Shown here piece by piece: positions 1 through 64,000 of a stretch of DNA of 64,000 nt. Origin of the DNA: an uncultured Saprospiraceae bacterium (lineage in GTDB: Bacteria; Bacteroidota; Bacteroidia; Chitinophagales; Saprospiraceae). Location of the stretch: positions 1 to 64,000 of the forward strand of contig CALIZI010000082.1 in assembly GCA_938028705.1 (NCBI GenBank). The letters are read 5' to 3'. The position numbers were made by a program, and so were the translations under genes. The notes below the pieces were generated by a model. It was not told where the DNA came from, did not search any database, and saw nothing but the letters and a program-made list of their open reading frames with translations. The number at the start of each line of letters is the position of its first letter. Position 1 is the stretch's first letter.

Positions 1-178
1 GAATTAACACAAAGGTCACTAAATAATTTTCTAACATATTGGTTATGAGGTTTTTGTGTTCTTTTTCGTTAGTTCGATTTAGTGTTTTTTGTGTACTTAG
101 TGGTTCAAAATGTTGTTAGTTTATTTTTGTCCAACTACTTAAAACCCCAAAAAGACTATCACAAGCCATGCCATCTAC
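1..178. repeat. edge copy of a dispersed intergenic repeat
   Basis: No gene is visible. Bases 96-132 closely match 31494-31529 (both run from 'cttagtggtt' to 'tttatttttgtc'), so this looks like one arm of a dispersed intergenic repeat whose fuller copy lies at 31323-31529. Confidence 0.4.
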
Positions 179-351
179 TCAATCAAAATAAACCCAGCCC
201 AGTATTTCGCCATAACCGTCTTTACGAAGTTTTTCTTTAGCATTGCGAAGGGCGGTGGCAGGGTCTTGTTTTTTTCGTAAAAGATTTTCGTAATGTAGCA
301 TATAACAAAGTTTTCGACCTCCAATTTGAAATATACATTCAGCTTATTTTA
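179..351 (-). pseudogene. short orphan reading frame, possible gene remnant
   Basis: A minus-strand frame of about 56 codons ends at a TGA at 179-181 and is closed upstream by an in-frame stop near 352. It has no convincing start. Its peptide contains LRKKQDPATALRNAKEKLRK followed by an aromatic end (GWVYFD), a composition like the C-terminal end of CHAT-type caspase-fold domains. That resemblance is weak and is inference. It could be the decayed 3' end of a longer gene or chance. Confidence 0.22.
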
Positions 352-801
352 TGGAAAATGGAGTAGATTTTGAAAAAAAGAAGATTTTTTCACATTTATT
401 TTATTCCGATTTTTACAAAAATATAAAAAAAGTGACCGAAAAGGTGATTTAACAATATTTTTTATTTAATTATTTTATAAATCGTTGATAATTAGATTTT
501 TATAATGAAAATAATTTATAATAATAATTTTTAATGCGTAGCCAAATTAGTCGTTTTATTCCTCTTTTCCGATTATTTTCTAATCAAAAAACCGCTGTAA
601 GTGACCTTTTCTTTGAGAGTGGGTTGTTGCATCTTTGTATCGTACAATGTCGAAAGCGACAATAACAATGAATAAACAATCGAATGAGCGCATACCCATT
701 GATGAAGCATTCAAGGTATCCTAAACACACTTTCTCTACTGATATATACCACACAAATCCGGTCATTAAGGCGTATTCAATCATTCACACATTAACTATT
801 T

Positions 802-993
802 TTTGGACAAAGGAAATTAGGGAATTAGGGAATTGAGAAACTCGGTTTAAAGCCGTAATTTATTGATAATCAATTGAGTAAATTTTATTAATAAAATATG
901 TAATTAATTATTTTTTGTAAAAATCTAAAAAAGTCCCGATAGTTATCGGGATTACCTAATTTCCCAATTCCCGAATTTCCTTTGTCCAAAGTC
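802..993. mobile_element. 192-bp hairpin element bordered by 9-bp direct repeats
   Basis: The left end (tttggacaaagg, 802-813) is the reverse complement of the right end (cctttgtccaaa, 979-990). The arms continue imperfectly inward as low-complexity 'gggaattagg' words. The 9-mer taactattt occurs directly at both borders, 793-801 and 994-1002, as expected for a target-site duplication. No ORF inside. The ends resemble the element at 22943-23142. The rest of 352-801 is AT-rich with nothing recognisable. Confidence 0.5.
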
Positions 994-1027
994 TAACTAT
1001 TTTATTAACCATTTTTAAACAATTATC

Positions 1028-1618
1028 ATGAACACTTTAAAAATCAAATCAGGACTTTTGAGCCTGTTGGCAGTCATTGCCTTTTCCTTCTTTTTAAGCT
1101 CTTGCGAACAAGAAAACTTCACGATAGAAGAAGACTTCGTAGAAGCGCAAGTACAAACCGAGACCGACACCGATATCGAATCCAGATATTTCAACAAACT
1201 CTGTTTTGTACAACTTTGCTACAGCTCTTACCTACGCAGATGTGGCGATGCAGGTGGCATCAACTACTGGCTTGGTGTTTTGGGCAATGCACCTAGACCG
1301 CCTGCACACAAAATAGCAGATGTAGCCCTTGGTTTTATTACTTCCGCAGAAGCGAGCAACAAATGGCAAAATCAGTACGCTTCGTTTTTGGCAGCAAGGG
1401 GTTTGAATAGTAATCAAATCAGCAAACATATTTACATCGCCTATCGTGGCTTATTACTCCGACAGCCCGATGTAAACGGTGGAAAATACTGGACGCATAT
1501 TGCCAAAATTCATGGACTAAAAGTAGCAGTTATAAACATTGCTTCTTCGCAGGAGTTTATCAACAGACTCAGCAATATTCAGGCAGAATGTAATGCTTAT
1601 AATGCGAATTGTAACTAA
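1028..1618 (+). CDS. lipoprotein with DUF4214-like domain
   Basis: A 196-residue secreted protein. The N-terminus is a lipoprotein signal peptide with lipobox LSSC (Cys 26), so the mature protein should be lipid-anchored. Residues about 55-185 contain two repeats of the pattern 'Y…LR…D..G..YW' (near 66-82 and 140-160), the hallmark of DUF4214, a helical domain of unknown function found in surface and S-layer-associated proteins. The leader and the 5' flank are almost the same as those of the next gene (1837), although the mature proteins differ. A 218-bp gap separates the two. The molecular role is unknown. Confidence 0.75.
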   Translation: MNTLKIKSGLLSLLAVIAFSFFLSSCEQENFTIEEDFVEAQVQTETDTDIESRYFNKLCFVQLCYSSYLRRCGDAGGINYWLGVLGNAPRPPAHKIADVALGFITSAEASNKWQNQYASFLAARGLNSNQISKHIYIAYRGLLLRQPDVNGGKYWTHIAKIHGLKVAVINIASSQEFINRLSNIQAECNAYNANCN

Positions 1619-1836
1619 TCACTAAAAAACACTCAGGGCATAGCATGATGTAACTCCAATAAATCAGAACAATCTAAGTATTGAGTACGATACTGATTTT
1701 ATCCGCTTCAAGGTACAACCGAGCGCACCCTTTATTTTACTCAGGTTTCGTTACAAAGTAAGCCGTAAAAAACAATGACGTATTCAATCATTTTTTTTAA
1801 TAATAATTACTATTTAACATTTTTAAAACATTGATT

Positions 1837-2724
1837 ATGAAAAACTTAAAAATTAAATTCGGACTTTTTAGCCTATTGGCGGTACTCGCCGCTTCGGTTT
1901 TTTTGACTTCTTGTGAGCAGGAGAGCTTGATACTGCCAACCGATGAAAATCTACCAGAAATCGTAGAGAAACAACTTGAGGTTTCTCAGCAGGTGTGGAA
2001 TAATGCCTTCTCAGATAAACTCACCTATGTCAGTCATGAGTATATGGGGAACATCAAGGACAAGGCAACTAGAGCAGAAGTAGTCAAGTCCATTACAGAT
2101 GAGGCGAAACTCGTAGCTTATGGAAATATAAACCAGCCTGAAACTGTTATCGTTGAGGTATTAGAAGAAGCAACGGAAAAAGCCGTTACCACAAGACAAA
2201 ATTTGCGTACTTATGTGGCAGACGAGATTGAAGTCAACAACCATGTAATTGCTATTAAATGGAATAAAGGTGGCGAAATTTTCACTACTTACTGCGTTGC
2301 TAATGCAGATGGCATTGTGTGGGATAACGTACTCGGCGGTGTATTCTCTATGGACGAAGCAGGTAATGAGGAATACAGTAGCGACTATGCAAGAGCTGCT
2401 TCAAAATGGTATAAAAGATGGTGGACTGTCTCTTGGATATGGGGTTCTCATAGAGGAGAGATGGGATATAAAATCACCATTTATTACAATGGCAACCATG
2501 TATCTAATGTAGACCCTGAAGATTGGGCTGATATGGACGCAGGCAACGAAAAATCAGAGAGCAAAATCATCAAGAACAGTGGTTCTTATGGAAAAATAAA
2601 ATATGCTCTGGGGTTGAGTACTCCAACGGTGTCGCTCTCTTTTAGCTATAATAATTTTTCTGTAAGCTCAAGCGGAATCGGTAGTAGTAGAGTTCGTAAC
2701 GGATATAAATCTTTATATCCTTAA
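1837..2724 (+). CDS. lipoprotein of unknown function
   Basis: A 295-residue protein starting at ATG 1837; a TTG six bases upstream is also possible. The signal peptide ends in lipobox LTSC followed by EQES, matching the leader of the gene at 1028 nearly residue for residue. The mature part has an acidic helical stretch (about 35-110), then a Trp-rich segment (KWYKRWWTVSWIWGSHRG, about 188-206) and a Ser-rich, probably beta-stranded C-terminus ending in Pro. No family is recognised. A strong hairpin terminator follows at 2754. A surface-anchored protein is inferred from the leader alone. Confidence 0.7.
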   Translation: MKNLKIKFGLFSLLAVLAASVFLTSCEQESLILPTDENLPEIVEKQLEVSQQVWNNAFSDKLTYVSHEYMGNIKDKATRAEVVKSITDEAKLVAYGNINQPETVIVEVLEEATEKAVTTRQNLRTYVADEIEVNNHVIAIKWNKGGEIFTTYCVANADGIVWDNVLGGVFSMDEAGNEEYSSDYARAASKWYKRWWTVSWIWGSHRGEMGYKITIYYNGNHVSNVDPEDWADMDAGNEKSESKIIKNSGSYGKIKYALGLSTPTVSLSFSYNNFSVSSSGIGSSRVRNGYKSLYP

Positions 2725-2753
2725 TTAAAAACGTAGAAGGCTAAAACAAACAG

Positions 2754-2784
2754 AAAGGTCGTGAGCAACCCTCACGACCTTTTT
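2754..2784 (+). terminator. Rho-independent terminator
   Basis: A perfect 12-bp stem (aaaggtcgtgag / ctcacgaccttt) with a 5-nt loop runs into a T stretch. It lies 30 bp after the lipoprotein stop and could also serve the convergent methyltransferase gene. Confidence 0.85.
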
Positions 2785-2817
2785 CATTCCCTTTGTCTTC
2801 ATACCGATATCAACACA

Positions 2818-3552
2818 TCAAAACCGCCCCTCCGAAACACAAGTCACCCCCCACAATCTATTCATTTTCCTAAAGTTCATTTCAAAAACATTAATATATT
2901 TTAAAATAAAATTAATGGATGGAGAAGCGGGCTGCATATCCGAACTTTCGGGAGCTTCGTCGGTTTTGCCGCTGCCTTTAATACGTCTGACAAGCCACAC
3001 CAAAGGAAATATCCAACCATAGATATAGTAATGACTGTCGATACGACATTGCTTATCGTCCAGTAATTTTCGTAAAGAGGGGAGCGTATAACGCCGATAA
3101 TGCCCAAGAAACACATCATGCCCCGACCACAAGCTCATAAAGGCAGGAACGGTAATAAAATAATGAGCATTTTCGCCAAGTCGATTGCGGATGTCTTGCA
3201 AAATGGCGTAGTCATCTTCGATGTGTTCGAGTACATCCATCATCACCACTACGCAGTCGTTGACACCTTCGGGTATGTAGTGCATTTTTCGGATATTTGA
3301 ACCTGCTGTCGCTGCCATTTCTTCTTCCGAATATCCAATATCCACCAACAAGACTTCCTTCACAGCATCGGGAAAAGCCTTTTGCAATTCAATCGCAAAA
3401 AAACCCGAACCCGAACCGAAGTCTATGATAGTCAGGGGTTTAGCTTGTGCTTTGGAGAGCTTTTTGAAATACCGGAACAGCGGTACTTTCTTCGATTGAT
3501 AGTACCAATGCACTTTAGGGTCAACACCATTTTCAAGTTCCTTTAAATCCAT
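2818..3552 (-). CDS. class I SAM-dependent methyltransferase
   Basis: A 244-residue Rossmann-fold methyltransferase. The glycine-rich SAM-binding motif DFGSGSGFFA is at about 44-53, the acidic end of strand beta2 (LLVDIG) near 72-77, and the beta4 motif VVMMDVLEHIEDD at about 102-114, as in the methyltransferase type 11/12 families (UbiE/ubiquinone-like). The C-terminal third has a hydrophobic YGWIFPLVWLVRR segment that may contact membrane or lipid. The substrate cannot be read from the sequence. The gene heads a run of minus-strand genes. Confidence 0.8.
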   Translation of the reverse strand: MDLKELENGVDPKVHWYYQSKKVPLFRYFKKLSKAQAKPLTIIDFGSGSGFFAIELQKAFPDAVKEVLLVDIGYSEEEMAATAGSNIRKMHYIPEGVNDCVVVMMDVLEHIEDDYAILQDIRNRLGENAHYFITVPAFMSLWSGHDVFLGHYRRYTLPSLRKLLDDKQCRIDSHYYIYGWIFPLVWLVRRIKGSGKTDEAPESSDMQPASPSINFILKYINVFEMNFRKMNRLWGVTCVSEGRF

Positions 3553-3634
3553 TGTTGGGAAATTGGGTAATTGGGGGAATTAGGTAATTAGCTCTTATTT
3601 TTGAAATTTGTTATTTGTTATTTGGAATTTACCT

Positions 3635-4360
3635 TTAGGTTCTCGTAGTGTACCAATCGGGCGGGTCAATAAGGTCGAGTGATTTTCCGTCATGGTCATA
3701 TCGTTTTTTATCGAAAGTATCGTGAGGCAGAAAATAGCTTTTGGCTTCATCGGGAATAGCTTGTTGACGTTGGATTTCTTGTAGTTCATTTTTGAACCAC
3801 AGCGATGCAAAAATACCCGAAAATGCACCGAACAAATGCCCTTCCCACGAGATACCCTCTTGGTCGGGCAGCACACCCAAAAACATACTGCCATACATCA
3901 TCAACACAATCAGTGAGAGGACTAAAGACGTGCGGTTTTTGAGAAAAATACCATTCCAAAACAGAAAAGCCACCAAGCCATACACAACTCCGCTGGCACC
4001 GATATGATACACAGGTCTGCCGAATACCCACACTGCAAAACCCGTCAAAATATAAATCATGCCGATAGCCGGAATTGCCACGCGGCGGTAAAAATAAATC
4101 GTAGTGACTCCCAAGAGGAGCAAAGGTATGCTATTGGAAAATAAATGTTGAATACTACCATGCACCAAAGGCGCAGTGAGGATACCCTGCAAACCTTCTA
4201 CATGCAAAGGATACAATCCCCAAGCCCGCAAACGCAAGCCAAATATGATTTTTGACAAATGTATCAGCCACAGCAAAGCCACAAATAATACAGGCAAAAT
4301 CAAACTCTCGCGAAAGGCTTGACGCTCGTTTAATTCATTTAATGTTTGTTCATTCGACAT
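3635..4360 (-). CDS. rhomboid family intramembrane serine protease
   Basis: A 241-residue polytopic membrane protein with about six hydrophobic segments. Rhomboid landmarks are present: an HGSIQHLFSN segment (oxyanion-side His and Asn), the catalytic serine in GASGVVYG (about residue 122), and the catalytic histidine in EGHLFGAFSG near 172. These form the Ser-His dyad that cleaves substrates inside the membrane. A hydrophilic tail of about 50 residues follows the last helix. A second, different rhomboid lies at 19677. The substrate is unknown. Confidence 0.88.
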   Translation of the reverse strand: MSNEQTLNELNERQAFRESLILPVLFVALLWLIHLSKIIFGLRLRAWGLYPLHVEGLQGILTAPLVHGSIQHLFSNSIPLLLLGVTTIYFYRRVAIPAIGMIYILTGFAVWVFGRPVYHIGASGVVYGLVAFLFWNGIFLKNRTSLVLSLIVLMMYGSMFLGVLPDQEGISWEGHLFGAFSGIFASLWFKNELQEIQRQQAIPDEAKSYFLPHDTFDKKRYDHDGKSLDLIDPPDWYTTRT

Positions 4361-4521
4361 TTTTCATTAAGCATTTAATATTCATCATTATCGCATTTCA
4401 ACAATATTTATTTATTTATTCACTCATTCTACATTATCGCATTTCAACATTACCACATTTTAGCATTTAATATTCACTCATTCAGTCATTCAAAATTCAC
4501 TCATTCAGTATTACCACATTA
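4361..4521. repeat. low-complexity word array
   Basis: The gap consists of repeated variants of 'cattcactcattc', 'attatcgcatttcaac' and 'accacatt', forming imperfect direct repeats. The same style recurs at many gene borders in this window. Confidence 0.5.
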
Positions 4522-5745
4522 TCACATTTCAGCATTATCGCATTCCATCGTTACATAATCCGTAAGATATTGAAAATGAGGTGTTAATTCACCGTTTTTA
4601 GTGATAGTTGCTCTTTGTATGACGGCACTTTTTTCGCCCTCCATCAACTCTTCCAAGACACTTTTCAAAAATTGCTCACCAAAAGATTCGGAAGCATCGC
4701 GGGGCATTTCATTTGGCAGATTATCTATGGTCATCATATCTACTACGCCGGATTGGTGTGGTGCGGTCATGCTTTCTTTTTCGACATCGTAACCGAAAAT
4801 CGGGTCGGCAATCGTACTCGCATCAAGCGTAGAAGGAATGGACGACACCGGGGCAATATCACATGTAACATCTGCAATGACACTAATGTTGAAATCATCA
4901 CGTTTCATGTCCGTTTTTGTGAAAAATTGTGGTGCGCGATTATCCCAATAAATGCCGTTAATCATCAAATCCGCTACTTGTGTGTAAGGCGCGAAAATGG
5001 ATTCGTAGTCCTGCGGATTGGCATAAAAATCGGGCTTATCAAAACCCTTCGTCACTTTATGTCGCGCATAATCTTTGCACATCAATTGCGTATAAACCGC
5101 CTCGTCGTAAGTCTTATTCAAAAAATCTTCGGGCGCAACACGCCGGATATTCATAGCATCCAAGACCTCCACTGCACCGCCTGATACCCGTCCGCTACCT
5201 GTCACGACAGTCTTAAAAACAGGCAGTTTCAAAGTCTTATAAATGGCTTTGGCTTCGGCATAATCGTGACAGTCTTTCATACGCTTGAGCGAAAAATCTC
5301 CGGTGCGTCTGCCGTAGGTGAGTATGCCGTTGTGTGCGCCTACGATACCCGCAAAACGCCCGAAGGCAATCAGTCTTCTACCGCGTTCATTGGTGAGGGT
5401 TTCGTAATCTATCATGCGGATATTTTTCTGTAATATCGCCTGAAGCAAGCCGCGATTATAGGCTTGTTTTTTAATGGTATGAGAGAAAAAGAAGTAGATT
5501 TTATTGGGAATCAATTGAGCAATCGGCACTTCTTTGACTCCCATAAGTACCTCACAATCAGTTACATCGTCTGTAAGTTCGATGCCTTCTGCGCTATATT
5601 CTTCATTCGTATAACAACGTCCGCGAGAAGTCTGTACTTTAATGTCAACAGGGTAATTATCTATAATATGGCGACATTGTTTTGGAGTCAGGGGAACTCG
5701 TGAATCAGGTGGTATTTTACCCTCACGAATGATACCAATTTTCAT
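4522..5745 (-). CDS. NAD(P)-dependent oxidoreductase, saccharopine/alanine dehydrogenase family
   Basis: A 407-residue protein beginning MKIGIIREGKIPPDSRVPLTP, the N-terminal signature of the alanine dehydrogenase/transhydrogenase/LYS1-type saccharopine dehydrogenase superfamily. Residues 1-135 form the AlaDh_PNT-like N-domain. A Rossmann-like segment follows (VVTGSGRVSGGAVEVL, about 178-193), with a conserved C-terminal half (SVIADVTCDIAPVSSIPSTL, about 288-307) of the saccharopine dehydrogenase type. Known members catalyse NAD-linked oxidative deamination or saccharopine cleavage. Which substrate applies here is uncertain, and neighbours give no pathway hint. Confidence 0.75.
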   Translation of the reverse strand: MKIGIIREGKIPPDSRVPLTPKQCRHIIDNYPVDIKVQTSRGRCYTNEEYSAEGIELTDDVTDCEVLMGVKEVPIAQLIPNKIYFFFSHTIKKQAYNRGLLQAILQKNIRMIDYETLTNERGRRLIAFGRFAGIVGAHNGILTYGRRTGDFSLKRMKDCHDYAEAKAIYKTLKLPVFKTVVTGSGRVSGGAVEVLDAMNIRRVAPEDFLNKTYDEAVYTQLMCKDYARHKVTKGFDKPDFYANPQDYESIFAPYTQVADLMINGIYWDNRAPQFFTKTDMKRDDFNISVIADVTCDIAPVSSIPSTLDASTIADPIFGYDVEKESMTAPHQSGVVDMMTIDNLPNEMPRDASESFGEQFLKSVLEELMEGEKSAVIQRATITKNGELTPHFQYLTDYVTMECDNAEM

Positions 5746-6022
5746 ATATTTATATTTTAATGGTTAATGGTCAATGATTAATGATTAATAGTGGATTTGC
5801 GATAAAAAACGCACAAAAGTAATAAAATTATCGGTGTATCAGGTAATTGGTTGAACGGTGTATCAGTTGAACAGGTAGTCAGGTAGTAGTACAGGTTAAT
5901 TGTATTAAAATATTTTTTATTTAAAATAAAAATAATTTAATAAAAATGTACAAAACTAATCCCCTAATCACTCTATAAACCAATCACTCTATCAACTTTA
6001 TAAACTCTATCAACTCCACAAA

Positions 6023-6814
6023 CTACTCACAAGTCAGGTCAAACATCCGTTCAATATCTGCCAGATAAAGTTGGTCAATATACGCACCATTCGGATTACC
6101 GCGAATGAAATTTTGGTATAATAATGCCTTTTTAAATTGCTTACAAGCCAGTGCCTTATTGCCTTTTTTGTGACTAACTATACCTTTATGATAATAGGCT
6201 TCGGGGCATTTTTCCCACTTCCGAATGATGGTATCAAAATCAGCATTAGCACCCTCATAATCAGCGAGTTCAATCTTGGTCAATCCTCTGTGCATAAAGA
6301 CGTACAAATCAACATCATCTTCACCAAATCGCTCAATATAGTCGTCGAAAGTAGTGAGTGCGGTTGTATAATCACCCATTTCTTTGTAGGTAAGCCCCAG
6401 ACGAGTATAAGCACTACCGGGAATGATAATGTCAATATGATTATTGTGTTGAATAGCGGTCTTAAAATCCTTAATCGCGCCTTCATAATCTCCGATAGAT
6501 AGCTTGCACATACCCGTATAATTGGCATACATATATGGGTCAAGTTCTGCGGCACGATTCATATAAGGCATACCCTCTATGTAATTATCCTTTCTGATTA
6601 GTTGCAATCCTTTCCGGTAATACGCCCATGCTTCCGTCGGATATTCGGCAATGATACTATCCAATGTTGCCCACCAATCCGGCGAAGCATAGCCCAGTTT
6701 GTCCAAGCGTTCTTTGGCAGCTTTTTCATCATATTCAGGCTGCGGAAAACAGCCGCTAAAACCAATAATTCCAAGTAAAAAAATACAATATAATTGAAAA
6801 GTAATTTTATTCAT
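6023..6814 (-). CDS. tetratricopeptide-repeat lipoprotein
   Basis: A 263-residue protein with a signal peptide and lipobox FSGC (Cys about 22), followed by six or so TPR-like helical pairs (for example AWAYYRKGLQLIRKDNYIEG, then AAELDPYMYANYTGMCKLSIGDYEGAIKDF and AYTRLGLTYKEMGDYTTALTTFDDYI, each split across helices). TPRs mediate protein-protein contacts, so an envelope scaffold role is likely but not specific. It lies between other minus-strand genes with an 81-bp gap to the lipoprotein upstream at 6896. Confidence 0.8.
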   Translation of the reverse strand: MNKITFQLYCIFLLGIIGFSGCFPQPEYDEKAAKERLDKLGYASPDWWATLDSIIAEYPTEAWAYYRKGLQLIRKDNYIEGMPYMNRAAELDPYMYANYTGMCKLSIGDYEGAIKDFKTAIQHNNHIDIIIPGSAYTRLGLTYKEMGDYTTALTTFDDYIERFGEDDVDLYVFMHRGLTKIELADYEGANADFDTIIRKWEKCPEAYYHKGIVSHKKGNKALACKQFKKALLYQNFIRGNPNGAYIDQLYLADIERMFDLTCE

Positions 6815-6895
6815 ATAAAAAATATTATTTTGCGATTTAACACTTACAAACTACGTACTATCGACCATTAATCATTCACCATTAATCGTTAATCA

Positions 6896-7969
6896 TTAAA
6901 TAATCACCTTTATCTGTCCATTTATTATTCGGAAATTAATGACTTTATAATTGTCATAATCTTGGTCTTTATATTCGTAAGGTATCCACTTGTCGAGTGT
7001 ATGGGCGAGGTCGAGAATTTGTTGGCTAATATCGGGATGAAATTCGCGGGCTTTATAATTTAAGTCCATACCTGTGAGTGTAAATTCTCCGGTTTCACCT
7101 ATGCAGTTGGCTAAAAATTTGAGTATCAGAATACCATTTTCTCCTTCGGTGTTTTTGGGTGTTTTATAAGCATCGTAAAAATGATTTTTGATAGCATTGC
7201 CGCCACCTTCGTAGGTCTCGCCTATATTGCCACTGGAGGCAACACCATTGATACTGCAACGCTGGAAAGTGCTGTTTTTCAATAAGTTATCAAAATTTTC
7301 GATTGCTGTTTTTTTTGTATAAATGAGTTCATATTTATCCGTTTCATTCCAAACGGAGAGCTTCAAACGCTCACCTTCCGCTTCCATGATTTGCATAAGC
7401 CGCCCCTTTGTAAAGGTACAATCTGTAGGATATCCGGTCTGATATAAAAAAGCATAATCTTGGTATTTTTCAATATTCCAACAACGAATTTCTGATTGCC
7501 CTTTTTCGGAAATGGTATAAATTTTTTCTTTATCAAAATGCAATTCTCGTTTTCCGTTTATCCATGAAGTATTTTGTAAAAAAGAGCGTAGCTCGCCTTC
7601 ATCTTTTTCAACGGGTACGTCTTTCACCCGCCTCAATAAATAGCGATAATTGCTTTTGTTTACAAATGTATCTTGCGAGAGTATAAGCATTTCGGAATGT
7701 ATAGTATCTATCGTAAGAATATTCCGGTTCAGCGACCAATTTTTTACCTCTGCATCGTCTCCCAACCTCTTGACGGTCATTGTACCGTCGGGGCGATACT
7801 CATTGATTACAGGCAGTGAAAAATTGGGTTCATATTCAGCATAAACACCTACCCATAGCCCATGTAATTGTTCGGGATTAGAAGGCACTAATTTGCATTG
7901 AGCAAACAAGGTGATGATTAAAATACAGAATGTAGTGACGTGTAATTTTGTATAATTAAAATAATTCAT
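6896..7969 (-). CDS. lipoprotein of unknown function
   Basis: A 357-residue protein. The N-terminus is a hydrophobic leader with a possible lipobox LFAQC (Cys about 25). The next segment (LHGLWVGVYAEYEPN … DGTMTVKRLGDDAEVKNWSL) resembles lipocalin-like or 'extracellular beta-barrel' modules that begin with a G.W pattern and a strand ladder. The C-terminal third (about 235-357) is more polar and contains a Gly-rich EGGGNAIKNHFYDAY stretch. No family is recognised with confidence. It probably faces the periplasm. Confidence 0.65.
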   Translation of the reverse strand: MNYFNYTKLHVTTFCILIITLFAQCKLVPSNPEQLHGLWVGVYAEYEPNFSLPVINEYRPDGTMTVKRLGDDAEVKNWSLNRNILTIDTIHSEMLILSQDTFVNKSNYRYLLRRVKDVPVEKDEGELRSFLQNTSWINGKRELHFDKEKIYTISEKGQSEIRCWNIEKYQDYAFLYQTGYPTDCTFTKGRLMQIMEAEGERLKLSVWNETDKYELIYTKKTAIENFDNLLKNSTFQRCSINGVASSGNIGETYEGGGNAIKNHFYDAYKTPKNTEGENGILILKFLANCIGETGEFTLTGMDLNYKAREFHPDISQQILDLAHTLDKWIPYEYKDQDYDNYKVINFRIINGQIKVII

Positions 7970-8122
7970 GTGTAATTAACGATAAATTGTAGAGATACAA
8001 AATTAAAGTGTGGTTGATTAATATTATTATCAACTAATAACTTAGTTTAAAGTGATTTTATTACCCAAGTTAGCTGAATTAATTAATTTAGGTTGCGGAT
8101 AAAGACAAGTTCATTCATGTAG

Positions 8123-8343
8123 TTGACACTTTATACGATATTAATTTTACACAAAGTATCATAAACCCGTTTGGTAAACTTTTCAAGTTTGCTAAACGTG
8201 GATAAGGTACTAAAGTTTGTAACTAGCTAAAAATCAGTACATTACTTCTCCGATAGCTATCGGAGACCAAACTTTTTGAAGTTTAGCAAACGGAGTATTT
8301 AAATTTTGTTTTGATTTTTAAAATGAGATTCCAAAAGTGTCAA
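8123..8343. repeat. repeat family II, copy 1
   Basis: An element of about 221 bp whose ends are inverted (ttgacacttt at 8123 and aaaagtgtcaa ending at 8343). Internal inverted arms match around 'cccgtttggtaaactt' and 'aagtttagcaaacgg'. A second copy is at 16929-17134. The interior hairpin differs: this copy holds a ctccgatagctatcggag palindrome that copy 2 lacks. No coding capacity. Confidence 0.75.
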
Positions 8344-8465
8344 AACTTTTATTATTTAGATGAACTTGTTCGGATAAATGAGAAATTTTAAAAAACATCC
8401 CAACAATTATCAGAACCAATGTGGAGATATTTCACACGATATTTTTGGAATTTGGTACTTGGAAT

Positions 8466-8495
8466 TTGGAATTTAGTCAAGTTGTCCTATCTTTG
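8466..8495 (+). promoter_or_regulatory. Bacteroidota-type promoter of the methionine unit
   Basis: TTG (8466-8468), 19 bases, then TATCTTTG (8488-8495). This fits the Bacteroidota primary-sigma consensus TTG-N19-TAnnTTTG exactly. Transcription would start near 8502, about 20 bases before the SAM-I aptamer. Confidence 0.75.
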
Positions 8496-8518
8496 CCCAA
8501 GTTTTTAAACATTACATT

Positions 8519-8630
8519 TTTTTATCAAGAAAGGTGAAGGGAATTGGCCCGTTGAAGCCTTAGCAACCTATCCTGTCATACATTCGGGATGCAGGTGCTA
8601 CATCCAACCCAATTTGGGATAGATAAGAAT
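8519..8630 (+). promoter_or_regulatory. SAM-I (S-box) riboswitch
   Basis: The conserved S-box core is visible in order: P1 5' side ttatcaagaaaggtgaaggg (8522-8541), tggcccgttgaagcct, tagcaacct, a variable P3 arm, ggtgctacatcc (8594-8605), and the P1 3' side gataag (8622-8627). The family binds S-adenosylmethionine and lowers expression of methionine genes when SAM is plentiful. Just after it, aataag (8628-8633) can pair with cttatt (8640-8645) ahead of a T-rich tract, a weak candidate terminator for attenuation. The downstream gene order osmC-like, metZ, metX fits methionine control. Confidence 0.9.
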
Positions 8631-8778
8631 AAGACTTTCCTTATTTAAATTTTTTCCCTTTTTATAGTGTTGTAGTGCGGTGGTGTTGTAGTGTCGTAGT
8701 ATTTTTTGCTATGCAAAAAATCTATTTCTATGACAAACTTCAACACTACCGCACCACAACACCACAACACTCAGTAAC

Positions 8779-9186
8779 ATGAAAATAAATTTAAAAAGAC
8801 TAGACGATGACATGCACTTTGAGCTGTCGAATGAGAAAGGACATACTTTGGAATTGGCAAGTGGCGGCAAGGCGGTAGGTCCTATGGAATCGGTATTGAT
8901 GGCGGTGGCGGGATGTAGCAGCATTGATGTCGTGAGCATTTTGAAGAAGATGAAACTTGACCTCAAAGACCTCAAAGTAGAGGTCAACGGCGAGCGGGCT
9001 ACCGACCAAGTTCCGGCGGTATTCACCAAGATACATGCACATTACAAACTCTACGGCGATATTCCAGAAGTCAAAGCAGAGAGAGCCTTAGAGCTGACTT
9101 TTACCAAGTATTGTTCGGTCTCCGTCATGCTTCAAAAAGCGGCAGAAGTGACGTATTCTTACGAGATTATTGAATATAATGAGTGA
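8779..9186 (+). CDS. OsmC family protein
   Basis: A 135-residue OsmC/YhfA-type protein. Conserved features are GPMESVLMAVAGCSSIDVVSIL (about 33-54; catalytic-type Cys 46 in AGCSS) and a second conserved Cys in FTKYCSVSVML (about 112). OsmC relatives are thiol peroxidases or redox proteins acting on organic hydroperoxides. It is the first gene after the SAM-I riboswitch and lies upstream of metZ and metX, so a link to sulfur metabolism is likely; that role is inference. The start ATG is 149 bp after the aptamer. Confidence 0.88.
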   Translation: MKINLKRLDDDMHFELSNEKGHTLELASGGKAVGPMESVLMAVAGCSSIDVVSILKKMKLDLKDLKVEVNGERATDQVPAVFTKIHAHYKLYGDIPEVKAERALELTFTKYCSVSVMLQKAAEVTYSYEIIEYNE

Positions 9187-9235
9187 ATGAGTGGGTTTTG
9201 AATGAGTGAATAACTTATTGATTGTCAATTATTTA

Positions 9236-9267
9236 TTATATAAAAATATTTAAATATTTTTATATAA
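9236..9267. repeat. 32-bp perfect AT palindrome within a hairpin gap
   Basis: The two halves are exact reverse complements about the centre 9251/9252. It is flanked by mirrored words (tgaatgagtgaataac on the left, gcttattcaatgagtt on the right), so the whole 9187-9300 gap can fold into one long hairpin downstream of the OsmC-like gene. Confidence 0.7.
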
Positions 9268-9430
9268 CTATTCAATTATCGCTTATTCAATGAGTTAAGA
9301 CAAATTTTTAATCTCCCCCATACCGACAACTTTAGCTGTTGCGGGAAATGCTAAGTCACTTGACGGCTAAAGTCGTCAGTACAGTATCATTTCAAGGTAA
9401 AATTAAAAATTTGTCCTGCACCCTATTTAA

Positions 9431-9638
9431 CTTGACAATGTCATGTTTTAAAAATAGAAATATGTTTGTGTTTAACATAGGATATTTTTTCCGAATTTGG
9501 TCTAAAACTCGTCAGACATTTAAATATTGCTAGAAAAATATGACATCATCAGTGAATTTTGAAAATGTCAGACGAGTTTTAGACCAAATTCAAGAGTAAA
9601 ATATCAAATGTATAAAATAAAAATATAATATTATCAAG
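9431..9638 (+). mobile_element. palindromic MITE-like family I, copy A
   Basis: A 208-bp element beginning cttgacaatgtcatg and ending attatcaag. Inner inverted arms start aatttggtctaaaactcgtc (9494) and end gacgagttttagaccaaatt. The 4-bp repeat ttaa is present on both borders. The arms carry a T/A pair where copies B and C have G/C, a paired change. It sits between the OsmC-like gene and metZ, inside the SAM-controlled unit, and is in the same orientation as copy B. No ORF. Confidence 0.85.
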
Positions 9639-9691
9639 TTAATAAAAATATTTAACAATGCAGTAATATGACAATGAAGCAATCAAACAAT

Positions 9692-10852
9692 ATGATGAAA
9701 TTTGAAACCAAGGCGATACGCCTACAAATGCCAATGACTTGTCAGCGCGAGCATTCCACACCTTTATATAACACATCAAGTTATAGGTTTGAGAATGCCG
9801 AGCAGATGCGGGCGGCATTTGCGGGTGAGGTGGACGCTAATATTTACAGTCGATATACCAACCCAAGTGTAAGGGAATTTGAGGAAAAAATTGCTGCTTT
9901 GGAAGACTGCGAAGATGCTTTTGCAACGGCTTCGGGCATGGCGGCGGTCTTTACAAGTTTTGCGTCAACACTGGTGGCGGGAGACCATATTTTAGCGTCC
10001 AATGCACTTTTTGGGTCGAGTTATCAGGTGGTGACCAATACACTCCCTAAGTGGAATATTGAAACTACATTAGTTGATCCGACACAGCCCGAAACATGGG
10101 CGCAACACGTCCGTCCGAATACAAAAATGTTTTTTCTCGAAACCCCCACCAATCCCGGATTACAGATTATTGACTTGGCAGTGGCGGGGCGTTTTGCGAC
10201 AGCGCACGACCTTATTTTGAATGTTGACAATTGCTTTGCTACACCGTATTTGCAAAATCCTGGGGCTTTTGGCGCACACATTATTACGCACTCTGCCACC
10301 AAGTTTATTGATGGGCAGGGTAGGGTAGTGGGCGGTGCAGTAGCCGGACAACAAAAGTATGTGGATGCTGCCCGTCAGTTTGTGCGGCGTACAGGTGCGA
10401 GCATGGCTCCCTTCAATGCTTGGGTACTCTCCAAAAGCCTTGAAACACTGGGACTTAGGATGGATAGGCATTGTTCTAATGCACTGGCTTTAGCGCAGTT
10501 TTTGGAAGGTCACGAGGCGGTTAATTGGGTGCGCTATCCTTTTTTGGACTCGCATCCGCAAGCAGAGATTGCACGTCGGCAAATGCAGCAAGGAGGTGGC
10601 ATCGTAACCTTTGAACTCAAGGGTGGACTGGAACAAGGCAGACAGTTTTTAGACCACCTCAATATGCTTTCACTTAGTGCCAACTTGGGCGATGCACGTT
10701 CCATAGCCACGCATCCTGCTTCTACGACACATTCAAAATTGCAACCCGAAGCCCGTGCCGAAATGGGTATCTCCGATGGCTTAATCCGCATCTCTACGGG
10801 CTTGGAACATATTGACGATATTATTTATGATATTGAACAGGCGATTGATTGA
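9692..10852 (+). CDS. metZ: O-succinylhomoserine sulfhydrylase
   Basis: A PLP-dependent enzyme of the Cys/Met metabolism family, about 386 residues from the ATGATG at 9692 (MMKFETKAIRL…); an ATG at 9668 is in frame but lies in low-complexity DNA. Visible motifs: YSRYTNPSVREFEEKIAALE, ASGMAAVF (cofactor phosphate loop), ETPTNPGLQI, DNCFATPYLQNP, and the Schiff-base lysine in HSATKFIDGQGRVVGG. The DGQGR context is typical of MetZ, which makes homocysteine directly from an acylated homoserine and sulfide. With metX downstream, the acyl donor may be O-acetylhomoserine, so the exact substrate is open. Confidence 0.9.
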   Translation: MMKFETKAIRLQMPMTCQREHSTPLYNTSSYRFENAEQMRAAFAGEVDANIYSRYTNPSVREFEEKIAALEDCEDAFATASGMAAVFTSFASTLVAGDHILASNALFGSSYQVVTNTLPKWNIETTLVDPTQPETWAQHVRPNTKMFFLETPTNPGLQIIDLAVAGRFATAHDLILNVDNCFATPYLQNPGAFGAHIITHSATKFIDGQGRVVGGAVAGQQKYVDAARQFVRRTGASMAPFNAWVLSKSLETLGLRMDRHCSNALALAQFLEGHEAVNWVRYPFLDSHPQAEIARRQMQQGGGIVTFELKGGLEQGRQFLDHLNMLSLSANLGDARSIATHPASTTHSKLQPEARAEMGISDGLIRISTGLEHIDDIIYDIEQAID

Positions 10853-10853
10853 A

Positions 10854-11012
10854 TGATTGTGAGATTGCATGATTGTAATTATTTTGCAATATTTTTTGTA
10901 TTAAAAATGAATTTTTTATAAATATTATTTATTTTAAAATAATAAAAATAACTTTGTTTCAACGGAATTAGTTAAAAATGCAATCATACAATTTTACAAT
11001 CCCACAATCATT
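10854..11012. repeat. mirrored word array between metZ and metX
   Basis: Left words (gaatgattgtgagattgcatgattg) are the approximate reverse complement of right words (caatcatacaattttacaatcccacaatcatt), with an AT-rich centre. The transcript could fold into a long imperfect hairpin between the two methionine genes. Confidence 0.55.
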
Positions 11013-11018
11013 AAAAAG

Positions 11019-12053
11019 ATGAAAAATTACAAACATACACAACCCTTCAAACTCGAATTGGGCAGAGAATTGGCGGAGTTGAATATTGCCTATCACACTT
11101 ACGGTGAATATGCGCCTGGGCGCAAAGTCGTCTGGGTGTGTCATGCGTTGACGGCAAGTTCGGATGTCTTTGCGTGGTGGAAGGGATTGTTTGGCGAGAT
11201 TGATTTTTTTAATCCTAAAGATTATTTTATTGTTTGCCCGAATATACTGGGTTCGCCTTATGGAACCACCGCTCCTACAAGCACGAATCCGACTACGGGC
11301 GAACCGTATTACCACGATTTTCCTACCTTTACGATACGCGATATGATGCAGGCGCATGAGTTGTTGAGACAGCATTTGGGCATTGAAAAAATAGATATTG
11401 GTGTAGGTGGTTCTATGGGTGCGGGGCAGTTGTTGGAGTGGTCGTACAGCTACCCTGATGTGTTGGAAAAACTGGTGCTGATTGCTTACACCGCCAAAGA
11501 ATCGGCTTGGGCAATCGGCATACATACCGCACAGCGTATGGCGATTGAAGCCGACCCGACCTGGCAAGACCGCCGCCCCGATGCCGGACAAAAAGGACTT
11601 ACCGCTGCTCGTGCTATGGCGATGAATCTGTACCGTACTTTCGATTGTTTTGAAATCCAACAAACTGACAACGACGACAGGACAAACGGCTTTAGCATGG
11701 ACGGCTACCTGCGTTATCAAGGTCAAAAACTCGTGGAGAGATTTGATGTGCATAGCTATTACGCCTTGATGAATGCTTTGGATACGCATCACATTGGCAG
11801 AGGACGTGGCGGATGTGAACGGGTATTATCGGAAATAAAGACAGCTTGCTTATTGGTGGGTATTCGCTCTGATGTCTTGTATCCGATTCAGGAACAACAA
11901 TTTATGGCTGAACATTTACCGAATGTGAGCTATCACGAAATTGACTCCTTGTACGGACACGATGGCTTCCTCACCGAAGGAGAACAACTGACAGGATTGA
12001 TTCGTGCGTTTTTGGCGGAAGGTGAGAAGAGAGAGGAAAGACCATGCCGATAA
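11019..12053 (+). CDS. metX: homoserine O-acetyltransferase
   Basis: A 344-residue alpha/beta-hydrolase-fold acyltransferase. The nucleophile serine is Ser 132 in GVGGSMGAGQLLEWSY, the acid is the Asp in VGIRSDVLYP (about 290), and the base is the His in YGHDGFLTE (about 320). Other family marks are CHALTASSDVFAWW and NILGSPYGTTAPTSTNP (substrate loop). It activates homoserine with acetyl-CoA as the first committed step of methionine synthesis. The usual SMGGMQ is replaced by SMGAGQ. It follows metZ by 166 bp and is probably cotranscribed from the riboswitch promoter. Confidence 0.92.
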   Translation: MKNYKHTQPFKLELGRELAELNIAYHTYGEYAPGRKVVWVCHALTASSDVFAWWKGLFGEIDFFNPKDYFIVCPNILGSPYGTTAPTSTNPTTGEPYYHDFPTFTIRDMMQAHELLRQHLGIEKIDIGVGGSMGAGQLLEWSYSYPDVLEKLVLIAYTAKESAWAIGIHTAQRMAIEADPTWQDRRPDAGQKGLTAARAMAMNLYRTFDCFEIQQTDNDDRTNGFSMDGYLRYQGQKLVERFDVHSYYALMNALDTHHIGRGRGGCERVLSEIKTACLLVGIRSDVLYPIQEQQFMAEHLPNVSYHEIDSLYGHDGFLTEGEQLTGLIRAFLAEGEKREERPCR

Positions 12054-12211
12054 CTATCGGTATTGAGCGAAGAAAAATACTTTGTTTTACATAATTAAAA
12101 ATCACTAATTTAATAAATGGAATTTATTTTTATTCAAAAAAGTATTTTCCATTAAAAATTTTGTGAGAAATTATAAAATATTGCTTTAATTTGCCCTGTA
12201 ATTCTAATGAT

Positions 12212-12430
12212 ATGAATAAAGCTACTTTATCTTTATTGTTACTCCTATCTGCTAATGTGTTGTTGGCACAAGGAAGCGAGAGCGATTTTTTCCGAAGCAT
12301 CGGTAAAATATATGTTGTGGTGGCTATCATTGTAGCTACATTCATTGGTATTATTCTATTCCTGATTTATATGGAGAGAAAGGTCAGCAGATTGGAACGC
12401 GAATTAAAAGACGAGCAAAGGGGGAGTTGA
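12212..12430 (+). CDS. CcmD-like small membrane protein
   Basis: A 72-residue protein starting at ATG 12212; an upstream TTG is a poorer start. It has a cleavable-looking leader (LSLLLLLSANVLLAQ), then FFRSIGKIYVVVAIIVATFIGIILFLIYMERKVSRLERELKDE: one transmembrane helix followed by a charged helix. Bacteroidota proteins of this shape are annotated as CcmD family, the small subunit beside heme exporter CcmC in cytochrome c maturation. No ccmABC or ccsA gene is present in the window, so the partner genes are elsewhere or the label is too specific. Confidence 0.7.
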   Translation: MNKATLSLLLLLSANVLLAQGSESDFFRSIGKIYVVVAIIVATFIGIILFLIYMERKVSRLERELKDEQRGS

Positions 12431-12756
12431 TTGGTTAATTAGTTGAACAGATAATTAAATTAACTTGATGATATATTTTTTAATGTGAAAATAGTTTATA
12501 ATTTATTTATTATAAAAACAATAAAAATATAAATTTTTATTTTGTATTAAAATTATGATTTTACTGAAATGAGGGCATTTTTAAATTATTTTATAATAAA
12601 AAATATTTATAAATAAATAATTATTAATAACAAATAAATTATAATTTTAATTAATTTAAAAACGGCTATATTTCAGTACGACCAATTATCTAATTACCCG
12701 TTCACCTGATTAACTAATCAACCAATTTACTAATTTACTAATCAACTAATCAACAG
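12431..12756. repeat. mirrored word array around an AT-rich core
   Basis: Left words (ttgattggttaattagttgaac) mirror the right words (gttcacctgattaactaatcaac and repeats of ctaatcaac up to the next start codon). The 200-bp centre is nearly pure A/T. No gene is seen. The right arm supplies the leader of the glutamate dehydrogenase mRNA. Confidence 0.55.
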
Positions 12757-14175
12757 ATGTCTAATAAACATTATAGTTTTATTGAAGGTGTAGAAAAATA
12801 TTTCGATAAAGCTGCTGAGGCAACCAGTCTTCCTGATGGCTTACTGGCTCAAATCAAAGCATGTAATTCTATTTACAAAATGCAATTTCCGGTAAAAATC
12901 GGAAAAGAATATCAAGTGATTGAAGCCTATCGGGTGCAGCACAGCCAGCACCGTCAGCCGACCAAAGGCGGTATCCGATATGCGCCCAATGTCAATCAGG
13001 ATGAAGTCATGGCTTTGGCTTCATTGATGAGTTTCAAATGTGCTATTGTCGATGTACCTTTCGGTGGTGCAAAGGGTGGTGTAAAAATTGACCCGCGTGC
13101 TTATACCACAGCACAATTGCAAAAAATTACGCGCCGTTATGCAACCGAGTTGGTGCGTAAAAATTTCATTGGTCCCGGCATTGATGTGCCTGCGCCTGAT
13201 TATGGTACGGGTCCGCGCGAAATGGCTTGGATACTCGATACTTACCTTGCTTTTGGTAAAGGCGAAATTGATGCCGTAGGCTGTGTGACGGGCAAACCCG
13301 TAAAACTCAATGGCATACGCGGACGTACAGAGGCAACCGGACGCGGTGTATTTTATGCACTCAAAGAAGCTATGAGTATCAAAGAAGATATGAATGAGCT
13401 TGGACTTGAACCCGGTACGGAAGGCAAAACGATGGTCATACAAGGTATGGGCAATGTGGGGTCTTATACCGGTACGATTTCGCAGGAAGAAGGCGGCTTC
13501 AAAATCATCGGTGTCTCGGAATATGAAGGTGCGATTTATAGTAAAGACGGTATTGATGTGGCGAAATTGCTCAAGCATCGTAAAAAAACAGGGTCTATTT
13601 TAGACTTTCCGGGTACCAAAAATCTCGAGACCCGCGAGGCAGCACTCGAACTCGAATGCGATGTCCTCGTACCCGCAGCATTGGAGCATCAGATACATGG
13701 CGGTAATGCCAAAAATATCAAAGCAAAAATAATCGCGGAAGCTGCCAACGGACCGGTAACGCCTGATGCAGAAGAAATTTTGCTCAAAAAAGGCGTTATG
13801 ATTATTCCTGATATGTATATCAATGCAGGTGGTGTGACGGTGTCTTATTTTGAATGGCTCAAAAACCTTTCTCACATGCGTTTCGGGCGTATGGAAAAAC
13901 GTTTTGACCAACAGACTTACGAAAACATCGTTGGTTTGGTGGAAAAAACAACGGGTCAGAAAGTAGGTGGAAAAGAACGTGCTATGATTACGAGAGGAGC
14001 AGATGAAATTGACCTTGTGCGCTCAGGCTTGCAGGAAACCATGATTACAGCCTATCATGGTATCCGCGATATTTTGAAAAGGAATAAAAAAGTAGATGAC
14101 CTGAGAAGTGCCGCTTTTGTCAATTCGATTGAAAAGATTGGCAGCGATTATATTTCATTGGGTATTTTCCCTTGA
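12757..14175 (+). CDS. gdhA: Glu/Leu/Phe/Val family glutamate dehydrogenase
   Basis: A 472-residue hexameric-type amino-acid dehydrogenase. Motifs: PTKGGIRYAPNVNQDEVMALA (substrate lysine), VPFGGAKGGVKIDP (catalytic lysine region), GPGIDVPAPDYGTGPREMAWI, and the NAD(P)-binding fingerprint VIQGMGNVGSYTG (about 230-243). It interconverts glutamate and 2-oxoglutarate plus ammonia. The length is larger than the ~420 of many bacterial GDHs, consistent with the clade that also contains archaeal enzymes. An Lrp-type regulator follows 244 bp downstream and may respond to amino acids made or used here; that link is inference. Confidence 0.9.
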   Translation: MSNKHYSFIEGVEKYFDKAAEATSLPDGLLAQIKACNSIYKMQFPVKIGKEYQVIEAYRVQHSQHRQPTKGGIRYAPNVNQDEVMALASLMSFKCAIVDVPFGGAKGGVKIDPRAYTTAQLQKITRRYATELVRKNFIGPGIDVPAPDYGTGPREMAWILDTYLAFGKGEIDAVGCVTGKPVKLNGIRGRTEATGRGVFYALKEAMSIKEDMNELGLEPGTEGKTMVIQGMGNVGSYTGTISQEEGGFKIIGVSEYEGAIYSKDGIDVAKLLKHRKKTGSILDFPGTKNLETREAALELECDVLVPAALEHQIHGGNAKNIKAKIIAEAANGPVTPDAEEILLKKGVMIIPDMYINAGGVTVSYFEWLKNLSHMRFGRMEKRFDQQTYENIVGLVEKTTGQKVGGKERAMITRGADEIDLVRSGLQETMITAYHGIRDILKRNKKVDDLRSAAFVNSIEKIGSDYISLGIFP

Positions 14176-14187
14176 TTTTATATATGT

Positions 14188-14270
14188 GTAATTCGTTGAT
14201 TTGTAATTCATTTTATAATCAGTTTGAAATAAACAAACGGATAATGAGTTACGAATCAACGAATAAAAAT
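14188..14270. repeat. inverted repeat downstream of gdhA
   Basis: Words gtaattcgttgatttgtaattcatt and aatgagttacgaatcaacgaat are approximate reverse complements separated by about 35 bases. A possible 3' hairpin for gdhA; no T tract follows. Confidence 0.5.
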
Positions 14271-14341
14271 CCAAACTAAGCCCAAAATTAAGCGGCAAAC
14301 AGAATGTTCTTTTAAAAAATGAAGATTTATCACCAATTTGT

Positions 14342-14372
14342 TTGTTTAAGACAAAGAGACTTAGTAATTTTG
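14342..14372 (+). promoter_or_regulatory. probable promoter of the Lrp-type gene
   Basis: TTG (14342-14344), 20 bases, then TAATTTTG (14365-14372), close to the Bacteroidota TTG-N19-21-TAnnTTTG consensus, 48 bp ahead of the start codon. Confidence 0.55.
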
Positions 14373-14419
14373 TATGTTTTTACATTGAATATTAAGAATA
14401 AAACAGAACATTTACTAAT

Positions 14420-14899
14420 ATGTCAAACAAATTAGATAAAATAGATCTCCAAATTCTACAAATTTTACAAGACAATAGTAAAATTACTAACCTTGATTTG
14501 TCCAAGAAAATTGGACTTTCTCCCGCACCTACACTCGAAAGGGTCAAAAAATTGGAACAAAGCGGCATCGTACAAAGCTATCATGCCCTTGTGGATCCTC
14601 AATCCATAGGCTTAAATGTCAAAACCTTTGTCTTGGTCTCATTGGCATGGCAAAAAGAAAATGCGCTCAACAACTTCATGGATAAAATCAAAGCCATCAA
14701 TGAGATAGTCGAATGCTACATCATTACAGGTGAAGCTGATTTTTTAATTAAAATTATCTGCAAAGATATTCCTACCTACGAGCAACTATTGTTCAAAACC
14801 CTTTCTCAAATCGAAGAAATTGAGCGACTCAAAACCCTGATGACACTTTCTACCGTTAAGGATACAAAAATACTACCTTTCGAGTATCAAATGGATTGA
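14420..14899 (+). CDS. Lrp/AsnC family transcriptional regulator
   Basis: A 159-residue regulator. An N-terminal winged helix-turn-helix (LDKIDLQILQILQDNSKITN … LSKKIGLSPAPTLERVKKLE, residues 4-45) is followed by the RAM ligand-binding domain (about 65-145) with the conserved GEADFLIKIICKD segment. The family binds DNA as dimers or octamers and senses amino acids. Placement after glutamate dehydrogenase suggests nitrogen or amino-acid control. Confidence 0.92.
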   Translation: MSNKLDKIDLQILQILQDNSKITNLDLSKKIGLSPAPTLERVKKLEQSGIVQSYHALVDPQSIGLNVKTFVLVSLAWQKENALNNFMDKIKAINEIVECYIITGEADFLIKIICKDIPTYEQLLFKTLSQIEEIERLKTLMTLSTVKDTKILPFEYQMD

Positions 14900-14977
14900 T
14901 AGTTCATGGTTGATAGTTCATAGTTCATAGACAAGATGCAGGAAATTCTATGAACTATGAACCATGAACCATGAACT
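14899..14977. terminator. bidirectional hairpin between convergent genes
   Basis: Left arm repeats 'tagttcatggttgatagttcatag' and right arm 'ctatgaactatgaaccatgaac' are near-perfect complements around an 18-nt loop. It starts at the last base of the Lrp-type gene and ends next to the FKBP stop, so it may terminate both transcripts. There is no clear T tract. Confidence 0.5.
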
Positions 14978-14978
14978 G

Positions 14979-15701
14979 TCATTCAATCGCCAACAATTCA
15001 ATATCAAAAATCAGCGTAGAATTAGGACTGATTTTTCCCGGACCGCGATTGCCATAAGCAAGTTTGGCGGGAATAAATACACGCCATATTGAACCTGTGG
15101 GCATCAACTGTAGGACTTCCTGCCAACCTTTAATCACACCCATGACAGGGAAATCAATTGACTCTCCTCGCTCTATCGAACTGTCGAATACCGTACCGTC
15201 AATGAGTGTACCATGATAATGTACCCTCACCCTGTCGGAAGAAGTCGGAATATCGCCATCTCCCCCCTCCATAATCTTATATTGCAAGCCGCTTGCCGTC
15301 ACTTTGACACCCGGCTTCTCAGCATTTTCTTCCAGAAATTTTTGTCCTTCCTCAAGGTTTTTTAAGCCTATCAAAGCCTTTTGTTCTTTGCGATAATCTG
15401 ATGCAATTTGCCCGGCTGTCTGCGGTTCGAGCGCAAAGTCTCTTTCTTTAAAAACATCTTCAATAGCTTGGGCAATAGCCGCCGGATCGAGTTGGTTCAA
15501 ACCCTCTTTTTTCATATCCAAACCCAGCATCAAACCAATGGCATAAGCCGTAGTGTCCATTTTTTGCGGCACAACGGTTTTGATGACTTTTTCCGTCTTG
15601 GCTTTCGCTTTTTTACTGCGCTTTTTCTTCTTTTGGGCGGTAGCCTGACCGACTACACAGAAACTTAACATAAAAATTAATATTAAACTCTTGGAACTCA
15701 T
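14979..15701 (-). CDS. secreted FKBP-type peptidyl-prolyl isomerase
   Basis: A 240-residue protein read from ATG 15701 (MSSKSLILIFMLSF…, a signal peptide ending …ATAQ); an upstream in-frame ATG at 15740 would precede the signal peptide and is less likely. A Lys-rich linker is followed by an FKBP_N-like dimerisation helix domain (about 55-130) and the FKBP fold (about 145-240), with YKIMEGGDGDIP, VRVHYHGTLIDGTVFDSS, FPVMGVIKGWQEVLQLMP and IPAKLAYGNRGPGKISPNSTL. This is the Mip/FkpA architecture, a periplasmic proline isomerase and chaperone. Confidence 0.9.
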   Translation of the reverse strand: MSSKSLILIFMLSFCVVGQATAQKKKKRSKKAKAKTEKVIKTVVPQKMDTTAYAIGLMLGLDMKKEGLNQLDPAAIAQAIEDVFKERDFALEPQTAGQIASDYRKEQKALIGLKNLEEGQKFLEENAEKPGVKVTASGLQYKIMEGGDGDIPTSSDRVRVHYHGTLIDGTVFDSSIERGESIDFPVMGVIKGWQEVLQLMPTGSIWRVFIPAKLAYGNRGPGKISPNSTLIFDIELLAIE

Positions 15702-15775
15702 TTTTAAAATAATTTGTTTTATAAATATAAAACGGAGCAAGTCCGTTTATTGAATGTGTAAAATATACACGATAA

Positions 15776-15988
15776 CTTGACAATATCATGTTTTAAAAAT
15801 AAAAATATGTTTATGCTTAACATGGGATATTTTTTCCGAATTTGGGCTAAAACTCGTCAGACATTTAAATATTGCTAGAAAAATATGACATCATCGGTAA
15901 ATTTTGAAAATGTCTGACGAGTTTTAGCCCAAATTCAAGAGCAAAATGCCAAATATATTAAATAAAAATATAACATGACATTGTCAAG
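15776..15988 (+). mobile_element. palindromic MITE-like family I, copy B
   Basis: A 213-bp element from cttgacaatatcatg to catgacattgtcaag. Inner arms start aatttgggctaaaactcgtc and end gacgagttttagcccaaatt (28 bases each side, exact complements), with a 41-bp centre. The 4-bp repeat ataa borders both ends. It lies upstream of the FKBP gene. No ORF. The rest of 15702-16322 holds only low-complexity words. Confidence 0.88.
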
Positions 15989-16322
15989 ATAACAAGCAAA
16001 GATAAGATTAGCTGACAATATTCAAAGTCGCTTTGTTTTTTATAAAGAAATTTTAACGAATTTTATGTGCTGACACTCTGAAGTGCTAATATGTGTTATA
16101 ATTTATAATTATCGAAAACTTCAACACTCAATACCTCAACACTAAATAATTTCGTATCTTTAGCTTTTCACAAAATTATTATTCACACAAACAAATAATG
16201 AGTAACAGTATTTTATCATCTTTTCGCACCATAAAATTTAATTAATTAGTACATCAGCCTGATTAACCAATAACCTGATTACCTGATACACTAAACCAAG
16301 TGCGGAAGCAATACCATAAATC

Positions 16323-16793
16323 ATGCAGTGGCGAAGACTTAACGGTGAAAGAATTAAACTACCCATCTATGAGGCAGTAGAGCAAACCATTCAACGCGAA
16401 ACGGCGGCGGGTTACAAGCTCAAAGTCTGTATCGGTACAGATTCTCAGGTCTATGGCGATACCACAGATTTTGCAACGGTCATTGTTTTTTTGCGCGAAA
16501 AAAGAGGTGGTTTTATGTACATCCATACCTATAAAAGCACAATACCTATGAGCTTGCGTGAGCGACTTATACGTGAGGTAGGCAAATCGGTAGAGGTGGC
16601 ATACAGCCTGTGCGAACTTTTCGATAAATACGATATTGCAATGGAAGTACACGCTGACATCAATACCGATCCGCACTTCCAGTCCAATGTGGCACTCAAA
16701 GAAGCAATGGGCTACATCAGAAGTATGGGTTTTGTGTTCAAAGCCAAACCGGATGCTTTTGCGAGTTCGAGTTGTGCGGATAAGATTGTATAG
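16323..16793 (+). CDS. YkuK/DUF458 family, ribonuclease H-like protein
   Basis: A 156-residue protein of the YkuK (DUF458) family, which has a predicted RNase H-like fold. Acidic positions typical of the fold are visible: IGTDSQVYGD (Asp about 39), the Glu of SLRERLIREVG, and VHADINTDPHF (Asp about 110). The end PDAFASSSCADKIV is the usual C-terminal signature. Bacillus YkuK is associated with sporulation-era expression but has no proven role. Nuclease activity here is a fold-based inference. A terminator-like hairpin follows. Confidence 0.8.
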   Translation: MQWRRLNGERIKLPIYEAVEQTIQRETAAGYKLKVCIGTDSQVYGDTTDFATVIVFLREKRGGFMYIHTYKSTIPMSLRERLIREVGKSVEVAYSLCELFDKYDIAMEVHADINTDPHFQSNVALKEAMGYIRSMGFVFKAKPDAFASSSCADKIV

Positions 16794-16824
16794 AAATTAG
16801 ACTATATATAGTTTTACATACCAG

Positions 16825-16862
16825 ATGCCGGATTTCCCTTGTGGAGATTCGGTATTTTTTTT
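16825..16862 (+). terminator. Rho-independent terminator
   Basis: atgccggatttccc pairs with ggagattcggtat (several G-U pairs) and runs directly into eight T residues. It ends the YkuK-like transcript. Confidence 0.7.
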
Positions 16863-16867
16863 GTCGG

Positions 16868-16908
16868 GTTAGTACAGGCGGTTTCAACCGCCACGTGTAG
16901 TATGATTT
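16868..16908. repeat. half copy of repeat family IV
   Basis: gtacaggcggtttcaaccgccacgtg (written here as two overlapping parts, gtacaggcggtttc and caaccgccacgtg) forms a small hairpin. The same module occurs twice in opposite orientation at 29045-29212, with GGCGATT/AATCGCC stems instead of GGCGGTT/AACCGCC, a paired substitution. Confidence 0.5.
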
Positions 16909-16928
16909 TGACAAGTTTATCTGATTGG

Positions 16929-17134
16929 TTGACACTTTATACGATATTAATTTTATACAAAATATAGTAACCCGTTTGATAAACTTTTCAAGTTTGCTAA
17001 ACGTGGGCAGGGTACTGAAATTTATAATTAGCTAAAAAACAGTACTTTACTTATGTTTACTAAACTCTTTGAAGTTTAGTAAACGGGGTTTTTAAATATT
17101 TTTTTTATTTTAAAATGAAGTCAAAAAAAGTGTC
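16929..17134. repeat. repeat family II, copy 2
   Basis: Matches 8123-8343 over most of its length: the same ttgacactttatacgatatt left end, cccgtttgataaacttttca and tttgctaaacgtgg arms, gctaaaaa-cagta segment and aagtttagtaaacgg right arm, ending aaaaaagtgtc. It is about 15 bp shorter in the central hairpin. Confidence 0.75.
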
Positions 17135-17340
17135 TGTTACTTTTCTGCGAAATTTAAACATACCTTTTATTTTTTATGAAAAAGCCATGCTTACTGATTC
17201 ATCAATACATAAAATTTAGATACTTTTTTTGTAATTTGCCGCAAATTAAAAAACAAAGGACAATTGGTTGATGATTAAGATTGATTTTTGGGAATAGGGT
17301 AAGCAGAAGGACTAGTCAACTAATTACTAATCACTACATT

Positions 17341-18372
17341 ATGTTAGAATGGGTTAAAAAAATTTTCCGATTTATTTTTGGTTTTTTGAAGGATCCGGAG
17401 CCGCTAAAACCTAGAAATCCTTTGGCAGAAGGGGCAGAGTTTCCGTTTACTTTCGATGAGGTGAATATTGTGGCACTTGACGCAGGATTTAACTATACGA
17501 TTACGGAAGCCGATACGATGGATGATACGAATGCCTTGAGTTTTGAGCGGGTAGCAGACCATCACGGAATGCACCGCACGAGTCTGCGGGAGTTTAATCA
17601 AAATGATATTTATCGTGTAGGTGATAAGGTGTATATTCCGTCGGTAGATGAATTGTGTTTTATGGAATATTGTCGGCATTATGAGGATATTGTGTTGGCG
17701 GCTGAGGCTTATACAAGTCTGCCGCCGAGACCGAATCGGGCGATGTTGGATGCGGCGCGTTATCGCGGGGCAGGGGATATTGGTGCGAGTTATGCGACGA
17801 CTTCTACGATTTTTTATAGTCCGAATGATGTGCTTGCAGGTGCAAATGAAAGTCGCAGTGAAGTGATTAACGGTCAGCGGGAATATCAGGTCAATTGGGG
17901 AGAGAATATCTGGAAGTGTAATGTGTTTATGCACGACTGCACGTACCATGCGGGCTACGAGCCGGATGTATATGAGCGTAACAAACACTACATCAGGGCA
18001 GGAAAGCTGCATTTTTCTGAAAAGTTTGAACAGATTGATATTGAGGATATTACGCCGGGTGGTGTGATTCAGTTGTTTGCCGGAGAAAGTGAAGAGGATT
18101 CGCATAATATGGTCTTGATGTCGTTTATTGAACGCAAGGGTATCGAAACAACGGATGGTTTGAATGTGGAAGAATGGACCTTCAAAGCTATGGGCGCAGA
18201 GAAAGACCGTGCGGCAGTGTCTATTCGTCGTCATTTTGTAATAGTGGACAGGGATGAAGTGGAAGATGCTTATAAAGCTTATAAAGAATTCGACCTGACC
18301 AAACGAACTCATTTGCGCCTTTTCAGACCTATTGTTGAGCGGGGAGAATTAGTAGCGAGTAGCGAGTATTGA
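17341..18372 (+). CDS. LysM-like protein with putative NlpC/P60- or amidase-like domain
   Basis: A 343-residue protein read from ATG 17341; an upstream start at 17281 would add 20 residues of unlikely sequence. Residues 50-102 resemble a LysM module (NYTITEADTM … FERVADHHGMHRTSLREFNQ … VGDKVYIPS), which binds peptidoglycan or chitin. Residues 185-260 contain NIWKCNVFMHDCTYHAGY (candidate catalytic Cys 193) and DSHNMVLMS (candidate His 255), the order seen in papain-like cell-wall hydrolases. No signal peptide is evident. A GH25 lysozyme gene follows, supporting a cell-wall role. The hydrolase call is inference from these motifs. Confidence 0.55.
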   Translation: MLEWVKKIFRFIFGFLKDPEPLKPRNPLAEGAEFPFTFDEVNIVALDAGFNYTITEADTMDDTNALSFERVADHHGMHRTSLREFNQNDIYRVGDKVYIPSVDELCFMEYCRHYEDIVLAAEAYTSLPPRPNRAMLDAARYRGAGDIGASYATTSTIFYSPNDVLAGANESRSEVINGQREYQVNWGENIWKCNVFMHDCTYHAGYEPDVYERNKHYIRAGKLHFSEKFEQIDIEDITPGGVIQLFAGESEEDSHNMVLMSFIERKGIETTDGLNVEEWTFKAMGAEKDRAAVSIRRHFVIVDRDEVEDAYKAYKEFDLTKRTHLRLFRPIVERGELVASSEY

Positions 18373-18470
18373 GTAGCGAGTTACGAGTATCAAGTATTGA
18401 GTGACGAGTATTGAGTAATACAAACTCGCTACTCGCTACTCACTACTCAATACTCGCTACTAAAAAAAAT
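18356..18470. repeat. mirrored word array
   Basis: Left words of the type 'gtagcgagtattgagtagcgag' are the reverse complements of right words 'ctcgctactcactactcaat'. The array overlaps the last codons of the preceding gene and ends at the next start, so the two genes are separated by one long hairpin. Confidence 0.6.
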
Positions 18471-18473
18471 AAT

Positions 18474-19160
18474 ATGAAACAGGTCGGAAGACTTTTATTC
18501 TTAATGATGATTTTGTTGGGGGCTTGTCGTCAACCTACCGAGCGGTTGGAAGGATATGAGATACATGGTTTGGATGTATCGCATTACCAAGAGGTGATTG
18601 ATTGGGATGCAGTGATGATGCAGGATATTGATTTTGTGTTTATAAAAGCGACCGAAGGGCAGTCTATGAAAGACCACCGTTTTAAGCGGAATTGGAAAGT
18701 ATTGGGTGAGAAAAATGTGAGGCGCGGTGCCTATCATTTTTTTCGTCCGACCATTAGTGCAGCAGCACAGGCAGAAAATTATATTGAATTTGTGCCGCTT
18801 TGCGTGGGAGATTTAGCTCCGGTATTGGACGTGGAAGTCTTGGATAAAACTAACCCCAAAACCCTACGCAAAGGCATGAAAACATGGCTCAATAAAGTAG
18901 AAGCTGCCTACCATATTCGCCCCATTATTTACACCAATCTTAATTTTTATGAAGACTATCTGAAAGGTCATCTCGACGATTACCCGCTATGGATTGCCCG
19001 CTACAACAATCGCCCACCCTCACTCAGCGATCAACAAAAATGGCATTTTTGGCAATATGGCAATCGCGGACAACTCCTTGGTATTGAAGGACATGTAGAT
19101 TTTAATGTCTTCTACGGAGATTCTACCGACCTTGCTAAATTCTGCTTGGGGAGTGATTAG
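18474..19160 (+). CDS. GH25 family lysozyme, lipoprotein
   Basis: A 228-residue protein starting at ATG 18474 (MKQVGRLLFLM…) with lipobox LLGAC (Cys about 18). The GH25 fold is clear: GLDVSHYQEVIDWDAV (substrate Asp), DFVFIKATEG, GAYHFFRP, the catalytic DVE in APVLDVEV, IIYTNLNFYEDYL, PLWIARYN and FWQYGNRG … HVDFNVFYG. GH25 enzymes cleave the MurNAc-GlcNAc bond of peptidoglycan. Lipid anchoring puts it in the periplasm or on the surface. It is downstream of a putative LysM hydrolase gene. Confidence 0.88.
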   Translation: MKQVGRLLFLMMILLGACRQPTERLEGYEIHGLDVSHYQEVIDWDAVMMQDIDFVFIKATEGQSMKDHRFKRNWKVLGEKNVRRGAYHFFRPTISAAAQAENYIEFVPLCVGDLAPVLDVEVLDKTNPKTLRKGMKTWLNKVEAAYHIRPIIYTNLNFYEDYLKGHLDDYPLWIARYNNRPPSLSDQQKWHFWQYGNRGQLLGIEGHVDFNVFYGDSTDLAKFCLGSD

Positions 19161-19290
19161 TTTATAGAGTTGATTAGTTTATAGAGTGATTTGTAAAAAA
19201 ATATTTTTATAAATATAATTTAAATGTATTTTTATTTTATAAAAATTTTAATATTTTAAAAAATATTATTTATATCAACTCGCAAACTCG

Positions 19291-19596
19291 TTACTCACTA
19301 CTAACATGCTCGTCGAGAATATTTTTTAATTGATTAAAAGTATGTACCCCTGCTTTTCGATAAACCAATTCATTTTTTTTGTATATCATTAATGTCGGGA
19401 TGTTTCGGACATTGAGCCTTTGAGCTAAAGCCTGATTTTTATCTACATCAATCTTGATAATGGTGACTTTATCCTTCCATTCTTCTTTTAGCTTTGATAG
19501 GATGGGCGGCATACTTTTACAAGGTCCGCACCAATCGGCATAGAAATCTATCAGTACCGGATTTTCAGAATCAATAATATTTTTAAAACTTGCCAT
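19291..19596 (-). CDS. thioredoxin
   Basis: A 101-residue thioredoxin from ATG 19596 (MASFKNIIDSENPVLIDFYADWCGPCKSMPP). The active site WCGPC is at about 22-26, with the cis-proline in VRNIPTLMIY (about 69). An in-frame upstream extension to 19671 is low-complexity repeat DNA and unlikely to be coding. It reduces protein disulfides in the cytoplasm. The gene lies 80 bp after the rhomboid start on the same strand. Confidence 0.9.
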   Translation of the reverse strand: MASFKNIIDSENPVLIDFYADWCGPCKSMPPILSKLKEEWKDKVTIIKIDVDKNQALAQRLNVRNIPTLMIYKKNELVYRKAGVHTFNQLKNILDEHVSSE

Positions 19597-19604
19597 GATG
19601 AAAG

Positions 19605-19676
19605 TGTTGTAGTGTTGATGTGTTGTAGTGTCGTGGTGTTTAAGAACTACAACACTACGACACCACAACACTCAAA
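19605..19676. repeat. mirrored word array
   Basis: agtgttgtagtgttgatgtg and gtgtcgtggtg on the left mirror ctacaacactacgacaccac on the right. One hairpin separates the rhomboid and thioredoxin genes. Confidence 0.6.
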
Positions 19677-20321
19677 TTAAAACCAACTTGGTCCTTCGAG
19701 TGTTTTTTGAATGAATCGGGCAAATAAATCTACATTCATAAAGCCCGTAAAAAAGAAGCCCCAAACTGCTCCCGTAAAATGCGCCATGTGACCGATATTA
19801 TCCGTACCTTTTTTGTCCATATACCACGAATAATACAAGTAAGCCACACCTGCCAATATCTGCGGAATCGCAATAATACCATACAGATACAGATTCTGCC
19901 AAGGCTCAAAGAAAATCACTGCAAAAACCACTGCTGATACACCGCCCGAAGCCCCTAAAGCCGCATAATGTGGCGCATCGTGATAGCGAAGATAACTTGG
20001 AATCGAAGAAAAAATAATGCCTCCAAAGTACAAAGCCATATACTTTAAAGTGCTAAATTCTGCACCTAAAAAATGCGGGTACAAATACTTCTCCACCGCA
20101 TTACCAAATGACCAAAGCACAAACATATTGATGCCCAAATGCCACCAATCGGCATGAATAAAACCCGATGTCAGGAAGCGGTGCCATTCGTTTTGTCCTT
20201 TAATCGTCACAGGATGAAAAATCAATTTTGACTTTCCTTCCCTATTTTGCATCACCATATAAGAAATCAGGCAGGTGATGCCCACTATGAGGTTGGTAAT
20301 CGTTAAAAACTCCGGATTCAT
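19677..20321 (-). CDS. rhomboid family intramembrane serine protease
   Basis: A 214-residue six-helix membrane protein. It has HRFLTSGFIHADWWHLGINMFVLWSFG (His and Asn of the oxyanion side), the catalytic serine in AALGASGGVSAVVFA (about residue 110) and the catalytic histidine in MAHFTGAVWGFFF (about 181). It is clearly diverged from the rhomboid at 3635 (no hydrophilic tail). It probably cleaves membrane-anchored substrates. Confidence 0.9.
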   Translation of the reverse strand: MNPEFLTITNLIVGITCLISYMVMQNREGKSKLIFHPVTIKGQNEWHRFLTSGFIHADWWHLGINMFVLWSFGNAVEKYLYPHFLGAEFSTLKYMALYFGGIIFSSIPSYLRYHDAPHYAALGASGGVSAVVFAVIFFEPWQNLYLYGIIAIPQILAGVAYLYYSWYMDKKGTDNIGHMAHFTGAVWGFFFTGFMNVDLFARFIQKTLEGPSWF

Positions 20322-20327
20322 AAACTA

Positions 20328-20403
20328 AGTGTTGGGGTGTTGAGGTGTCGAAGTGTTGAAGTGTTAACTACAACACTTCAATACCCCAACACTTCAACAC
20401 TTT
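20328..20403. repeat. mirrored word array
   Basis: gtgttggggtgttgaggtgt and gaagtgttgaagtgttaac mirror caacacttcaataccccaac and acttcaacac. It lies between rlmH and the rhomboid gene. Confidence 0.6.
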
Positions 20404-20874
20404 CTAATGATGATAAGGTTCGTTTTTTAAAATCGTCATAGCGCGATAGACTTGTTCGGTGAAAAACACGCGCACCATCTGATGTGAAAAAGTCATATTG
20501 GATAAAGATAATTTGGTATTGGCACGGTCATATATTTTCTCCGAAAAACCATAGGCACCACCGACTAGAAAAATCGCTTTTCGTTGTGCTTGTTGCAATA
20601 ACCTTTCCATATATTTTGCAAATTCAGGCGAAGTATATTGCTTGCCTTTATCGTCCAATAATATCAGGTAATCACCCTTGTCGATTCGCTTCAAAATATC
20701 TTCTCCTTCTTTGCTTTTGATTTGCCCGACAGACAAGCCCTTTGTCTTTTTCAGTGCCGGAATGACGACCACTTCAAAAGGCAGATAATGCTTCAATCGC
20801 TTGACATACATCGCCATGCCTTCCTCTACAAAATCCTGCGTTGTTTTGCCCACTAACCAAAATTCTATCTTCAT
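20404..20874 (-). CDS. rlmH: 23S rRNA (pseudouridine-1915-N3)-methyltransferase
   Basis: A 156-residue SPOUT-fold methyltransferase, the normal family length. Conserved blocks are KIEFWLVGKTTQDFVEEGMAMY, YLILLDDKGKQYTSPEFA, FLVGGAYGFSEKIYDRA (knotted SAM site) and SNMTFSHQMVRVFFTEQVYRA, with the C-terminal PYHH motif. RlmH methylates pseudouridine 1915 in helix 69 of 23S rRNA in assembled ribosomes. Confidence 0.96.
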   Translation of the reverse strand: MKIEFWLVGKTTQDFVEEGMAMYVKRLKHYLPFEVVVIPALKKTKGLSVGQIKSKEGEDILKRIDKGDYLILLDDKGKQYTSPEFAKYMERLLQQAQRKAIFLVGGAYGFSEKIYDRANTKLSLSNMTFSHQMVRVFFTEQVYRAMTILKNEPYHH

Positions 20875-20877
20875 GGA

Positions 20878-21121
20878 TTAATGCTATAATGCTGAAATGA
20901 TATAATGCGATAATATGTCGATATTATTTGTTTTGTTTATTTAAATTTTTATTTATAATAAAAAAAAATAGTAATATATAATGAGTAATATCGACATTAT
21001 TCATTCATTCAAAATTCAACATTCATTCACTTCAATGATACAATGCAATAATATTTTTAATGCTTTAATGTGACAATAAAATTCGTATTATTATCGCATT
21101 ACAGCATTTCGTCATTATTGC
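20878..21121. repeat. mirrored word array around an AT-rich core
   Basis: Left 'ttaatgctataatgctgaaatg … gataatatgtcgatatta' is mirrored by 'taatatcgacattattcattc … tgcaataatatttttaatgc'. The exact inner pair is aatatgtcgatatta against taatatcgacatta. It spans the gap between hemE and rlmH. Confidence 0.55.
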
Positions 21122-21123
21122 AT

Positions 21124-22206
21124 TTAAGCCCCAAAACTCTTCACTGCATCTACAAATATTTTCACATTATCAAGCGGTGTATCGGGATATACGCCATGTC
21201 CGAGATTAGCAATATATTTATCACCAAAATCTCTGACCATCTTGTGTGTAGCCGAGCAAATCACGTCTTCGGGTGCGTACAGTAAGCATGGGTCAAGATT
21301 GCCTTGCAAAGCCTTCGTTGTGCCTACCATTTCGCGGGCATTTTGTGCTGTGGTATTCCAATCAATACCAATTACATTACAGTCCAATTTGCCGAGTTCG
21401 TCGAGTGCAAACCAAGCATTTTTGGCAAATACCGTTACCGGAACTTCCGTAATAGATTCACAAATTTGCTTCAAATAAGGCAAGCCGAATACCTTGTATT
21501 GCTCAGGGCTAAGGATGCCCGCCCACGAATCGAATACTTGTACGAGGTCTGCGCCTGCCTTGATTTGACCTTTGAGATAATCAACCGTAGTGTCCGTTAT
21601 TTTTTGTAATAAAACGTGTGACGAAATCGGTTTTTTGTACAAAAAACGCCTTGCTTTGGAGAAAGTTTTACTGCCCGAACCTTCAATCATGTAAGCCATT
21701 AGCGTCCAAGGCGCACCACAAAATCCGATGAGAGGCACACGTCCGTTAAGTTCGGCTTTGGTGAGTTGAATCGCCTTATAAACGTAGTCCAATTGCAGGG
21801 CAGCTTTTTCTCCGGCAATGAGTTTATCCACGTCCTCTTCCAGTTGAATGGTCATCGGAAACATCGGTCCTTTGCCCGGTATCATTTCGTAGCGCAAGCC
21901 CATGACTTCCGGCACCACGAGGATGTCGGAGAAAATAATCGCTGCATCTACGCCAAGTTCATCAACGGGCTGAATGGTGACTTCACAGGCGAGTTCCGGC
22001 GTTTCTACCAGTTCCTTGAAGCCCGAAAGTTTGCCGCGTAGTTCGCGGTATTGGGGCAATATTCGCCCTGCCTGCCGCATCAACCACACAGGCGGACGCT
22101 CCACCTGTTCACCTCGCGCTGCACGTAAGAGTAAATCATTTTTCAAGGCTAAAGGTTGTACTTCTTCTGTCGACAATTGCTCGTTTTCCATTATGTCATT
22201 CATCAT
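21124..22206 (-). CDS. hemE: uroporphyrinogen decarboxylase
   Basis: A 360-residue enzyme with the family's usual length plus a short N-terminal extension; an alternative start is the ATG at 22191. Signatures: [21 protein letters not shown] (about 37-57), ADIIFSDIL-type strand ([16 protein letters not shown]), [26 protein letters not shown] and [11 protein letters not shown]. It converts uroporphyrinogen III to coproporphyrinogen III in heme synthesis. No other heme genes are in the window. Confidence 0.96.
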
Positions 22207-22275
22207 TTTCCATTAATCGTCCACCATTAACCATTAATCGTTCACCATTAATCATTAATCATTAACCATTAATCA
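22207..22275. repeat. tandem low-complexity words
   Basis: Degenerate tandem copies of 'ccattaatcattaa' fill the gap between hemE and the TetR-type gene. Confidence 0.5.
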
Positions 22276-22872
22276 TTATTTAAAAATCGCTTTGCTTTTC
22301 ATTAAAAAATATTCTTCAATAAATGTGGCGATAGAGATATTATTTTCTATCAAAACATTGGGGTCGGTCAGTGCATTGATGATGATGCGATCTGTTAATG
22401 CCATTACATTCACATCAAAATTTTCTAATATATTTTCCTCAATGCCTTGCTCATAAAATGCCCGAAAACTCTTTGTAGCAAGTGCTGTAAGGTCATGTAT
22501 TTTTTGCCACAATTCGGGGTGTCTGTTTTTTAAAAATATTAAAAAATCATTGGATATACCCGCCAATTCTTCCGAAACGGTTTGCAGGGCATTGGCGTAG
22601 CGCTTCATATAAGATTCGCGCTCATCAAAAAGTAAAGCGGCAAAGGAGGAGATTTGTTCAATTTTAAGTTCTATCACATCAGACAAAACCAGCTCTTTGG
22701 AAGAATAATGCTTATAAAAAGTGGCTTTGCTTACGCCTGCTTTTTGTGCAATGGTTTCCATATTTTCATTATGCAATTCGCCACGCAAAAGGAGGGGCAT
22801 CAGGCGTTTTGCCCAAACTGCACGTACCTTCGGGTCTTCAATGCGTTGTTTGTCCATTGGTTTTCTCCCCAT
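22276..22872 (-). CDS. TetR/AcrR family transcriptional regulator
   Basis: A 198-residue protein with an N-terminal helix-turn-helix (NMETIAQKAGVSKATFYKHYSSKELVLSDV, residues 38-67) and a helical, ligand-binding C-terminal domain. The start is preceded by a basic tail (MGRKPMDKQR). TetR regulators usually repress a nearby gene until a small molecule binds. The adjacent hemE is on the same strand downstream, so it is one possible target; the target is not shown by any operator I can identify. Confidence 0.88.
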   Translation of the reverse strand: MGRKPMDKQRIEDPKVRAVWAKRLMPLLLRGELHNENMETIAQKAGVSKATFYKHYSSKELVLSDVIELKIEQISSFAALLFDERESYMKRYANALQTVSEELAGISNDFLIFLKNRHPELWQKIHDLTALATKSFRAFYEQGIEENILENFDVNVMALTDRIIINALTDPNVLIENNISIATFIEEYFLMKSKAIFK

Positions 22873-22942
22873 TTCACAAAAATACGATTTAATATTCAGA
22901 TTTAAATATGAAATTTAAATTCAAGTGTTGTATGCTTGTTTT

Positions 22943-23142
22943 CTGGACTTTGGATATTAGGGAATTAGGAAATTTGGTATTAGGTATCCCGATAGTTATC
23001 AGGATTTTTATCAAATAATTATAAAATTAAATTAATTAAATGTTTTTTATTTTTAATGGAAATAGAATGCCTGATAATCAATTACTTACGATTTAAAACC
23101 AAATTTCCCAGTTACCAAATTTCCAAAATATCCAAAGTCCAG
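22943..23142. mobile_element. 200-bp hairpin element bordered by 7-bp direct repeats
   Basis: The ends ctggactttggatatt (22943-22958) and aatatccaaagtccag (23127-23142) are exact 16-bp inverted repeats, continued inward imperfectly. The 7-mer ttgtttt lies directly outside both ends (22936-22942 and 23143-23149), as in a target-site duplication. It resembles the element at 802-993. It separates the TetR-type gene from the ATPase/DUF4276 pair. Confidence 0.65.
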
Positions 23143-23239
23143 TTGTTTTGATGTTTGGTTAAAATAAGTTATTTTGGCTTTTGTTTTGGCAGCAATACTT
23201 AGTTCAATGTCTTTTTTATTAAAAATTTATGACTAACAA

Positions 23240-24301
23240 ATGATTAATCAAATACATGTAAAAGGATACAAATCTATCAAAGATACAAGAATAGAGTTGA
23301 CTCCTATAAATATTTTGATTGGCTCTAATGGAGTGGGTAAGTCGAATTTTATTTCATTTTTTAAATTATTGAATGAAATATATGAAAAAAGATTAGAAAA
23401 TTATACCTTAAAAAAAGGAAGTGAATCGCTGCTTTATTTTGGTCATAAAATCACACCTGAAATTGAGGGATATATTGAGTTTGACCGTAAAAAAGGCTAT
23501 AAATTTACACTCGAACCTACAGAAAAATATACTTTGTTCATCAAGAAAGAATGTGGTCGTTTTGTAAATGGATCAGGTGGTGCGTCCGCAACATTTAGTC
23601 ATAAATCAAATCTAAAGGAAAGCGAATTTCGGAGAGAAAATGACGAAAGTAATTACCTGCAAAATTTCAAAATATATCATTTTCACGATACAAGCGTAAG
23701 TTCAAAACTCCGTACTCCTTCCATGATTACGGATAACATCAGGCTACGCGAAGATGGAGATAATTTGCCGTCCTTTCTTTATTTTTTACAAGAAAAACAT
23801 CCCAAACATTTCAAGCGTATTGAGCGTACTGTAAAAACGATTGCACCTTATTTCGATAGTTTTCATCTGCTGCCTGATCGTCTTTCCGAGAATCGTATCA
23901 GTTTGGAATGGCGGGCAACGGGGCATCCCGATTTTCCTTTTAATGCTCATCATCTTTCTGATGGTACGATTCGTTTTATCGCTTTGGCAACTTTGCTGAT
24001 GCAGCCTGATTTGCCCAAAACCATTATTATAGATGAGCCGGAGATAGGCTTACATCCGGTGGCTATACACAAACTATCGGGGCTTATCCAAAAAGCCTCT
24101 GCCAAATGCCAGATTATTGTTGCCACACAATCGGCTAATTTGGTGAGTCATTTTAATCCAAGCGACATCATTACGGTGGATAGAATGAATAATGAATCCG
24201 TGTTTGACAGACCTGATGAAGCACAATTGGAAAGTTGGTTGGAAGAGTTTACATTAGGGGATTTGTGGCTTAAAAATATGATAAAAGGTCAACCGTTTTA
24301 A
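23240..24301 (+). CDS. AAA family ATPase (AAA_21/OLD-like)
   Basis: A 353-residue SMC/RecF-like ATPase. Walker A is GSNGVGKSN (28-36), an ABC-type signature appears as HLSDGTIRF (about 237), Walker B is TIIIDEPEIGLHP (261-273, DE at 265-266), and the D-loop/H-switch region is QIIVATQSANLVSHF (about 291-305). Insertion of about 130 residues between Walker A and signature matches the AAA_21 class found in OLD nucleases and defence ATPases, without a fused Toprim domain. The gene ends 2 bp before a DUF4276 gene, indicating a two-gene operon. Confidence 0.88.
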   Translation: MINQIHVKGYKSIKDTRIELTPINILIGSNGVGKSNFISFFKLLNEIYEKRLENYTLKKGSESLLYFGHKITPEIEGYIEFDRKKGYKFTLEPTEKYTLFIKKECGRFVNGSGGASATFSHKSNLKESEFRRENDESNYLQNFKIYHFHDTSVSSKLRTPSMITDNIRLREDGDNLPSFLYFLQEKHPKHFKRIERTVKTIAPYFDSFHLLPDRLSENRISLEWRATGHPDFPFNAHHLSDGTIRFIALATLLMQPDLPKTIIIDEPEIGLHPVAIHKLSGLIQKASAKCQIIVATQSANLVSHFNPSDIITVDRMNNESVFDRPDEAQLESWLEEFTLGDLWLKNMIKGQPF

Positions 24302-24303
24302 TC

Positions 24304-24984
24304 ATGAAAAGAGCGCATTGTATAGTAGAAGGACAGACCGAAGTTCAGGTTTTTAGTTCGTTGTTGGCACCTTATATTCTTGAACAAACAGGTGCTTATG
24401 TACTTTTTACGCCTATCAAACATACCGGTGGCGGTATCGTCAAATTCACAAAAATCTTACCGGAATTAAGAGAGCATTTGAAAGACAGGGAGAAAATTGT
24501 AACTACGTATTTTGACTATTACGGAATTCACAAAAATCATGGATTTAAAAATTATGAAGCCGCTAAAGTTGACACAAATAATCCCTTGATTGGTGTTGAA
24601 TTATTGGAAAATGGAATGACAGAAACCCTCCAGGAAAATGGTGTTGGTACCAAAAATTTTATCCCTTATATCCAACTGCATGAGTTTGAAGCATTACTGT
24701 TCTCGTCGGATAAAGGCTTTGATTTTCAATTTGATAATCCGTTGATTATTAGTAAATTAAAGAAAGTAAGAAACCGATTTCCGAACCCAGAAGATATAAA
24801 TGATAATCCCCAAACTGCTCCTTCAAAAAGAATTATAAACATTCTTGAAAAGCATGGTGAAAAGTATGTTAAAACATCTGACGGAGAAAGTATTGCACTT
24901 GAAATTGGTATAGAAGAAATGTTGAATAAATGCCCTCGATTTAATCATTGGGTAAACTCCTTAATCACTAAAATCAAAGCATAA
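24304..24984 (+). CDS. DUF4276 family, Toprim-like protein
   Basis: A 226-residue protein of family DUF4276. The N-terminal VEGQTE (8-13) is the glutamate motif of Toprim-like folds, followed by the conserved TTYFDYYGIHK (about 67-77, Asp 71) and IPYIQLHEFEALLFS (about 119-133). DUF4276 genes are known to accompany AAA_21 ATPases. The layout parallels OLD-family Gabija (ATPase-Toprim) and the PARIS pair (ATPase plus DUF4435 Toprim-like effector). A nuclease effector controlled by the ATPase is therefore a reasonable inference but is not shown. Confidence 0.88.
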   Translation: MKRAHCIVEGQTEVQVFSSLLAPYILEQTGAYVLFTPIKHTGGGIVKFTKILPELREHLKDREKIVTTYFDYYGIHKNHGFKNYEAAKVDTNNPLIGVELLENGMTETLQENGVGTKNFIPYIQLHEFEALLFSSDKGFDFQFDNPLIISKLKKVRNRFPNPEDINDNPQTAPSKRIINILEKHGEKYVKTSDGESIALEIGIEEMLNKCPRFNHWVNSLITKIKA

Positions 24985-25027
24985 CGAGTGCGTATGTTTA
25001 TTTTTAAATAAAATATATTAATAAAAA

Positions 25028-26236
25028 TTATTTTATAATAATTTTCTTAATAATTTTATCTCTCTCAAAATCTAATTCTAATAAATAAATACCTTGTTGT
25101 AAATGTTGAACGGGAAGGCTTTTTGTGCCGGATATTTTTTCAGCATTATACCATAAGCGACCTGTCATATCGTAAAGGCGAATGTTCGTATTTACAGGTG
25201 TTTGAATGTGAATAAAATCGCTTGTAGGATTGGGATAAATTTGAATATCGGGCAAGTCTGAAACGGGCTGATTGTCAGTATGGAGGTCGGGTTTGAATTT
25301 TATAAGCCCGCCATTGTCGGTGGATATCCACAGGATGCTATCTCCTTGTGTGTTGAGGTTGCGAATGGTATTGGTAGTAAGTGGAGAATTGTCGGTGTTA
25401 TAGGTCATCCAATGCCCATAAGTGCAAATACCCGCCGGGGCAGTACCCAGAAAAATGGTATCGTGCAACTCGGCTATTGCGCTGATGCTGTTGTCGCAAA
25501 TCGGGGAATTAATGGTGATAAAAGTGAATTGATTATTGTTGATGTCAAACACATTCAGCCCTCCGGCAGGGCAGGCAAACCATTTATTTTGTTCGTCATC
25601 AATATAAATATCAAGAATAGTATTATCGGTAAGTTGCGTATTATCAGCGGTATAAACGGTCATGGTACTATCTTTCAGACGTGCGACACCACCATTGAGT
25701 GTACCCACCCAAAGAGCATTTTGAGCATCGAGCGCAAGGGAAGGGATGTTATTGGAAAGCAGGTCAGAATTATTCATATTATACACTTTCCAATCTGTAC
25801 CGTCAAAACTATGCAAGCCGCCAGACGTACCTATCCAGAGCAAACCGTCATTGTCGATAAGCAATGAACGGGCAAAATTATCCTCCAAACCGGAGTTACC
25901 GATATTATAAACCGTCCAGTCTGTACCGTCATATCGCGCAAGTCCGCCGATGAATGTTCCTATCCAAAGGTCGTCATTATCATCCAAGAGCAAAGCGCGG
26001 ACGGAGTTGTGCGGTAAGCCGGAATTATCGGTGCGAAATGTTGTCCAGTTTTCACCATCGAAGTAACCTAATCCGTAATCCGTACCGACCCATAGATTGC
26101 CCTGCTCGTCGGGTAGAGCGCAAAAGACATTATCGTAAGGTAAGCCCGAATTTGAGGTGTTATAAATCGTCCACTCTGCTTGGGCAGTTATTTGAAGTGT
26201 GGCGCAAAGTAGGAATATGGTCAGATAGTATTGCAT
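25028..26236 (-). CDS. T9SS-secreted two-component-propeller repeat protein
   Basis: A 402-residue secreted protein. After a signal peptide (…LQITAQA), residues 20-300 hold about six repeats of ~45 residues of the form 'LWVGT..GL..FDG..WT.YN..NSGLP.N', the regulator-propeller blade seen in hybrid sensor kinases but here in a stand-alone secreted protein. The C-terminus from about 315 (IYPNPTSDFIHIQ … GIYLLELDFERDKIIKKIIIK) is a T9SS type-A sorting domain. A beta-propeller adhesin or binding protein on the cell surface is inferred. Confidence 0.85.
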   Translation of the reverse strand: MQYYLTIFLLCATLQITAQAEWTIYNTSNSGLPYDNVFCALPDEQGNLWVGTDYGLGYFDGENWTTFRTDNSGLPHNSVRALLLDDNDDLWIGTFIGGLARYDGTDWTVYNIGNSGLEDNFARSLLIDNDGLLWIGTSGGLHSFDGTDWKVYNMNNSDLLSNNIPSLALDAQNALWVGTLNGGVARLKDSTMTVYTADNTQLTDNTILDIYIDDEQNKWFACPAGGLNVFDINNNQFTFITINSPICDNSISAIAELHDTIFLGTAPAGICTYGHWMTYNTDNSPLTTNTIRNLNTQGDSILWISTDNGGLIKFKPDLHTDNQPVSDLPDIQIYPNPTSDFIHIQTPVNTNIRLYDMTGRLWYNAEKISGTKSLPVQHLQQGIYLLELDFERDKIIKKIIIK

Positions 26237-26249
26237 AACCGATGAATTT

Positions 26250-26414
26250 TGGAAATATAAAATGTAAAATAATAAATGTAAAATGTAAAAGGCTATAGCG
26301 CAGAATTTTTATGTAAATATTTTTTTATTATAAAAATAAATTTATTTAAAAATAAATATATTTCACGTCCTATCGACCCTTTTACATTTTAAATTTTGTG
26401 TTTTACATTTTACA
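26250..26414. repeat. mirrored word array around an AT-rich core
   Basis: aaaatgtaaaataataaatgt and gtaaaatgtaaaagg on the left mirror ccttttacattttaaatttt and gtgttttacattttacattt on the right, around an A/T core near 26310-26365. It separates the MATE and propeller genes. Confidence 0.6.
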
Positions 26415-26416
26415 TT

Positions 26417-27748
26417 TCAAACCTTAATATTCAACCATTTTTTAGAAGATAAATACCAAATCGTCAGGGCAGTCATAATGACCCAATAGACGATTTCTGC
26501 CATCCATGCCAGGCGAAGTCCGCCGCCAATCATGACGATAACCACGTAAATATATACGGAATAAACGACTGCACACACGATTTGAATGTACAAGCCGATT
26601 TGGGTAGCACCTGTACCCACCAAGCCGTTGAAGTAAATAGACCCAACGGAAAAGAGTGCGAGAATAGCCGCTAAAATCGGTAAAGTAGGACGGGCGACAT
26701 CATAAATTCCGGTATCAGGCGTGATGACTGCCATAACCCAATCCGGGAAAATCAGGACGGGAATGGTCAGCAATGCTGTGAAAAGAAAAGATAATTTAGC
26801 CGTCTTCGCCATGACGGGAAAGACTTCATCAACGCGATTTCTGCCAATGGCATTACTGACAAGTGTATTGATGCCTGTCGAAAATCCCCAGCATGGAATG
26901 GATAGAGCGAGATAGGTCATACGGACGACATTAGCGGCTGCCATATCGCGCTCGCCAAGGTTTTCGACTATGCTGAAAAAGAAAAACCAACTGCCCAAAC
27001 CAACTATCATTTGTACCACTATCGGACCTGAAATTCGTAATTGGGTTTTGATAATATTCAAATCTACTTTGGGTAATTTGAAGAGTTTGTACCTTCGTAG
27101 GTTTTTATCAAAAAACATATATATTAAAAATACCACGAATGCCACCACCTCTGCAATCGTACTCGCCAAACCCGCTCCTGCGATACCCATTTCGGGGAAA
27201 CCCAATTTTCCGAATATCAATGTATAATTTAAAATGACATTTGTAATGCCCAGAAAGATAGTGTCTATGATGATAAAGGTAGTCCTCGAAATGCCGGTAT
27301 AAAATGCAATAATCGCCACGCCGATGTAGCTAAAAAATACGCCCCACATGCGGTAATCGAGGTATTCCAGACTTTTATAAAATATCTTATCGGAATTGAC
27401 AAAGGCAGAAAAGAAGTAATAGGCTCCGTAACGCATAAACAAAAACATAATAATCGCCAATGCCAATTCAAAATAAATCAGGCTGTAGGTTGCCTTGCCT
27501 ACGCCCGCTACGTCACCTTCGCCGTCGCGTCGTGCAATCATAATCTGCCCGCCCCGCGAAAAACCAAAACCGATTGCCGCAATAATCAGATAAAATACCC
27601 CCACAAAACCAATTGCCCCCAACTCCACTTCGCCTACTCTGCCCAAGAAAATGCCGTCCGTCAACGTAATCACGTTCTGCGCGGCACTGCCCAACATTAT
27701 AGGAGTGGATATAGCTAAAATTCTCTTATACGATACCTCTGATTTCAT
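26417..27748 (-). CDS. MATE family efflux transporter
   Basis: A 443-residue inner-membrane protein with about twelve hydrophobic helices in two homologous halves. The N-terminal half shows ISTPIMLGSAAQNVITLTDGIFLGRVGEVELGA, the usual MATE opening with a conserved acidic Asp in helix 1. Family members exchange cations (Na+ or H+) for cationic drugs or metabolites. The substrate cannot be predicted. It lies downstream of a metal/cofactor-binding lipoprotein gene on the same strand with a 112-bp gap. Confidence 0.9.
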   Translation of the reverse strand: MKSEVSYKRILAISTPIMLGSAAQNVITLTDGIFLGRVGEVELGAIGFVGVFYLIIAAIGFGFSRGGQIMIARRDGEGDVAGVGKATYSLIYFELALAIIMFLFMRYGAYYFFSAFVNSDKIFYKSLEYLDYRMWGVFFSYIGVAIIAFYTGISRTTFIIIDTIFLGITNVILNYTLIFGKLGFPEMGIAGAGLASTIAEVVAFVVFLIYMFFDKNLRRYKLFKLPKVDLNIIKTQLRISGPIVVQMIVGLGSWFFFFSIVENLGERDMAAANVVRMTYLALSIPCWGFSTGINTLVSNAIGRNRVDEVFPVMAKTAKLSFLFTALLTIPVLIFPDWVMAVITPDTGIYDVARPTLPILAAILALFSVGSIYFNGLVGTGATQIGLYIQIVCAVVYSVYIYVVIVMIGGGLRLAWMAEIVYWVIMTALTIWYLSSKKWLNIKV

Positions 27749-27860
27749 TGCACTGTGATAAGGGGATTTCTTGGTTGTTACATTAAGACGTAATTAGTGG
27801 ATAGAACGATACATTTTTACCCGACTACTTGAACTCTATAAACCTTATAAACTCCATAAA

Positions 27861-29018
27861 CTAATCCACTCTCTCATAATAATAAAACTCATAATCAGTC
27901 AAAAGATTAGGATGAAAGGCTTTAATTAAATCTTTCAGTACGAGGTCGGGATGTACCACTGCCGATTCGTAAATATCGTAGCCACCTTCGGGAGATTTAC
28001 GTTTGCTGCCATTATACAATTCCTTGTTTTTCAAGGTTTTAAAGTCTGCGTATCGTTCATCGGCTGCCACAATATCATCTGCACTATTGACCAAGCCAAT
28101 GTTGATCCACTTATCTACATTTCGTGCTTTTTCATAGACGATTTCAAAATCCGGTTGCAAACTCGCCGTTCCTTTACTGTCTTTCCATAGGTAATTGCCG
28201 CCCGCATCTGCAATGTGTCGCGCCACATAACTCTCGCCTCCCGGCACATACCAATTGCCGGAAAGCCCCATGCCCACCAAGACAGAGGGTGGGGGAGAGG
28301 TGGCTTTTTTTGCCAGTGTTTTTAGTTCATTATAATTGGTAGCGAGGGTATCAAAAGTTGCCGCAGCTTCGGCTTCTTTACCCATGATGACTGCCACAAA
28401 TTTCATCCATTCGGCGCGTCCGAGAGGGGAGTGGTCCATGTATTCGGCAAGTACGATGGGTGTGAGTCCGGCTTCGCGGAGTTTGCTGATATTATTGTCG
28501 GCACTCATACCATAGGTGAATACGATGTCGGGTTCGGTATCGGTCAATACCTCATAATTGAGTCCGGCTTCTGTACCGATTTCGCGGATTTTACCGGAAG
28601 CTATACGTTCTCTTACACGCTCATTATACACGTATTTTGCACCGGAAATACCCACTAATTTATCTGCTACATTTAAGGCATTGAGCAGCGCAATATGCGT
28701 AGTAGAAGTACAAGCCATCCGTTCTACCGGACGCTGAATGTATATCGCTTTTTCGGAATATTTAGGCTTGGGATTGCCCTTATCATACACCACATAAGTG
28801 AATGAAATATCCGCCGATTTCCAAGGGTTTTTTACTTTTAAAATGCTATAATTTGGGTGTTTTTCTATTGTGAAATTTTGAGCATATTCCGTTGATTTTG
28901 TATTGGAATTTTCTGTGTTTGTAAGAGTATTTTTACAAGAAAAAATATTTATAAAACAAAAAAAATAAATTATTTTTTTTGTTAAATTATTTAAAAATAA
29001 TATTTTGTATTTATTCAA
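27861..29018 (-). CDS. ABC transporter substrate-binding lipoprotein (TroA/BtuF-like)
   Basis: A 385-residue binding protein. Lipobox INIFSC (Cys about 27) follows a long hydrophobic leader. The helical-backbone (TroA/BtuF class III) fold is indicated by RPVERMACTSTTHIALLNALNVADKLVGISG (about 93-123), EIGTEAGLNYEVLTDTEPDIVFTYG (about 146-170), SVLVGMGLSGNWYVPGGESYVARHIADAGGNYLW, and a C-terminal HPDLVLKDLIKAFHPNLL. Such proteins deliver iron-siderophore, heme or cobalamin to a permease. No permease or ATPase gene is adjacent and no cobalamin riboswitch is seen. Confidence 0.85.
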   Translation of the reverse strand: MNKYKILFLNNLTKKIIYFFCFINIFSCKNTLTNTENSNTKSTEYAQNFTIEKHPNYSILKVKNPWKSADISFTYVVYDKGNPKPKYSEKAIYIQRPVERMACTSTTHIALLNALNVADKLVGISGAKYVYNERVRERIASGKIREIGTEAGLNYEVLTDTEPDIVFTYGMSADNNISKLREAGLTPIVLAEYMDHSPLGRAEWMKFVAVIMGKEAEAAATFDTLATNYNELKTLAKKATSPPPSVLVGMGLSGNWYVPGGESYVARHIADAGGNYLWKDSKGTASLQPDFEIVYEKARNVDKWINIGLVNSADDIVAADERYADFKTLKNKELYNGSKRKSPEGGYDIYESAVVHPDLVLKDLIKAFHPNLLTDYEFYYYERVD

Positions 29019-29044
29019 ATTTTATATTTAAAAAGTGATAAAAT

Positions 29045-29212
29045 GTAGCGCGAACTTCCAGTCCGCATACCGCACCCGTACAGGCGATTTTAATCGCCAT
29101 GTGTAATATTATTTTAATTTATAATTTCTTAAAAATGAATATTATGCAGGTTTGTTTTCACATGGCGATTGAAATCGCCTGTACGGTGGCACGGGTTGGA
29201 AGCCCGTGCTAC
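29045..29212. repeat. repeat family IV, full inverted pair
   Basis: The left arm (gtagcgcgaacttccagtcc through cgtacaggcgattttaatcg and ccatgtg) is the approximate reverse complement of the right arm (cacatggcgattgaaatcgc through ctgtacgg, cacgggttgg and aagcccgtgctac). Each arm also contains its own small hairpin. The element abuts the stop codon of the phosphatase gene. A half copy is at 16868-16908. Confidence 0.65.
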
Positions 29213-29213
29213 G

Positions 29214-31148
29214 TTATTCTTTCAATAGCTTCCTGACCACACTCCCTTCTTTAGTATTTAAATGTAAAAAGTAAATCCCCGAAGGCAAACCTGCAGCCGT
29301 AAAGCGGAGGTCATAATTACCGGCAATTTGGCGGTCATTATACAGGTTTTTAATGAGTTGACCGGATACGTTGTATAATGAAATCTGAATATCCTGTGTA
29401 CGTGCAAGGGCATAATGTAGCGTCACGCGGTCATGGTATGGATTCGGATAAACACTTAGCACTAAAATATCATCATCGGGCGATACGACAGGAATCATGA
29501 CATCGGCAGTAGGGTCAGGTGCAGGGATTTCTTGTATAGCTTTTGGCGGTGCGGGGCTAGTTGCTGGATTCAGATAATTTTCATTATGATTTGTATATAA
29601 ACCCACACCGAATGACTCGGCAGAGTTGGGAACACGCATTCCATCATCCAAATAATAAAAATCCATTTGCGCCTTCGTAGTGGTGAGGTCAAGGATGACA
29701 TAGCCGTGCTTGGTGGTTTCAATATGCTTATTGTGCGGGTTGGCACCACCAAACAAATCGCGTATAAAATTAGCGATTATTTCACTACCAAAATTTTCAT
29801 CATAATTATCGGAACTGATGCTGCAAGTCGCACATTCTACCGCAACGGAACCCATACCTGTATCGGGATTATAGAGTGTCGAATCGGCAGGTGTAGAGGT
29901 AATGTCAAAAGCCAGTGAAATATGCACATCTCCTGTCATAAACAGGACATTATCAATATTATTTGAACTAATATGATTGACGATTTCATCGCGCTTGGCA
30001 GGGTAGCCAAACCAAGTATCCAAGAATAAATTGCGGGCTTCCAAGCCAAGCGGGTCGCCTGCGCCTTCCAATAATAACTCTGCAAAAACAACCTGATTTC
30101 CGACCACTTTCCACTGTGCTGTGGAGTTGGAAAGTCCGTCTTTGAACCACTGCATTTGTGTAGGTCCGAGCAGGTAGCGGTCAGGGTCATTTATATTGGG
30201 TGCGTCAAAGCTATCGACTTGAATGCTACGTGCTTCATGGCGGGTATCGAGCATGATGACATCTGCCATATCGCCATAAGAAAAATTGCGATAGACGGTC
30301 TGTGTAGCATTATCCCGAATGGGTATCCACTCAAAAAAGGCTTGTACGGCGGCACTTTTTCTGTTGCTGTAATCACCTTCATTGGGTGTGTGATTATTGG
30401 CACCATTTACCCATGCGTCATTGGCTATTTCATGGTCGTCCCAAATCAAAATGAAGGGATGCTGTTGCATGGCACGTCGGAGGTGAGCATCGAGCCGGTA
30501 GTAAGAATAGCGGATGCGATAATCGCTCAATTCAAGTATTTCGTGGTCGGGCTGATGTCCGCGTCCTACCTCTTCGGTGTAGCCGTAGCCGCCTGTTTGA
30601 TACTCGTAAATAAAATCGCCCAGATGCAATACTGCGTCTATATCATTGCGTTTTGCCAAGTGTCCGAAAGCACTGAAATAGCCCGATTGATAGTTGTTGC
30701 AGGACGCAATGGCGAATTTTAAGTGTTCGCTATTTCCCGAAGGTGCGGTACGTGTACGTCCGGCGATAGAGGTCTTGCCTAATGCCGAAAAACGGTAGTA
30801 ATAGGTCGTCGCAGCATCCAAACCCGTGACATCCATTTTTACGGTATAGTCGCGGCTTTCGTCGGTCATAAATGTGCCGTTGGCAATGATATTGGCAAAG
30901 GCGGTATCGGTTGCCATCTGCCAATCTACGGCAATGGTCTCATCTTGTGTGGGGGTCACTCTCGTCCAGATAATGACGGCATCAGACAATGGATCGCCGG
31001 AAGCTACGCCATGATAAAAAGGTTCGAGCGAAGGGTCGAATGAGAGGGTGTCATTGGCGCGACTGTTGATGTTTAATTCAACATCCTGCGTAAAGGCAAC
31101 ATTAAATGCGCCGAAAATGAGGATAAGAAGGGAGATATATTTTGTCAT
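29214..31148 (-). CDS. PhoD-like alkaline phosphatase with T9SS sorting domain
   Basis: A 644-residue secreted protein: signal peptide (1-20), PhoD N-terminal domain (about 45-135, GVASGDPLSDAVIIWTRV and TTYYYRFSALG), and the metallophosphatase domain. Metal-ligand motifs are FAIASCNNYQSG, AVLHLGDFIYEY, LIWDDHEIANDAW and FMTGDVHISLAF. The C-terminus (VYPNPYHDRVTLHYAL … GIYFLHLNTKEGSVVRKLLKE) is a T9SS type-A domain. PhoD enzymes are Ca/Fe-dependent phosphodiesterase/phosphatases that release phosphate outside the cell. Exported by T9SS rather than Tat. Confidence 0.9.
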   Translation of the reverse strand: MTKYISLLILIFGAFNVAFTQDVELNINSRANDTLSFDPSLEPFYHGVASGDPLSDAVIIWTRVTPTQDETIAVDWQMATDTAFANIIANGTFMTDESRDYTVKMDVTGLDAATTYYYRFSALGKTSIAGRTRTAPSGNSEHLKFAIASCNNYQSGYFSAFGHLAKRNDIDAVLHLGDFIYEYQTGGYGYTEEVGRGHQPDHEILELSDYRIRYSYYRLDAHLRRAMQQHPFILIWDDHEIANDAWVNGANNHTPNEGDYSNRKSAAVQAFFEWIPIRDNATQTVYRNFSYGDMADVIMLDTRHEARSIQVDSFDAPNINDPDRYLLGPTQMQWFKDGLSNSTAQWKVVGNQVVFAELLLEGAGDPLGLEARNLFLDTWFGYPAKRDEIVNHISSNNIDNVLFMTGDVHISLAFDITSTPADSTLYNPDTGMGSVAVECATCSISSDNYDENFGSEIIANFIRDLFGGANPHNKHIETTKHGYVILDLTTTKAQMDFYYLDDGMRVPNSAESFGVGLYTNHNENYLNPATSPAPPKAIQEIPAPDPTADVMIPVVSPDDDILVLSVYPNPYHDRVTLHYALARTQDIQISLYNVSGQLIKNLYNDRQIAGNYDLRFTAAGLPSGIYFLHLNTKEGSVVRKLLKE

Positions 31149-31322
31149 TATAATTTTGAATAAGTGTTGAGTTTTAAATAATTAAAATTTTTAAAAAAAA
31201 TTATATTAATAAAATAATTTTAATTATTTATTTCAAAATATAAAAATACGCATATTGTTTTTGTTTTCTATTTAAAATTTAGTTTAATTTTGTTAAACTA
31301 AGTAGTTAGATAAAAATATCTG

Positions 31323-31529
31323 AACCACTAAGCGCACTAAGAACACGAATGTCGAATTAACCCCGTTCTTCAACGGGGCAGGCTACATAAGAAAACTAAG
31401 GTAGTGTAAAAAATTTATTATTAAATACTTAGAAATAATTTGTGTCCTCTGCGCCCATTCGATTTTATCCCGAAAGCTTTCGGGATTAGTGCGCTTAGTG
31501 GTTAAAATATTGTTAGTTTATTTTTGTCT
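31323..31529. repeat. dispersed repeat with 18-bp inverted arms
   Basis: aaccactaagcgcactaa (31323-31340) and ttagtgcgcttagtggtt (31486-31503) are exact inverted repeats. Inside are two smaller hairpins (cccgttcttcaacggg; cccgaaagctttcggg). The right flank matches 96-132. A near-direct repeat (aaaatatctg / aaaatattg) borders it. No gene in the 31149-31581 interval. Confidence 0.55.
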
Positions 31530-31581
31530 CATTTTGTAAACTAATGGCTATCAGTTCATAGTTCATAATAACTTGAATTAC

Positions 31582-31615
31582 AAAAAAAGCCTCCGAGAGG
31601 AACTCTCGAAGGCTT
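31582..31615 (-). terminator. Rho-independent terminator of rpsA
   Basis: On the minus strand aagccttcgagag pairs with ctctcggaggctt around a 3-nt loop and leads into seven T residues, about 32 bp past the S1 stop codon. Confidence 0.88.
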
Positions 31616-31646
31616 CAAATATTTAATATGAAATTATCTGTTCAAA

Positions 31647-33827
31647 TTATGCGTCCTTATCTGCGTCTGCATCTTCAGCTTTAGCATCTGCCACCTCTTC
31701 AGGTTTTGGTGCTTCAACCTTTGGTTCTTCGGCTGCCTTTTCTTCCTTTTTAGGTTCGGCTGCTTTCTCCTTCTTTTTCTTAGGTTCGGCTGCAGGTTTT
31801 GCATCCTCTTCCATTTGCTGTTTCAGCGCATCAAATACATCTAAATCACCAAGTGTTTCTCGCTCTACCTGAGAATTTTGTTTCTTGATGGTCTTGCGTA
31901 CTTTTTCTTTCTCTTTTACTTTCTCGGCTCTTTCAGTTTCCTCACCTTCGCGGCGTTGGTCTTCCAAATAACGGGAGTGAGATACTAAAATACGCTTATC
32001 GTCACGATTAAATTCTAATACCTTGACATAAACGATTTCTTCCGTTTTAGCATAAGTATTATCTTCTTTTTTCATGTGTTTCTTAGGTGCAAAAGCCTCT
32101 AAGCCATAAGGCAATTGGACGATTGAACCTCTGTCATCAACACGCAAAACGGTAGCTTCGTGATACGAACCGACCGGAAAGACGGTCTCGAAAGTATCCC
32201 AAGGATTTTCTTCCAGTTGTTTGTGACCCAAAGAAAGTTTGCGGCTTTGCTTGTCAATTTCTTCAATCGTAATATCAATATTTTGACCTTTCTTGACATA
32301 CTCACTTGGATGCGAATAACGCTTCGTCCATGAGAGGTCAGAAATGTGTACCATACCGCCAATGCCTTCCTGCAATTCGATGAATACACCGTAAGGCGTA
32401 AGGTTTTTGACCAAGCCTGTATGACGACTGCCGATTGGGAAGAGTGTTTCGATTTCATCCCATGGGTCAGTGGTCAATTGTTTGAGACTGAGCGACATTT
32501 TTCTGTCCTCGCGGTCTATGGTGACGACTTTTGCCTCGTAATTATGACCAAGTTTGAAGTGTTCTTTGGCATTGACCATCTGGCTGCTCCAAGAGACTTC
32601 CGAAACGTGAATCAAACCTTCTACACCGGGCTGCACTTCAAGGAATGCGCCGTAATCTTCAATGTTGACAATTTTACCCGTAACAGTCGAACCTTCCGCA
32701 ATAGTTTCTGATAAGACTTCCCACGGATGCGGTTGCAATTGCTTGAGACCGAGTGAGATACGTTTTTTATTGTCATCAAAATCAAGTACCACTACGTTGA
32801 TTTTATCATTGATTTTAAGCACTTCGCTTGGGTGCGTAATACGTCCCCACGAAATATCTGTGATGTACAACAAGCCGTCAACACCACCCAAATCAAGGAA
32901 TGCACCGAAGTCGGTAATGTTCTTAACTGTACCTTCCAATACCTGACCTTTTTCGAGGTCGGCAATGATTTTCTGACGTTGCTCTTCCAAGTCACTTTCG
33001 ATAAGTGCCTTGTGAGAAACCACCGCATTTTTAATCGCTTCGTTGACCTTGACCACCTTGAACTCCATCTTCTTACCTACGTAAGCATCATAATCCACTA
33101 CGGGCTTGATGTCAATTTGCGAACCGGGCAGGAAGGTCTCCAAACCACCGGCATCTACTATCAGACCACCTTTGGTTTTATTGACAATCACACCTTCTAT
33201 GGTTGTGCCTTCTTCAAATGAGCGTACAATCGCTTCCCATGTTCGCAAGAGTTTTGCCTTGCGTCGTGAGAGTACCAATTGTCCTTTGCCATCTTCTCTT
33301 GATTCTACATACACTTCCACTTCTCCACCTATCACGACCTCATTACCGCGAAGTTCGGAGACCGATAACATCCCGTCGGATTTGTAATTCAAGTCCAACA
33401 AAACAATACCTGTTTTTTCATTGATGTGTGAGATTTTTCCTTTAACAATTTCGTTTTCGTTGATAAAATTCAACTCCGACTCATATTGCTTGAACATCTC
33501 GTCAAACTCCGACTGTGTATAATTCAGTTCATTTTTTGCACCTCTGTCCCAGTCAAAATCATCGTGGGCAGTCGCCAAATTAGCATCGTCTCCAAGATCT
33601 ATCTCAACGATTTCAGGTTTGTAATCCGCTTGTTCTTCTTCGATTGTCTTCTTGACTACGATAGCTTCACCGGATGTCTCTTTTTTGACTACAGTTTCCG
33701 CTGCCGCTTCCTGAGGTGCCTCCACAGTTTCAGCTACTTCTTGTATGACTTCCTGTGGGGTTTCTACTGCATCAGCCACTGTCTCTTTTGACAATTCCTG
33801 ATTGATTTGTTCCAAATTCTCTTCCAT
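31647..33827 (-). CDS. rpsA: 30S ribosomal protein S1
   Basis: A 726-residue protein with six S1 OB-fold domains, at about 132-205, 212-285, 292-365, 380-455, 468-540 and 555-625 (for example GTVKNITDFGAFLDLGGVDG and GKIVNIEDYGAFLEVQPGVEG). It is longer than the ~557 of E. coli S1 because of an acidic Glu/Val/Ala-rich N-terminal extension (1-125) and a Lys/Glu/Ala/Pro-rich C-terminal tail (about 640-726). S1 binds mRNA on the 30S subunit, of interest in a phylum that mostly lacks Shine-Dalgarno pairing. It is monocistronic with its own terminator. Confidence 0.95.
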   Translation of the reverse strand: MEENLEQINQELSKETVADAVETPQEVIQEVAETVEAPQEAAAETVVKKETSGEAIVVKKTIEEEQADYKPEIVEIDLGDDANLATAHDDFDWDRGAKNELNYTQSEFDEMFKQYESELNFINENEIVKGKISHINEKTGIVLLDLNYKSDGMLSVSELRGNEVVIGGEVEVYVESREDGKGQLVLSRRKAKLLRTWEAIVRSFEEGTTIEGVIVNKTKGGLIVDAGGLETFLPGSQIDIKPVVDYDAYVGKKMEFKVVKVNEAIKNAVVSHKALIESDLEEQRQKIIADLEKGQVLEGTVKNITDFGAFLDLGGVDGLLYITDISWGRITHPSEVLKINDKINVVVLDFDDNKKRISLGLKQLQPHPWEVLSETIAEGSTVTGKIVNIEDYGAFLEVQPGVEGLIHVSEVSWSSQMVNAKEHFKLGHNYEAKVVTIDREDRKMSLSLKQLTTDPWDEIETLFPIGSRHTGLVKNLTPYGVFIELQEGIGGMVHISDLSWTKRYSHPSEYVKKGQNIDITIEEIDKQSRKLSLGHKQLEENPWDTFETVFPVGSYHEATVLRVDDRGSIVQLPYGLEAFAPKKHMKKEDNTYAKTEEIVYVKVLEFNRDDKRILVSHSRYLEDQRREGEETERAEKVKEKEKVRKTIKKQNSQVERETLGDLDVFDALKQQMEEDAKPAAEPKKKKEKAAEPKKEEKAAEEPKVEAPKPEEVADAKAEDADADKDA

Positions 33828-34229
33828 AGAGATTGAATTGGTTTAAAATGTTAAAAAAATATGATTTTAGAAATTGGTATAACAGTTAATTAGGTGATTA
33901 GCAAATCAGACTAATTCGCAGTATTTATTTGAATAAGAAAATTATTATTTAAAAATAAATATAATAAATTTTCTTTTTAATGAATATTGAAATAAAAGTT
34001 TTTTTAATTAAAATTATTTTATAATATTTTTATTATTAAAAATAAATAAGTTATAAATTTTATTTATTTTAAAATTATTAAAAATAATCTTATTTCAATG
34101 CGACTATTAATTTTTATCCAAAATCTAAAATATGATTAAAATATGTTCAAAAAAAGTAACGAAAATGCAATACATTAACATCCACTCTAATTTGAGCGCA
34201 CAAAGGTACTATTTTTTCATGGAAAAACA
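33828..34229. other. AT-rich gene-free stretch upstream of rpsA
   Basis: Nearly pure A/T with mirrored 'ttttaataaaaa' runs between about 33930 and 34090. It must contain the rpsA promoter and leader, but I cannot place a consensus with confidence. Nothing else seen. Confidence 0.4.
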
Positions 34230-34394
34230 AAGTTGATTGAGTTTATAGAGTTTATGAAGTTTATAGAGTTTATGAAGTTTATAGAGTGATTAGTTAGCAT
34301 TTTGCCGTAGGCAAAACCGATAACTCAATCAACTTTATCAACTTTATCAACTCAATAAACTCTATCAACTTTATCAACTCTATCAACTCAATCA
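34230..34394. repeat. mirrored word array
   Basis: Tandem words of 'gagtttatagagtttatgaagtt' on the left mirror 'aactttatcaactcaataaactctatc' on the right, with 'gccgtaggc' at the centre. It lies immediately downstream of the M14 carboxypeptidase gene. The same words appear at 19161, 39434 and 44836. Confidence 0.6.
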
Positions 34395-34395
34395 A

Positions 34396-36903
34396 CTATT
34401 CCCCTACAAAAAATACGGCATTGCCGAGCAGTAATTTTCCACTATGCCAGAAACCGCGAAATACCGGAGAATCCACAAAATAAACCAAGTGTCCGCTACC
34501 GATACCTTCGGTGCCGATAGCCATAGAGTTGACCAAATTGCGCTTTAGGTTTTGCCCGACAAAACCACTGACATGACCATCATTTTTAATCACACCCACA
34601 TTCCACGCATCTGTGTAAGGGTAAGCAGTAGAGTTGCGACGCATGATATGAATACTTGTATCTTCACCAAAAGCAAGCGGGTGCGAATCATCCAAATGTA
34701 CCTTATATATAGTACCCGGAACGTAATTGTTGAGGTAAGAACGCTCGCTGTCTTCGTAGCGTTTCAGTTTGGTATCTTTGCCATTATTATTGCTTCCATT
34801 ATCAGCGTCTTTCATGGCATTGGCGAGTGCGGTGTCGCCACTCGAAAATGCACTGATAGCCTGTTCTAAGGCGATGATTTTACCACCACCTCTTGCATAG
34901 TCCAAGAGTTGAGTGGTCAATTTTCCGTAGCTGCCCGAAGGTAAGACCAAGACATCGTATTCACTGAAATCCACGCTGCTTGCGTAGTCCATATTGAGTA
35001 CCGAAAAAGGGTATGCAATCTCTTGGTCGAAGTAATGCCACAGTTCTCCGAAGGCATTGGCATCTGTGCCTTTTCCATTGAGCAATGCTACTTTTGGAGC
35101 GCGAAGGTGGTGTACGGCATCTGAGCCTAAATCGGGTCCGCTTTCTGCCATACTTGTACGGGCATAAAACAGATTTTGTTGTTGATCATTGGCAATTTGA
35201 ATGACTTTTTTATCAAAATCCCTGACCGATTTATTTTGACTTCGGGGAATAACGAGCGTACCTCTGTCAAATTTTTGTCCGTCAATAGTCAGTGGTTTTT
35301 GGGTGAATTTTACTTTAATATTTTCTTTTAATAAATGGGCTAAAAAACGCACATCTTGTACATCCTTCCAAACTGCCAGATAAGCTACGGGTTTGCGCTT
35401 GGGACTAATGTTTTGTGCAAATTTTAAGTCATATTCCCGGTCAGTCTCAATGCGCTCCTTCGATGCGTAGGCTTCCACTTCATAGATGTAGGGCAATGCC
35501 CATGCCGTCACATCATAGGTGAGCGAATCTTCCAAAATAGATTTGGGTTCAAACAAGACCTTTACCATGACGGACTTGGGTTGGTAGGCACTTATAATCA
35601 CGTCATTTTCATGCAATTGGAATGTACCGTTTTTATTATTTAAATAATCAAAACCACTGACCGACCTTCCTGATTTTCCTGCCATGCGGTACTCAATGTT
35701 CTGTTTATCAAGGAGTTGGAGCAAGGCATTGATCCGCGAATGGTCGTTTGAACCTTTTATAATATAAGATTTATACTCACCGGGCGGATTGCTTTTGGCA
35801 GCTTGAAAATATTGTTCAAATTCGCGGGTCATTCTGTCGCGGTTGGTGTATGCCACTTCGATGGTCGATAAACTTGTGGTGTAATGATGCGCTACGCGGT
35901 CAGCCAAAGTGAGGGTATCTCCATGGTCATTGACCACTGCCAAACCTGCATCGCGTGAGCCGCCTTGCTCGTAGGTGAAGCCCATAGCACCATTGAAAAT
36001 AGGCCAAGTATCGCCATAGCTCGGATAAAATAAATCGAAGTATTCTTTGGTATAAAATGACCAGCCTTCTTCATCAAAATAACCTGCGTGATTGTCACCT
36101 ACAAGTTGTTGAAACTCGCGCTGCCAGGGGGTGATACTTTCGTGTAGCGGGTGTGCGGCGGGTGCGAAAAAGTAGGGCGAATTGATACCCATTTCGTGGA
36201 AATCAACGTGTACGTGCGGCATCCAGTTTTGATAATGTACTGCTCGTTGTTGGCTTTCGACTTGTACCTGCCAAGCCCAGTCGCGGTTGAGGTCGAAGAG
36301 ATAGTGATTGACCCGTCCGCCGGGCCAAGTGGAGTGGTGTTCTTCCGAATTTTGGTCCACATTGGGCTGTGCCAACATGACACCATTATACCAGTTGACG
36401 TAGCGGTCGCGTCCGTCAGGATTGAGGCAAGGGTCCATGATGACAATGGTGTTTTCGAGCCATTTGTTGATGTCTTTATCGCCACTCGTAAGTTTTTCCA
36501 ATACACTCAAAGCTGCTTCGCTCGATACCGCTTCGTCGCCATGTATGTTGTAGCTCAACCAAACGATAAGCGGCTGTTGGTCAGGAACTATCGTATTGTC
36601 ATTCAAGCCAATGCGTGCGAGATGTCCTTTGCGTAAAGTTTCTAATTGACGAATATTTTGAGGGGAGGATATGGCTACTGTTACGAGCGGACGACCTTCA
36701 AAGGTTTGTCCGTAAGGCATGAAACTGACCTGCGAAGAATTGTCAGCAATGTATTCAAAATAATCCACCACGCGATGATGTCGGGTGAATTTTGTGCCTA
36801 CTTCGTAACCTAAAAATTGGGCAGGGGAGAGGAGTTGACCGTCTTGTGCTGATACGCTGTATGCGACCAATAAAGACAGTAGTAAAATACGTATTTTTTT
36901 CAT
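34396..36903 (-). CDS. M14 family zinc carboxypeptidase, secreted
   Basis: An 835-residue protein with signal peptide (1-19, …AYSVSAQ). The M14 peptidase domain (about 45-340) shows zinc ligands in NIHGDEAVSSEAA (HxxE) and the third His in HVDFHEMG, plus a candidate general-base Glu in FTYEQGGSRDAG. After a linker, residues about 600-740 (VALLNGKGTDANAFGELWHYF … YDVLVLPSGSYGKL) form a glutamine-amidotransferase-like Rossmann module common in large Bacteroidota M14 proteins. It trims C-terminal residues from peptides in the periplasm or outside. No T9SS tail is apparent. Confidence 0.88.
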   Translation of the reverse strand: MKKIRILLLSLLVAYSVSAQDGQLLSPAQFLGYEVGTKFTRHHRVVDYFEYIADNSSQVSFMPYGQTFEGRPLVTVAISSPQNIRQLETLRKGHLARIGLNDNTIVPDQQPLIVWLSYNIHGDEAVSSEAALSVLEKLTSGDKDINKWLENTIVIMDPCLNPDGRDRYVNWYNGVMLAQPNVDQNSEEHHSTWPGGRVNHYLFDLNRDWAWQVQVESQQRAVHYQNWMPHVHVDFHEMGINSPYFFAPAAHPLHESITPWQREFQQLVGDNHAGYFDEEGWSFYTKEYFDLFYPSYGDTWPIFNGAMGFTYEQGGSRDAGLAVVNDHGDTLTLADRVAHHYTTSLSTIEVAYTNRDRMTREFEQYFQAAKSNPPGEYKSYIIKGSNDHSRINALLQLLDKQNIEYRMAGKSGRSVSGFDYLNNKNGTFQLHENDVIISAYQPKSVMVKVLFEPKSILEDSLTYDVTAWALPYIYEVEAYASKERIETDREYDLKFAQNISPKRKPVAYLAVWKDVQDVRFLAHLLKENIKVKFTQKPLTIDGQKFDRGTLVIPRSQNKSVRDFDKKVIQIANDQQQNLFYARTSMAESGPDLGSDAVHHLRAPKVALLNGKGTDANAFGELWHYFDQEIAYPFSVLNMDYASSVDFSEYDVLVLPSGSYGKLTTQLLDYARGGGKIIALEQAISAFSSGDTALANAMKDADNGSNNNGKDTKLKRYEDSERSYLNNYVPGTIYKVHLDDSHPLAFGEDTSIHIMRRNSTAYPYTDAWNVGVIKNDGHVSGFVGQNLKRNLVNSMAIGTEGIGSGHLVYFVDSPVFRGFWHSGKLLLGNAVFFVGE

Positions 36904-36920
36904 TTAAATGTATTGAATAA

Positions 36921-37133
36921 CTTGACAATGTCATGTTCGATTTTTATTTAATATAGTTGGCATTTTGCTCTTGAATTTGGGCTAAAAATCGTCAGACATT
37001 TTCAAAATTCACCGATGATGTCATATTTTTCCTGCAAAGTTTAAATGTCTGACGAGTTTTAGCCCAAATTCGGAAAAAATATCGCATGTTAAATACAAAC
37101 ATATTCTTATTTTTAAAACATGACATTGTCAAG
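36921..37133 (-). mobile_element. palindromic MITE-like family I, copy C
   Basis: A 213-bp element with exact 17-bp termini (cttgacaatgtcatgtt / aacatgacattgtcaag). It is the reverse complement of copy B throughout, arms and centre alike. The 4-bp repeat ataa borders both ends. One inner arm carries a single A (aaaaatcg for aaaactcg). It lies 17 bp from the M14 start. Confidence 0.88.
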
Positions 37134-37289
37134 ATAAAATTTGAACCAAAGATACTACATAAAGTTCAAGTTCAAGAACAAGTTCAAACTCAAATTTAAT
37201 TGCAAATTTAATTTTAATTTTTATGAAAAAATTCATTGTATGCCAGAAGAGGACTTCAATTTTCCACCTATTTAGCAAGTGAGTAAAGA

Positions 37290-37396
37290 ACTGACATGAG
37301 TACCTGACCCCGATAGCTATACGGGGGTAGAGACCGGACTTCGTATCGCTCAAACGTAAGGCAGGCTGGAAGCACTGAGCTAGGGTGCCGGACAAA
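37290..37396. other. GC-richer island in AT-rich DNA, identity unknown
   Basis: About 105 bases (ctgacatgagtacctgaccc … gggtgccggacaaaagcg) stand out by higher G+C from the surrounding very AT-rich 37134-38038 gap. The minus strand translates without stops over part of it, but no start or family is recognised. It includes ccccgatagctatacgggg, a small hairpin. Could be a decayed gene end or a structured RNA. The rest of the gap to 38038 is AT-rich with nothing seen. Confidence 0.3.
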
Positions 37397-38038
37397 AGCG
37401 TTTTTTAATATAAAAAAAACTTATTTTGTATAAAAAAGCAGATTTTGCTTGAGTTTTCTGCTGCATTTTATTATAAATTTAAATAATATTTTTTTGTATT
37501 AAAAAATAATATTGAATTATGTATTTTATTTTAGTAATTATAAAAATGTTTGTAAATCAATTTTTTATAATTCAAAAAGATATTATTTATTTAAAATTAT
37601 TTTATTTAATAAAATGTTATTTGTAATGGTCAAGTTGATAAATAAACGGATAATGTATGGGTGCTAATGTGTAGTGATTTGACCTCCAAAATGCTAAATT
37701 TGAAAAAAAAGTTAATTTTTGAGAACGATCCGGTTTAGTTATATGTTTATTAAATTGACAATATAAAACTACCCGTTTTTAAAGTTATTAAAACCAGACT
37801 TTGAATCGCGCGGTCAACACCAAACTTGTAATGAAAATGAAATAGTATGATTTGATTAATTAAAGTTAGCACAACACAAAACAGACCTATTTATTCGATT
37901 TGCCATGTCTTGAAAAGACAGGGAAATATCGAATTATGGTTTTAAACTTGACATTTATTTCATCAATATTTCATTAATCATTACTAAATAACTATCTTTA
38001 TGTTATTGCTTAATTTTACATACACCGCAGTTAGCCCG

Positions 38039-38599
38039 ATGAGTGATAGAAAGGAGTACATTTTCCAAACGGAGTTCATGCCTCAAGTCGAAGCATTGTT
38101 CAATTTTGCCATGCACTTTGTGGGCAATGAAGCTGATGCCAGTGACTTGGTGCAGGAGACCTACATGAGAGCGTTCCAATCTATTGACACTTATAAGGCG
38201 GGGTCTAATCCTAAGGCATGGTTGTTTCGGATACTCAAAAATAATTTTATTAACGAGTATCGCAAGAAAGTGCGGCGACCAAAATCGGTAGATTACACTT
38301 CTGATTCGATGACCGAAGAAGAATTGTATGCCAACCATACCAGTTATCTGGATATGCGAGACGATATTTTCCAAGATATGCTCGGCGACGAGATAACTAT
38401 GGCAATAAATGCGTTACCGGTTGACCTAAAGACAGTCATACTATTGAGGGATATAGAGGATTTTTCTTATGATGAAATCGCTAAGATAACTGACGTTCCC
38501 GTAGGTACAGTGCGTTCACGAATCCATAGAGGACGCAATATGCTCAAAGCTCAACTTTGGTCTTACGCCAATGAAATGGGTTACAAAAACAACCGTTAA
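38039..38599 (+). CDS. ECF-type sigma-70 factor
   Basis: A 186-residue sigma factor from ATG 38039 (MSDRKEYIFQ…). Region 2 is FMPQVEALFNFAMHFVGNEADASDLVQETYMRAFQSID … PKAWLFRILKNNFINEYRKK (about 14-90), and region 4 is LPVDLKTVILLRDIEDFSYDEIAKITDVPVGTVRSRIHRGR (about 130-170). ECF sigma factors redirect RNA polymerase to envelope or stress genes and are usually held by an anti-sigma factor. A small possible anti-sigma gene lies downstream at 39009, after a terminator. Confidence 0.93.
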   Translation: MSDRKEYIFQTEFMPQVEALFNFAMHFVGNEADASDLVQETYMRAFQSIDTYKAGSNPKAWLFRILKNNFINEYRKKVRRPKSVDYTSDSMTEEELYANHTSYLDMRDDIFQDMLGDEITMAINALPVDLKTVILLRDIEDFSYDEIAKITDVPVGTVRSRIHRGRNMLKAQLWSYANEMGYKNNR

Positions 38600-38635
38600 A
38601 CTGAATTGTATTAGATGATTAATAAATTAAGTACG

Positions 38636-38716
38636 ATGAATACGAGTTGTCACATATACAGTTTTGATACCAATGTTCTCGGTAATATTACACCGGGAAC
38701 ACCAATATATTATTGA
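38636..38716 (+). CDS. 26-codon small ORF before a terminator
   Basis: ATG at 38636 opens a 26-residue frame (MNTSCHIYSFDTNVLGNITP followed by GTPIYY) ending at TGA 38714-38716, 9 bp before a strong terminator stem and 36 bp after the sigma gene. A + strand mRNA from the sigma gene would contain it. No family is recognised; it may be fortuitous. Confidence 0.25.
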   Translation: MNTSCHIYSFDTNVLGNITPGTPIYY

Positions 38717-38725
38717 TATTTATCG

Positions 38726-38766
38726 CCGGATAGATGCCTACGTGCAACTATCCGGTATTTTTTTAC
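38726..38766 (+). terminator. Rho-independent terminator
   Basis: ccggatag pairs with ctatccgg around a 14-nt loop and is followed by ta and seven T residues. It ends the sigma-factor transcript. The remaining bases to 39008 hold no recognised feature. Confidence 0.85.
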
Positions 38767-39008
38767 AAAATTTTTGAAAATACCGATAAATGAACAAAAT
38801 TGAGTAACATTTGTAATTTATGTTGAACTTGAATTTGTCCTTTTATTGACCTGATTTATTTGCTAACAAAAGAATAGAGTTGATGAATTTTTGATAAATG
38901 AATTTAAATTTTGAATGAAATGAAGACTATAATTCAGTGATACAGATTCAGAATATAAATTTATTTTTTCTCATAACACATTTACTCATTTCTGCAAAAC
39001 GAGGAATT

Positions 39009-39266
39009 ATGAACAATACACATCAAAACAGAGCGGGCAACATTACTCAACGGGTGATGTTGTACCTTGACGGAGAATTATCCAACAAAGAAGAAAGAGA
39101 ATTACTATCTGAGATTCAAGGCAATCCTGAACTACTAGAACGTTTTAGCATGGAAAAATCTTTTCGTGAGTTTATAAGAAGCAAAATATCCAGAAGAACC
39201 GTCTCACCTGCATTAGTCGAATCTATTAAAATGAAGATAAGGACCAATGCTCATATAACAAACTAA
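39009..39266 (+). CDS. putative anti-sigma factor
   Basis: An 85-residue protein from ATG 39009 (MNNTHQNRAGNI…). It has RVMLYLDGELSNKEERELLSEI (about 15-36), the 'YLDGEL…E' opening of anti-sigma (zf-HC2-like) domains, but lacks the HxxxCxxC zinc ligands, and ends in a basic helix (SKISRRTVSPALVESIKMKI). Short zinc-free anti-sigma-like proteins next to ECF genes are common in Bacteroidota. Its closeness to the sigma factor at 38039 supports pairing, although a terminator lies between them. Confidence 0.6.
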   Translation: MNNTHQNRAGNITQRVMLYLDGELSNKEERELLSEIQGNPELLERFSMEKSFREFIRSKISRRTVSPALVESIKMKIRTNAHITN

Positions 39267-39317
39267 AATAGTGATATGATTAAAACACTATAAAGTCTCG
39301 CCCACGTATCTGTTTTT

Positions 39318-39436
39318 TTAACCCAATTTCGTATAAACCATATTTGGCTCATCGCTCTGTTAATGCGTATGTGTATTCATTGGTATATCCAATAATGAAT
39401 AAACGCAATAACGGAGCGATTTGCTTTTTGGGTTGA
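39318..39436. repeat. imperfect inverted repeat
   Basis: aacccaatttcg and atcgctctgttaatgcg on the left mirror cgcaataacggagcgat and ttttgggtt on the right, allowing a 119-nt hairpin. No ORF. Confidence 0.5.
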
Positions 39437-39551
39437 ATTAGTTTATAGAGTTTATAGAGTTTAGGATTTTGCCTACACAAAATTTAAACTCGATTTGACT
39501 AATCAACTTTATCAACTCAATAAACTCTATCAACTCAATCAACTAATCAAC
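39434..39551. repeat. mirrored word array
   Basis: ttgaattagtttatagagtt and tatagagttta on the left mirror aactctatcaactcaatcaa on the right; same word set as 34230-34394. Confidence 0.55.
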
Positions 39552-39771
39552 TTTTTCACAAATATTGAAAACTTTTATTACAAACATTCGTCTCATATAG
39601 GGTGCTTTGAGCAGCTTGGCGAAAATACGCTGTGATTTATTAGGAAAAGTCTTAAAAAAATGAGACTTTACAAAATCAATACATATTTTTATTTTACATT
39701 TTATATATAGAAGATTGTTGACTATTCGGCAAAAAGGCGGACAGTACATCAGTACATTTTGAAGTAATACA

Positions 39772-41085
39772 ATGGATCCACTCAAGCAGAAATTTCAAGA
39801 GAAATCAACGACTTTACAAAAAGAAGTAAAGGCTTTATTAAAAGAACATGGCAGTAAAATTGTGGGCGAGGTATCGCTTTCACAGGTTTTTGGCGGTATG
39901 CGCGGCGTGAAAAGTATGGTTTGGGAAACCTCCCAACTGGACGCAAATGAAGGCATACGTTTTCGTGGTTATACTATCCCGCAGTTGCGCGAACTGCTGC
40001 CCAAAGCACCCGGTGGCAAAGAGCCGCTACCGGAGGGCTTGTTTTGGTTGATGCTCATAGGTGAAATACCTACGCAGGAACAAGTACAATGGGTCACCGA
40101 CCAATGGATGCGACGCGGCGTAGTACCAGAACACACCTTTAAAGTCTTGGATGCACTATCGCCTGATACGCACCCGATGACCCAATTGAGCATAGCGATA
40201 GTCTCTATGCAAACGACGAGCGAGTTTTCGCGTCGCTACTCGGAGGGTATAAATAAGTATGAATATTGGGACCCGACTTACGAGGATGCTATGAATCTGA
40301 TTGCGCGTTTGCCGCGAATTGCTGCTTATATTTATCGTCGCAGCTACCACAACAGCACACATATTCCGCCGGACATTACGCTTGACTGGGGTGCCAATTA
40401 CGCACACATGCTCGGTATCAATAGTAGCGATGACTTTAAAAGTCTGATGCGCCTGTACTTGACCATACATGCCGACCACGAAGGCGGTAATGCCTCTGCA
40501 CACTCCGTTCACCTGACAGGTTCTACGTTGAGTGATGCGTATTTGGCATTGGCAAGCGGCATGAATGCACTGGCAGGACCACTACATGGGCTTGCTAATC
40601 AGGAAGTTATCAAATGGGTATTTCGTATGCTGGATACGCTCGAAACCCGCAATCCGACCAAAGAACAAATTACACAATATGTTAATAAAACATTGGCTTC
40701 GGGTAAGGTGATTCCTGGCTACGGACATGCGGTGTTGCGTCAGCCCGACCCGCGTTTTACGGCACAAAGGAGTTTTGCACAAGAGTATATCCCGAATGCA
40801 GAAATCGTGCAGGTGGTCTGGAAAATATTTGATGTTGTACCACCGATTTTGCAGGGGCTTGGTAAAGTCAAAAATCCTTGGCCCAATGTAGATGCACACT
40901 CCGGTGCCTTGCTCGTACATTATGGTCTCAAAGAGTATAGCTACTACACCGTACTGTTTGGTGTATCGCGTGCTATGGGCGTACTGGCGCAATTGTGCTG
41001 GTCGCGTGCATTGGGCTTCCCGCTTGAGCGTCCGAAATCGGTGACGAGTGAGTGGGTGAAAAATTATTTGAAGGAGAATGCGTAA
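39772..41085 (+). CDS. citrate synthase, eukaryotic/mitochondrial-like type
   Basis: A 437-residue citrate synthase. The N-terminal GGMRGVKSMVWETSQLDANEGIRFRGYTIPQLRELLPK and HADHEGGNASAHSVHLTGSTLSDAYL … NALAGPLHGLANQEV blocks follow the mitochondrial enzyme rather than the E. coli GltA pattern. Catalytic residues are present: His in GPLHGLA, His in GYGHAVLR and Asp in NVDAHSGALL. It condenses oxaloacetate with acetyl-CoA at the entry to the TCA cycle; enzymes of this type are usually not NADH-regulated. It is monocistronic, with a terminator at 41086. Confidence 0.93.
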   Translation: MDPLKQKFQEKSTTLQKEVKALLKEHGSKIVGEVSLSQVFGGMRGVKSMVWETSQLDANEGIRFRGYTIPQLRELLPKAPGGKEPLPEGLFWLMLIGEIPTQEQVQWVTDQWMRRGVVPEHTFKVLDALSPDTHPMTQLSIAIVSMQTTSEFSRRYSEGINKYEYWDPTYEDAMNLIARLPRIAAYIYRRSYHNSTHIPPDITLDWGANYAHMLGINSSDDFKSLMRLYLTIHADHEGGNASAHSVHLTGSTLSDAYLALASGMNALAGPLHGLANQEVIKWVFRMLDTLETRNPTKEQITQYVNKTLASGKVIPGYGHAVLRQPDPRFTAQRSFAQEYIPNAEIVQVVWKIFDVVPPILQGLGKVKNPWPNVDAHSGALLVHYGLKEYSYYTVLFGVSRAMGVLAQLCWSRALGFPLERPKSVTSEWVKNYLKENA

Positions 41086-41123
41086 ATAAAAAACACCGAT
41101 TCTTAATAGAATCGGTGTTTTTT
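41086..41123. terminator. bidirectional terminator
   Basis: aaaaacaccgattc and gaatcggtgttttt form a 14-bp perfect stem with a 6-nt loop and T/A tracts on both sides. It sits between the convergent citrate synthase and M43 genes. Confidence 0.9.
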
Positions 41124-41225
41124 AATATGTGTTGTTCAATTTTTATATTTTAAATAATTTTATAATAAATTTTTTATAAATAAAAATAATTATAATGCAA
41201 AAATTGAGCAACTTAGTCCGAAGCA

Positions 41226-42974
41226 TTACTTCATGACAGCAAATTTGCTTACCGAAATACTCTCATCTGCATAAGTAACTTTGACGAGATACATACCTTC
41301 ACTAAGGTTTTGTACAGAAATAGAATTATAAATTTCATTGACATTGACCCGACGTACTATTTGTCCGGCATAGTTCATAATTTGAACTTGAACAACCTCT
41401 TGCGTATTCAAACCCGAAAGCATAATGTTCGTCTTGGCAGGATTCGGACTCACAGCAAGTACATTATCAGCTAATCTCGCTGCACAGTCACCTGAATTGC
41501 CGGTTCCTGCGGTAAAGTTACAAATGCCACTTGGCGTACTGCTGTCCGCACCACAAATCGCCTGTACTCTCCAATCGTAAGATTGACGATTAGAAATACT
41601 TGAAATTGTTATACTTGTATTGCTTGTTGTAAAGTCATTCCAGTTTGTCTGAGCTGCCTCATCTACTTGTACAAGATAACTTGTTGCACCGCTTACAGCA
41701 TCCCAATTGAGGGTTGTTCTCTTCGGCTTGATATTAGAAGCATAAAGCCCGGAAGGTGTGTCACAACCTCCACCGCCATTGTCGCATGGAGCGCAGTCAC
41801 CGCCACAGTCAATACCGATCTCATTACCATTCTGTATGCCGTCAGAGCAAGTAGGTTCGGCTTCACACGGATCACAGTCGCCACCACAGTCAATACCTGT
41901 TTCGTTACCGTTCTGGATACCATCAGAGCAAGTCGGTCCGAATTCACATGGGGCACAGTCACCACCACAATCTACACCGGTCTCATTACCGTTCTGAATA
42001 CCATCAGTACAAGAAGGTGTAGGAGGAGTGCCACAAGCCGTTGAACTCAACAAAGAAGCACGAAGCGCATCAGCACTGAATATCGCATTCATACGCGCCG
42101 ACTGACCTTCGGTAAAGAGGTTCATACAAGCATCGTTGGAATAATCCATGTAATTTTCTACCATATCTACCGTACCGCACGAGACGTGTCCGGTAGCACA
42201 GCCATAGTTGGCACCGTCAGACACAGGCGTATCGCTTACAAAATCATCTACGCTACAACCGCCGTCGCCCCATATATGGCGGAGGTTGAGCCAGTGACCA
42301 ACTTCGTGAGTTGCTGTTCTGCCCAAATCATAAGGCGCACCGACATTGCCTGTACGCCCGAAAGCAGTATAAAGCATCACCACACCATCCGTAGAAGGAT
42401 TACCACCCGGAAATTGTGCATAACCAAGAATGCTATTGGAAAGATTGCACACCCACATATTGAGGTAGCTGCCTGTATCCCAGGCATCGGCACCGCCTCT
42501 GCTGCTTTTCTTTACATCATCATTGGTACGAAAAGATTTTTTAGTCGTAGAAACCCTGTTGATACCATTGGTCGGATTGCCACTAGGGTCAACCGTAGCC
42601 AGGCAAAACTCAATATTGGTATCGGCACCTTGTGACCACTGTCCGTTGGCATCAGCATTCATACGACGAAAATCCTCGTTGAGTACATCAATTTGTGATT
42701 GAATTTGTGCGTCACTGATATTTTGAGCATTTGTTTTGTAAACAACATGTACGACCACTGGAATGGTAATCGTGTTACGATGCTGTAAATGCTCACCGTT
42801 ATTGATGAACTGTTGGGTGCGACTTTCTATCTCTGCCATATTGGTCATCATTTGCGGATATTCTTGTTGCATCATTTCCAGATGCTCCATAGTACCGCAA
42901 TTGCGTTGTTGACCAACAACCAATAGGGGAGTGAAAGTAAGTAAGAGTAAAATAATTAGTTTGAAATTTCTCAT
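41226..42974 (-). CDS. M43 (pappalysin-like) metalloprotease with T9SS domain
   Basis: A 582-residue protein from ATG 42974 (MRNFKLIILLLL…, signal peptide ending VVGQ); an upstream in-frame ATG at 43076 would precede the leader. The protease domain (about 60-310) has the zinc site HEVGHWLNLRHIWGDGG (HExxHxxxxxH) and the cytophagalysin context. Then come three tandem Cys-rich repeats (DGIQNGNETGVDCGGDCAPC and two variants, about 325-405), a fibronectin type III-like domain and a C-terminal T9SS sorting domain. A secreted protein- or peptide-degrading enzyme. Confidence 0.92.
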   Translation of the reverse strand: MRNFKLIILLLLTFTPLLVVGQQRNCGTMEHLEMMQQEYPQMMTNMAEIESRTQQFINNGEHLQHRNTITIPVVVHVVYKTNAQNISDAQIQSQIDVLNEDFRRMNADANGQWSQGADTNIEFCLATVDPSGNPTNGINRVSTTKKSFRTNDDVKKSSRGGADAWDTGSYLNMWVCNLSNSILGYAQFPGGNPSTDGVVMLYTAFGRTGNVGAPYDLGRTATHEVGHWLNLRHIWGDGGCSVDDFVSDTPVSDGANYGCATGHVSCGTVDMVENYMDYSNDACMNLFTEGQSARMNAIFSADALRASLLSSTACGTPPTPSCTDGIQNGNETGVDCGGDCAPCEFGPTCSDGIQNGNETGIDCGGDCDPCEAEPTCSDGIQNGNEIGIDCGGDCAPCDNGGGGCDTPSGLYASNIKPKRTTLNWDAVSGATSYLVQVDEAAQTNWNDFTTSNTSITISSISNRQSYDWRVQAICGADSSTPSGICNFTAGTGNSGDCAARLADNVLAVSPNPAKTNIMLSGLNTQEVVQVQIMNYAGQIVRRVNVNEIYNSISVQNLSEGMYLVKVTYADESISVSKFAVMK

Positions 42975-43464
42975 AAAACCAAAAAGATATTTTAAAAATG
43001 AAATAATTGTGTTATTGCTATATAGCACAGCAATATCACCTGTTGATAATTTGGTATCAACTCCAGACAACTTCATTGGAAAAAATTATGCGGTTTTACA
43101 GGAGATAGAGTGGAATCAAAATATGAGCTATTATTGTGGAATATTGTAGTAAGTGAATAAAAGTCAATATTTTTTAGTGAATTAGCAAATGTGACAGCAT
43201 TATACCTTGATATAGTGTGACAAGTGAAATGGCGTTATTAATTAATATTTATTATAGATTTTAATTTGTTGAGATTATTACTAAAATTCATTGTAAAAAG
43301 TTAATTTAAAGTCATTTATAAATAATTTTAAATTAATTTGTATTAATTTTTTGTTATTAATTATGTAGTAAAAAGTGTTTAAATGTATTGATTCGTGACA
43401 AAAAATATTTTAAATAAGGGGCTTTATTACATCACAAAATTTGCTTATTGTATTGATTGTTTTT
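42975..43464. other. gene-free stretch
   Basis: AT-rich, no supported ORF, terminator or repeat. It holds the 5' flank of the M43 protease gene and the 3' flank of the hydrolase gene. Confidence 0.4.
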
Positions 43465-44832
43465 CTAATGTTCAACAGGTACTTCAAAGCTAATGCCTGA
43501 CGAAAACAACTGGAAATTTTCTAATGTGGTGAGGTAGTCATCTTTCATTTTTAGGTCTTGAATGAGGTCGTGAATCGGGTGGGCATCATGCGGGAGGGCG
43601 ATGTATTTCGGTGTATCATAACTGGCTTGGAAGGGAGCTTTGTACCACTGATTGTTGCGAAGCAGAAAGCGGTTATCTTCCAATAGAAAACAGATTTGAT
43701 TATATTTGTATTTGTCGAGTGTTTTACCGCGATTGTTGTACCAAAATGATTGCATGACCGGATTGGAAACATCGGGTTCGTGTATCATCGAAGGTCCTGT
43801 TTGGTCTTGGTGCGTGGCGCGTAGAAGACTATTAAAAATGTGGCGCGTACTGACAGTCTCATTCACAATTTTGGCAGATTCGCCATTATGGTCCAACCAA
43901 AACATCGGTACTTTATTACCTGCATCGGTGACGTTGCTGAAGTGATAAGTCCAACCTGTTTCACCGAAATTCTCGCCATGGTCAGCTCCGAAAATGACCA
44001 AATTTCCGGTATTTTCGTGCATTTCTTTACAAAAATCATTCACGCCACCCGCGATAGCACACCAAGCCTCACGCTGCCTGCCTTTGAGGACTTCGAGCAT
44101 ATCGGTTTTGATATTTTGTCTGCCTTTGGTCAAAAAACTCTGATTGACCAAATGATACAGTGAGGTCACTTCACGCAGTTTTCGATATATTCCGCTGGAG
44201 GTGAGTTGGAAAGTAGGCGCGATATGGTAAGGAAAATGCGTCTCCATGAGGTTGAGGAAGATAAAACTGCTTTCGCCCTTCGCTTCATTTTTATGAATGA
44301 TTTTACGGGCTTCCTGAAAGACATCTTCGTAAGTATTTTGCAACCACGTTTTTGCCATTTCGAGGTCGGAGGACATGCGCTGCATCAATAAGTCTTTGGA
44401 CATCAGCTTCTTACGCAAACGCGGTTTACCTATCAGCACCAACAACTGCTGCAAGCGATTGAACTTAGGGTCAACCAATTTCCAAATTCGCCGAATTTCG
44501 TCAAAGCCTCTGTGCAAACCAAAGATGTCGGTAGTGGCAATATTGGCAGTGACCTGATAGGTGTTGTATCCTGCCGCTTTCATTTTTTCTGCCAGTGTAG
44601 GGATGTGCGGGTGTATGGCACGACTCTGTGAAGTTGCGCCATGTTCGTGCGGCATCAATCCCGTAAAAAGCGAAGCGGTAGCAGGCAATGTCCAGCACCC
44701 CGCAGAGCGGGCTTCTGTAAATTGTATAGCATTTTTTTGAATGTATGGCAGTCGTATTCCGGTATCATATACGCTATCAAAGCGCAGACTATCAGCAATG
44801 AGGAAAATAATGTTTCGCGGCTTGTGCGGCAT
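43465..44832 (-). CDS. sulfatase-fold hydrolase of the alkaline phosphatase superfamily
   Basis: A 455-residue cytoplasmic-looking protein. Metal-site motifs are NIIFLIADSLRFDSV (Asp 12) and, in the C-terminal half, NLVIFGADHGENFGETGW. The nucleophile region is SAGCWTLPATASLFTGLMPHEHGA: the C/S-x-P-x-R formylglycine motif of true sulfatases is absent, and Thr (TLPA) occupies the nucleophile position with no following Arg. It therefore probably acts as a phospho- or phosphonate-type hydrolase or transferase rather than an FGly sulfatase. The substrate is unknown. Confidence 0.8.
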   Translation of the reverse strand: MPHKPRNIIFLIADSLRFDSVYDTGIRLPYIQKNAIQFTEARSAGCWTLPATASLFTGLMPHEHGATSQSRAIHPHIPTLAEKMKAAGYNTYQVTANIATTDIFGLHRGFDEIRRIWKLVDPKFNRLQQLLVLIGKPRLRKKLMSKDLLMQRMSSDLEMAKTWLQNTYEDVFQEARKIIHKNEAKGESSFIFLNLMETHFPYHIAPTFQLTSSGIYRKLREVTSLYHLVNQSFLTKGRQNIKTDMLEVLKGRQREAWCAIAGGVNDFCKEMHENTGNLVIFGADHGENFGETGWTYHFSNVTDAGNKVPMFWLDHNGESAKIVNETVSTRHIFNSLLRATHQDQTGPSMIHEPDVSNPVMQSFWYNNRGKTLDKYKYNQICFLLEDNRFLLRNNQWYKAPFQASYDTPKYIALPHDAHPIHDLIQDLKMKDDYLTTLENFQLFSSGISFEVPVEH

Positions 44833-44835
44833 GAG

Positions 44836-44890
44836 TTAGTTGATCAGTTTATGGAGTTTATAAAGTTGATAGTTTATGAAGTGATTATAC
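44836..44890. repeat. low-complexity word array
   Basis: Words of the 'gatcagtttatggagtttataaag' type directly upstream of the hydrolase start; partner words (actttataaactttataaactc) lie at 45222-45253. Confidence 0.45.
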
Positions 44891-44942
44891 TTTTTTAAAT
44901 AATCTATGTCGTATATTTTTTTCATAAAATATTGTAAAACAA

Positions 44943-45140
44943 CTATTCTACTGAACAACGGTTTTTTATAATTCATTATCAAATTAATATGAAATTAAAA
45001 ATTAGAACTAAAATTGGAGCGAGAACTATCTCCCCCTTTGGAGGGGGAGATATATCGTGCTTTCTTTTTTTAATTTCGGTGTAAAAACCTAATAATCAGT
45101 TAATTACAATTTAAATAAAATTATTGTTCAGTAGAATAGT
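44943..45140. mobile_element. 198-bp MITE-like element with 16-bp TIRs and 8-bp direct repeats
   Basis: ctattctactgaacaa (44943-44958) and ttgttcagtagaatag (45125-45140) are exact inverted repeats. The 8-mer taaaacaa flanks both sides directly (44935-44942 and 45141-45148). An internal tctccccctttggagggggaga hairpin (45029-45050) is present. No ORF. This is the classic layout of a non-autonomous DNA transposon. Confidence 0.75.
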
Positions 45141-45375
45141 AAAACAACAAGTTAATTTACAATATATGCGACATGTATTATTTAAAATAGTATTAATGTT
45201 TTGCCTAGGGCAAAACTGAAATACTTTATAAACTTTATAAACTCTATAAACTAAACACTTTAGTTCACTTGAAGTATGAAATTGTAATCATTTTTGTGAA
45301 AACATTGACTTTATTTGGAGGGAACTTGGAATGAAATATGTCTGCGCCTTTATAACTCCGAAGATAGTGTCAATG

Positions 45376-45573
45376 CCGCTCATCTGTATTAAGCGGTGAA
45401 AAATGTAAAATGTAAAACACAAAATATAAAATGTAAAAGTGTATAACGTGAATATTTTTATAAAAAACTAATTTACAAAAAATTATAAACAAAATAATTT
45501 TATAATAAATATTTTTACATTGCAATGGTATTTTCACATTTCGTACTTTTCACCTTTTAATACAGATGAGCGG
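45376..45573. repeat. 198-bp inverted repeat
   Basis: ccgctcatctgtatta (45376-45391) and taatacagatgagcgg (45558-45573) are exact 16-bp inverted repeats, with mirrored 'aaaatgtaaaatgtaaaa' words inside and an AT core. No flanking direct repeat is visible. It ends 8 bp past the PNGase F-like stop codon. Confidence 0.65.
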
Positions 45574-45581
45574 AAAATCCT

Positions 45582-47639
45582 TTATTTGACAATGACTTTT
45601 TGGCTGAATTGCCCTTCGTCATGTTGAATATTGACAAAATAAATACCTTTGGGAACTGTTTTTAAATCAATATTTTCATTATACATGCCATTAATATTCC
45701 CCAAGTCTTTTTGATGTACGGTTTGCCCCAATGTATTGAGAATAGAGAGTTGAGCATGGTGCAGTTGTACATCGGTCAATTGGAGGATGAACTCACCTGT
45801 ATTTGGATTAGGTAATATTTGTAATTGACTGTTTTCGAGCGATATATTGTCATTAGAAACGATACCGCAGGTTCCGCTATGCGGAATTTCAGATAAATCA
45901 CCTACTGTAAATTCGTAGTGAATTTCAGACCCGAAATCCGGCTTGAAACTTTCCAGCACAATCGGTACATCGCCACGTATGAGGAAAGCTGCACCTGAAC
46001 CTTGCGCGGTATTTGCCCACCATTGTAAGCCATCTTCACCTGTGTCAAAAATTCGTAATACATAACAGCCCGGATCAAGGGTCAGTTCATCATCATACAT
46101 TTCATTATTGGCAAGTGTTCCGGTTTCGCGTTCTGAAATCATATTGCCGTCCACATCGGTCAGGATATAGCCTGTTTCTATACCTCTGTTGTTGGTTTGA
46201 ATACGTACTTTTATACTTGACGGAAAGTTGCCGCCATCGGGTATGTCGAAATCAGTGGACATGCTATTGTTCAATGAATTTTCATCTGTCATACCATTGA
46301 CGGAGGTGACTGCGGCACTGAATATACGATTTTCGGTATCGTAGCCTGCCCATGACATAGAGGGCAGTTTGACTTCGGTTTCTTCCATAAAATTGAGGTT
46401 GCCCGTCCATGTATGAATACAGAGTGTACTGCCTTCGACACCATACAAAATATCGGTAGAGGTGATGGCTTCGCTACCTTCATTCCTGATTTTTATGGTT
46501 GCTTGTCCGCAGGCAGGATTAAGGCGTTTGTGAATGTCAGCATTACTCGGATTGATGATGTCGGTGATAGCTGCATCGCGGGTAAAATTGTTCGCGCCAT
46601 AAGACACCAATTGTACGCTGTACCCATAAGAGGGTGATTGTGTACCACCCCAAAAATAGCTTTCCATATCCAGGTCGATTTCGGCAGTATTGCCCGCTGT
46701 AAGATGTGGTGTAAGGTCGTATTCATGGGTGTAAGCGCGGGTTCCGGGACACCAATTGGCACGGTCATAGACCCACGTACCACCTTGCGGATAAATGGGA
46801 TTGAAGCCGCAGTCGTCGCGCCATATTGCACCTTCTCCTATTTGATTATTATCAATATTGACGTAGTATTCGCGTATGCAAAATTCAGCACAATTTACAT
46901 TATTATCGAATCCGTGTCCGCTAATGGTGACTCGGAGTTTGTGCTGTGTTGAGTTTGCCGGAATGTCGATGTTTTTAGGATAGAAATGGTCTTGCTCAAA
47001 GTTGAAACCACCTGCACCATAACTTCCACCGCCTTTATATACGTTTTGAATATTAATAATATCGCGAGGTGGCGTACCTTCAATAAAATCGAACCGGAGA
47101 GAGGCGGAAAAGCCCGTTGACCAGCCTTCGTAAAAGGCGCGTATGGAGACCGAATCGCGTAATATGGTCGTAAAATCAGTAAGATCGAATACGTAGTCGT
47201 GCTGCCAGCCGGGATTATAGCCGTTTTGACTGTTTCGCATGTAACCGGCATAAGGGGTAATGACCCGCGCCATTTCAAAGGGATTCATGATTTCAAAAAC
47301 GTTCCAAGTCGTATCCAGTGTAATCGTATCTACGTTGGTTACGGTAGAGTCGAAAGTACCCGTAGGTATCATGGCTTCGATGCGTGTGGTATAATCCCAA
47401 TCGCTACAACCACCTGATGCACAGCCCATTGTGTAGGTCATCAGGATTTTGCTGTACTGCGTAGAGCCGTCGGGGAAGCCGCCTGTTTCGCTATAACCGC
47501 CATACCAGACCATGTTGGTTTTGTCGTGAACGAAGACGGTTGTAGTATCGCCGGGAGCAGCATAGGCTATATGGTTTGTGATTGTAATGAGGATAAAGGC
47601 AGCTAATAGACTGCAAGTTAGTGTAGTTTGTATTTTCAT
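45582..47639 (-). CDS. PNGase F-like peptide-N-glycosidase with T9SS domain
   Basis: A 685-residue secreted protein: signal peptide (1-28), then a region collinear with Flavobacterium/Elizabethkingia PNGase F. Active-site counterparts are visible: Asp 82 in CSDWDYT (PNGase F Asp60), Glu 171 in AFYEGW (Glu118) and Glu 252 in NCAEFCIRE (Glu206). Other matching blocks are RVITPYAGYM, TISGHGFD and WVYDRANWCPG. PNGase F removes whole N-glycans from asparagine. Residues about 330-610 add an Ig-like/CARDB-like and a carbohydrate-module-like region before the C-terminal T9SS sorting domain (LPNPNTGEFILQL … QKVIVK). Confidence 0.88.
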   Translation of the reverse strand: MKIQTTLTCSLLAAFILITITNHIAYAAPGDTTTVFVHDKTNMVWYGGYSETGGFPDGSTQYSKILMTYTMGCASGGCSDWDYTTRIEAMIPTGTFDSTVTNVDTITLDTTWNVFEIMNPFEMARVITPYAGYMRNSQNGYNPGWQHDYVFDLTDFTTILRDSVSIRAFYEGWSTGFSASLRFDFIEGTPPRDIINIQNVYKGGGSYGAGGFNFEQDHFYPKNIDIPANSTQHKLRVTISGHGFDNNVNCAEFCIREYYVNIDNNQIGEGAIWRDDCGFNPIYPQGGTWVYDRANWCPGTRAYTHEYDLTPHLTAGNTAEIDLDMESYFWGGTQSPSYGYSVQLVSYGANNFTRDAAITDIINPSNADIHKRLNPACGQATIKIRNEGSEAITSTDILYGVEGSTLCIHTWTGNLNFMEETEVKLPSMSWAGYDTENRIFSAAVTSVNGMTDENSLNNSMSTDFDIPDGGNFPSSIKVRIQTNNRGIETGYILTDVDGNMISERETGTLANNEMYDDELTLDPGCYVLRIFDTGEDGLQWWANTAQGSGAAFLIRGDVPIVLESFKPDFGSEIHYEFTVGDLSEIPHSGTCGIVSNDNISLENSQLQILPNPNTGEFILQLTDVQLHHAQLSILNTLGQTVHQKDLGNINGMYNENIDLKTVPKGIYFVNIQHDEGQFSQKVIVK

Positions 47640-47701
47640 AATGTGAGCGTAGATGAATTTTGAATAATATTTTTATAAAAAAAATATTTATCATACAAAT
47701 T

Positions 47702-47847
47702 TGGCTCATGTAGGAAATCAGGTGGAATAAAGATTGGTTTTTATTTTAAATTGGAATAAAATGCTGATAATCAATCCTATAAGGTTTTCGAAAACCTTAT
47801 AGGATTTGGGCTTGCTTCACATTCCACCTGATTTCCTACATGAGCCA
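47702..47847. mobile_element. 146-bp MITE-like element with nested palindromes
   Basis: 27-bp exact terminal inverted repeats begin tggctcatgtaggaaatcag (47702) and end ctgatttcctacatgagcca (47847). At the centre, 47773-47806 is a 34-bp perfect palindrome beginning aatcctataaggttttcg. The 6-mer caaatt lies directly outside both ends (47696-47701 and 47848-47853). No ORF. It lies upstream of the PNGase F-like gene. Confidence 0.8.
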
Positions 47848-47971
47848 CAAATTTATTGATTCGATAATTTCAAAATTACTAAATTTGGTGAGAATATGAT
47901 GAGAAAGATATGAAAAATAATTAGCGAATCAGGAATTAGCTGATTAACTAATATCCAAAACAGGAGGGCAT

Positions 47972-48043
47972 AAAAAAAGGAATTATTCGGGTGTTGAATT
48001 TAATGCAAACAGTATTGAGTGTTTACATTCTCCGAATAATTCC
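47972..48043 (-). terminator. probable terminator of the 48-50 kb unit
   Basis: ggaattattcgg and ccgaataattcc form a 12-bp stem with a large loop. Read on the minus strand it runs into TTTTTTTA, so it would terminate the transcript from 48107-48748. Confidence 0.6.
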
Positions 48044-48106
48044 ATAAAAAAGACACCTACCACAGACATAGGGATACTAGGCAGGTGCTTAACAAGCGAT
48101 AGACGT

Positions 48107-48748
48107 TTATAGTAATATAGAGGCGGAATCACCTTTTATTATTATGCTATTTTTGTCTTCATTGCTACAATAGTAGAAATGGTTGGCTACTGACGTAGTC
48201 GTTGTACTAATCATATAGTAGTATTTTCCGGTTTTAGCATTTTTTGGTATAAAGCTGTATTCGGTACTACCTTGTTTTAGTTCTATTCCTAAAATACGCT
48301 TGTCAGCATCGTCTATAATGTACAATTGTGTTGTAGATTTGAGTGGATGTTCAAATTCAAAGTAAATTTCTCCGATTTGAACGTCATTTTTTATCGGTGC
48401 AATAACTTGCAGTGCAGCATTGCAGCTTGTAGTATCGCGCTTTTCGTGCGATGATAGCGTTTTGGCGTTGATGTTGGTACGCATGGTTTGTTTGATCACT
48501 TTTTCTGTTTCATATTCCAACAGAAAAGCAATTTTGTTACGACATTTAGCGGATTGGTCAATATGCTTGAGCATCCACTGTGGTAGTTCATGCGTTTTTT
48601 TAGCCAACATTTTTTCTACGCACATAGCTATGCCATGTGGAGAGAGCTCTCCCCATTGATTGAGCAGGGTATGTTTTACCATCTTGAAGGGCTTTAGAAG
48701 TTTAACAACAAAAATAAACGGATAGTATTTTAGGGGTATATGCTTCAT
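48107..48748 (-). CDS. putative anti-sigma-like protein
   Basis: A 213-residue protein; ATG 48682 (MVKHTLLNQWGE…) is a plausible alternative start. Residues about 30-85 (GIAMCVEKMLAKKTHELPQWMLKHIDQSAKCRNKIAFLLEYE) have the layout of an anti-sigma zf-HC2 domain, but the HxxxCxxC signature reads H62-xxx-S66-xx-C69, so one zinc cysteine is missing. The rest (about 115-213) is beta-rich and Ig-like with no clear membrane span. It lies 285 bp downstream of the sigma-like gene at 49034 on the same strand, suggesting a functional pair. This is inference. Confidence 0.5.
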   Translation of the reverse strand: MKHIPLKYYPFIFVVKLLKPFKMVKHTLLNQWGELSPHGIAMCVEKMLAKKTHELPQWMLKHIDQSAKCRNKIAFLLEYETEKVIKQTMRTNINAKTLSSHEKRDTTSCNAALQVIAPIKNDVQIGEIYFEFEHPLKSTTQLYIIDDADKRILGIELKQGSTEYSFIPKNAKTGKYYYMISTTTTSVANHFYYCSNEDKNSIIIKGDSASILL

Positions 48749-49033
48749 ACTTTCGGCTTAGGGAGTAGTGCGAAATTGTTTTTATGTCATGTAATATTTA
48801 TTGTTTGTTAATTATAAATAATGTTGAGTCTGCATTAATAATGAGAAAAAATATTTTAACAAAATTTAAATATTTTAAATAAAATTATGTAAATATTTAA
48901 ATTACAATTATTTAAAAGTAATAAAAAATATTTTATATTTATTTTTTTCTTATTATAATTTTTTAATATAAAAATAAAATTTTAACTTTTTTGAATTTCT
49001 ATATTTTCTAATGTGGACTCAATGTTTTAAATT

Positions 49034-50335
49034 TTAGTTTTCTGTCTCATGCTTATCGAAGTAATAACTGACGAGTTCGGCAAAGTAGTCTATACCTGTA
49101 TTGCCTCTCCGGTTGAAGTTGATGTCATGTCTTTCAGAAAGTACATGCCATATTTTATCTTCTTTTCTTTCGTAATTTTTTCTGAATGAATCATTTTTTT
49201 GCTTGTGTGTACGCTCAATGCGTGAGAGTATGCCGTTCATAAATTCAAAGAATTGAGCGCGATTTTCATTATTTTGTTCTGCGAATTGTAAAATTCGGTC
49301 TATGGTTTCCTGTTTGCATCCAGGATATAATGACTTGATGTATTTGGGCTGTATTTTTTCAGCATTGTACATCATGACCAGAATAAATTTGAATCGTCGG
49401 GTGACTTCTTCATTTTTACAAACGACCATCAGTGCAGCATCTAGTGTACGGGCGTGCAAAGACAAATGATGATTCAATTCATCATTACCTTCAAAGTACC
49501 TGATTTGTGTATCTGTAAGGGCAGGGTCATGTTTGAGCGATACGGATTCGGTTTGAATTTTGGGTTGTTGTTTTTTGAAGGCGGTGAATATATCTCTATA
49601 AATAATTGTATTGAGATATGCGTAAACCGTTCCGTCTTGTTTATAGCTTTTGCTCAAGCTTCCTTTACGGATTTTTTCAAGTAACATCAGCGTGACATCG
49701 CTTTCGATGTCTTCTTTGGTCATCTCCGAACTATTTATCAAACGGCGGGTTTTGACACGTATGATAAGTCGGTACTTTTCTGCGAGTCGATTGTCGCAGT
49801 TGTATAAAAGCTTGCTATCTTCCTGATTGCTCAATTCATGGAGCCAATCCATAGAGATAGTTGCTTTAAGTATCATACCTATTGATGCAGATAGCACAAC
49901 TGCCTGAGAGCTCAATGCTTCAAGTTCTGTCAGTAAGGTATGGTAAACCAGTCGGCGAAAGTTGTGATTAAGTACCACAAGTTTTGACCGACTATATTGT
50001 TTTGTTAGTTGTAGGATATCGGCTCTGTATTTAAAAATCAAGAGCGGAATACTATTGTTTAACAAAAACTCATCGTTGTTGAGCAGTTTGTTGAGTTCTT
50101 CCTCTACGATTTGTGGCGTAGGTATTGAACATCTTTGTTGGAGACGTTTTTTGATACAGTCTCTCAATTCCTCAAAAAGATGCGTCATTGTGTTGTCTAT
50201 TTTTTGTATCAGACCAACATTCAATAGGCGGCAGCTAATTTTGGACCGGATGTTTTCTCCATGCTCTTTAAAAAATCGTTCGGGGTGGTTTCTCAACAAG
50301 TGAAGATCGATTGCTCTGTCTTCGTAGTGGTTCAT
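49034..50335 (-). CDS. large sigma-70 region-2-like protein
   Basis: A 433-residue protein. Residues 184-257 (LAEKYRLIIRVKTRRLINSS … EDIESDVTLMLLEKIRKG … YAYLNTIIYRDIFTAFKKQ) follow the sigma-70 region 2 pattern, including the acidic 'eDi…ev…lleki' helix and the basic end. A helical N-terminal extension of about 180 residues has no recognised domain. A region-4-like helix-turn-helix is not clear; CKQETIDRILQFAEQN (about 343-358) may be a remnant. It is more than twice the size of a normal ECF factor, so it may be a new sigma-like class or a non-sigma DNA-binding protein. Confidence 0.55.
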   Translation of the reverse strand: MNHYEDRAIDLHLLRNHPERFFKEHGENIRSKISCRLLNVGLIQKIDNTMTHLFEELRDCIKKRLQQRCSIPTPQIVEEELNKLLNNDEFLLNNSIPLLIFKYRADILQLTKQYSRSKLVVLNHNFRRLVYHTLLTELEALSSQAVVLSASIGMILKATISMDWLHELSNQEDSKLLYNCDNRLAEKYRLIIRVKTRRLINSSEMTKEDIESDVTLMLLEKIRKGSLSKSYKQDGTVYAYLNTIIYRDIFTAFKKQQPKIQTESVSLKHDPALTDTQIRYFEGNDELNHHLSLHARTLDAALMVVCKNEEVTRRFKFILVMMYNAEKIQPKYIKSLYPGCKQETIDRILQFAEQNNENRAQFFEFMNGILSRIERTHKQKNDSFRKNYERKEDKIWHVLSERHDINFNRRGNTGIDYFAELVSYYFDKHETEN

Positions 50336-51155
50336 GTTACGTTCCCTGTTTTGTCATCGAAATAAAATTAGAGTCTCAAGTTTGTAGTAAATCAAAACGA
50401 GGGGACAGACATCGGAAAAATTCGAACAACATATAGTGGATATCAGGAACTTACACCATTATAGACTATTGAGAGAGGAGAGTTTGGACATTTTTTGAAA
50501 AAAAAATAGTATATGTTTTTTTGTTTAATTTGTGTGTGGATAAAAAAAATAGAAATTATTGGATTTACATTAAAAAATACAAAACAAAAATAACTTTATG
50601 TATTCGCACAATTAAACTTCTTATTTATTTGAATATCAGTGTTTTATAAAGTAAAACAAGAATAAGAAATTTTAAAATTTCATTATTTTAATAATTATTT
50701 TTGTAAATAATGTCCAAAGCGATAAGGCTTTTTCGTCTATATAAACGAAATCAATAAATAAAAAATAAATGAAAATAATATAACTGCTTTAGGGAAATAA
50801 TTTTTCACTTATTTTTTAATTTGTTTTGCAATATATGATTTTTTACTCACTAAAGCAAGATTGAGAATCTCACTAAAAGGTAAACTAGCGCAAAATTTAT
50901 CTCACTTTTTATTTTGGTCCTTCTGAATTCATACACGACAATATCGTCGTAACTACTTGGTTTTTAACGAAAAAGGCTATACCAATACATGAATGTAAGT
51001 GTATTGATTGGAAGGCTTATGTACGCAGCTAATTGAACGATTTTTATTTTTGAAATCCAGCAGATTTTTTTACACAGGTTGCCTTCGGGCAGAGGAAACG
51101 ACTTTTTATTTTTTTTTTAAACATTATTCACTAATCACAGAAAGTGCAATTAGTT
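50336..51155. other. gene-free stretch between divergent genes
   Basis: 820 bp, AT-rich. It must hold the promoters of the divergent sigma-like gene and the small secreted protein gene. I see no hairpin, repeat family member or supported ORF. Confidence 0.4.
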
Positions 51156-51530
51156 ATGAGAAACTTATTAATCAACTTAACTTTTATTTTTATTCTTGTA
51201 TTGGGCGGTGCGTCTGATGCTTTTTCGCAAAAAAGCATTGGTGTCGTTGACTTTTTTGGTTTGAATGCCACTTTTAATATTGGAGTCGTTGATTGGTTCA
51301 ACAACGGAAATAGGGTTGCAGAAGGAGAGACTTTAATGCTTAGAGCAACTATTAGTTCTCTTGAAAATGATATAATTTTTATTGAGCATGATGAAAAATA
51401 TACCTTTTCTGACATGCAAATTATTAATATATCGCAAGATGAAATTAGCAAATTAACCGCTGGTTATTATTTATTAACCGTTAAAATAGGAGATACTTTA
51501 ATTGGTACAGAAAAGGTACTAATTGAGTAA
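51156..51530 (+). CDS. small secreted protein of unknown function
   Basis: A 124-residue protein from ATG 51156 (MRNLLINLTFIF…) with a signal peptide ending near DAFSQ (about 25). The mature part (about 100 residues) reads as alternating beta strands; LTAGYYLLTVKIGDTLIGTEKVLIE at the end resembles the last strands of a T9SS C-terminal domain but lacks the preceding YPNP box. No family is recognised. A terminator follows. Confidence 0.65.
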   Translation: MRNLLINLTFIFILVLGGASDAFSQKSIGVVDFFGLNATFNIGVVDWFNNGNRVAEGETLMLRATISSLENDIIFIEHDEKYTFSDMQIINISQDEISKLTAGYYLLTVKIGDTLIGTEKVLIE

Positions 51531-51556
51531 TTCTATACTGTTCTGTCATTCGATAT

Positions 51557-51586
51557 GGGCATTGCTACACTAAGTTAGCAATGCCC
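51557..51586. terminator. terminator hairpin between convergent genes
   Basis: gggcattgcta and tagcaatgccc form an 11-bp perfect stem with an 8-nt loop, followed by a T-rich stretch. It lies between the secreted-protein stop and the stop of the gene at 51607. Confidence 0.75.
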
Positions 51587-51606
51587 TCTCTTATCTTTAA
51601 ATGGAC

Positions 51607-53076
51607 TTATCTTAATTTATTTTTACGCCTCTTTCCTAATTCTTCTACTTTTTCTATAAGCCATTGCTTCTCTGCAACTTCCATAGCAACTATTTCCTTT
51701 ATTATCTTATCTATTGTTTTTTGTTTACTATCACTTATGAGCAGTCCTCTAAGGCTTGCAATACGATTGACTATTTTTATGAAATTCGCATAAATTTTAC
51801 GTCTTTCTTCATTAATAAAAGAATCTCTATTTTTTCTAAAAAGATATACATTGAAGGCATTACATTTATCGAATACTTCGGCTCTCTCTATTTCATATAA
51901 ACTTTTTACCAATAAGACATAATGACGCATTCCGTAAGTGACATCCTCAAACTCAAGTAAATTCAAATTCCTCTCCACCTCTCCATATTCTTTGTTTAGG
52001 AAGTTTAAATGCGCCCGATACAAAGTATATATATTCTCCTTCCTGTCTTCTTCGGCAGGTAAATATATGTAGTATTTATTTATAAAATCCTGTGCCCATT
52101 TGTCATCTCCTGCCGAACAGGACAAACTTACTATATTATTAAAATGTTCAATAACAAATCGGTTTCCTCTAATGAATAATTTGCTTTCTATCCCTAATAC
52201 TAATTTGTAAAGAGTTAATACTTCTTGCTGGATTTTTTCTCCCGAAAGTACGAGCCGTACCGAATTAATTAGCGACGTAAATACATTATATGCTTCCTCT
52301 TTGTCAAACACATCAATATTATTCAATATTACTCTTTTCATTTCGTTATAAATTTCATATTTTCTGTGTTTATGAAGTTGATTTGAAAGCTGATATATTT
52401 TTAGTAAAATATTATCAAATATTACACGCTTTGGAAGTTGCTCTAACACTGCGTCTGGGATAAAACCTTCAATAACTTCACCTCTTGTACGCTTGCGGGC
52501 AGCAATCTCGTCACCATAACGAAGTTTCGCAAGGCTATAAAACATATCTGTATTGTATAGAATATCTGATAATCGCTCCCGACTGCCTTTATCATACTGA
52601 GAAGTTGCAGAGTGAAAATAAAGTGAGTGCTTTAATTTCAACTGCGCCAAATAATGCTCCATAGTTTTCACCTTCATAGCATCAATTTCCTCCTCCATAC
52701 TATGAGCATATCTAAAAAAATAAGTATCCACTTCTCTTTTCTCAAGTGCCTTAATCAGCAGCATCTGTCGGTCAATATGATTTTGTTGAGCTTCCTTCTG
52801 GATAAAATATTCTTCTATCAACTTAGACAAGTCGGACATCAACTCTCTCATTTTCCAATCTGCATAGTCTTCTCCTTTTGGAAAAACCTTTTTGAAGACA
52901 TACGCTTTGTCTATTTTTCTGCCTTCCAAGTCATTTTTATGCTTTTTTAGGTACTCGAACAGCGTAATCACCCTTAAATTTTTATTATAAAAAGGACTTT
53001 TTATAAATTTAACAAATTCTCTCAACTCATTGATTTCCAATGCCTTAAATAGATGTATTAGCTTGGTATTTTCCAT
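51607..53076 (-). CDS. helical protein of unknown function
   Basis: A 489-residue, all-helical, charged protein with no signal peptide or membrane span. The opening (MENTKLIHLFKALEINELRE followed by FVKFIKSPFYNKNLRVITLF) resembles a family of unknown function that I associate with many copies per genome in Saprospiria-like Bacteroidota; this is from memory, not checked. Helix-pair spacing in the middle (about 230-420) is TPR-like. No catalytic motif is seen. Confidence 0.7.
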   Translation of the reverse strand: MENTKLIHLFKALEINELREFVKFIKSPFYNKNLRVITLFEYLKKHKNDLEGRKIDKAYVFKKVFPKGEDYADWKMRELMSDLSKLIEEYFIQKEAQQNHIDRQMLLIKALEKREVDTYFFRYAHSMEEEIDAMKVKTMEHYLAQLKLKHSLYFHSATSQYDKGSRERLSDILYNTDMFYSLAKLRYGDEIAARKRTRGEVIEGFIPDAVLEQLPKRVIFDNILLKIYQLSNQLHKHRKYEIYNEMKRVILNNIDVFDKEEAYNVFTSLINSVRLVLSGEKIQQEVLTLYKLVLGIESKLFIRGNRFVIEHFNNIVSLSCSAGDDKWAQDFINKYYIYLPAEEDRKENIYTLYRAHLNFLNKEYGEVERNLNLLEFEDVTYGMRHYVLLVKSLYEIERAEVFDKCNAFNVYLFRKNRDSFINEERRKIYANFIKIVNRIASLRGLLISDSKQKTIDKIIKEIVAMEVAEKQWLIEKVEELGKRRKNKLR

Positions 53077-53254
53077 ATTGGCAAATTTAAAATTAATGTA
53101 AAAATAACTACAAATACAATTGCCATATTTAGGTTATAAATTGTTGATAAATAGATTTTTACGTAAAAATATTTTAACTAAAATGAAGCTAAAAAAGATT
53201 ATTTTTTTACTACAAAAAAAAAAAAATGAATTAGGAAAAGCGATTGACTTCCTA

Positions 53255-53888
53255 TACTTTTGTAATTGTAAGGTCAGTCACAAGGACTGAAAAAATTAAT
53301 ACAAGTTAAATGAAAAATTTATAATTAAAACGAAATTATTAAAATTAAATTTTTCAGCAAAAAATAACTACAATTTTTGACAATCTAATTTATTGATATT
53401 CAAGTGATTAGATAATAAAAATTAATCAAAAATTAATCAAAAATTCACTACAAGTAAATTTAATTGAAATTTTTGATTTGAAAAAATGTTCGTAAAATTG
53501 TAGTATAAAAGAACAGATAATTTGAATAGAGTGAAGAAATATACACACATTTAATTCAAAGGAATTAAATGATTTCCACTTCTATTCTCATGATTCTTGT
53601 CACATTTTAGGTTAGGGGAAGGTGCTGTCGGTCTTGCCGACGGTGCCTTTTGTTGGACTTCAAAACCGAAATTATCGGTTCAAAGATAAATACAAGTAGG
53701 AAAATTGTATTACAAGCGAAGGTTAGCTATTTGTTCTGAGAAAGTAGAGAATACAGCATCAGATTCTAAAGAAAATTCAGCAAGGGAAACATGAATAAAA
53801 CAATTAGCAAGCGATAAAAAGACCTTTGTATTTCTCACTGTGAATACCCGTCCGGGAGAACTGGGACCTCCCGGAGCGGGTTTTTTTT
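53255..53888 (+). ncRNA. candidate non-coding transcription unit
   Basis: A TACTTTTG box (53255-53262, Bacteroidota -7 type, weak -33) is followed by 620 bp with no supported ORF. It contains a hairpin of ggtgctgtcgg with ccgacggtgcc (53620-53647, G-U pairs, then tttt) and ends in a strong terminator (53847-53888). Promoter, structure and terminator without a gene point to a regulatory or structural RNA. It does not show the landmarks of tmRNA, RNase P RNA or SRP RNA. Length could also be ~380 nt if the first hairpin terminates. Confidence 0.4.
53847..53888 (+). terminator. strong Rho-independent terminator
   Basis: cccgtccgggag pairs with ctcccggagcggg (one bulge) around a 9-nt loop and is followed by eight T residues. 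It has no coding gene upstream on this strand within 2.3 kb. Confidence 0.85.
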
Positions 53889-53890
53889 AA

Positions 53891-53929
53891 GGAAGTAAGT
53901 AGTTTAGGCACTATTTACTTCCTTTTTTT
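53891..53929 (+). terminator. second terminator in tandem
   Basis: ggaagtaagtag and ctatttacttcc form a 12-bp stem (one G-T), 8-nt loop, then seven T residues, starting only two bases after the previous T tract. Confidence 0.75.
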
Positions 53930-54042
53930 ATTTTCATAGTTATACTGTTCGATTGCTATATTGTTTTATTGTCAGATAGGGTTTTCCAAGTAGCCATATA
54001 ACAATAAAACAGTGCAACAATGAGACAATAAAACCATGAACT

Positions 54043-55398
54043 TTATTTTTGTTTCAATATCTCACTTCTCAGTGCATTCAGGTCAATGCGATTTTTTTTC
54101 ATATCAATAGTTTCGGCAGTATTTTTTAGGAGTTGAATAATGTCTGCTCTTTGGTCAGAATTGGTGACTACACTGCTCAATACCAATATATAATCGCCAC
54201 AAACCGTGGAGAGATAATGCTCTTCCAAAACGGTACGGGCTTTGTTTTCATCGCCCGATTTGATGGGAGCTTTGAAGTGCCAATGCAGGGCTTCGCGTCC
54301 GTTGCTATTCACCATTTCATGCTCAGGGAATAGCTCTAAAGCTACTTCTTCACTCAAGGTACTTCGGACGTTATTCATCTCGTCGCGCATCTGTGCGAGT
54401 AGCAATCCTTCGCCTTGCAGAGGCATATTGCCCCTGCTAAAATTGGAAACAGGCAGAGCTATCATTTGAAGTATTTTACCGTCCGTTATAAAACCGATAT
54501 TTCCTGTATTGATGGTTTTTACTTTGCTCCCCCTCACATCCACCGTAAAGAAAGAAGTCATCTCATTGAACACTTGAATAAAACCCGCATTGCTGCGAAT
54601 ACCGCCACTCCGATAATCCATAGATTTTATCAACTCACCCTGCTCGTACTCCTTGACATCCAGTAACTTACCTTTGCTACTCCACGATGAAAACCGACCG
54701 TTTTCTTTACCCGCAACATAATTACCTTCGGCTTTTTTCTGCTTATTGGCATACCATTCGGTATTTGTTCCATTTCGCTCTCCACCTTCAAATTGTGCTT
54801 CCAACATCCGCTCGCCATTCTCGTACCACTTGCGTATCGTACCTTCCTCCAAACCTTCCGAGTAGGTGATTTGTTGGTCTTTATTGCCATTCTCATGCCA
54901 CCACGTATGCAGCCCCTGCTCACGCCCATTGGCATACTCACCTTCCGATTTTTTTCCGCCACTCGGATACCACTCAGTAGCCATGCCATTCGGTACACTT
55001 TGCGTATAAGTGACCTCTACTTTTTGCTCACCATTCGAATACCATTGTCGCTCCAAACCCTCTTGTATGCCTTCCACAAAATTTGCTTCATATATTTTTT
55101 GTCCATATTCATCCCAACCTTTCGCCTTGCCGTGCATTTTACCATCCACAAAATCCACTTCCTCTTTTTTACGTGCCGTTTTCAAAAAAGCCTCATACTC
55201 TTCTTTGGCTTTTTCCTTTTGCTTATCATCCTCTGGCGAATATACCTCAAACGCCTTTCCTGTAAAAGGCTCAATGGTGTTGATTTGATAATATAATTTG
55301 TTATTCTGAATTTCTATTTTCGAAAAATGAACCCGCTTTTGAGCATAGCCATTCACCGACAAACAAAAAATTGACATCATTAAAATGTATTTTTTCAT
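54043..55398 (-). CDS. MORN-repeat (YwqK-like) secreted protein
   Basis: A 451-residue protein with a signal peptide (…CLSVNGYAQ). Residues about 85-270 contain around seven MORN_2/YwqK repeats of ~23 residues with the pattern 'G....W..NG.....Y..G...G' (for example GLERQWYSNGEQKVEVTYTQ, GMATEWYPSGGKKSEGEYAN, GTNTEWYANKQKKAEGNYVA). The remaining 180 residues are of unknown fold. Databases often label such repeats as a toxin-antitoxin YwqK antitoxin, but nothing here suggests a TA system; a structural envelope role is more likely. Confidence 0.8.
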   Translation of the reverse strand: MKKYILMMSIFCLSVNGYAQKRVHFSKIEIQNNKLYYQINTIEPFTGKAFEVYSPEDDKQKEKAKEEYEAFLKTARKKEEVDFVDGKMHGKAKGWDEYGQKIYEANFVEGIQEGLERQWYSNGEQKVEVTYTQSVPNGMATEWYPSGGKKSEGEYANGREQGLHTWWHENGNKDQQITYSEGLEEGTIRKWYENGERMLEAQFEGGERNGTNTEWYANKQKKAEGNYVAGKENGRFSSWSSKGKLLDVKEYEQGELIKSMDYRSGGIRSNAGFIQVFNEMTSFFTVDVRGSKVKTINTGNIGFITDGKILQMIALPVSNFSRGNMPLQGEGLLLAQMRDEMNNVRSTLSEEVALELFPEHEMVNSNGREALHWHFKAPIKSGDENKARTVLEEHYLSTVCGDYILVLSSVVTNSDQRADIIQLLKNTAETIDMKKNRIDLNALRSEILKQK

Positions 55399-55435
55399 AT
55401 TCTTTTTATTGTAGTGATTTGTGATTCGTGATTAG

Positions 55436-55649
55436 CTTGACAATGTCATGTTCGATTTTTATTTAATATAGTCAGTGTTTGTCCTTGAATTTGGACTAAA
55501 ACTCGTCAGACATTTAAACTTTACCGAAAAAATATGAGTTCATTAGTGAATTTTGAAAATGTCAGACGAGTTTTAGCCCAAATTCGGAAAAAATATCCCA
55601 TTTCAAGTACAAACGCATTTTTATTTTTTTAAATGTGATATTGTCAAAG
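55436..55649 (-). mobile_element. palindromic MITE-like family I, copy D (rearranged)
   Basis: A 214-bp element. Outer arms run in the copy C orientation (cttgacaatgtcatgttcga … cggaaaaaatatccc … gatattgtcaaag), but the centre (aaactttaccgaaaaaatat … agtgaattttga) runs in the copy A/B orientation. The centre is thus inverted relative to the arms. It is the most diverged copy: inner arms mismatch at one position and no border duplication is visible. Confidence 0.8.
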
Positions 55650-55911
55650 AACCATAAATTTTTATTATAATTAAATTAATTTTTAATAAATAATTTTTAA
55701 ATTTATGATTATTTTAAAATCACTTCTACTGAAATAAGGACATTTTTAAATCATTTTATAATAAAAAATATTTATAATTAATAAATTATTAGTAATTAAT
55801 AAATTCTAAAATAATATAATGCAAAAATTGAGTTATATCTTCTCTTTTTTTAAATTAAAAACTCAGACATGTTCTAACATATAACTAATTTTCAAACACT
55901 AAATTTAAATC
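55650..55911. other. AT-rich leader region of the lysyl oxidase gene
   Basis: Nearly pure A/T with mirrored runs around 55665-55800. No gene. Promoter not resolved. Confidence 0.35.
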
Positions 55912-57489
55912 ATGAGAATACACCTATCTATCTTAATGACCCTTTTAATGCCTGCTCTTCTTTTTGCCCAACCTTGTACGGTCAATGATGCCAGAGGATG
56001 TGTATGTGAAGACGGTAGTACGGATTGTTATTTATTGCCCAATATCAAACTTTCTTACGACCTTCTGGTGGATGCGGCAGAAAATCCGGAGACTCCCGGT
56101 TTGTTAAGAGTATCAGTTTCCACTCCAAATGTAGGACACGGACCATTGAGAGTCATTGCTACGAATGACCTCGTTTGCGGAGTCGATACTTTTTTTAATA
56201 GTAGCATCACTGTCTGTCCTGACGGAAGTGACCCGAGCCAACTGGTCAAGCAACGAGTTTATCGCAAGCAAGGCGACAACATGACATACCAAGACCGCTG
56301 GGCAGGTACGATGACCTATCACCCTACACATGCCCACGCTCATTTTGACGATTGGGGCGTGTATTCCCTACGCATCCCCGACCCCAACGAGCCGAATCCA
56401 CTCAACTGGACGATGGTGGGCGAAGGAGCAAAACTCGGTTTTTGTCTGATGGATTATGGTACTTGTGAATACTATAATGGGCATTGCAGGGATGATAACG
56501 ATAATATCTTGACGACTAATCTTCCGAACTACGGTTTGGGTGGCGGAACATACTCTTGTGGTGTGACCAATCAGGGTATCAGTGTAGGTTGGACGGATGT
56601 TTATTATTACTATCTGGACGGCATGTTTATCACGATTCCCGCAGGGGTTTGTAATGGTGATTACGCGCTTGTCGTGCAAGTTGACCCGCATGATGTCCTG
56701 CTGGAAGAAAATGAAAATGACAATCTAATGGTTGCGCCGATTACACTGACCCAACAGACGAATTGCGTTTGTGCAAGCCTTGACCTTGACATCAGATTCG
56801 ATGGTTTTCCTACACAAACCAATTGGGAAATCACAGATGCTAATGGCACTGTGGTAGCTTCCGGCGATGGTAGCGGAAGTATTGGAAATGCTAATGTTAT
56901 AGAAAATACTTGTTTGCCTGATGGCTGTTATGATTTGACTTTTTACGATACTGTGGGCAATGGTATGTGTCCTTTTCAAAGTGCCGCCAATAGTTCAGGT
57001 ACTTTTATTACGCCGGGTACTTTGATTTCGTCGGGGAGTGTGGTGGCTAGTTTAGGCTCGGTTGTCACGCCCGGCTTATGTGGCAGTTATAGCCTTTATG
57101 ATGCCACCGGAAATTTAATTGTTTCGGGTGGTGGCGGTTTTGGTGCTTCGCAGAGCAATAATTTTTGTATGGTCAATGGCGTACCACAGCGCATAATGCC
57201 TGATACGGAAGGACTTGGGTATGATAATAAGAGAATGGCAAATACTTCTTTGCTGAATGTATATCCGACTTTGGCTTCGGACCGACTCACGATTCATTAT
57301 AACAGTAGCGAAGATATAGAAATTAATGTCATTGATATCAACGGTAAAATTTTGCAACAATATTCACGAGATAAACATGCAGCATCCATTACTACATTAA
57401 ATATATCGAATATTCCAACAGGTATTTATTTTATTCAAATTATGACTGCTAATGGTGTTGTGATGACGGAAAAGTTTGTGAAGCAATAA
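55912..57489 (+). CDS. lysyl oxidase family protein with T9SS domain
   Basis: A 525-residue secreted protein. Residues about 35-285 match the lysyl oxidase domain: copper-site histidines in YHPTHAHAHFDDWG (H137, H140, H142, H144), the quinone-cofactor lysine K174 in EGAKLGFCLMD and tyrosine Y231 in QGISVGWTDVYYYYLDG, and the closing NGDYALVVQVDPHDVLLEEN. In animals this fold oxidises peptidyl lysine to allysine for crosslinking. Residues about 290-430 hold a Cys-rich module repeated in the next gene, and 445-525 a T9SS sorting domain. Substrate here is unknown. Confidence 0.88.
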   Translation: MRIHLSILMTLLMPALLFAQPCTVNDARGCVCEDGSTDCYLLPNIKLSYDLLVDAAENPETPGLLRVSVSTPNVGHGPLRVIATNDLVCGVDTFFNSSITVCPDGSDPSQLVKQRVYRKQGDNMTYQDRWAGTMTYHPTHAHAHFDDWGVYSLRIPDPNEPNPLNWTMVGEGAKLGFCLMDYGTCEYYNGHCRDDNDNILTTNLPNYGLGGGTYSCGVTNQGISVGWTDVYYYYLDGMFITIPAGVCNGDYALVVQVDPHDVLLEENENDNLMVAPITLTQQTNCVCASLDLDIRFDGFPTQTNWEITDANGTVVASGDGSGSIGNANVIENTCLPDGCYDLTFYDTVGNGMCPFQSAANSSGTFITPGTLISSGSVVASLGSVVTPGLCGSYSLYDATGNLIVSGGGGFGASQSNNFCMVNGVPQRIMPDTEGLGYDNKRMANTSLLNVYPTLASDRLTIHYNSSEDIEINVIDINGKILQQYSRDKHAASITTLNISNIPTGIYFIQIMTANGVVMTEKFVKQ

Positions 57490-57526
57490 ATTTAAATCAA
57501 GTCATATTGTAAATAAATCCCGAGCC

Positions 57527-57590
57527 AAAATGTCTTGCCGACCAGAATGTCGATATATATCGATATCAGGTTGACAAGACATTTTTTTTG
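57527..57590 (+). terminator. Rho-independent terminator
   Basis: aaaatgtcttg pairs with caagacattttt, with an inner gtcgatatatatcgat hairpin, then eight T residues. It ends the lysyl oxidase transcript. Confidence 0.8.
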
Positions 57591-57795
57591 GTCATTACAA
57601 TAGTATAATTTTTGAGAAAACAGAAAAACTCCACCCATCAAAACATCATAAAGCATTAATTGTCAGATATTTAGATATAAAAACAAAAAGTTTTTTGATT
57701 ATTTTAACCAAAAAAAATAACAGAAAACAATTTACAATGATGTTATTTTTGAGTTTATGGAAATTATCATTTTAATCAAAAAACAAAATAGAATC

Positions 57796-58914
57796 ATGAA
57801 AAAAACTTTTATCCCTTTGATGTTCGTTTTTATCCTTTTCGGATGTACGAATATTTTTGCCCATGAAACCAAAAGGCTTGATAGTCAACCCAATCTTCAA
57901 TGCAGTAATGTAACACTCACACTCAATTTCGACAACTTCCCCAATGAAACAGGTTGGTCTATTGTAGATGCAAATGGCATTACAGTTGCTGCCGGTGACG
58001 GTTACACCGCTGCCGACTCGACGGCGACCATAAATGAATGTCTGCCATACGGCTGTTATAGTTTTGTCATTAAAGATACCGGAGGCAATGGTATTTGTTG
58101 TGGATTTGGTAACGGTTCTTATACCCTTACAGATGATGCTACGGGCAATGTACTCACCTCAGGTGGAGCGTTCAGTTCGAGTGAAAGGACGAATTTCTGT
58201 CTTGATGAACCAACTTCTTGTGCCAAAGTAGGTTTACGGATTCGCTTCGACAAAACTCCTCAACAAACAAGTTGGGAAATCACAGATGCCAATGGTGGTC
58301 TAGTGGCTTCTTCCGGTGGTACTTACGCTACAAACTTAGCCAACACAGGTCTTGCACTGCCCGAAGTAGCTTGTCTGCCCGATGGCTGCTATGATTTGAC
58401 TTTTTTTGATGCCATCAACAACGGGATGTGTCCTTTCCAATCTAACGCAGCAGGCGTAGGTACTTTTGTTACACCGGGTACTTTGGTACCTGTGGGAAGC
58501 ATTGTGGCTACTTTGGGAGCAGTGGCATCACCAAGTATCTGTGGCAATTACGTACTCTATGGTGTTGACGGAACGCTCATCGCTTCAGGCGGCGGTGCTT
58601 TTGGAGCTTCGGAAACCACTAATTTCTGTTTGGTCAATGGCATGGCACAACGTATAGTTCAGGATACGGAAGCGCTTATAAATATATATCCGACTTTGGC
58701 TTCAGAGTGGCTTACCATTGATTATAACGGTAATGACGATATACAAATTAATATCATGGATGTCAACGGTAGAATTTTACAACAACATGCGCCAGATAAA
58801 CATGCAGCCCCGACATTTACACTGAATATATCGGATATTCCGACGGGTATTCATTTTATTCAAACCCTTACAGCTAATGGCGTAATAATGACTGAGAAAT
58901 TTGTAAAACAATAA
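57796..58914 (+). CDS. secreted Cys-rich repeat protein with T9SS domain
   Basis: A 372-residue protein from ATG 57796 (MKKTFIPLMFVFI…) with a signal peptide ending near FAHE. It holds two tandem modules (about 35-135 and 138-285) of the pattern 'C..V.L.L.FD.FP..T.W.I.DANG..VA.G … CLP.GCY.F…D..GNG.C', then a T9SS sorting domain. The second module and C-terminus are highly similar to those of the lysyl oxidase-like protein upstream, at DNA level too, showing recent duplication. It lacks the oxidase domain. Possibly a binding or substrate partner. Confidence 0.82.
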   Translation: MKKTFIPLMFVFILFGCTNIFAHETKRLDSQPNLQCSNVTLTLNFDNFPNETGWSIVDANGITVAAGDGYTAADSTATINECLPYGCYSFVIKDTGGNGICCGFGNGSYTLTDDATGNVLTSGGAFSSSERTNFCLDEPTSCAKVGLRIRFDKTPQQTSWEITDANGGLVASSGGTYATNLANTGLALPEVACLPDGCYDLTFFDAINNGMCPFQSNAAGVGTFVTPGTLVPVGSIVATLGAVASPSICGNYVLYGVDGTLIASGGGAFGASETTNFCLVNGMAQRIVQDTEALINIYPTLASEWLTIDYNGNDDIQINIMDVNGRILQQHAPDKHAAPTFTLNISDIPTGIHFIQTLTANGVIMTEKFVKQ

Positions 58915-58940
58915 ATTTCGAAGTTGAACATTTGTTTGGG

Positions 58941-58972
58941 ATGTAGAGAAAATTCTTGAATTTTCTCTACAT
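58941..58972 (+). terminator. Rho-independent terminator
   Basis: atgtagagaaaattc and gaattttctctacat form a 15-bp perfect stem with a 2-nt loop, followed by tttaatt. 26 bp after the stop codon. Confidence 0.75.
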
Positions 58973-59123
58973 TTAATTAATTTTATATTAATATTTTATA
59001 AATAAATTATTGGCAATTTTTATAAAAAATATAATATAATTTCTGTTTTAAAAACATAATAATTCGTATATTATTTTTCATGTAAAAAATCTCCTAAACG
59101 TAGGTCGTTAAACCAATAAATGG

Positions 59124-60542
59124 TCAATTCCGAAACAATATATCCATATTCAAATCATTCTGTACCATTCCGGCATATTGATTATCCACCAAACCGTAAG
59201 TGCTGATGAGTGTCAGGAAAATAGCTTTTTTGGTAGCTGTATCTTGCTTGAAACTGCCTATTTTATTGCGAAGATTGGCGGCATATTTTTTATCTATGGT
59301 GTAAGGATGAATAGAAAATTTCATCTCACAAAGATTGATAACTTGGTCTTTTCTGTCAATTAAGAGGTCAATTTGAGCAGTGGGCGAGTGCCATGATGCC
59401 ACCGAAGTTTGTACACCACCGATTTTTAAAGCATCTTTTATGGCAGATATATGATGCAAACAAACCATTTCAAAAGCATAACCGCTCCAAGTGCTGAAAA
59501 GTGGCGACTCCAAAGCATTGATCCAAAAATATTCATCATCAGGACTTGATTTTTTGATAAAATTTAAATAAAAAAGCGAGTACAAATCCGTTAATTGATA
59601 CAGACTATCTTTTTCTTTTTTGCCAAACGAACGGTATTTTCTGATAAAATTACTTTCCTCTAATTCCTTTAAAATTCGGGTCAAACCTCCTCCATTAGAC
59701 AGTTTGGTAATTTTGATAATTTCTTTTCGCGTCAAGCCCTTATTTTTGACAGACAATGCCTCAATAACAGATTTATGTCGGTCAGCTTGACTAAAAAGGG
59801 AAGCATATAAATTATCGAATTCTGTTCTGAATGGCGCATTTCTTTCAAAGCACAATTCGTTGATATTTTGCATGGCACTTAGTCCACTTTCAATTTGTTC
59901 TAAATAAAAAGGGATACCGCCGAAGACCATATACAGCAAAATTATTTGATAGCGATTAAATGCAATTTGTTTTGCTTTAAGAAAAGCCTCCGTTTCCGAA
60001 AGGTTAAACGGTTCTAACTTGATTCTGGCAGTTATTCGATTGTGTAAGCCGCCTCTGTTGTTCAATAGCTTATTAATCATCCATGAAGCCGCCGAGCCGC
60101 AAACAATCAATAAAATATCTGTTCTCGCACTCGCCCAACTGTTCCAAAAATGCTCAAGCCCCGATAAAAAATTGGCACCCCGCGTATCCAGCCACGGCAA
60201 TTCATCCAAGAAAATAACTTTTTTGGAATCGCTTTTTTCTTTTTCCAGTGCAGCTATCAATTGGCGAAAAGCGATAAACCAGTCCTCTGCCGGAGCGATA
60301 CCTTCGCGCTCCGGAAAATGCTCCAATAACTCGGCATGGAATTGTGCCAACTGCGCCTTTTTACCAACGTTTGCCAAGCCCGTTAATTGAAAAGTCATTT
60401 CTTGTTGGAATACCTGACGAACAAGGTAGGTCTTGCCTACTCTTCGTCTGCCGTATAGTGCCACAAACTCTGACTTTCGAGATCTTGCATAGCGCTGAAG
60501 TTTTGCAATTTCCTTTTCTCTACCGATTAAGCTCTGATTCAT
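59124..60542 (-). CDS. AAA (AAA_14/archaeal-type) ATPase with nuclease-like C-terminus
   Basis: A 472-residue STAND/archaeal-ATPase-like protein. It starts LIGREKEIAKLQRYARS (typical of the family), with Walker A YGRRRVGKTYLV (about 30-41), Walker B KKVIFLDELPWLD (about 107-119) and sensor CGSAASWM. A winged-helix region follows (about 270-330). The C-terminal domain has AQIDLLIDRKDQVINLCEMKFS, an E/D…E-x-K pattern of PD-(D/E)xK nucleases (DUF234 type). Such solitary ATPases are common accessory genes with unclear roles, sometimes linked to mobile DNA or defence. Confidence 0.85.
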   Translation of the reverse strand: MNQSLIGREKEIAKLQRYARSRKSEFVALYGRRRVGKTYLVRQVFQQEMTFQLTGLANVGKKAQLAQFHAELLEHFPEREGIAPAEDWFIAFRQLIAALEKEKSDSKKVIFLDELPWLDTRGANFLSGLEHFWNSWASARTDILLIVCGSAASWMINKLLNNRGGLHNRITARIKLEPFNLSETEAFLKAKQIAFNRYQIILLYMVFGGIPFYLEQIESGLSAMQNINELCFERNAPFRTEFDNLYASLFSQADRHKSVIEALSVKNKGLTRKEIIKITKLSNGGGLTRILKELEESNFIRKYRSFGKKEKDSLYQLTDLYSLFYLNFIKKSSPDDEYFWINALESPLFSTWSGYAFEMVCLHHISAIKDALKIGGVQTSVASWHSPTAQIDLLIDRKDQVINLCEMKFSIHPYTIDKKYAANLRNKIGSFKQDTATKKAIFLTLISTYGLVDNQYAGMVQNDLNMDILFRN

Positions 60543-60621
60543 GTATCGTAATTTGGCTCTAAGTTACATTTTTAACGAGATAAAGCCAAATTAGGTGACA
60601 TGTAATACCGCTCGCTACTCT

Positions 60622-62106
60622 TTATTCCCTTTTGATTCTGTTGAGTCCAGCTTTGGCGTGTTGGTGCAGTCCGTTTCGGTATTCGTCGGGATGGAGATTC
60701 AGACATTTTTTGTAATAGACGCGGGCTTGGGCGAAGTTGCCTTGCGCTTCGTAGATATTGCCGGTTCGGAGGGCGGCATTGCAGGCAAAATACCAGGGTT
60801 TGTCGCTGCCTTCGTGCATGATTTGCTGGTAATATTTTATGGCTTTTTGGTCGTTATTTTTTTTGTGATACACTCTGCCAAGACGATAGAGGTATTCGAG
60901 TTGTTGACGTTCATGGCGGAAGTCTTTTTGTGTTTTGGTGAGTAGTATATCAAGAGATTTATCGTGATAACCACCGTCAAAAAGTAGTCGGGCTTTGACC
61001 AAATCTTGGTGTGGAACGAGTTGTTCGACAGCTTCTTTTTTGGCTTTTTTATCACTTTCCATGATGGCTTTGCCCTTGGTGTGGCACTGTTGGATATAGC
61101 CTTGATAGCCTTCGGAAGTGCCAAAGAGGAGTTCGTACCAAGCGAGTTTTTGGTAGGCTTCTTTGATATAATTTTGCCCGTTGAAATTGTTGACGTAGCG
61201 GAGAAGATACTGGTCGGCATCGGTATCAAGGCGATAGAGTTTGCCTAAACCGAGCATGAAATCAAGGTAGTGAAAATCGTGGTATTCCGATCCGCGTGGC
61301 GCACGTTGGAGGATGTCAATGGCTTGGTCATTATGTCCGTTGTGCATAGCGACATTCGCAAGTATAAAGGCAGCTAAGGGGTTGTTTTCAATGTCTATAT
61401 CAGCATTGCTGACGATGTTCCAAGCCTCAGCTTCGTCATTGCCAATATACATCATAAGTAAGGCGTACATGACGATGGTTTCTTGCCCAAAAAGGAAATC
61501 GGGTCGGGCTTGTGCATAGCGAATCACCTCTTGTAGTTCACGCTTGCCTTGCTCTACAGTGCCGTCCATGCCCACCATTTTGACTGCCCAGCGGTAGTTG
61601 TCCGGGATAGTGCCGATAATGGCGTGCAATAAGCCAAGTGTTTTTTTATTTGCCACAAAATCGGGGTATTTAATCGCGTTTTCTTCGAGCAGTTTGTAGG
61701 CTCTTCGGACTTCGCGTGCAGCGGTGATATTTTCTTCAAATTTGAGTCGGGTCAATGCCCAGTGCAGGGTGATTTCGGCTTGGGCATAGAGGTAGTAGGG
61801 CGAGTCAGATCTGCCCTGCCGGATAAGACGCAGACGACGTTCTTTGTTATGTTCGAGCCTATCAAATTCGACTTTGTCTTCATTGATAAATATTGTAAAA
61901 AAATCAATGTAATCTTCTATCAAAAGGGTAAGGAGATTGTCGGGGTTTTGGTAGCTTTCGTGGTTGAGTTGTTGGCGGGCTTCGTCCAGTCGAAGGCTAA
62001 GACTGAGGTGATATGCACTTTCGATATTGGGGCTGAACTCAAATGTACCCTTCGCATGGAGTGTACAGATATTTATCAGAAAAATAAGCGGTAAAATGAA
62101 GCGCAT
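60622..62106 (-). CDS. secreted tetratricopeptide-repeat protein
   Basis: A 494-residue protein with a signal peptide (…NICTLHAKG). Predicted helices pair as TPRs along most of its length, most clearly at the C-terminus (LEYLYRLGRVYHKKNNDQKAIKYYQQIM and NIYEAQGNFAQARVYYKKCLNLHPDEYRN, written here in part). An acidic central region follows the pattern of Bacteroidota TPR proteins of unknown role, probably periplasmic. Confidence 0.8.
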   Translation of the reverse strand: MRFILPLIFLINICTLHAKGTFEFSPNIESAYHLSLSLRLDEARQQLNHESYQNPDNLLTLLIEDYIDFFTIFINEDKVEFDRLEHNKERRLRLIRQGRSDSPYYLYAQAEITLHWALTRLKFEENITAAREVRRAYKLLEENAIKYPDFVANKKTLGLLHAIIGTIPDNYRWAVKMVGMDGTVEQGKRELQEVIRYAQARPDFLFGQETIVMYALLMMYIGNDEAEAWNIVSNADIDIENNPLAAFILANVAMHNGHNDQAIDILQRAPRGSEYHDFHYLDFMLGLGKLYRLDTDADQYLLRYVNNFNGQNYIKEAYQKLAWYELLFGTSEGYQGYIQQCHTKGKAIMESDKKAKKEAVEQLVPHQDLVKARLLFDGGYHDKSLDILLTKTQKDFRHERQQLEYLYRLGRVYHKKNNDQKAIKYYQQIMHEGSDKPWYFACNAALRTGNIYEAQGNFAQARVYYKKCLNLHPDEYRNGLHQHAKAGLNRIKRE

Positions 62107-62122
62107 AATTGGTTTTGTCAGT

Positions 62123-62159
62123 AAAAAAATGCTGCAATCCGTTTGTCGAATTGCAGCAT
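62123..62159 (-). terminator. Rho-independent terminator
   Basis: On the minus strand atgctgcaat pairs with attgcagcat around an 11-nt loop, followed by seven T residues. It terminates the zinc-ribbon gene transcript. Confidence 0.85.
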
Positions 62160-62179
62160 GTATATTGTCAAAAGTTGTA

Positions 62180-62266
62180 CCAAAGTAAGTTCAAGTTCAA
62201 GTATCAAGTTCAAATATTTTTTGGCGAAGCCAAAAACTAAACTTGCGCTTGATTCTTGAACTTTAC
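62180..62266. repeat. mirrored word array
   Basis: agtaagttcaagttcaagtatcaag and its inexact mirror cttgcgcttgattcttgaactt flank a small ttggcgaagccaa hairpin, immediately past the zinc-ribbon gene stop. Confidence 0.55.
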
Positions 62267-63028
62267 CTATTCTTCCACAGGCACTGCGATGCCCGCGATT
62301 TCATTGTCAACGAGTACCCGTCCACAGTGTTCGCAGACGATAATTTTTTTACGTTGTCCGATTTCCAATTGGGTTTGTGGTGGAATTTTATTGAAACACC
62401 CACCGCAAGCATCTCGTTCTACGGTGACCACTGCGAGTCCGTTGCGATAAGCACCACGTACTTTGTCATAAGCACGTATCAAGCGTTCTTCGATGCCTTT
62501 TCTGGCTCTTTCAGATTTTTTCGTCAGCTTTTCTTCCTCTTTTTCGGTGGATTTGGTGATTTTTTCCAACTCCACTTTTTTATCTTCCAGTTCTTTCTCT
62601 TTCTTGTCGATGCGCTCTTTAGTAGAATTCAACAGTACACTTTTGTCCTCAATCAGTTTATTAGCACCGCGTTGTTTCTTTTCAGAAAGTTGAATTTCGA
62701 GCCGCTGCATGTCAATCTCTTTGTTGAGTGCTTCGTACTCGCGATTGTTTTTGACCTCGTCCAGTTGTTTTTCGTAGCGCAAAATGAGGGCTTCGGCATC
62801 TTTGCTTTTATTACGATGTTGAGCAATCTCGTCTTGATAGCCCTTTACGGTCTTTTCAAGTTTTTGGAGCCGAGTTCTAAGCCCTTCAATTTCATCTTCG
62901 AGGTCTTTGACTTCCATAGGAAGTTCACCTCTCAATACTTGGATTTCATCAATCTTGGAATCAATCGTTTGCAAGTCAAACATTGCCTGCAATTTTTCTT
63001 CGACTGTCTTTTCCTGCGCTTTTGCCAT
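62267..63028 (-). CDS. zinc-ribbon coiled-coil protein (CT398/DUF164 type)
   Basis: A 253-residue protein from ATG 63028 (MAKAQEKTVEEKLQAMFDLQ…); the in-frame upstream extension is repeat DNA. Residues about 8-190 are a long antiparallel coiled coil. The C-terminus holds a C4 zinc ribbon: DACGGCFNKIPP and IIVCEHCGRVLVDNE. This architecture matches the DUF164/CT398 family, with a proposed but unproven link to RNA polymerase, flagellar or secretion function. The Nif3-like gene lies directly upstream on the same strand, the pairing typical of Bacteroidota. Confidence 0.88.
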   Translation of the reverse strand: MAKAQEKTVEEKLQAMFDLQTIDSKIDEIQVLRGELPMEVKDLEDEIEGLRTRLQKLEKTVKGYQDEIAQHRNKSKDAEALILRYEKQLDEVKNNREYEALNKEIDMQRLEIQLSEKKQRGANKLIEDKSVLLNSTKERIDKKEKELEDKKVELEKITKSTEKEEEKLTKKSERARKGIEERLIRAYDKVRGAYRNGLAVVTVERDACGGCFNKIPPQTQLEIGQRKKIIVCEHCGRVLVDNEIAGIAVPVEE

Positions 63029-63250
63029 ATTATTATAAGTGGTGAGTAGAGTGTAGCGAGTAGTGAGTTGGTATTTTGCTTTGCAAAATAATTTATTCAA
63101 CTATTATACTATCGAAATGCTCTTTTTTATTATTAAATAATAATTATCGAAATTTTATTTTATTTGACACAAAAGTCTAATTATAAGCAAGTTGGGTATT
63201 ATGCGAAGCGATATATATGATAACTCGCTACTCACTACTCACTACTCGCT
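63029..63250. repeat. mirrored word array around an AT-rich core
   Basis: gtggtgagtagagtgtagcg and gagtagtgagttgg on the left mirror aactcgctactcactactca and ctactcgctac on the right. Same words as 18356-18470. It separates the Nif3-like and zinc-ribbon genes. Confidence 0.6.
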
Positions 63251-63251
63251 A

Positions 63252-64000
63252 CTAAAAATACCTCACCGGATTGGTGTTCACTTTTGTCAAATAAACCGCA
63301 AAGGTACTAAATTTTTGCGTTATTAACTCATTAAAAAGGTCGATTGTAAATTGTTCGCTCTCATAATGCCCGATGTCGGCGATGACAATATTGCTGTCAG
63401 CATCAAAAAATTCATGATATTTGTAGTCGGCAGTCACAAAAAAATCTGCGCCCTGACGCACCGCATGAGGCAACAAAAATCCGCCCGAACCACCACAGAC
63501 CGCTACGGTTTTCACGTTTTTATTGAGCAATTCGGTGTGTCTGATACAGCCTGTTTTCATGCGGGTTTTGAGCCGTTCCAGAAAGGTGGTTTCCAACATG
63601 GCACGAGGCAGTGTACCTATCATCCCCGACCCGATTTGATGATGTTTATTTTCGATACTGATGATTTCATATAGCGGATTTTCTTCCGAAGAAACTTCTT
63701 GCAAAGCCCGTATCATTTGTCCTTCCAGTGCCTGCTCGAATACCACATCCACCCGCGAAAGTGCGTCTCCTGCGCCATTCCGCGTACCCACGCCAAGCGT
63801 AGTAAAACTCGCTTGTTGGACATCATTATACGCCCCTGCTCCGACTTTAAATAATGCCCCCCGAACCGCGTCCGTCTCTTGTACCGACACGTAAGTTGTC
63901 AACTTTTTCAAGGTGCTTTTGGGTGCGAGTATGCGTGTATTTTTCAGTCCTAATTTTTCACAAATTTTTGCATTAACTCCGGTATGTACATTGTCCAGAT
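63252..64000 (-). CDS. Nif3-like dinuclear metal centre protein (5' truncated by window edge)
   Basis: The C-terminal 249 residues of a Nif3/YbgI family protein; the reading frame stays open through 64000, so the N-terminus lies beyond the window. In order: LDNVHTGVNAKICEKLGLKN (typical Nif3 block), LKKLTTYVSVQETDAVRGAL (YqfO-type insert start), GFLLPHAVRQGADFFVTADYKYHEFF and IVIADIGHYESEQFTIDLF (metal-ligand His and Glu). Family members form toroidal hexamers with a two-metal site; GTP cyclohydrolase-like activity has been proposed but the role is unsettled. Confidence 0.9.
   Translation of the reverse strand, partial: LDNVHTGVNAKICEKLGLKNTRILAPKSTLKKLTTYVSVQETDAVRGALFKVGAGAYNDVQQASFTTLGVGTRNGAGDALSRVDVVFEQALEGQMIRALQEVSSEENPLYEIISIENKHHQIGSGMIGTLPRAMLETTFLERLKTRMKTGCIRHTELLNKNVKTVAVCGGSGGFLLPHAVRQGADFFVTADYKYHEFFDADSNIVIADIGHYESEQFTIDLFNELITQKFSTFAVYLTKVNTNPVRYF

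Follow-up and report, generated by a model that had tools for sequence, protein, structure and literature searches.

How the middle of a small mobile element comes to be read in either direction is the question raised by copy D, one of the four copies of a repeat found in the window, by which is meant the whole 64,000-nucleotide stretch of DNA analysed here, part of an 8.0-Mb draft Saprospiraceae genome in 483 contigs. In this repeat, a short centre lies between two inner arms, which are enclosed by two outer halves, X and Y. It has been found by sequence and repeat analysis that copies A and B (+ strand) and C (- strand) read Y half, arm, centre (AAA..TTG......TTTTGA), arm and X half, while copy D reads X half, arm, centre in the same reading direction, arm and Y half. 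Since the X half comes first in D with the direction of the centre unchanged, its outer halves run as in C (on the + strand) and its centre as in A and B, and both lines of analysis thus confirm what the original prediction had claimed. The inner arms, which had been described there as 28-base, do exist and have been corrected to 29 bp (GAATTTGGNNTAAAACTCGTCWGACATTT), with one internal A/T mismatch as the usual state. The copies and the parts of D lie as follows.

9431..9642, + strand: copy A, usual orientation, target duplication TTAA
15776..15988, + strand: copy B, usual orientation, target duplication ATAA
36921..37133, - strand: copy C, usual orientation, target duplication ATAA
55436..55650, - strand: copy D, a whole XY-family MITE, outer halves X to Y as read on the + strand, with the centre turned round in comparison with A, B and C
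55436..55486, + strand: outer half X of D, starting with the terminal repeat CTTGACAATGTCATGTT
55487..55515, + strand: left inner arm of D, 29 bp, marker base A at 55508
55516..55556, + strand: centre (spacer) of D, 41 bp, of D type (AAACTTTACCG..TGAATTTTGA), its direction reversed with respect to the outer halves
55557..55585, - strand: right inner arm of D, 29 bp, marker base at 55564
55586..55650, - strand: outer half Y of D, with the terminal repeat ATATTGTCAA at its end

Two MITE families with a common core

The genes on either side of copy D, 54043-55398 (-) and 55912-57489 (+), are read divergently and leave a gap of 513 bp in which D sits. The target duplication of D has decayed and is no longer recognisable, and elsewhere in the genome there are relatives that are 96% identical to it. 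The gene to its left is conserved in congeneric genomes (~75% identity in G005 and G003, ~70% in G004), and the core of the element was not found at the matching loci of G003, G004 and G005. In G005 the locus of D is itself conserved, with the sequence upstream of the gene present and empty of the element. An AT-rich repeat (window 55724-55827) adjoins D and has an 83% identical partner at 12559-12662. Other repeats in the window include a pair at 8104-8341 and 16910-17134 with internal inverted repeats (CCGTTTGGTAAACTT / AAGTTTAGCAAACGG), and arrays of a 9-bp unit (ACTCTATCA / AACTTTATC type) at 34230-34415, 39431-39571 and 5958-6042, some of which form long inverted repeats.

When the inner palindrome was searched for as CGTCNGACATTT-N30-55-AAATGTCNGACG, the 8.0-Mb genome gave 255 exact matches, and the reversed pattern, used as a control, gave none. 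The flipped structure of D and the copy number of the palindrome are thus far beyond chance. A set of 191 distinct copies was read, made up of the first hundred matches to each of two patterns and the nearest relatives of D. In the XY family, to which D belongs, the element is ~213 bp long with terminal inverted repeats CTTGACAATRTCATGTT, and of the 101 copies in which both ends are present, 64 have an exact 4-bp target duplication (NTAN), compared with 13.7 for shuffled pairings. A second family, ZY, is ~295 bp long and has 24-bp terminal repeats (GGGTGCGATTCGTTTTTGTACCCA) and a 9-bp target duplication, found in 14 of 24 copies, while its inner palindrome is the same as that of XY. Only 1 of the 129 copies having enough context overlaps a long ORF. 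Copy D is a copy of a high-copy, non-coding, non-autonomous DNA transposon (MITE); by their structure both XY and ZY are MITEs, and the two are new families that have a palindromic core in common.

A transposase partner would carry the ends CTTGACAAT and GGGTGCGATTCG. The six PF01609 loci of the draft genome all lack the MITE ends and no PF13586 locus was found in it; these two transposase families, the ones that were searched, thus yielded no autonomous partner. In Rfam, nothing scored above the gathering score for the element, and a known structured RNA was set aside, with the weak matches below the cut-off being mostly to eukaryotic microRNA hairpin families. There was no match to the element among plasmids, phages and viral contigs, and the named records that share the palindrome are uncultured Saprospiraceae MAGs.

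Several structural variants are found among the copies. The ZY copies include L037, L070, L103 and L219, and the Y half of ZY holds the XY end sequence TTAACTTGAC internally. Five copies (L102, L142, L208, L213, L217) are one-ended chimeras, in which one outer half has been replaced by unrelated sequence near the inner arm, the replacement often beginning at GGGATATTTTTTCC. At L164:1612, a copy of a second palindrome family (described below) has apparently been inserted into an XY-type element, within its arm (CTAAA|CAGG...).

Orientation of the centre among genome copies

For the comparison of copies, orientation was called forward when the Y half is on the left (as in A, B and C) and flipped when the X or Z half is on the left (as in D). 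Among the 191 distinct copies the ratio of forward to flipped is 81:36 in XY and 6:31 in ZY, ratios that are approximate because the sample consists of the first hundred places per pattern and the nearest relatives of D. Genome-wide, junctions with up to 2 mismatches number 155 for Y-left and 111 for X/Z-left, the latter containing a few Y-type junctions mis-assigned at 2 mismatches, against 0 in controls, such that the genome-wide comparison proposed earlier finds both orientations common. Two congeneric species, in separate assemblies, each have both orientations as well. This last observation bears on the possibility that cores were put together the wrong way round when more than 250 near-identical copies were assembled from short reads, as might be suspected of a draft of 483 contigs, many of which end inside the element. 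Such an artefact is highly improbable, as an orienting junction requires an unbroken stretch of only ~45 bp and so fits within a single read, exact target duplications are as frequent in flipped (21/30) as in unflipped (41/67) copies, and the equally repetitive second palindrome family has no mass flipping.

The relation of orientation to descent was examined in the outer halves of 97 complete XY copies, aligned without arms and centre. In these copies, the nearest neighbour has the same orientation at a frequency of 0.574, compared with 0.575 for shuffled labels, while it has the same centre type at a frequency of 0.346, compared with 0.185 (z = 4.4). When mapped on a likelihood tree built from the outer halves, orientation changes 24 times (shuffled 25.7 +/- 1.9), as opposed to 5 times for the D-type centre (shuffled 13.3 +/- 0.8). 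The phylogeny of the outer halves is therefore followed by the centre sequence type, whereas the orientation of the centre bears no relation to it. Pairs with no more than 2 outer differences are opposite in orientation in 64% of cases, compared with an expected 43%, in 28 pairs dominated by a few copies. One such example is in the flipped copies L007 and L008, which differ from the forward copy L040 at one outer and one centre position. Similarly, within the subfamily of D, L009, L012, L030, L045 and L053 are forward and D, L090, L100 and L104 are flipped, and each of these copies has the D-type centre. The case of two old, fixed subfamilies, which had been named as the one that would speak against inversion, was rejected because orientation has no phylogenetic signal and both orientations occur in the D subfamily with the same centre sequence. 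The proposal of an inversion between the inner arms has thus been borne out, and the reading that the centre has been inverted recurrently, in many independent copies, is supported, with both orientations being common in both families. Orientation can also be inherited, as the near-identical copies L007 and L008, and likewise L090 and L100, have a common flipped state.

Across four bins of increasing divergence, the fraction of flipped copies is 0.30, 0.37, 0.25 and 0.30, which argues against flipping that accumulates with age, and the matching of arms has no trend with copy divergence across bins. Orthologous insertions in congeners, sought in order to catch a flip at one locus, were not found, and flank matches resembled other repeats. 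While steady accumulation predicts a rise of the flipped fraction and fast symmetric flipping predicts a 50:50 ratio, neither is seen, and flipping at the making or moving of a copy is thus a serious rival, as a frequency independent of divergence is what is expected if flipping accompanies copying or transposition. In this account, which takes up the earlier suggestion of hairpin intermediates, inversion would be coupled to transposition through a hairpin or recombining intermediate, and a new copy would land with either centre direction and then be stable. It agrees with a flipped fraction that is already high among the closest copies and with a ratio that is not 50:50. It is nevertheless only a possible account and an unlikely one, given the flipped state common to the near-identical pairs above, the absence of a known transposase or intermediate, and a duplicated locus described below, whose arms changed in place with the orientation unchanged.

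The second palindrome family is unrelated to the first, with arms ACTGCTTTAGCTGTCAAGT, a spacer of ~60 bp and 47 exact copies. Of ~37 judgeable copies in this family, one (L132) is flipped, and there are two swapped spacers. Spacer inversion is therefore not unique to the MITE core, but it is much more frequent there. In G000, loci L251-L294 (e.g. L132:2404, L252:1500), this family has at least five spacer types.

Arm markers and how the centre may be turned

The place of exchange can be followed by a marker at position 21 of the aligned 28-bp arm, where A and T are the only bases that occur. In 76% of copies one arm has A and the other T, while in ~24% the two arms match (AA or TT). Among copies with mismatched arms, the A is on the Y side in 47 of 60 forward and 16 of 25 flipped copies, where a uniform crossover predicts 0.38 (P = 0.007). 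A crossover at any point of the arm would have led to an exchanged marker in the majority of flipped copies. As most of these have instead kept the marker together with their outer halves, exchange is placed near the loop; in nine flipped copies, D among these, the marker has moved together with the centre. Judged by this marker, the exchange point is usually in the innermost 7-8 bp of the arm, yet variable. The arms have also been made alike: at the duplicated locus L103/L181 (534 bp at 93%), one copy is AA and the other TT, a case of arm homogenisation, and at other positions identical changes in both arms occur 6 times, compared with 0.4 expected. The arm not used for detection, the only one judged because the search pattern inflates arm conservation, has 1.3% changes per site, compared with ~8% in the outer halves. 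The inner arm includes a small dyad, GTC-W-GAC, and the single strand folds far beyond shuffles (z = -6.1).

It had been suggested earlier that the inner palindrome is a recombination or invertible site. The recurrent inversion is in keeping with this, but it does not establish a dedicated, presently active switch, and the markers point to near-loop exchange and arm homogenisation. A dedicated invertase, a site-specific recombinase belonging either to the host or to the element and flipping the core at inner-arm sites as a phase switch, would account for the high frequency of flipping compared with the other palindrome family, for the better conservation of the arm not used for detection, and for the small dyad of the inner arm. 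However, site-specific inversion has a fixed crossover site, and here the marker both moved and stayed in flipped copies, with exchange on both sides of its position. The promoter motif TTTG-N17-21-TAnnTTTG occurs in 1 of the 191 copies, such that a promoter switch was rejected, and the 41-bp centre is too short to hold a gene. Centre and arms are present in two MITE families at hundreds of places, mostly with no gene in the segment. An invertase is therefore improbable, and the evidence at present does not speak for a regulated switch.

A further explanation is gene conversion or homologous exchange between copies, with palindromic arms that would allow the core of a donor to be inserted both ways round; it is somewhat less improbable than the invertase and still quite unlikely. 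Cores of another type are found in unchanged outer halves (L005, and L019, which has the outer halves of L009 with a ZY-type centre), and X/X, Y/Y and X/Z chimeras occur among the copies read. On the other hand, the centre type mostly stays with the outer subfamily in either orientation, and for this reason a foreign donor is unnecessary for most flips; arms of 29 bp are also short for RecA-type recombination.

The flips most likely come from copying errors at a DNA hairpin and not from a dedicated switch enzyme, and recurrent inversion by replication template switching at the hairpin is the account that we consider somewhat probable. In this mechanism, the middle of the MITE, an interrupted palindrome with 29-bp arms flanking a 41-bp spacer, would fold into a hairpin when single-stranded during replication or gap repair. 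The nascent strand would then switch to the opposite arm, copy the spacer backwards and switch back, leaving an inverted spacer and sometimes arms made identical. Switching may occur mainly when a copy is made or moved; the inversion itself is read straight from the sequence, while both the switching step and its timing are what we infer. In yeast, template switching at short inverted repeats has been reported to leave the spacer inverted and the arms homogenised (PMC8604942), and the joint presence of these two changes here thus carries the signature of this process. Further points in favour of template switching are that both orientations are common in the two families and in the D subfamily with the same centre sequence, that orientation has no phylogenetic signal though the centre type has one, and that near-loop exchange, matched arms, concerted arm changes and strong folding of the strand occur together. 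The flipped spacer of L132, in an unrelated palindrome family, is also in line with it. As opposed to this, neither the flipped fraction nor arm matching increases with divergence, and the ratio is far from 50:50, with an opposite bias in XY and ZY. The unrelated family flips ~ten times less often, so that something further would be required to explain the high frequency here by a purely generic process, and the core exchange between elements seen in L019 and L005 could explain part of the flips. The mechanism is most likely one of a known class, template switching at hairpins, that is unusual here in its frequency.

It is also conceivable, though doubtful, that inversion is a regular step of the life cycle (or the work of an enzyme on the inner arms), with each new copy taking either direction, unlike the other palindromes in the genome. 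If true, the flipping core would be built into the mobile element itself and common to two transposon families with different ends, and a tie between flipping and transposition would be new among small bacterial transposons. As two MITE families with different ends and target duplications have one core, the question of the purpose of this core is raised. With hundreds of copies of the palindrome in one genome and an arm marker, it becomes possible to measure without constructs how fast and when hairpin-mediated inversion happens and where its exchange point lies.

Comparison with known systems

The phase-variable, invertible promoters of Bacteroides have a segment that, like the centre here, is flanked by short inverted repeats and occurs in two orientations. 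The present element is different in that it has no linked promoter, gene or recombinase, its centre is only 41 bp, its exchange point varies and its arms are often homogenised.

Like the bacterial MITEs reviewed in PMC10969869, XY and ZY are short, non-coding and almost only intergenic, with a high copy number, terminal inverted repeats and target duplications. Unlike these, they have a long interrupted palindrome in the middle of the element, common to two families with unrelated ends, and the spacer of this palindrome is present in both directions. Another example is the Correia repeat enclosed elements of Neisseria, MITE-type elements for which inversion was reported by Elbeyioglu et al., 2017 (cited in PMC10969869). 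Going by that description, the whole Correia element inverts, as opposed to the 41-bp core alone, with the ends staying in place, as seen here.

The GTAG/CGTC-tagged REPs (PMC3733652) are likewise repeated extragenic palindromes, and the arm here has the letters CGTC. REPs are 20-40 bp and are not enclosed in a transposon with target duplications (PMC3733652), while here CGTC is inside the stem and the palindrome is enclosed in a transposon. Closest in its products is the template-switch spacer inversion of yeast, in which spacer inversion likewise goes together with arm homogenisation (PMC8604942). The yeast cases are scattered single loci, whereas in the Saprospiraceae genome one palindrome is found in hundreds of places, with an orientation fully uncoupled from descent.

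Follow-up and report, generated by a model that had tools for sequence, protein, structure and literature searches.

A divergent lysyl oxidase homolog with a four-histidine cluster and a T9SS sorting domain in an uncultured Saprospiraceae bacterium

The window, a stretch of 64,000 nucleotides (positions 1 to 64,000 of contig CALIZI010000082.1, assembly GCA_938028705.1), comes from an uncultured Saprospiraceae bacterium whose genome comprises 8.0 Mb in 483 contigs and whose nearest named relatives are uncultured Saprospiraceae. On its plus strand, an ORF with an ATG start at 55912..57489 encodes a protein of 525 amino acids that we annotate as a class B lysyl oxidase (LOX) and a probable T9SS cargo. 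The protein likely begins with a signal peptide, recognized by eye (residues 1-20, ending in LLFAQ; 55912..55971), and a Cys-rich extension (residues 21-41) precedes the LOX domain. The predicted LOX domain spans residues about 42-284 (56035..56763), as judged from profile alignment to classical LOX, sequence alignments and a structural match to human LOXL2 (PDB 5ZE3). It is followed by an accessory module of 134 amino acids (56779..57180) and a T9SS type A C-terminal sorting domain (57259..57480). Upstream of the LOX gene, a minus-strand gene at 54043-55398 contains MORN-like repeats (WYxNG, by eye).

The putative active-site residues lie within the LOX domain. Four histidines form a cluster (H137-P-T-H140-A-H142-A-H144; 56320..56343), K174 (56431..56433) and Y231 (56602..56604) are the counterparts of K653 and Y689 of LOXL2, which form the lysine tyrosylquinone (LTQ) cofactor, and C178 (56443..56445) and C216 (56557..56559) are the counterparts of LOXL2 Cys657 and Cys673. 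The first-pass annotation had placed H140-x-H142-x-H144, K174 and Y231 at these positions and equated them with the copper and LTQ residues of animal lysyl oxidase, and both the ORF and an alignment of 55 LOX domains bear this out.

The window protein scored 32.2 bits against the Pfam Lysyl_oxidase family (PF01186; gathering score 20.4), with the match confined to residues 213-284, i.e., 72 residues covering model positions 128-199 of 204 in the C-terminal third. When the protein alone was searched against the PDB with phmmer, LOXL2 appeared at a non-significant E value of 0.42. Profiles were more sensitive: a profile of class B aligned with that of class A, the classical Bacteroidota LOX, at 98.0% (hhalign, E 1.6e-13), with the His, Lys and Tyr residues in register, and it retrieved LOXL2 as its sole match among all PDB sequences (E 0.004). 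A mixed profile including class A rows matched LOXL2 at E 3.8e-38.

The 55-row alignment consisted of 22 class A rows, 30 class-B-like rows, Gemmatirosa, one contig from a viral collection, and human LOXL2; L042, identical to L009, was removed, L037 was omitted as the same stretch as L008, and G025:C27a, which is L038, was counted once. Eleven columns were invariant in all 55 rows (H140, H142, H144, K174, G222, D229, Y231, G249, Y251, E265, and N271), although the HxHxH motif is partly a product of selection because some ORFs had been picked for it; no locus was lost in this way (43/43, then 9/9 passed). The identity of the three His, K174, D229 and Y231 across 55/55 domains argues that the LOX residues of the window protein are not due to chance. 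C178 and C216 were each present in 54/55 rows, and the only exception, the LOX of G025:C206, had neither. This joint loss fits a disulfide pair, and the LOXL2 counterparts Cys657 and Cys673 form a disulfide (PMC9180022). Comparison of the window gene with L006, L008, L010, and L014 over a stretch of 268 residues gave dN/dS values of 0.04-0.08, with dS near saturation; for three of the seven relatives (L007, L009, and L013) dS was saturated, and the ratio was taken from the remaining four. The gene is thus under purifying selection. Judged by homology and residue conservation, the window protein is a divergent lysyl oxidase homolog that retains all copper- and cofactor-forming residues.

AlphaFold models of the protein had a mean pLDDT of 38.8 (an 11-row alignment, model A2) and 56.4 (12 rows, one of them divergent, model A5), with values below 50 around Y231. 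When the latter model was searched against 350,542 PDB chains with Foldseek, LOXL2 5ZE3 ranked first (E 0.015, probability 0.93). VIA-align also placed 5ZE3 first (Z 7.5, 135 residues, 3.3 Å, 20% identity, chain residues 547-740), ahead of runners-up unrelated to LOX with Z scores of 6.7 and below. A Foldseek E of 0.015 and a Z of 7.5 are values that, taken alone, common sandwich folds can also attain, and the match is support for a LOX fold rather than proof of it. A structure prediction against LOXL2, which had been suggested earlier as a check, thus points to the expected protein as the best PDB match, but in models with mean pLDDT of 56.4 or less. A wide separation of K174 and Y231 had been named as a sign against LOX. 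In the LOXL2 precursor crystal, however, the LTQ-forming Lys and Tyr are themselves 16.6 Å apart (PMC9694262), and a similar distance in a model would therefore not speak against LOX.

The window gene is one of five LOX genes in its genome, of which one belongs to class A (L001, which also has a T9SS tail) and four to class B (the window gene, L002, L004, and L005). Both classes were present in all six genomes of the genus. Class-B-like genes were also found in G009, G025, G035, and G037, and more distant ones in G165 and G228. A phylogenetic tree of 47 rows separated class A (support 95/81) and class B (86/86, not starred) into two single groups on separate sides, and placed LOXL2 beside class A with weak support (89/74). 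The two classes share the same domain, the three histidines, the LTQ Lys and Tyr, and the C178/C216 pair. They differ in their other cysteines: class A keeps the cysteine of the CHxHxH motif and those of CGDIY/CQW, whereas the positions of LOXL2 Cys625, Cys685, and Cys695, which are Cys in class A, were non-Cys in 20/20 class B rows checked. Class B has cysteines of its own at positions 22, 30, 32, 192, and 247. The classes also differ at the first His position (H137), which was His in none of the 22 class A rows (D, N, E, I, or G, mostly D or N) but in 25 of the 30 class-B-like rows by exact spacing; a MAFFT alignment, in which gaps bring two more rows into register, gave 27/30.

In the comparison with LOXL2, the His, Lys, and Tyr residues of the window protein are aligned, and H137 corresponds to LOXL2 H623, i.e., to the H289 position of LOX. 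The disulfides of the LOXL2 domain are Cys573-625, 579-695, 657-673, and 663-685 (PMC9180022). This set, shared by animal LOX and LOXL proteins, was not found in class B, where the Cys657 and Cys673 positions alone are kept out of the five compared (625, 657, 673, 685, and 695). The window protein has no counterpart of Cys625, Cys685, or Cys695, nor of H652, the residue preceding K653, where it has A173. In place of the SRCR domains of LOXL2, it has a bacterial module and the T9SS tail. By its sequences, class B is therefore a real variant, with four histidines as in animals and cysteines unlike those of animals.

Bacterial LOX, including those of Bacteroidetes, and the conservation of their active sites have been published (Grau-Bove et al. 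2015, PMC4448552), and that article states that bacterial LOX sequences lack the first copper-site His (H289). Class B corrects this generalization. Bacterial LOX were thus already known, and what is new is class B, with the first His in 25/30 rows and three LOX cysteines absent in 20/20. Our search of the open-licence literature turned up no article describing a LOX exported by T9SS or a bacterial LOX with four His. The LOXL2 variant H623Q, altered at the counterpart of H137, had less than 50% of the LTQ (PMC9694262); four-His and three-His paralogs within one genome therefore offer a direct test of the first His. The divergent LOX set also shows which residues the chemistry needs, namely the three His, K, D, Y, and nearly always the Cys pair.

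PF01186 was detected in 18 of the 40 nearest relatives. Among 395 Bacteroidota genomes, four had PF01186 and five matched the class B profile (the source genome being included in each count); two of these five, G111 (E 1.5e-4) and G242 (E 8.1e-4), were weak partial matches. Among viral contigs, we found one class A relative (L104; L108 is the same contig met again), no class B relative, and no relative of the Gemmatirosa LOX protein. The plasmid searches returned one record, Gemmatirosa, for each of two queries, and no class A relative was found in phages.

The earlier claim of a T9SS signal on the LOX was confirmed. Residues 450-523 matched Por_Secre_tail (PF18962, 51.2 bits), the T9SS type A sorting domain TIGR04183 was detected at 51.3 bits, and the T9SS pore SprA is encoded in the same genome. 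Together with the signal peptide seen by eye, these features suggest that the window LOX is a T9SS type A cargo and probably secreted.

The accessory module is an add-on to T9SS exoenzymes throughout the genome. In the source genome it occurs at 21 near-full places with 58-100% identity (the window copy included) and at 9 shorter ones; across unrelated exoenzymes the identity is about 58-75%. Nineteen near-full places lie beyond the window LOX and the next gene, and 10 of these 19 are at ≥70% identity. Ten of the proteins encoded at the 19 places were scanned; all ten had a T9SS tail and nine had a further domain. Partner domains included M14, M12B, and M36 peptidases, endonuclease I, a PETase-like hydrolase, a BD-FAE esterase-like hydrolase, sorbosone-dehydrogenase and sortilin types, and an LVIVD repeat protein. 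Within the genus, many matches to the module were also seen in G002, G003, and G005, and in G001 and G004 a shorter sister module alone was matched at E 1e-20.

The next gene (57796..58914, plus strand; the ORF listing starts at 57757) encodes a signal peptide, two modules, and a T9SS tail, with no catalytic domain. It had been described as a duplicate of the C-terminal modules of the LOX, hinting at a paired substrate or scaffold. The likeness itself is real (62% identity) but not special, given the 19 other near-full places, and the pairing did not survive: since the module is common to unrelated T9SS exoenzymes, its presence in the next gene as well is no indication of a partnership. The N-terminal 36 residues of the next gene matched an M14 carboxypeptidase located downstream of the LOX in L006/L115 (score 100), compared with a score of at most 35 against 25 proteins of the source genome. 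Among relatives that share the architecture, L006/L115, from a sister species, is the closest, and its LOX lies between two M14 carboxypeptidases. We had considered the next gene as a conserved LOX partner; the collinear match beside the L006/L115 LOX turned out to be a complete M14 carboxypeptidase (1146 amino acids). No M14 domain was found within the window, and none was found at the other class B loci searched, many of which are on short contigs. The simplest reading is that the next gene would be a deletion derivative, or remnant, of an M14 carboxypeptidase in the same place.

We consider it likely that the window gene encodes an active Cu/LTQ amine oxidase that leaves the cell through T9SS. 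The homology, the conserved residues, purifying selection, the T9SS tail, and the pore gene were observed directly, and from them we infer copper binding, the cofactor, activity, and location. The signal peptide would take the protein across the inner membrane. It would then fold in the periplasm and bind copper through H140, H142, and H144, with H137 nearby. Copper and O2 would convert Y231, which would be cross-linked to K174 to yield LTQ, and T9SS would deliver the enzyme to the cell surface or the medium. There, primary amines, probably protein lysines, would be converted to aldehydes, a reaction that also yields H2O2 and ammonia. Against an active enzyme stand the Pfam match of only 72 residues, the three missing LOXL2 domain cysteines, and the replacement of H652 by A173. 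The divergent scaffold and lost cysteines, together with the raised copy number in the genus (four class B genes in the source genome), could also suggest a pseudo-enzyme, in which the LOX fold is retained as a binding or structural domain and the catalytic residues are left over. We regard this as improbable, since His, Lys, and Tyr are invariant in all 30 class-B-like rows, where most other positions vary, and dN/dS is low.

As to the role of an active enzyme, we tentatively and slightly favor the modification of the cell's own surface or matrix proteins, such as the cross-linking of adhesive material, over the oxidation of amines for nutrition or against antibiotics. This preference comes from relatives that fuse the same domain to adhesin-type modules: cadherin-like and Big_9 domains in L088 of the source genome, fn3 and Ig_7 in L015, and Ig_7 in L032. 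Such fusions argue against an enzyme for feeding or chemical competition, which would release ammonia from exogenous amines or peptides, produce H2O2, or inactivate amine antibiotics, and no amine-catabolic genes were noticed by eye beside the window LOX. However, the module is mostly found on degradative enzymes (M14, M12B, and M36 peptidases, endonuclease I, and esterase-like hydrolases), which fits a nutritional or processing role as much as cross-linking, and the L006/L115 LOX is flanked by two M14 carboxypeptidases. HTU-LOX of the archaeon Haloterrigena turkmenica, a prokaryotic LOX likened here by its description, was an active, BAPN-sensitive amine oxidase when refolded with copper and oxidized many amines, aminoglycosides, and polymyxin (PMC6452851, where its function in the organism is described as cryptic); its activity also speaks for an active enzyme here. 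We rate the feeding or competition role as somewhat unlikely, though a serious alternative.

Animal lysyl oxidase cross-links collagen, and an earlier proposal was that the enzyme might oxidize collagen of a host or of the sponge type, the next gene supplying a paired substrate or scaffold. The chemistry would allow it. However, there was no Collagen (PF01391) match in the source genome, which also leaves collagen of the cell itself unsupported as a target, nor was there any indication of a host; with the module at 21 near-full places and the next gene reading as an M14 remnant, we consider this proposal very improbable. A broader scenario, which we think unlikely but worth stating, is that class B represents a Saprospirales-private LOX branch that independently arrived at an animal-type four-His site, rebuilt its disulfides, and by fusion to adhesin and T9SS domains came to cross-link a bacterial protein matrix through allysine chemistry, as a counterpart of the animal extracellular matrix. 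These genes provide a bacterial system in which to study the function of LOX before its use on collagen in animals.

Other class B genes varied in their architecture. L088, L089, and L090 of the source genome were without a recognizable T9SS type A tail; their C-terminal region is conserved and ends in NNGISSRVPK or FSAVPK, possibly representing another sorting or anchoring domain. In G025, L124 (G025:C27) and L125 are tandem class B LOX genes, and the genome has two further class B LOX. The G025:C206 LOX, in which the counterparts of C178 and C216 are gone, keeps the His, Lys, and Tyr residues.
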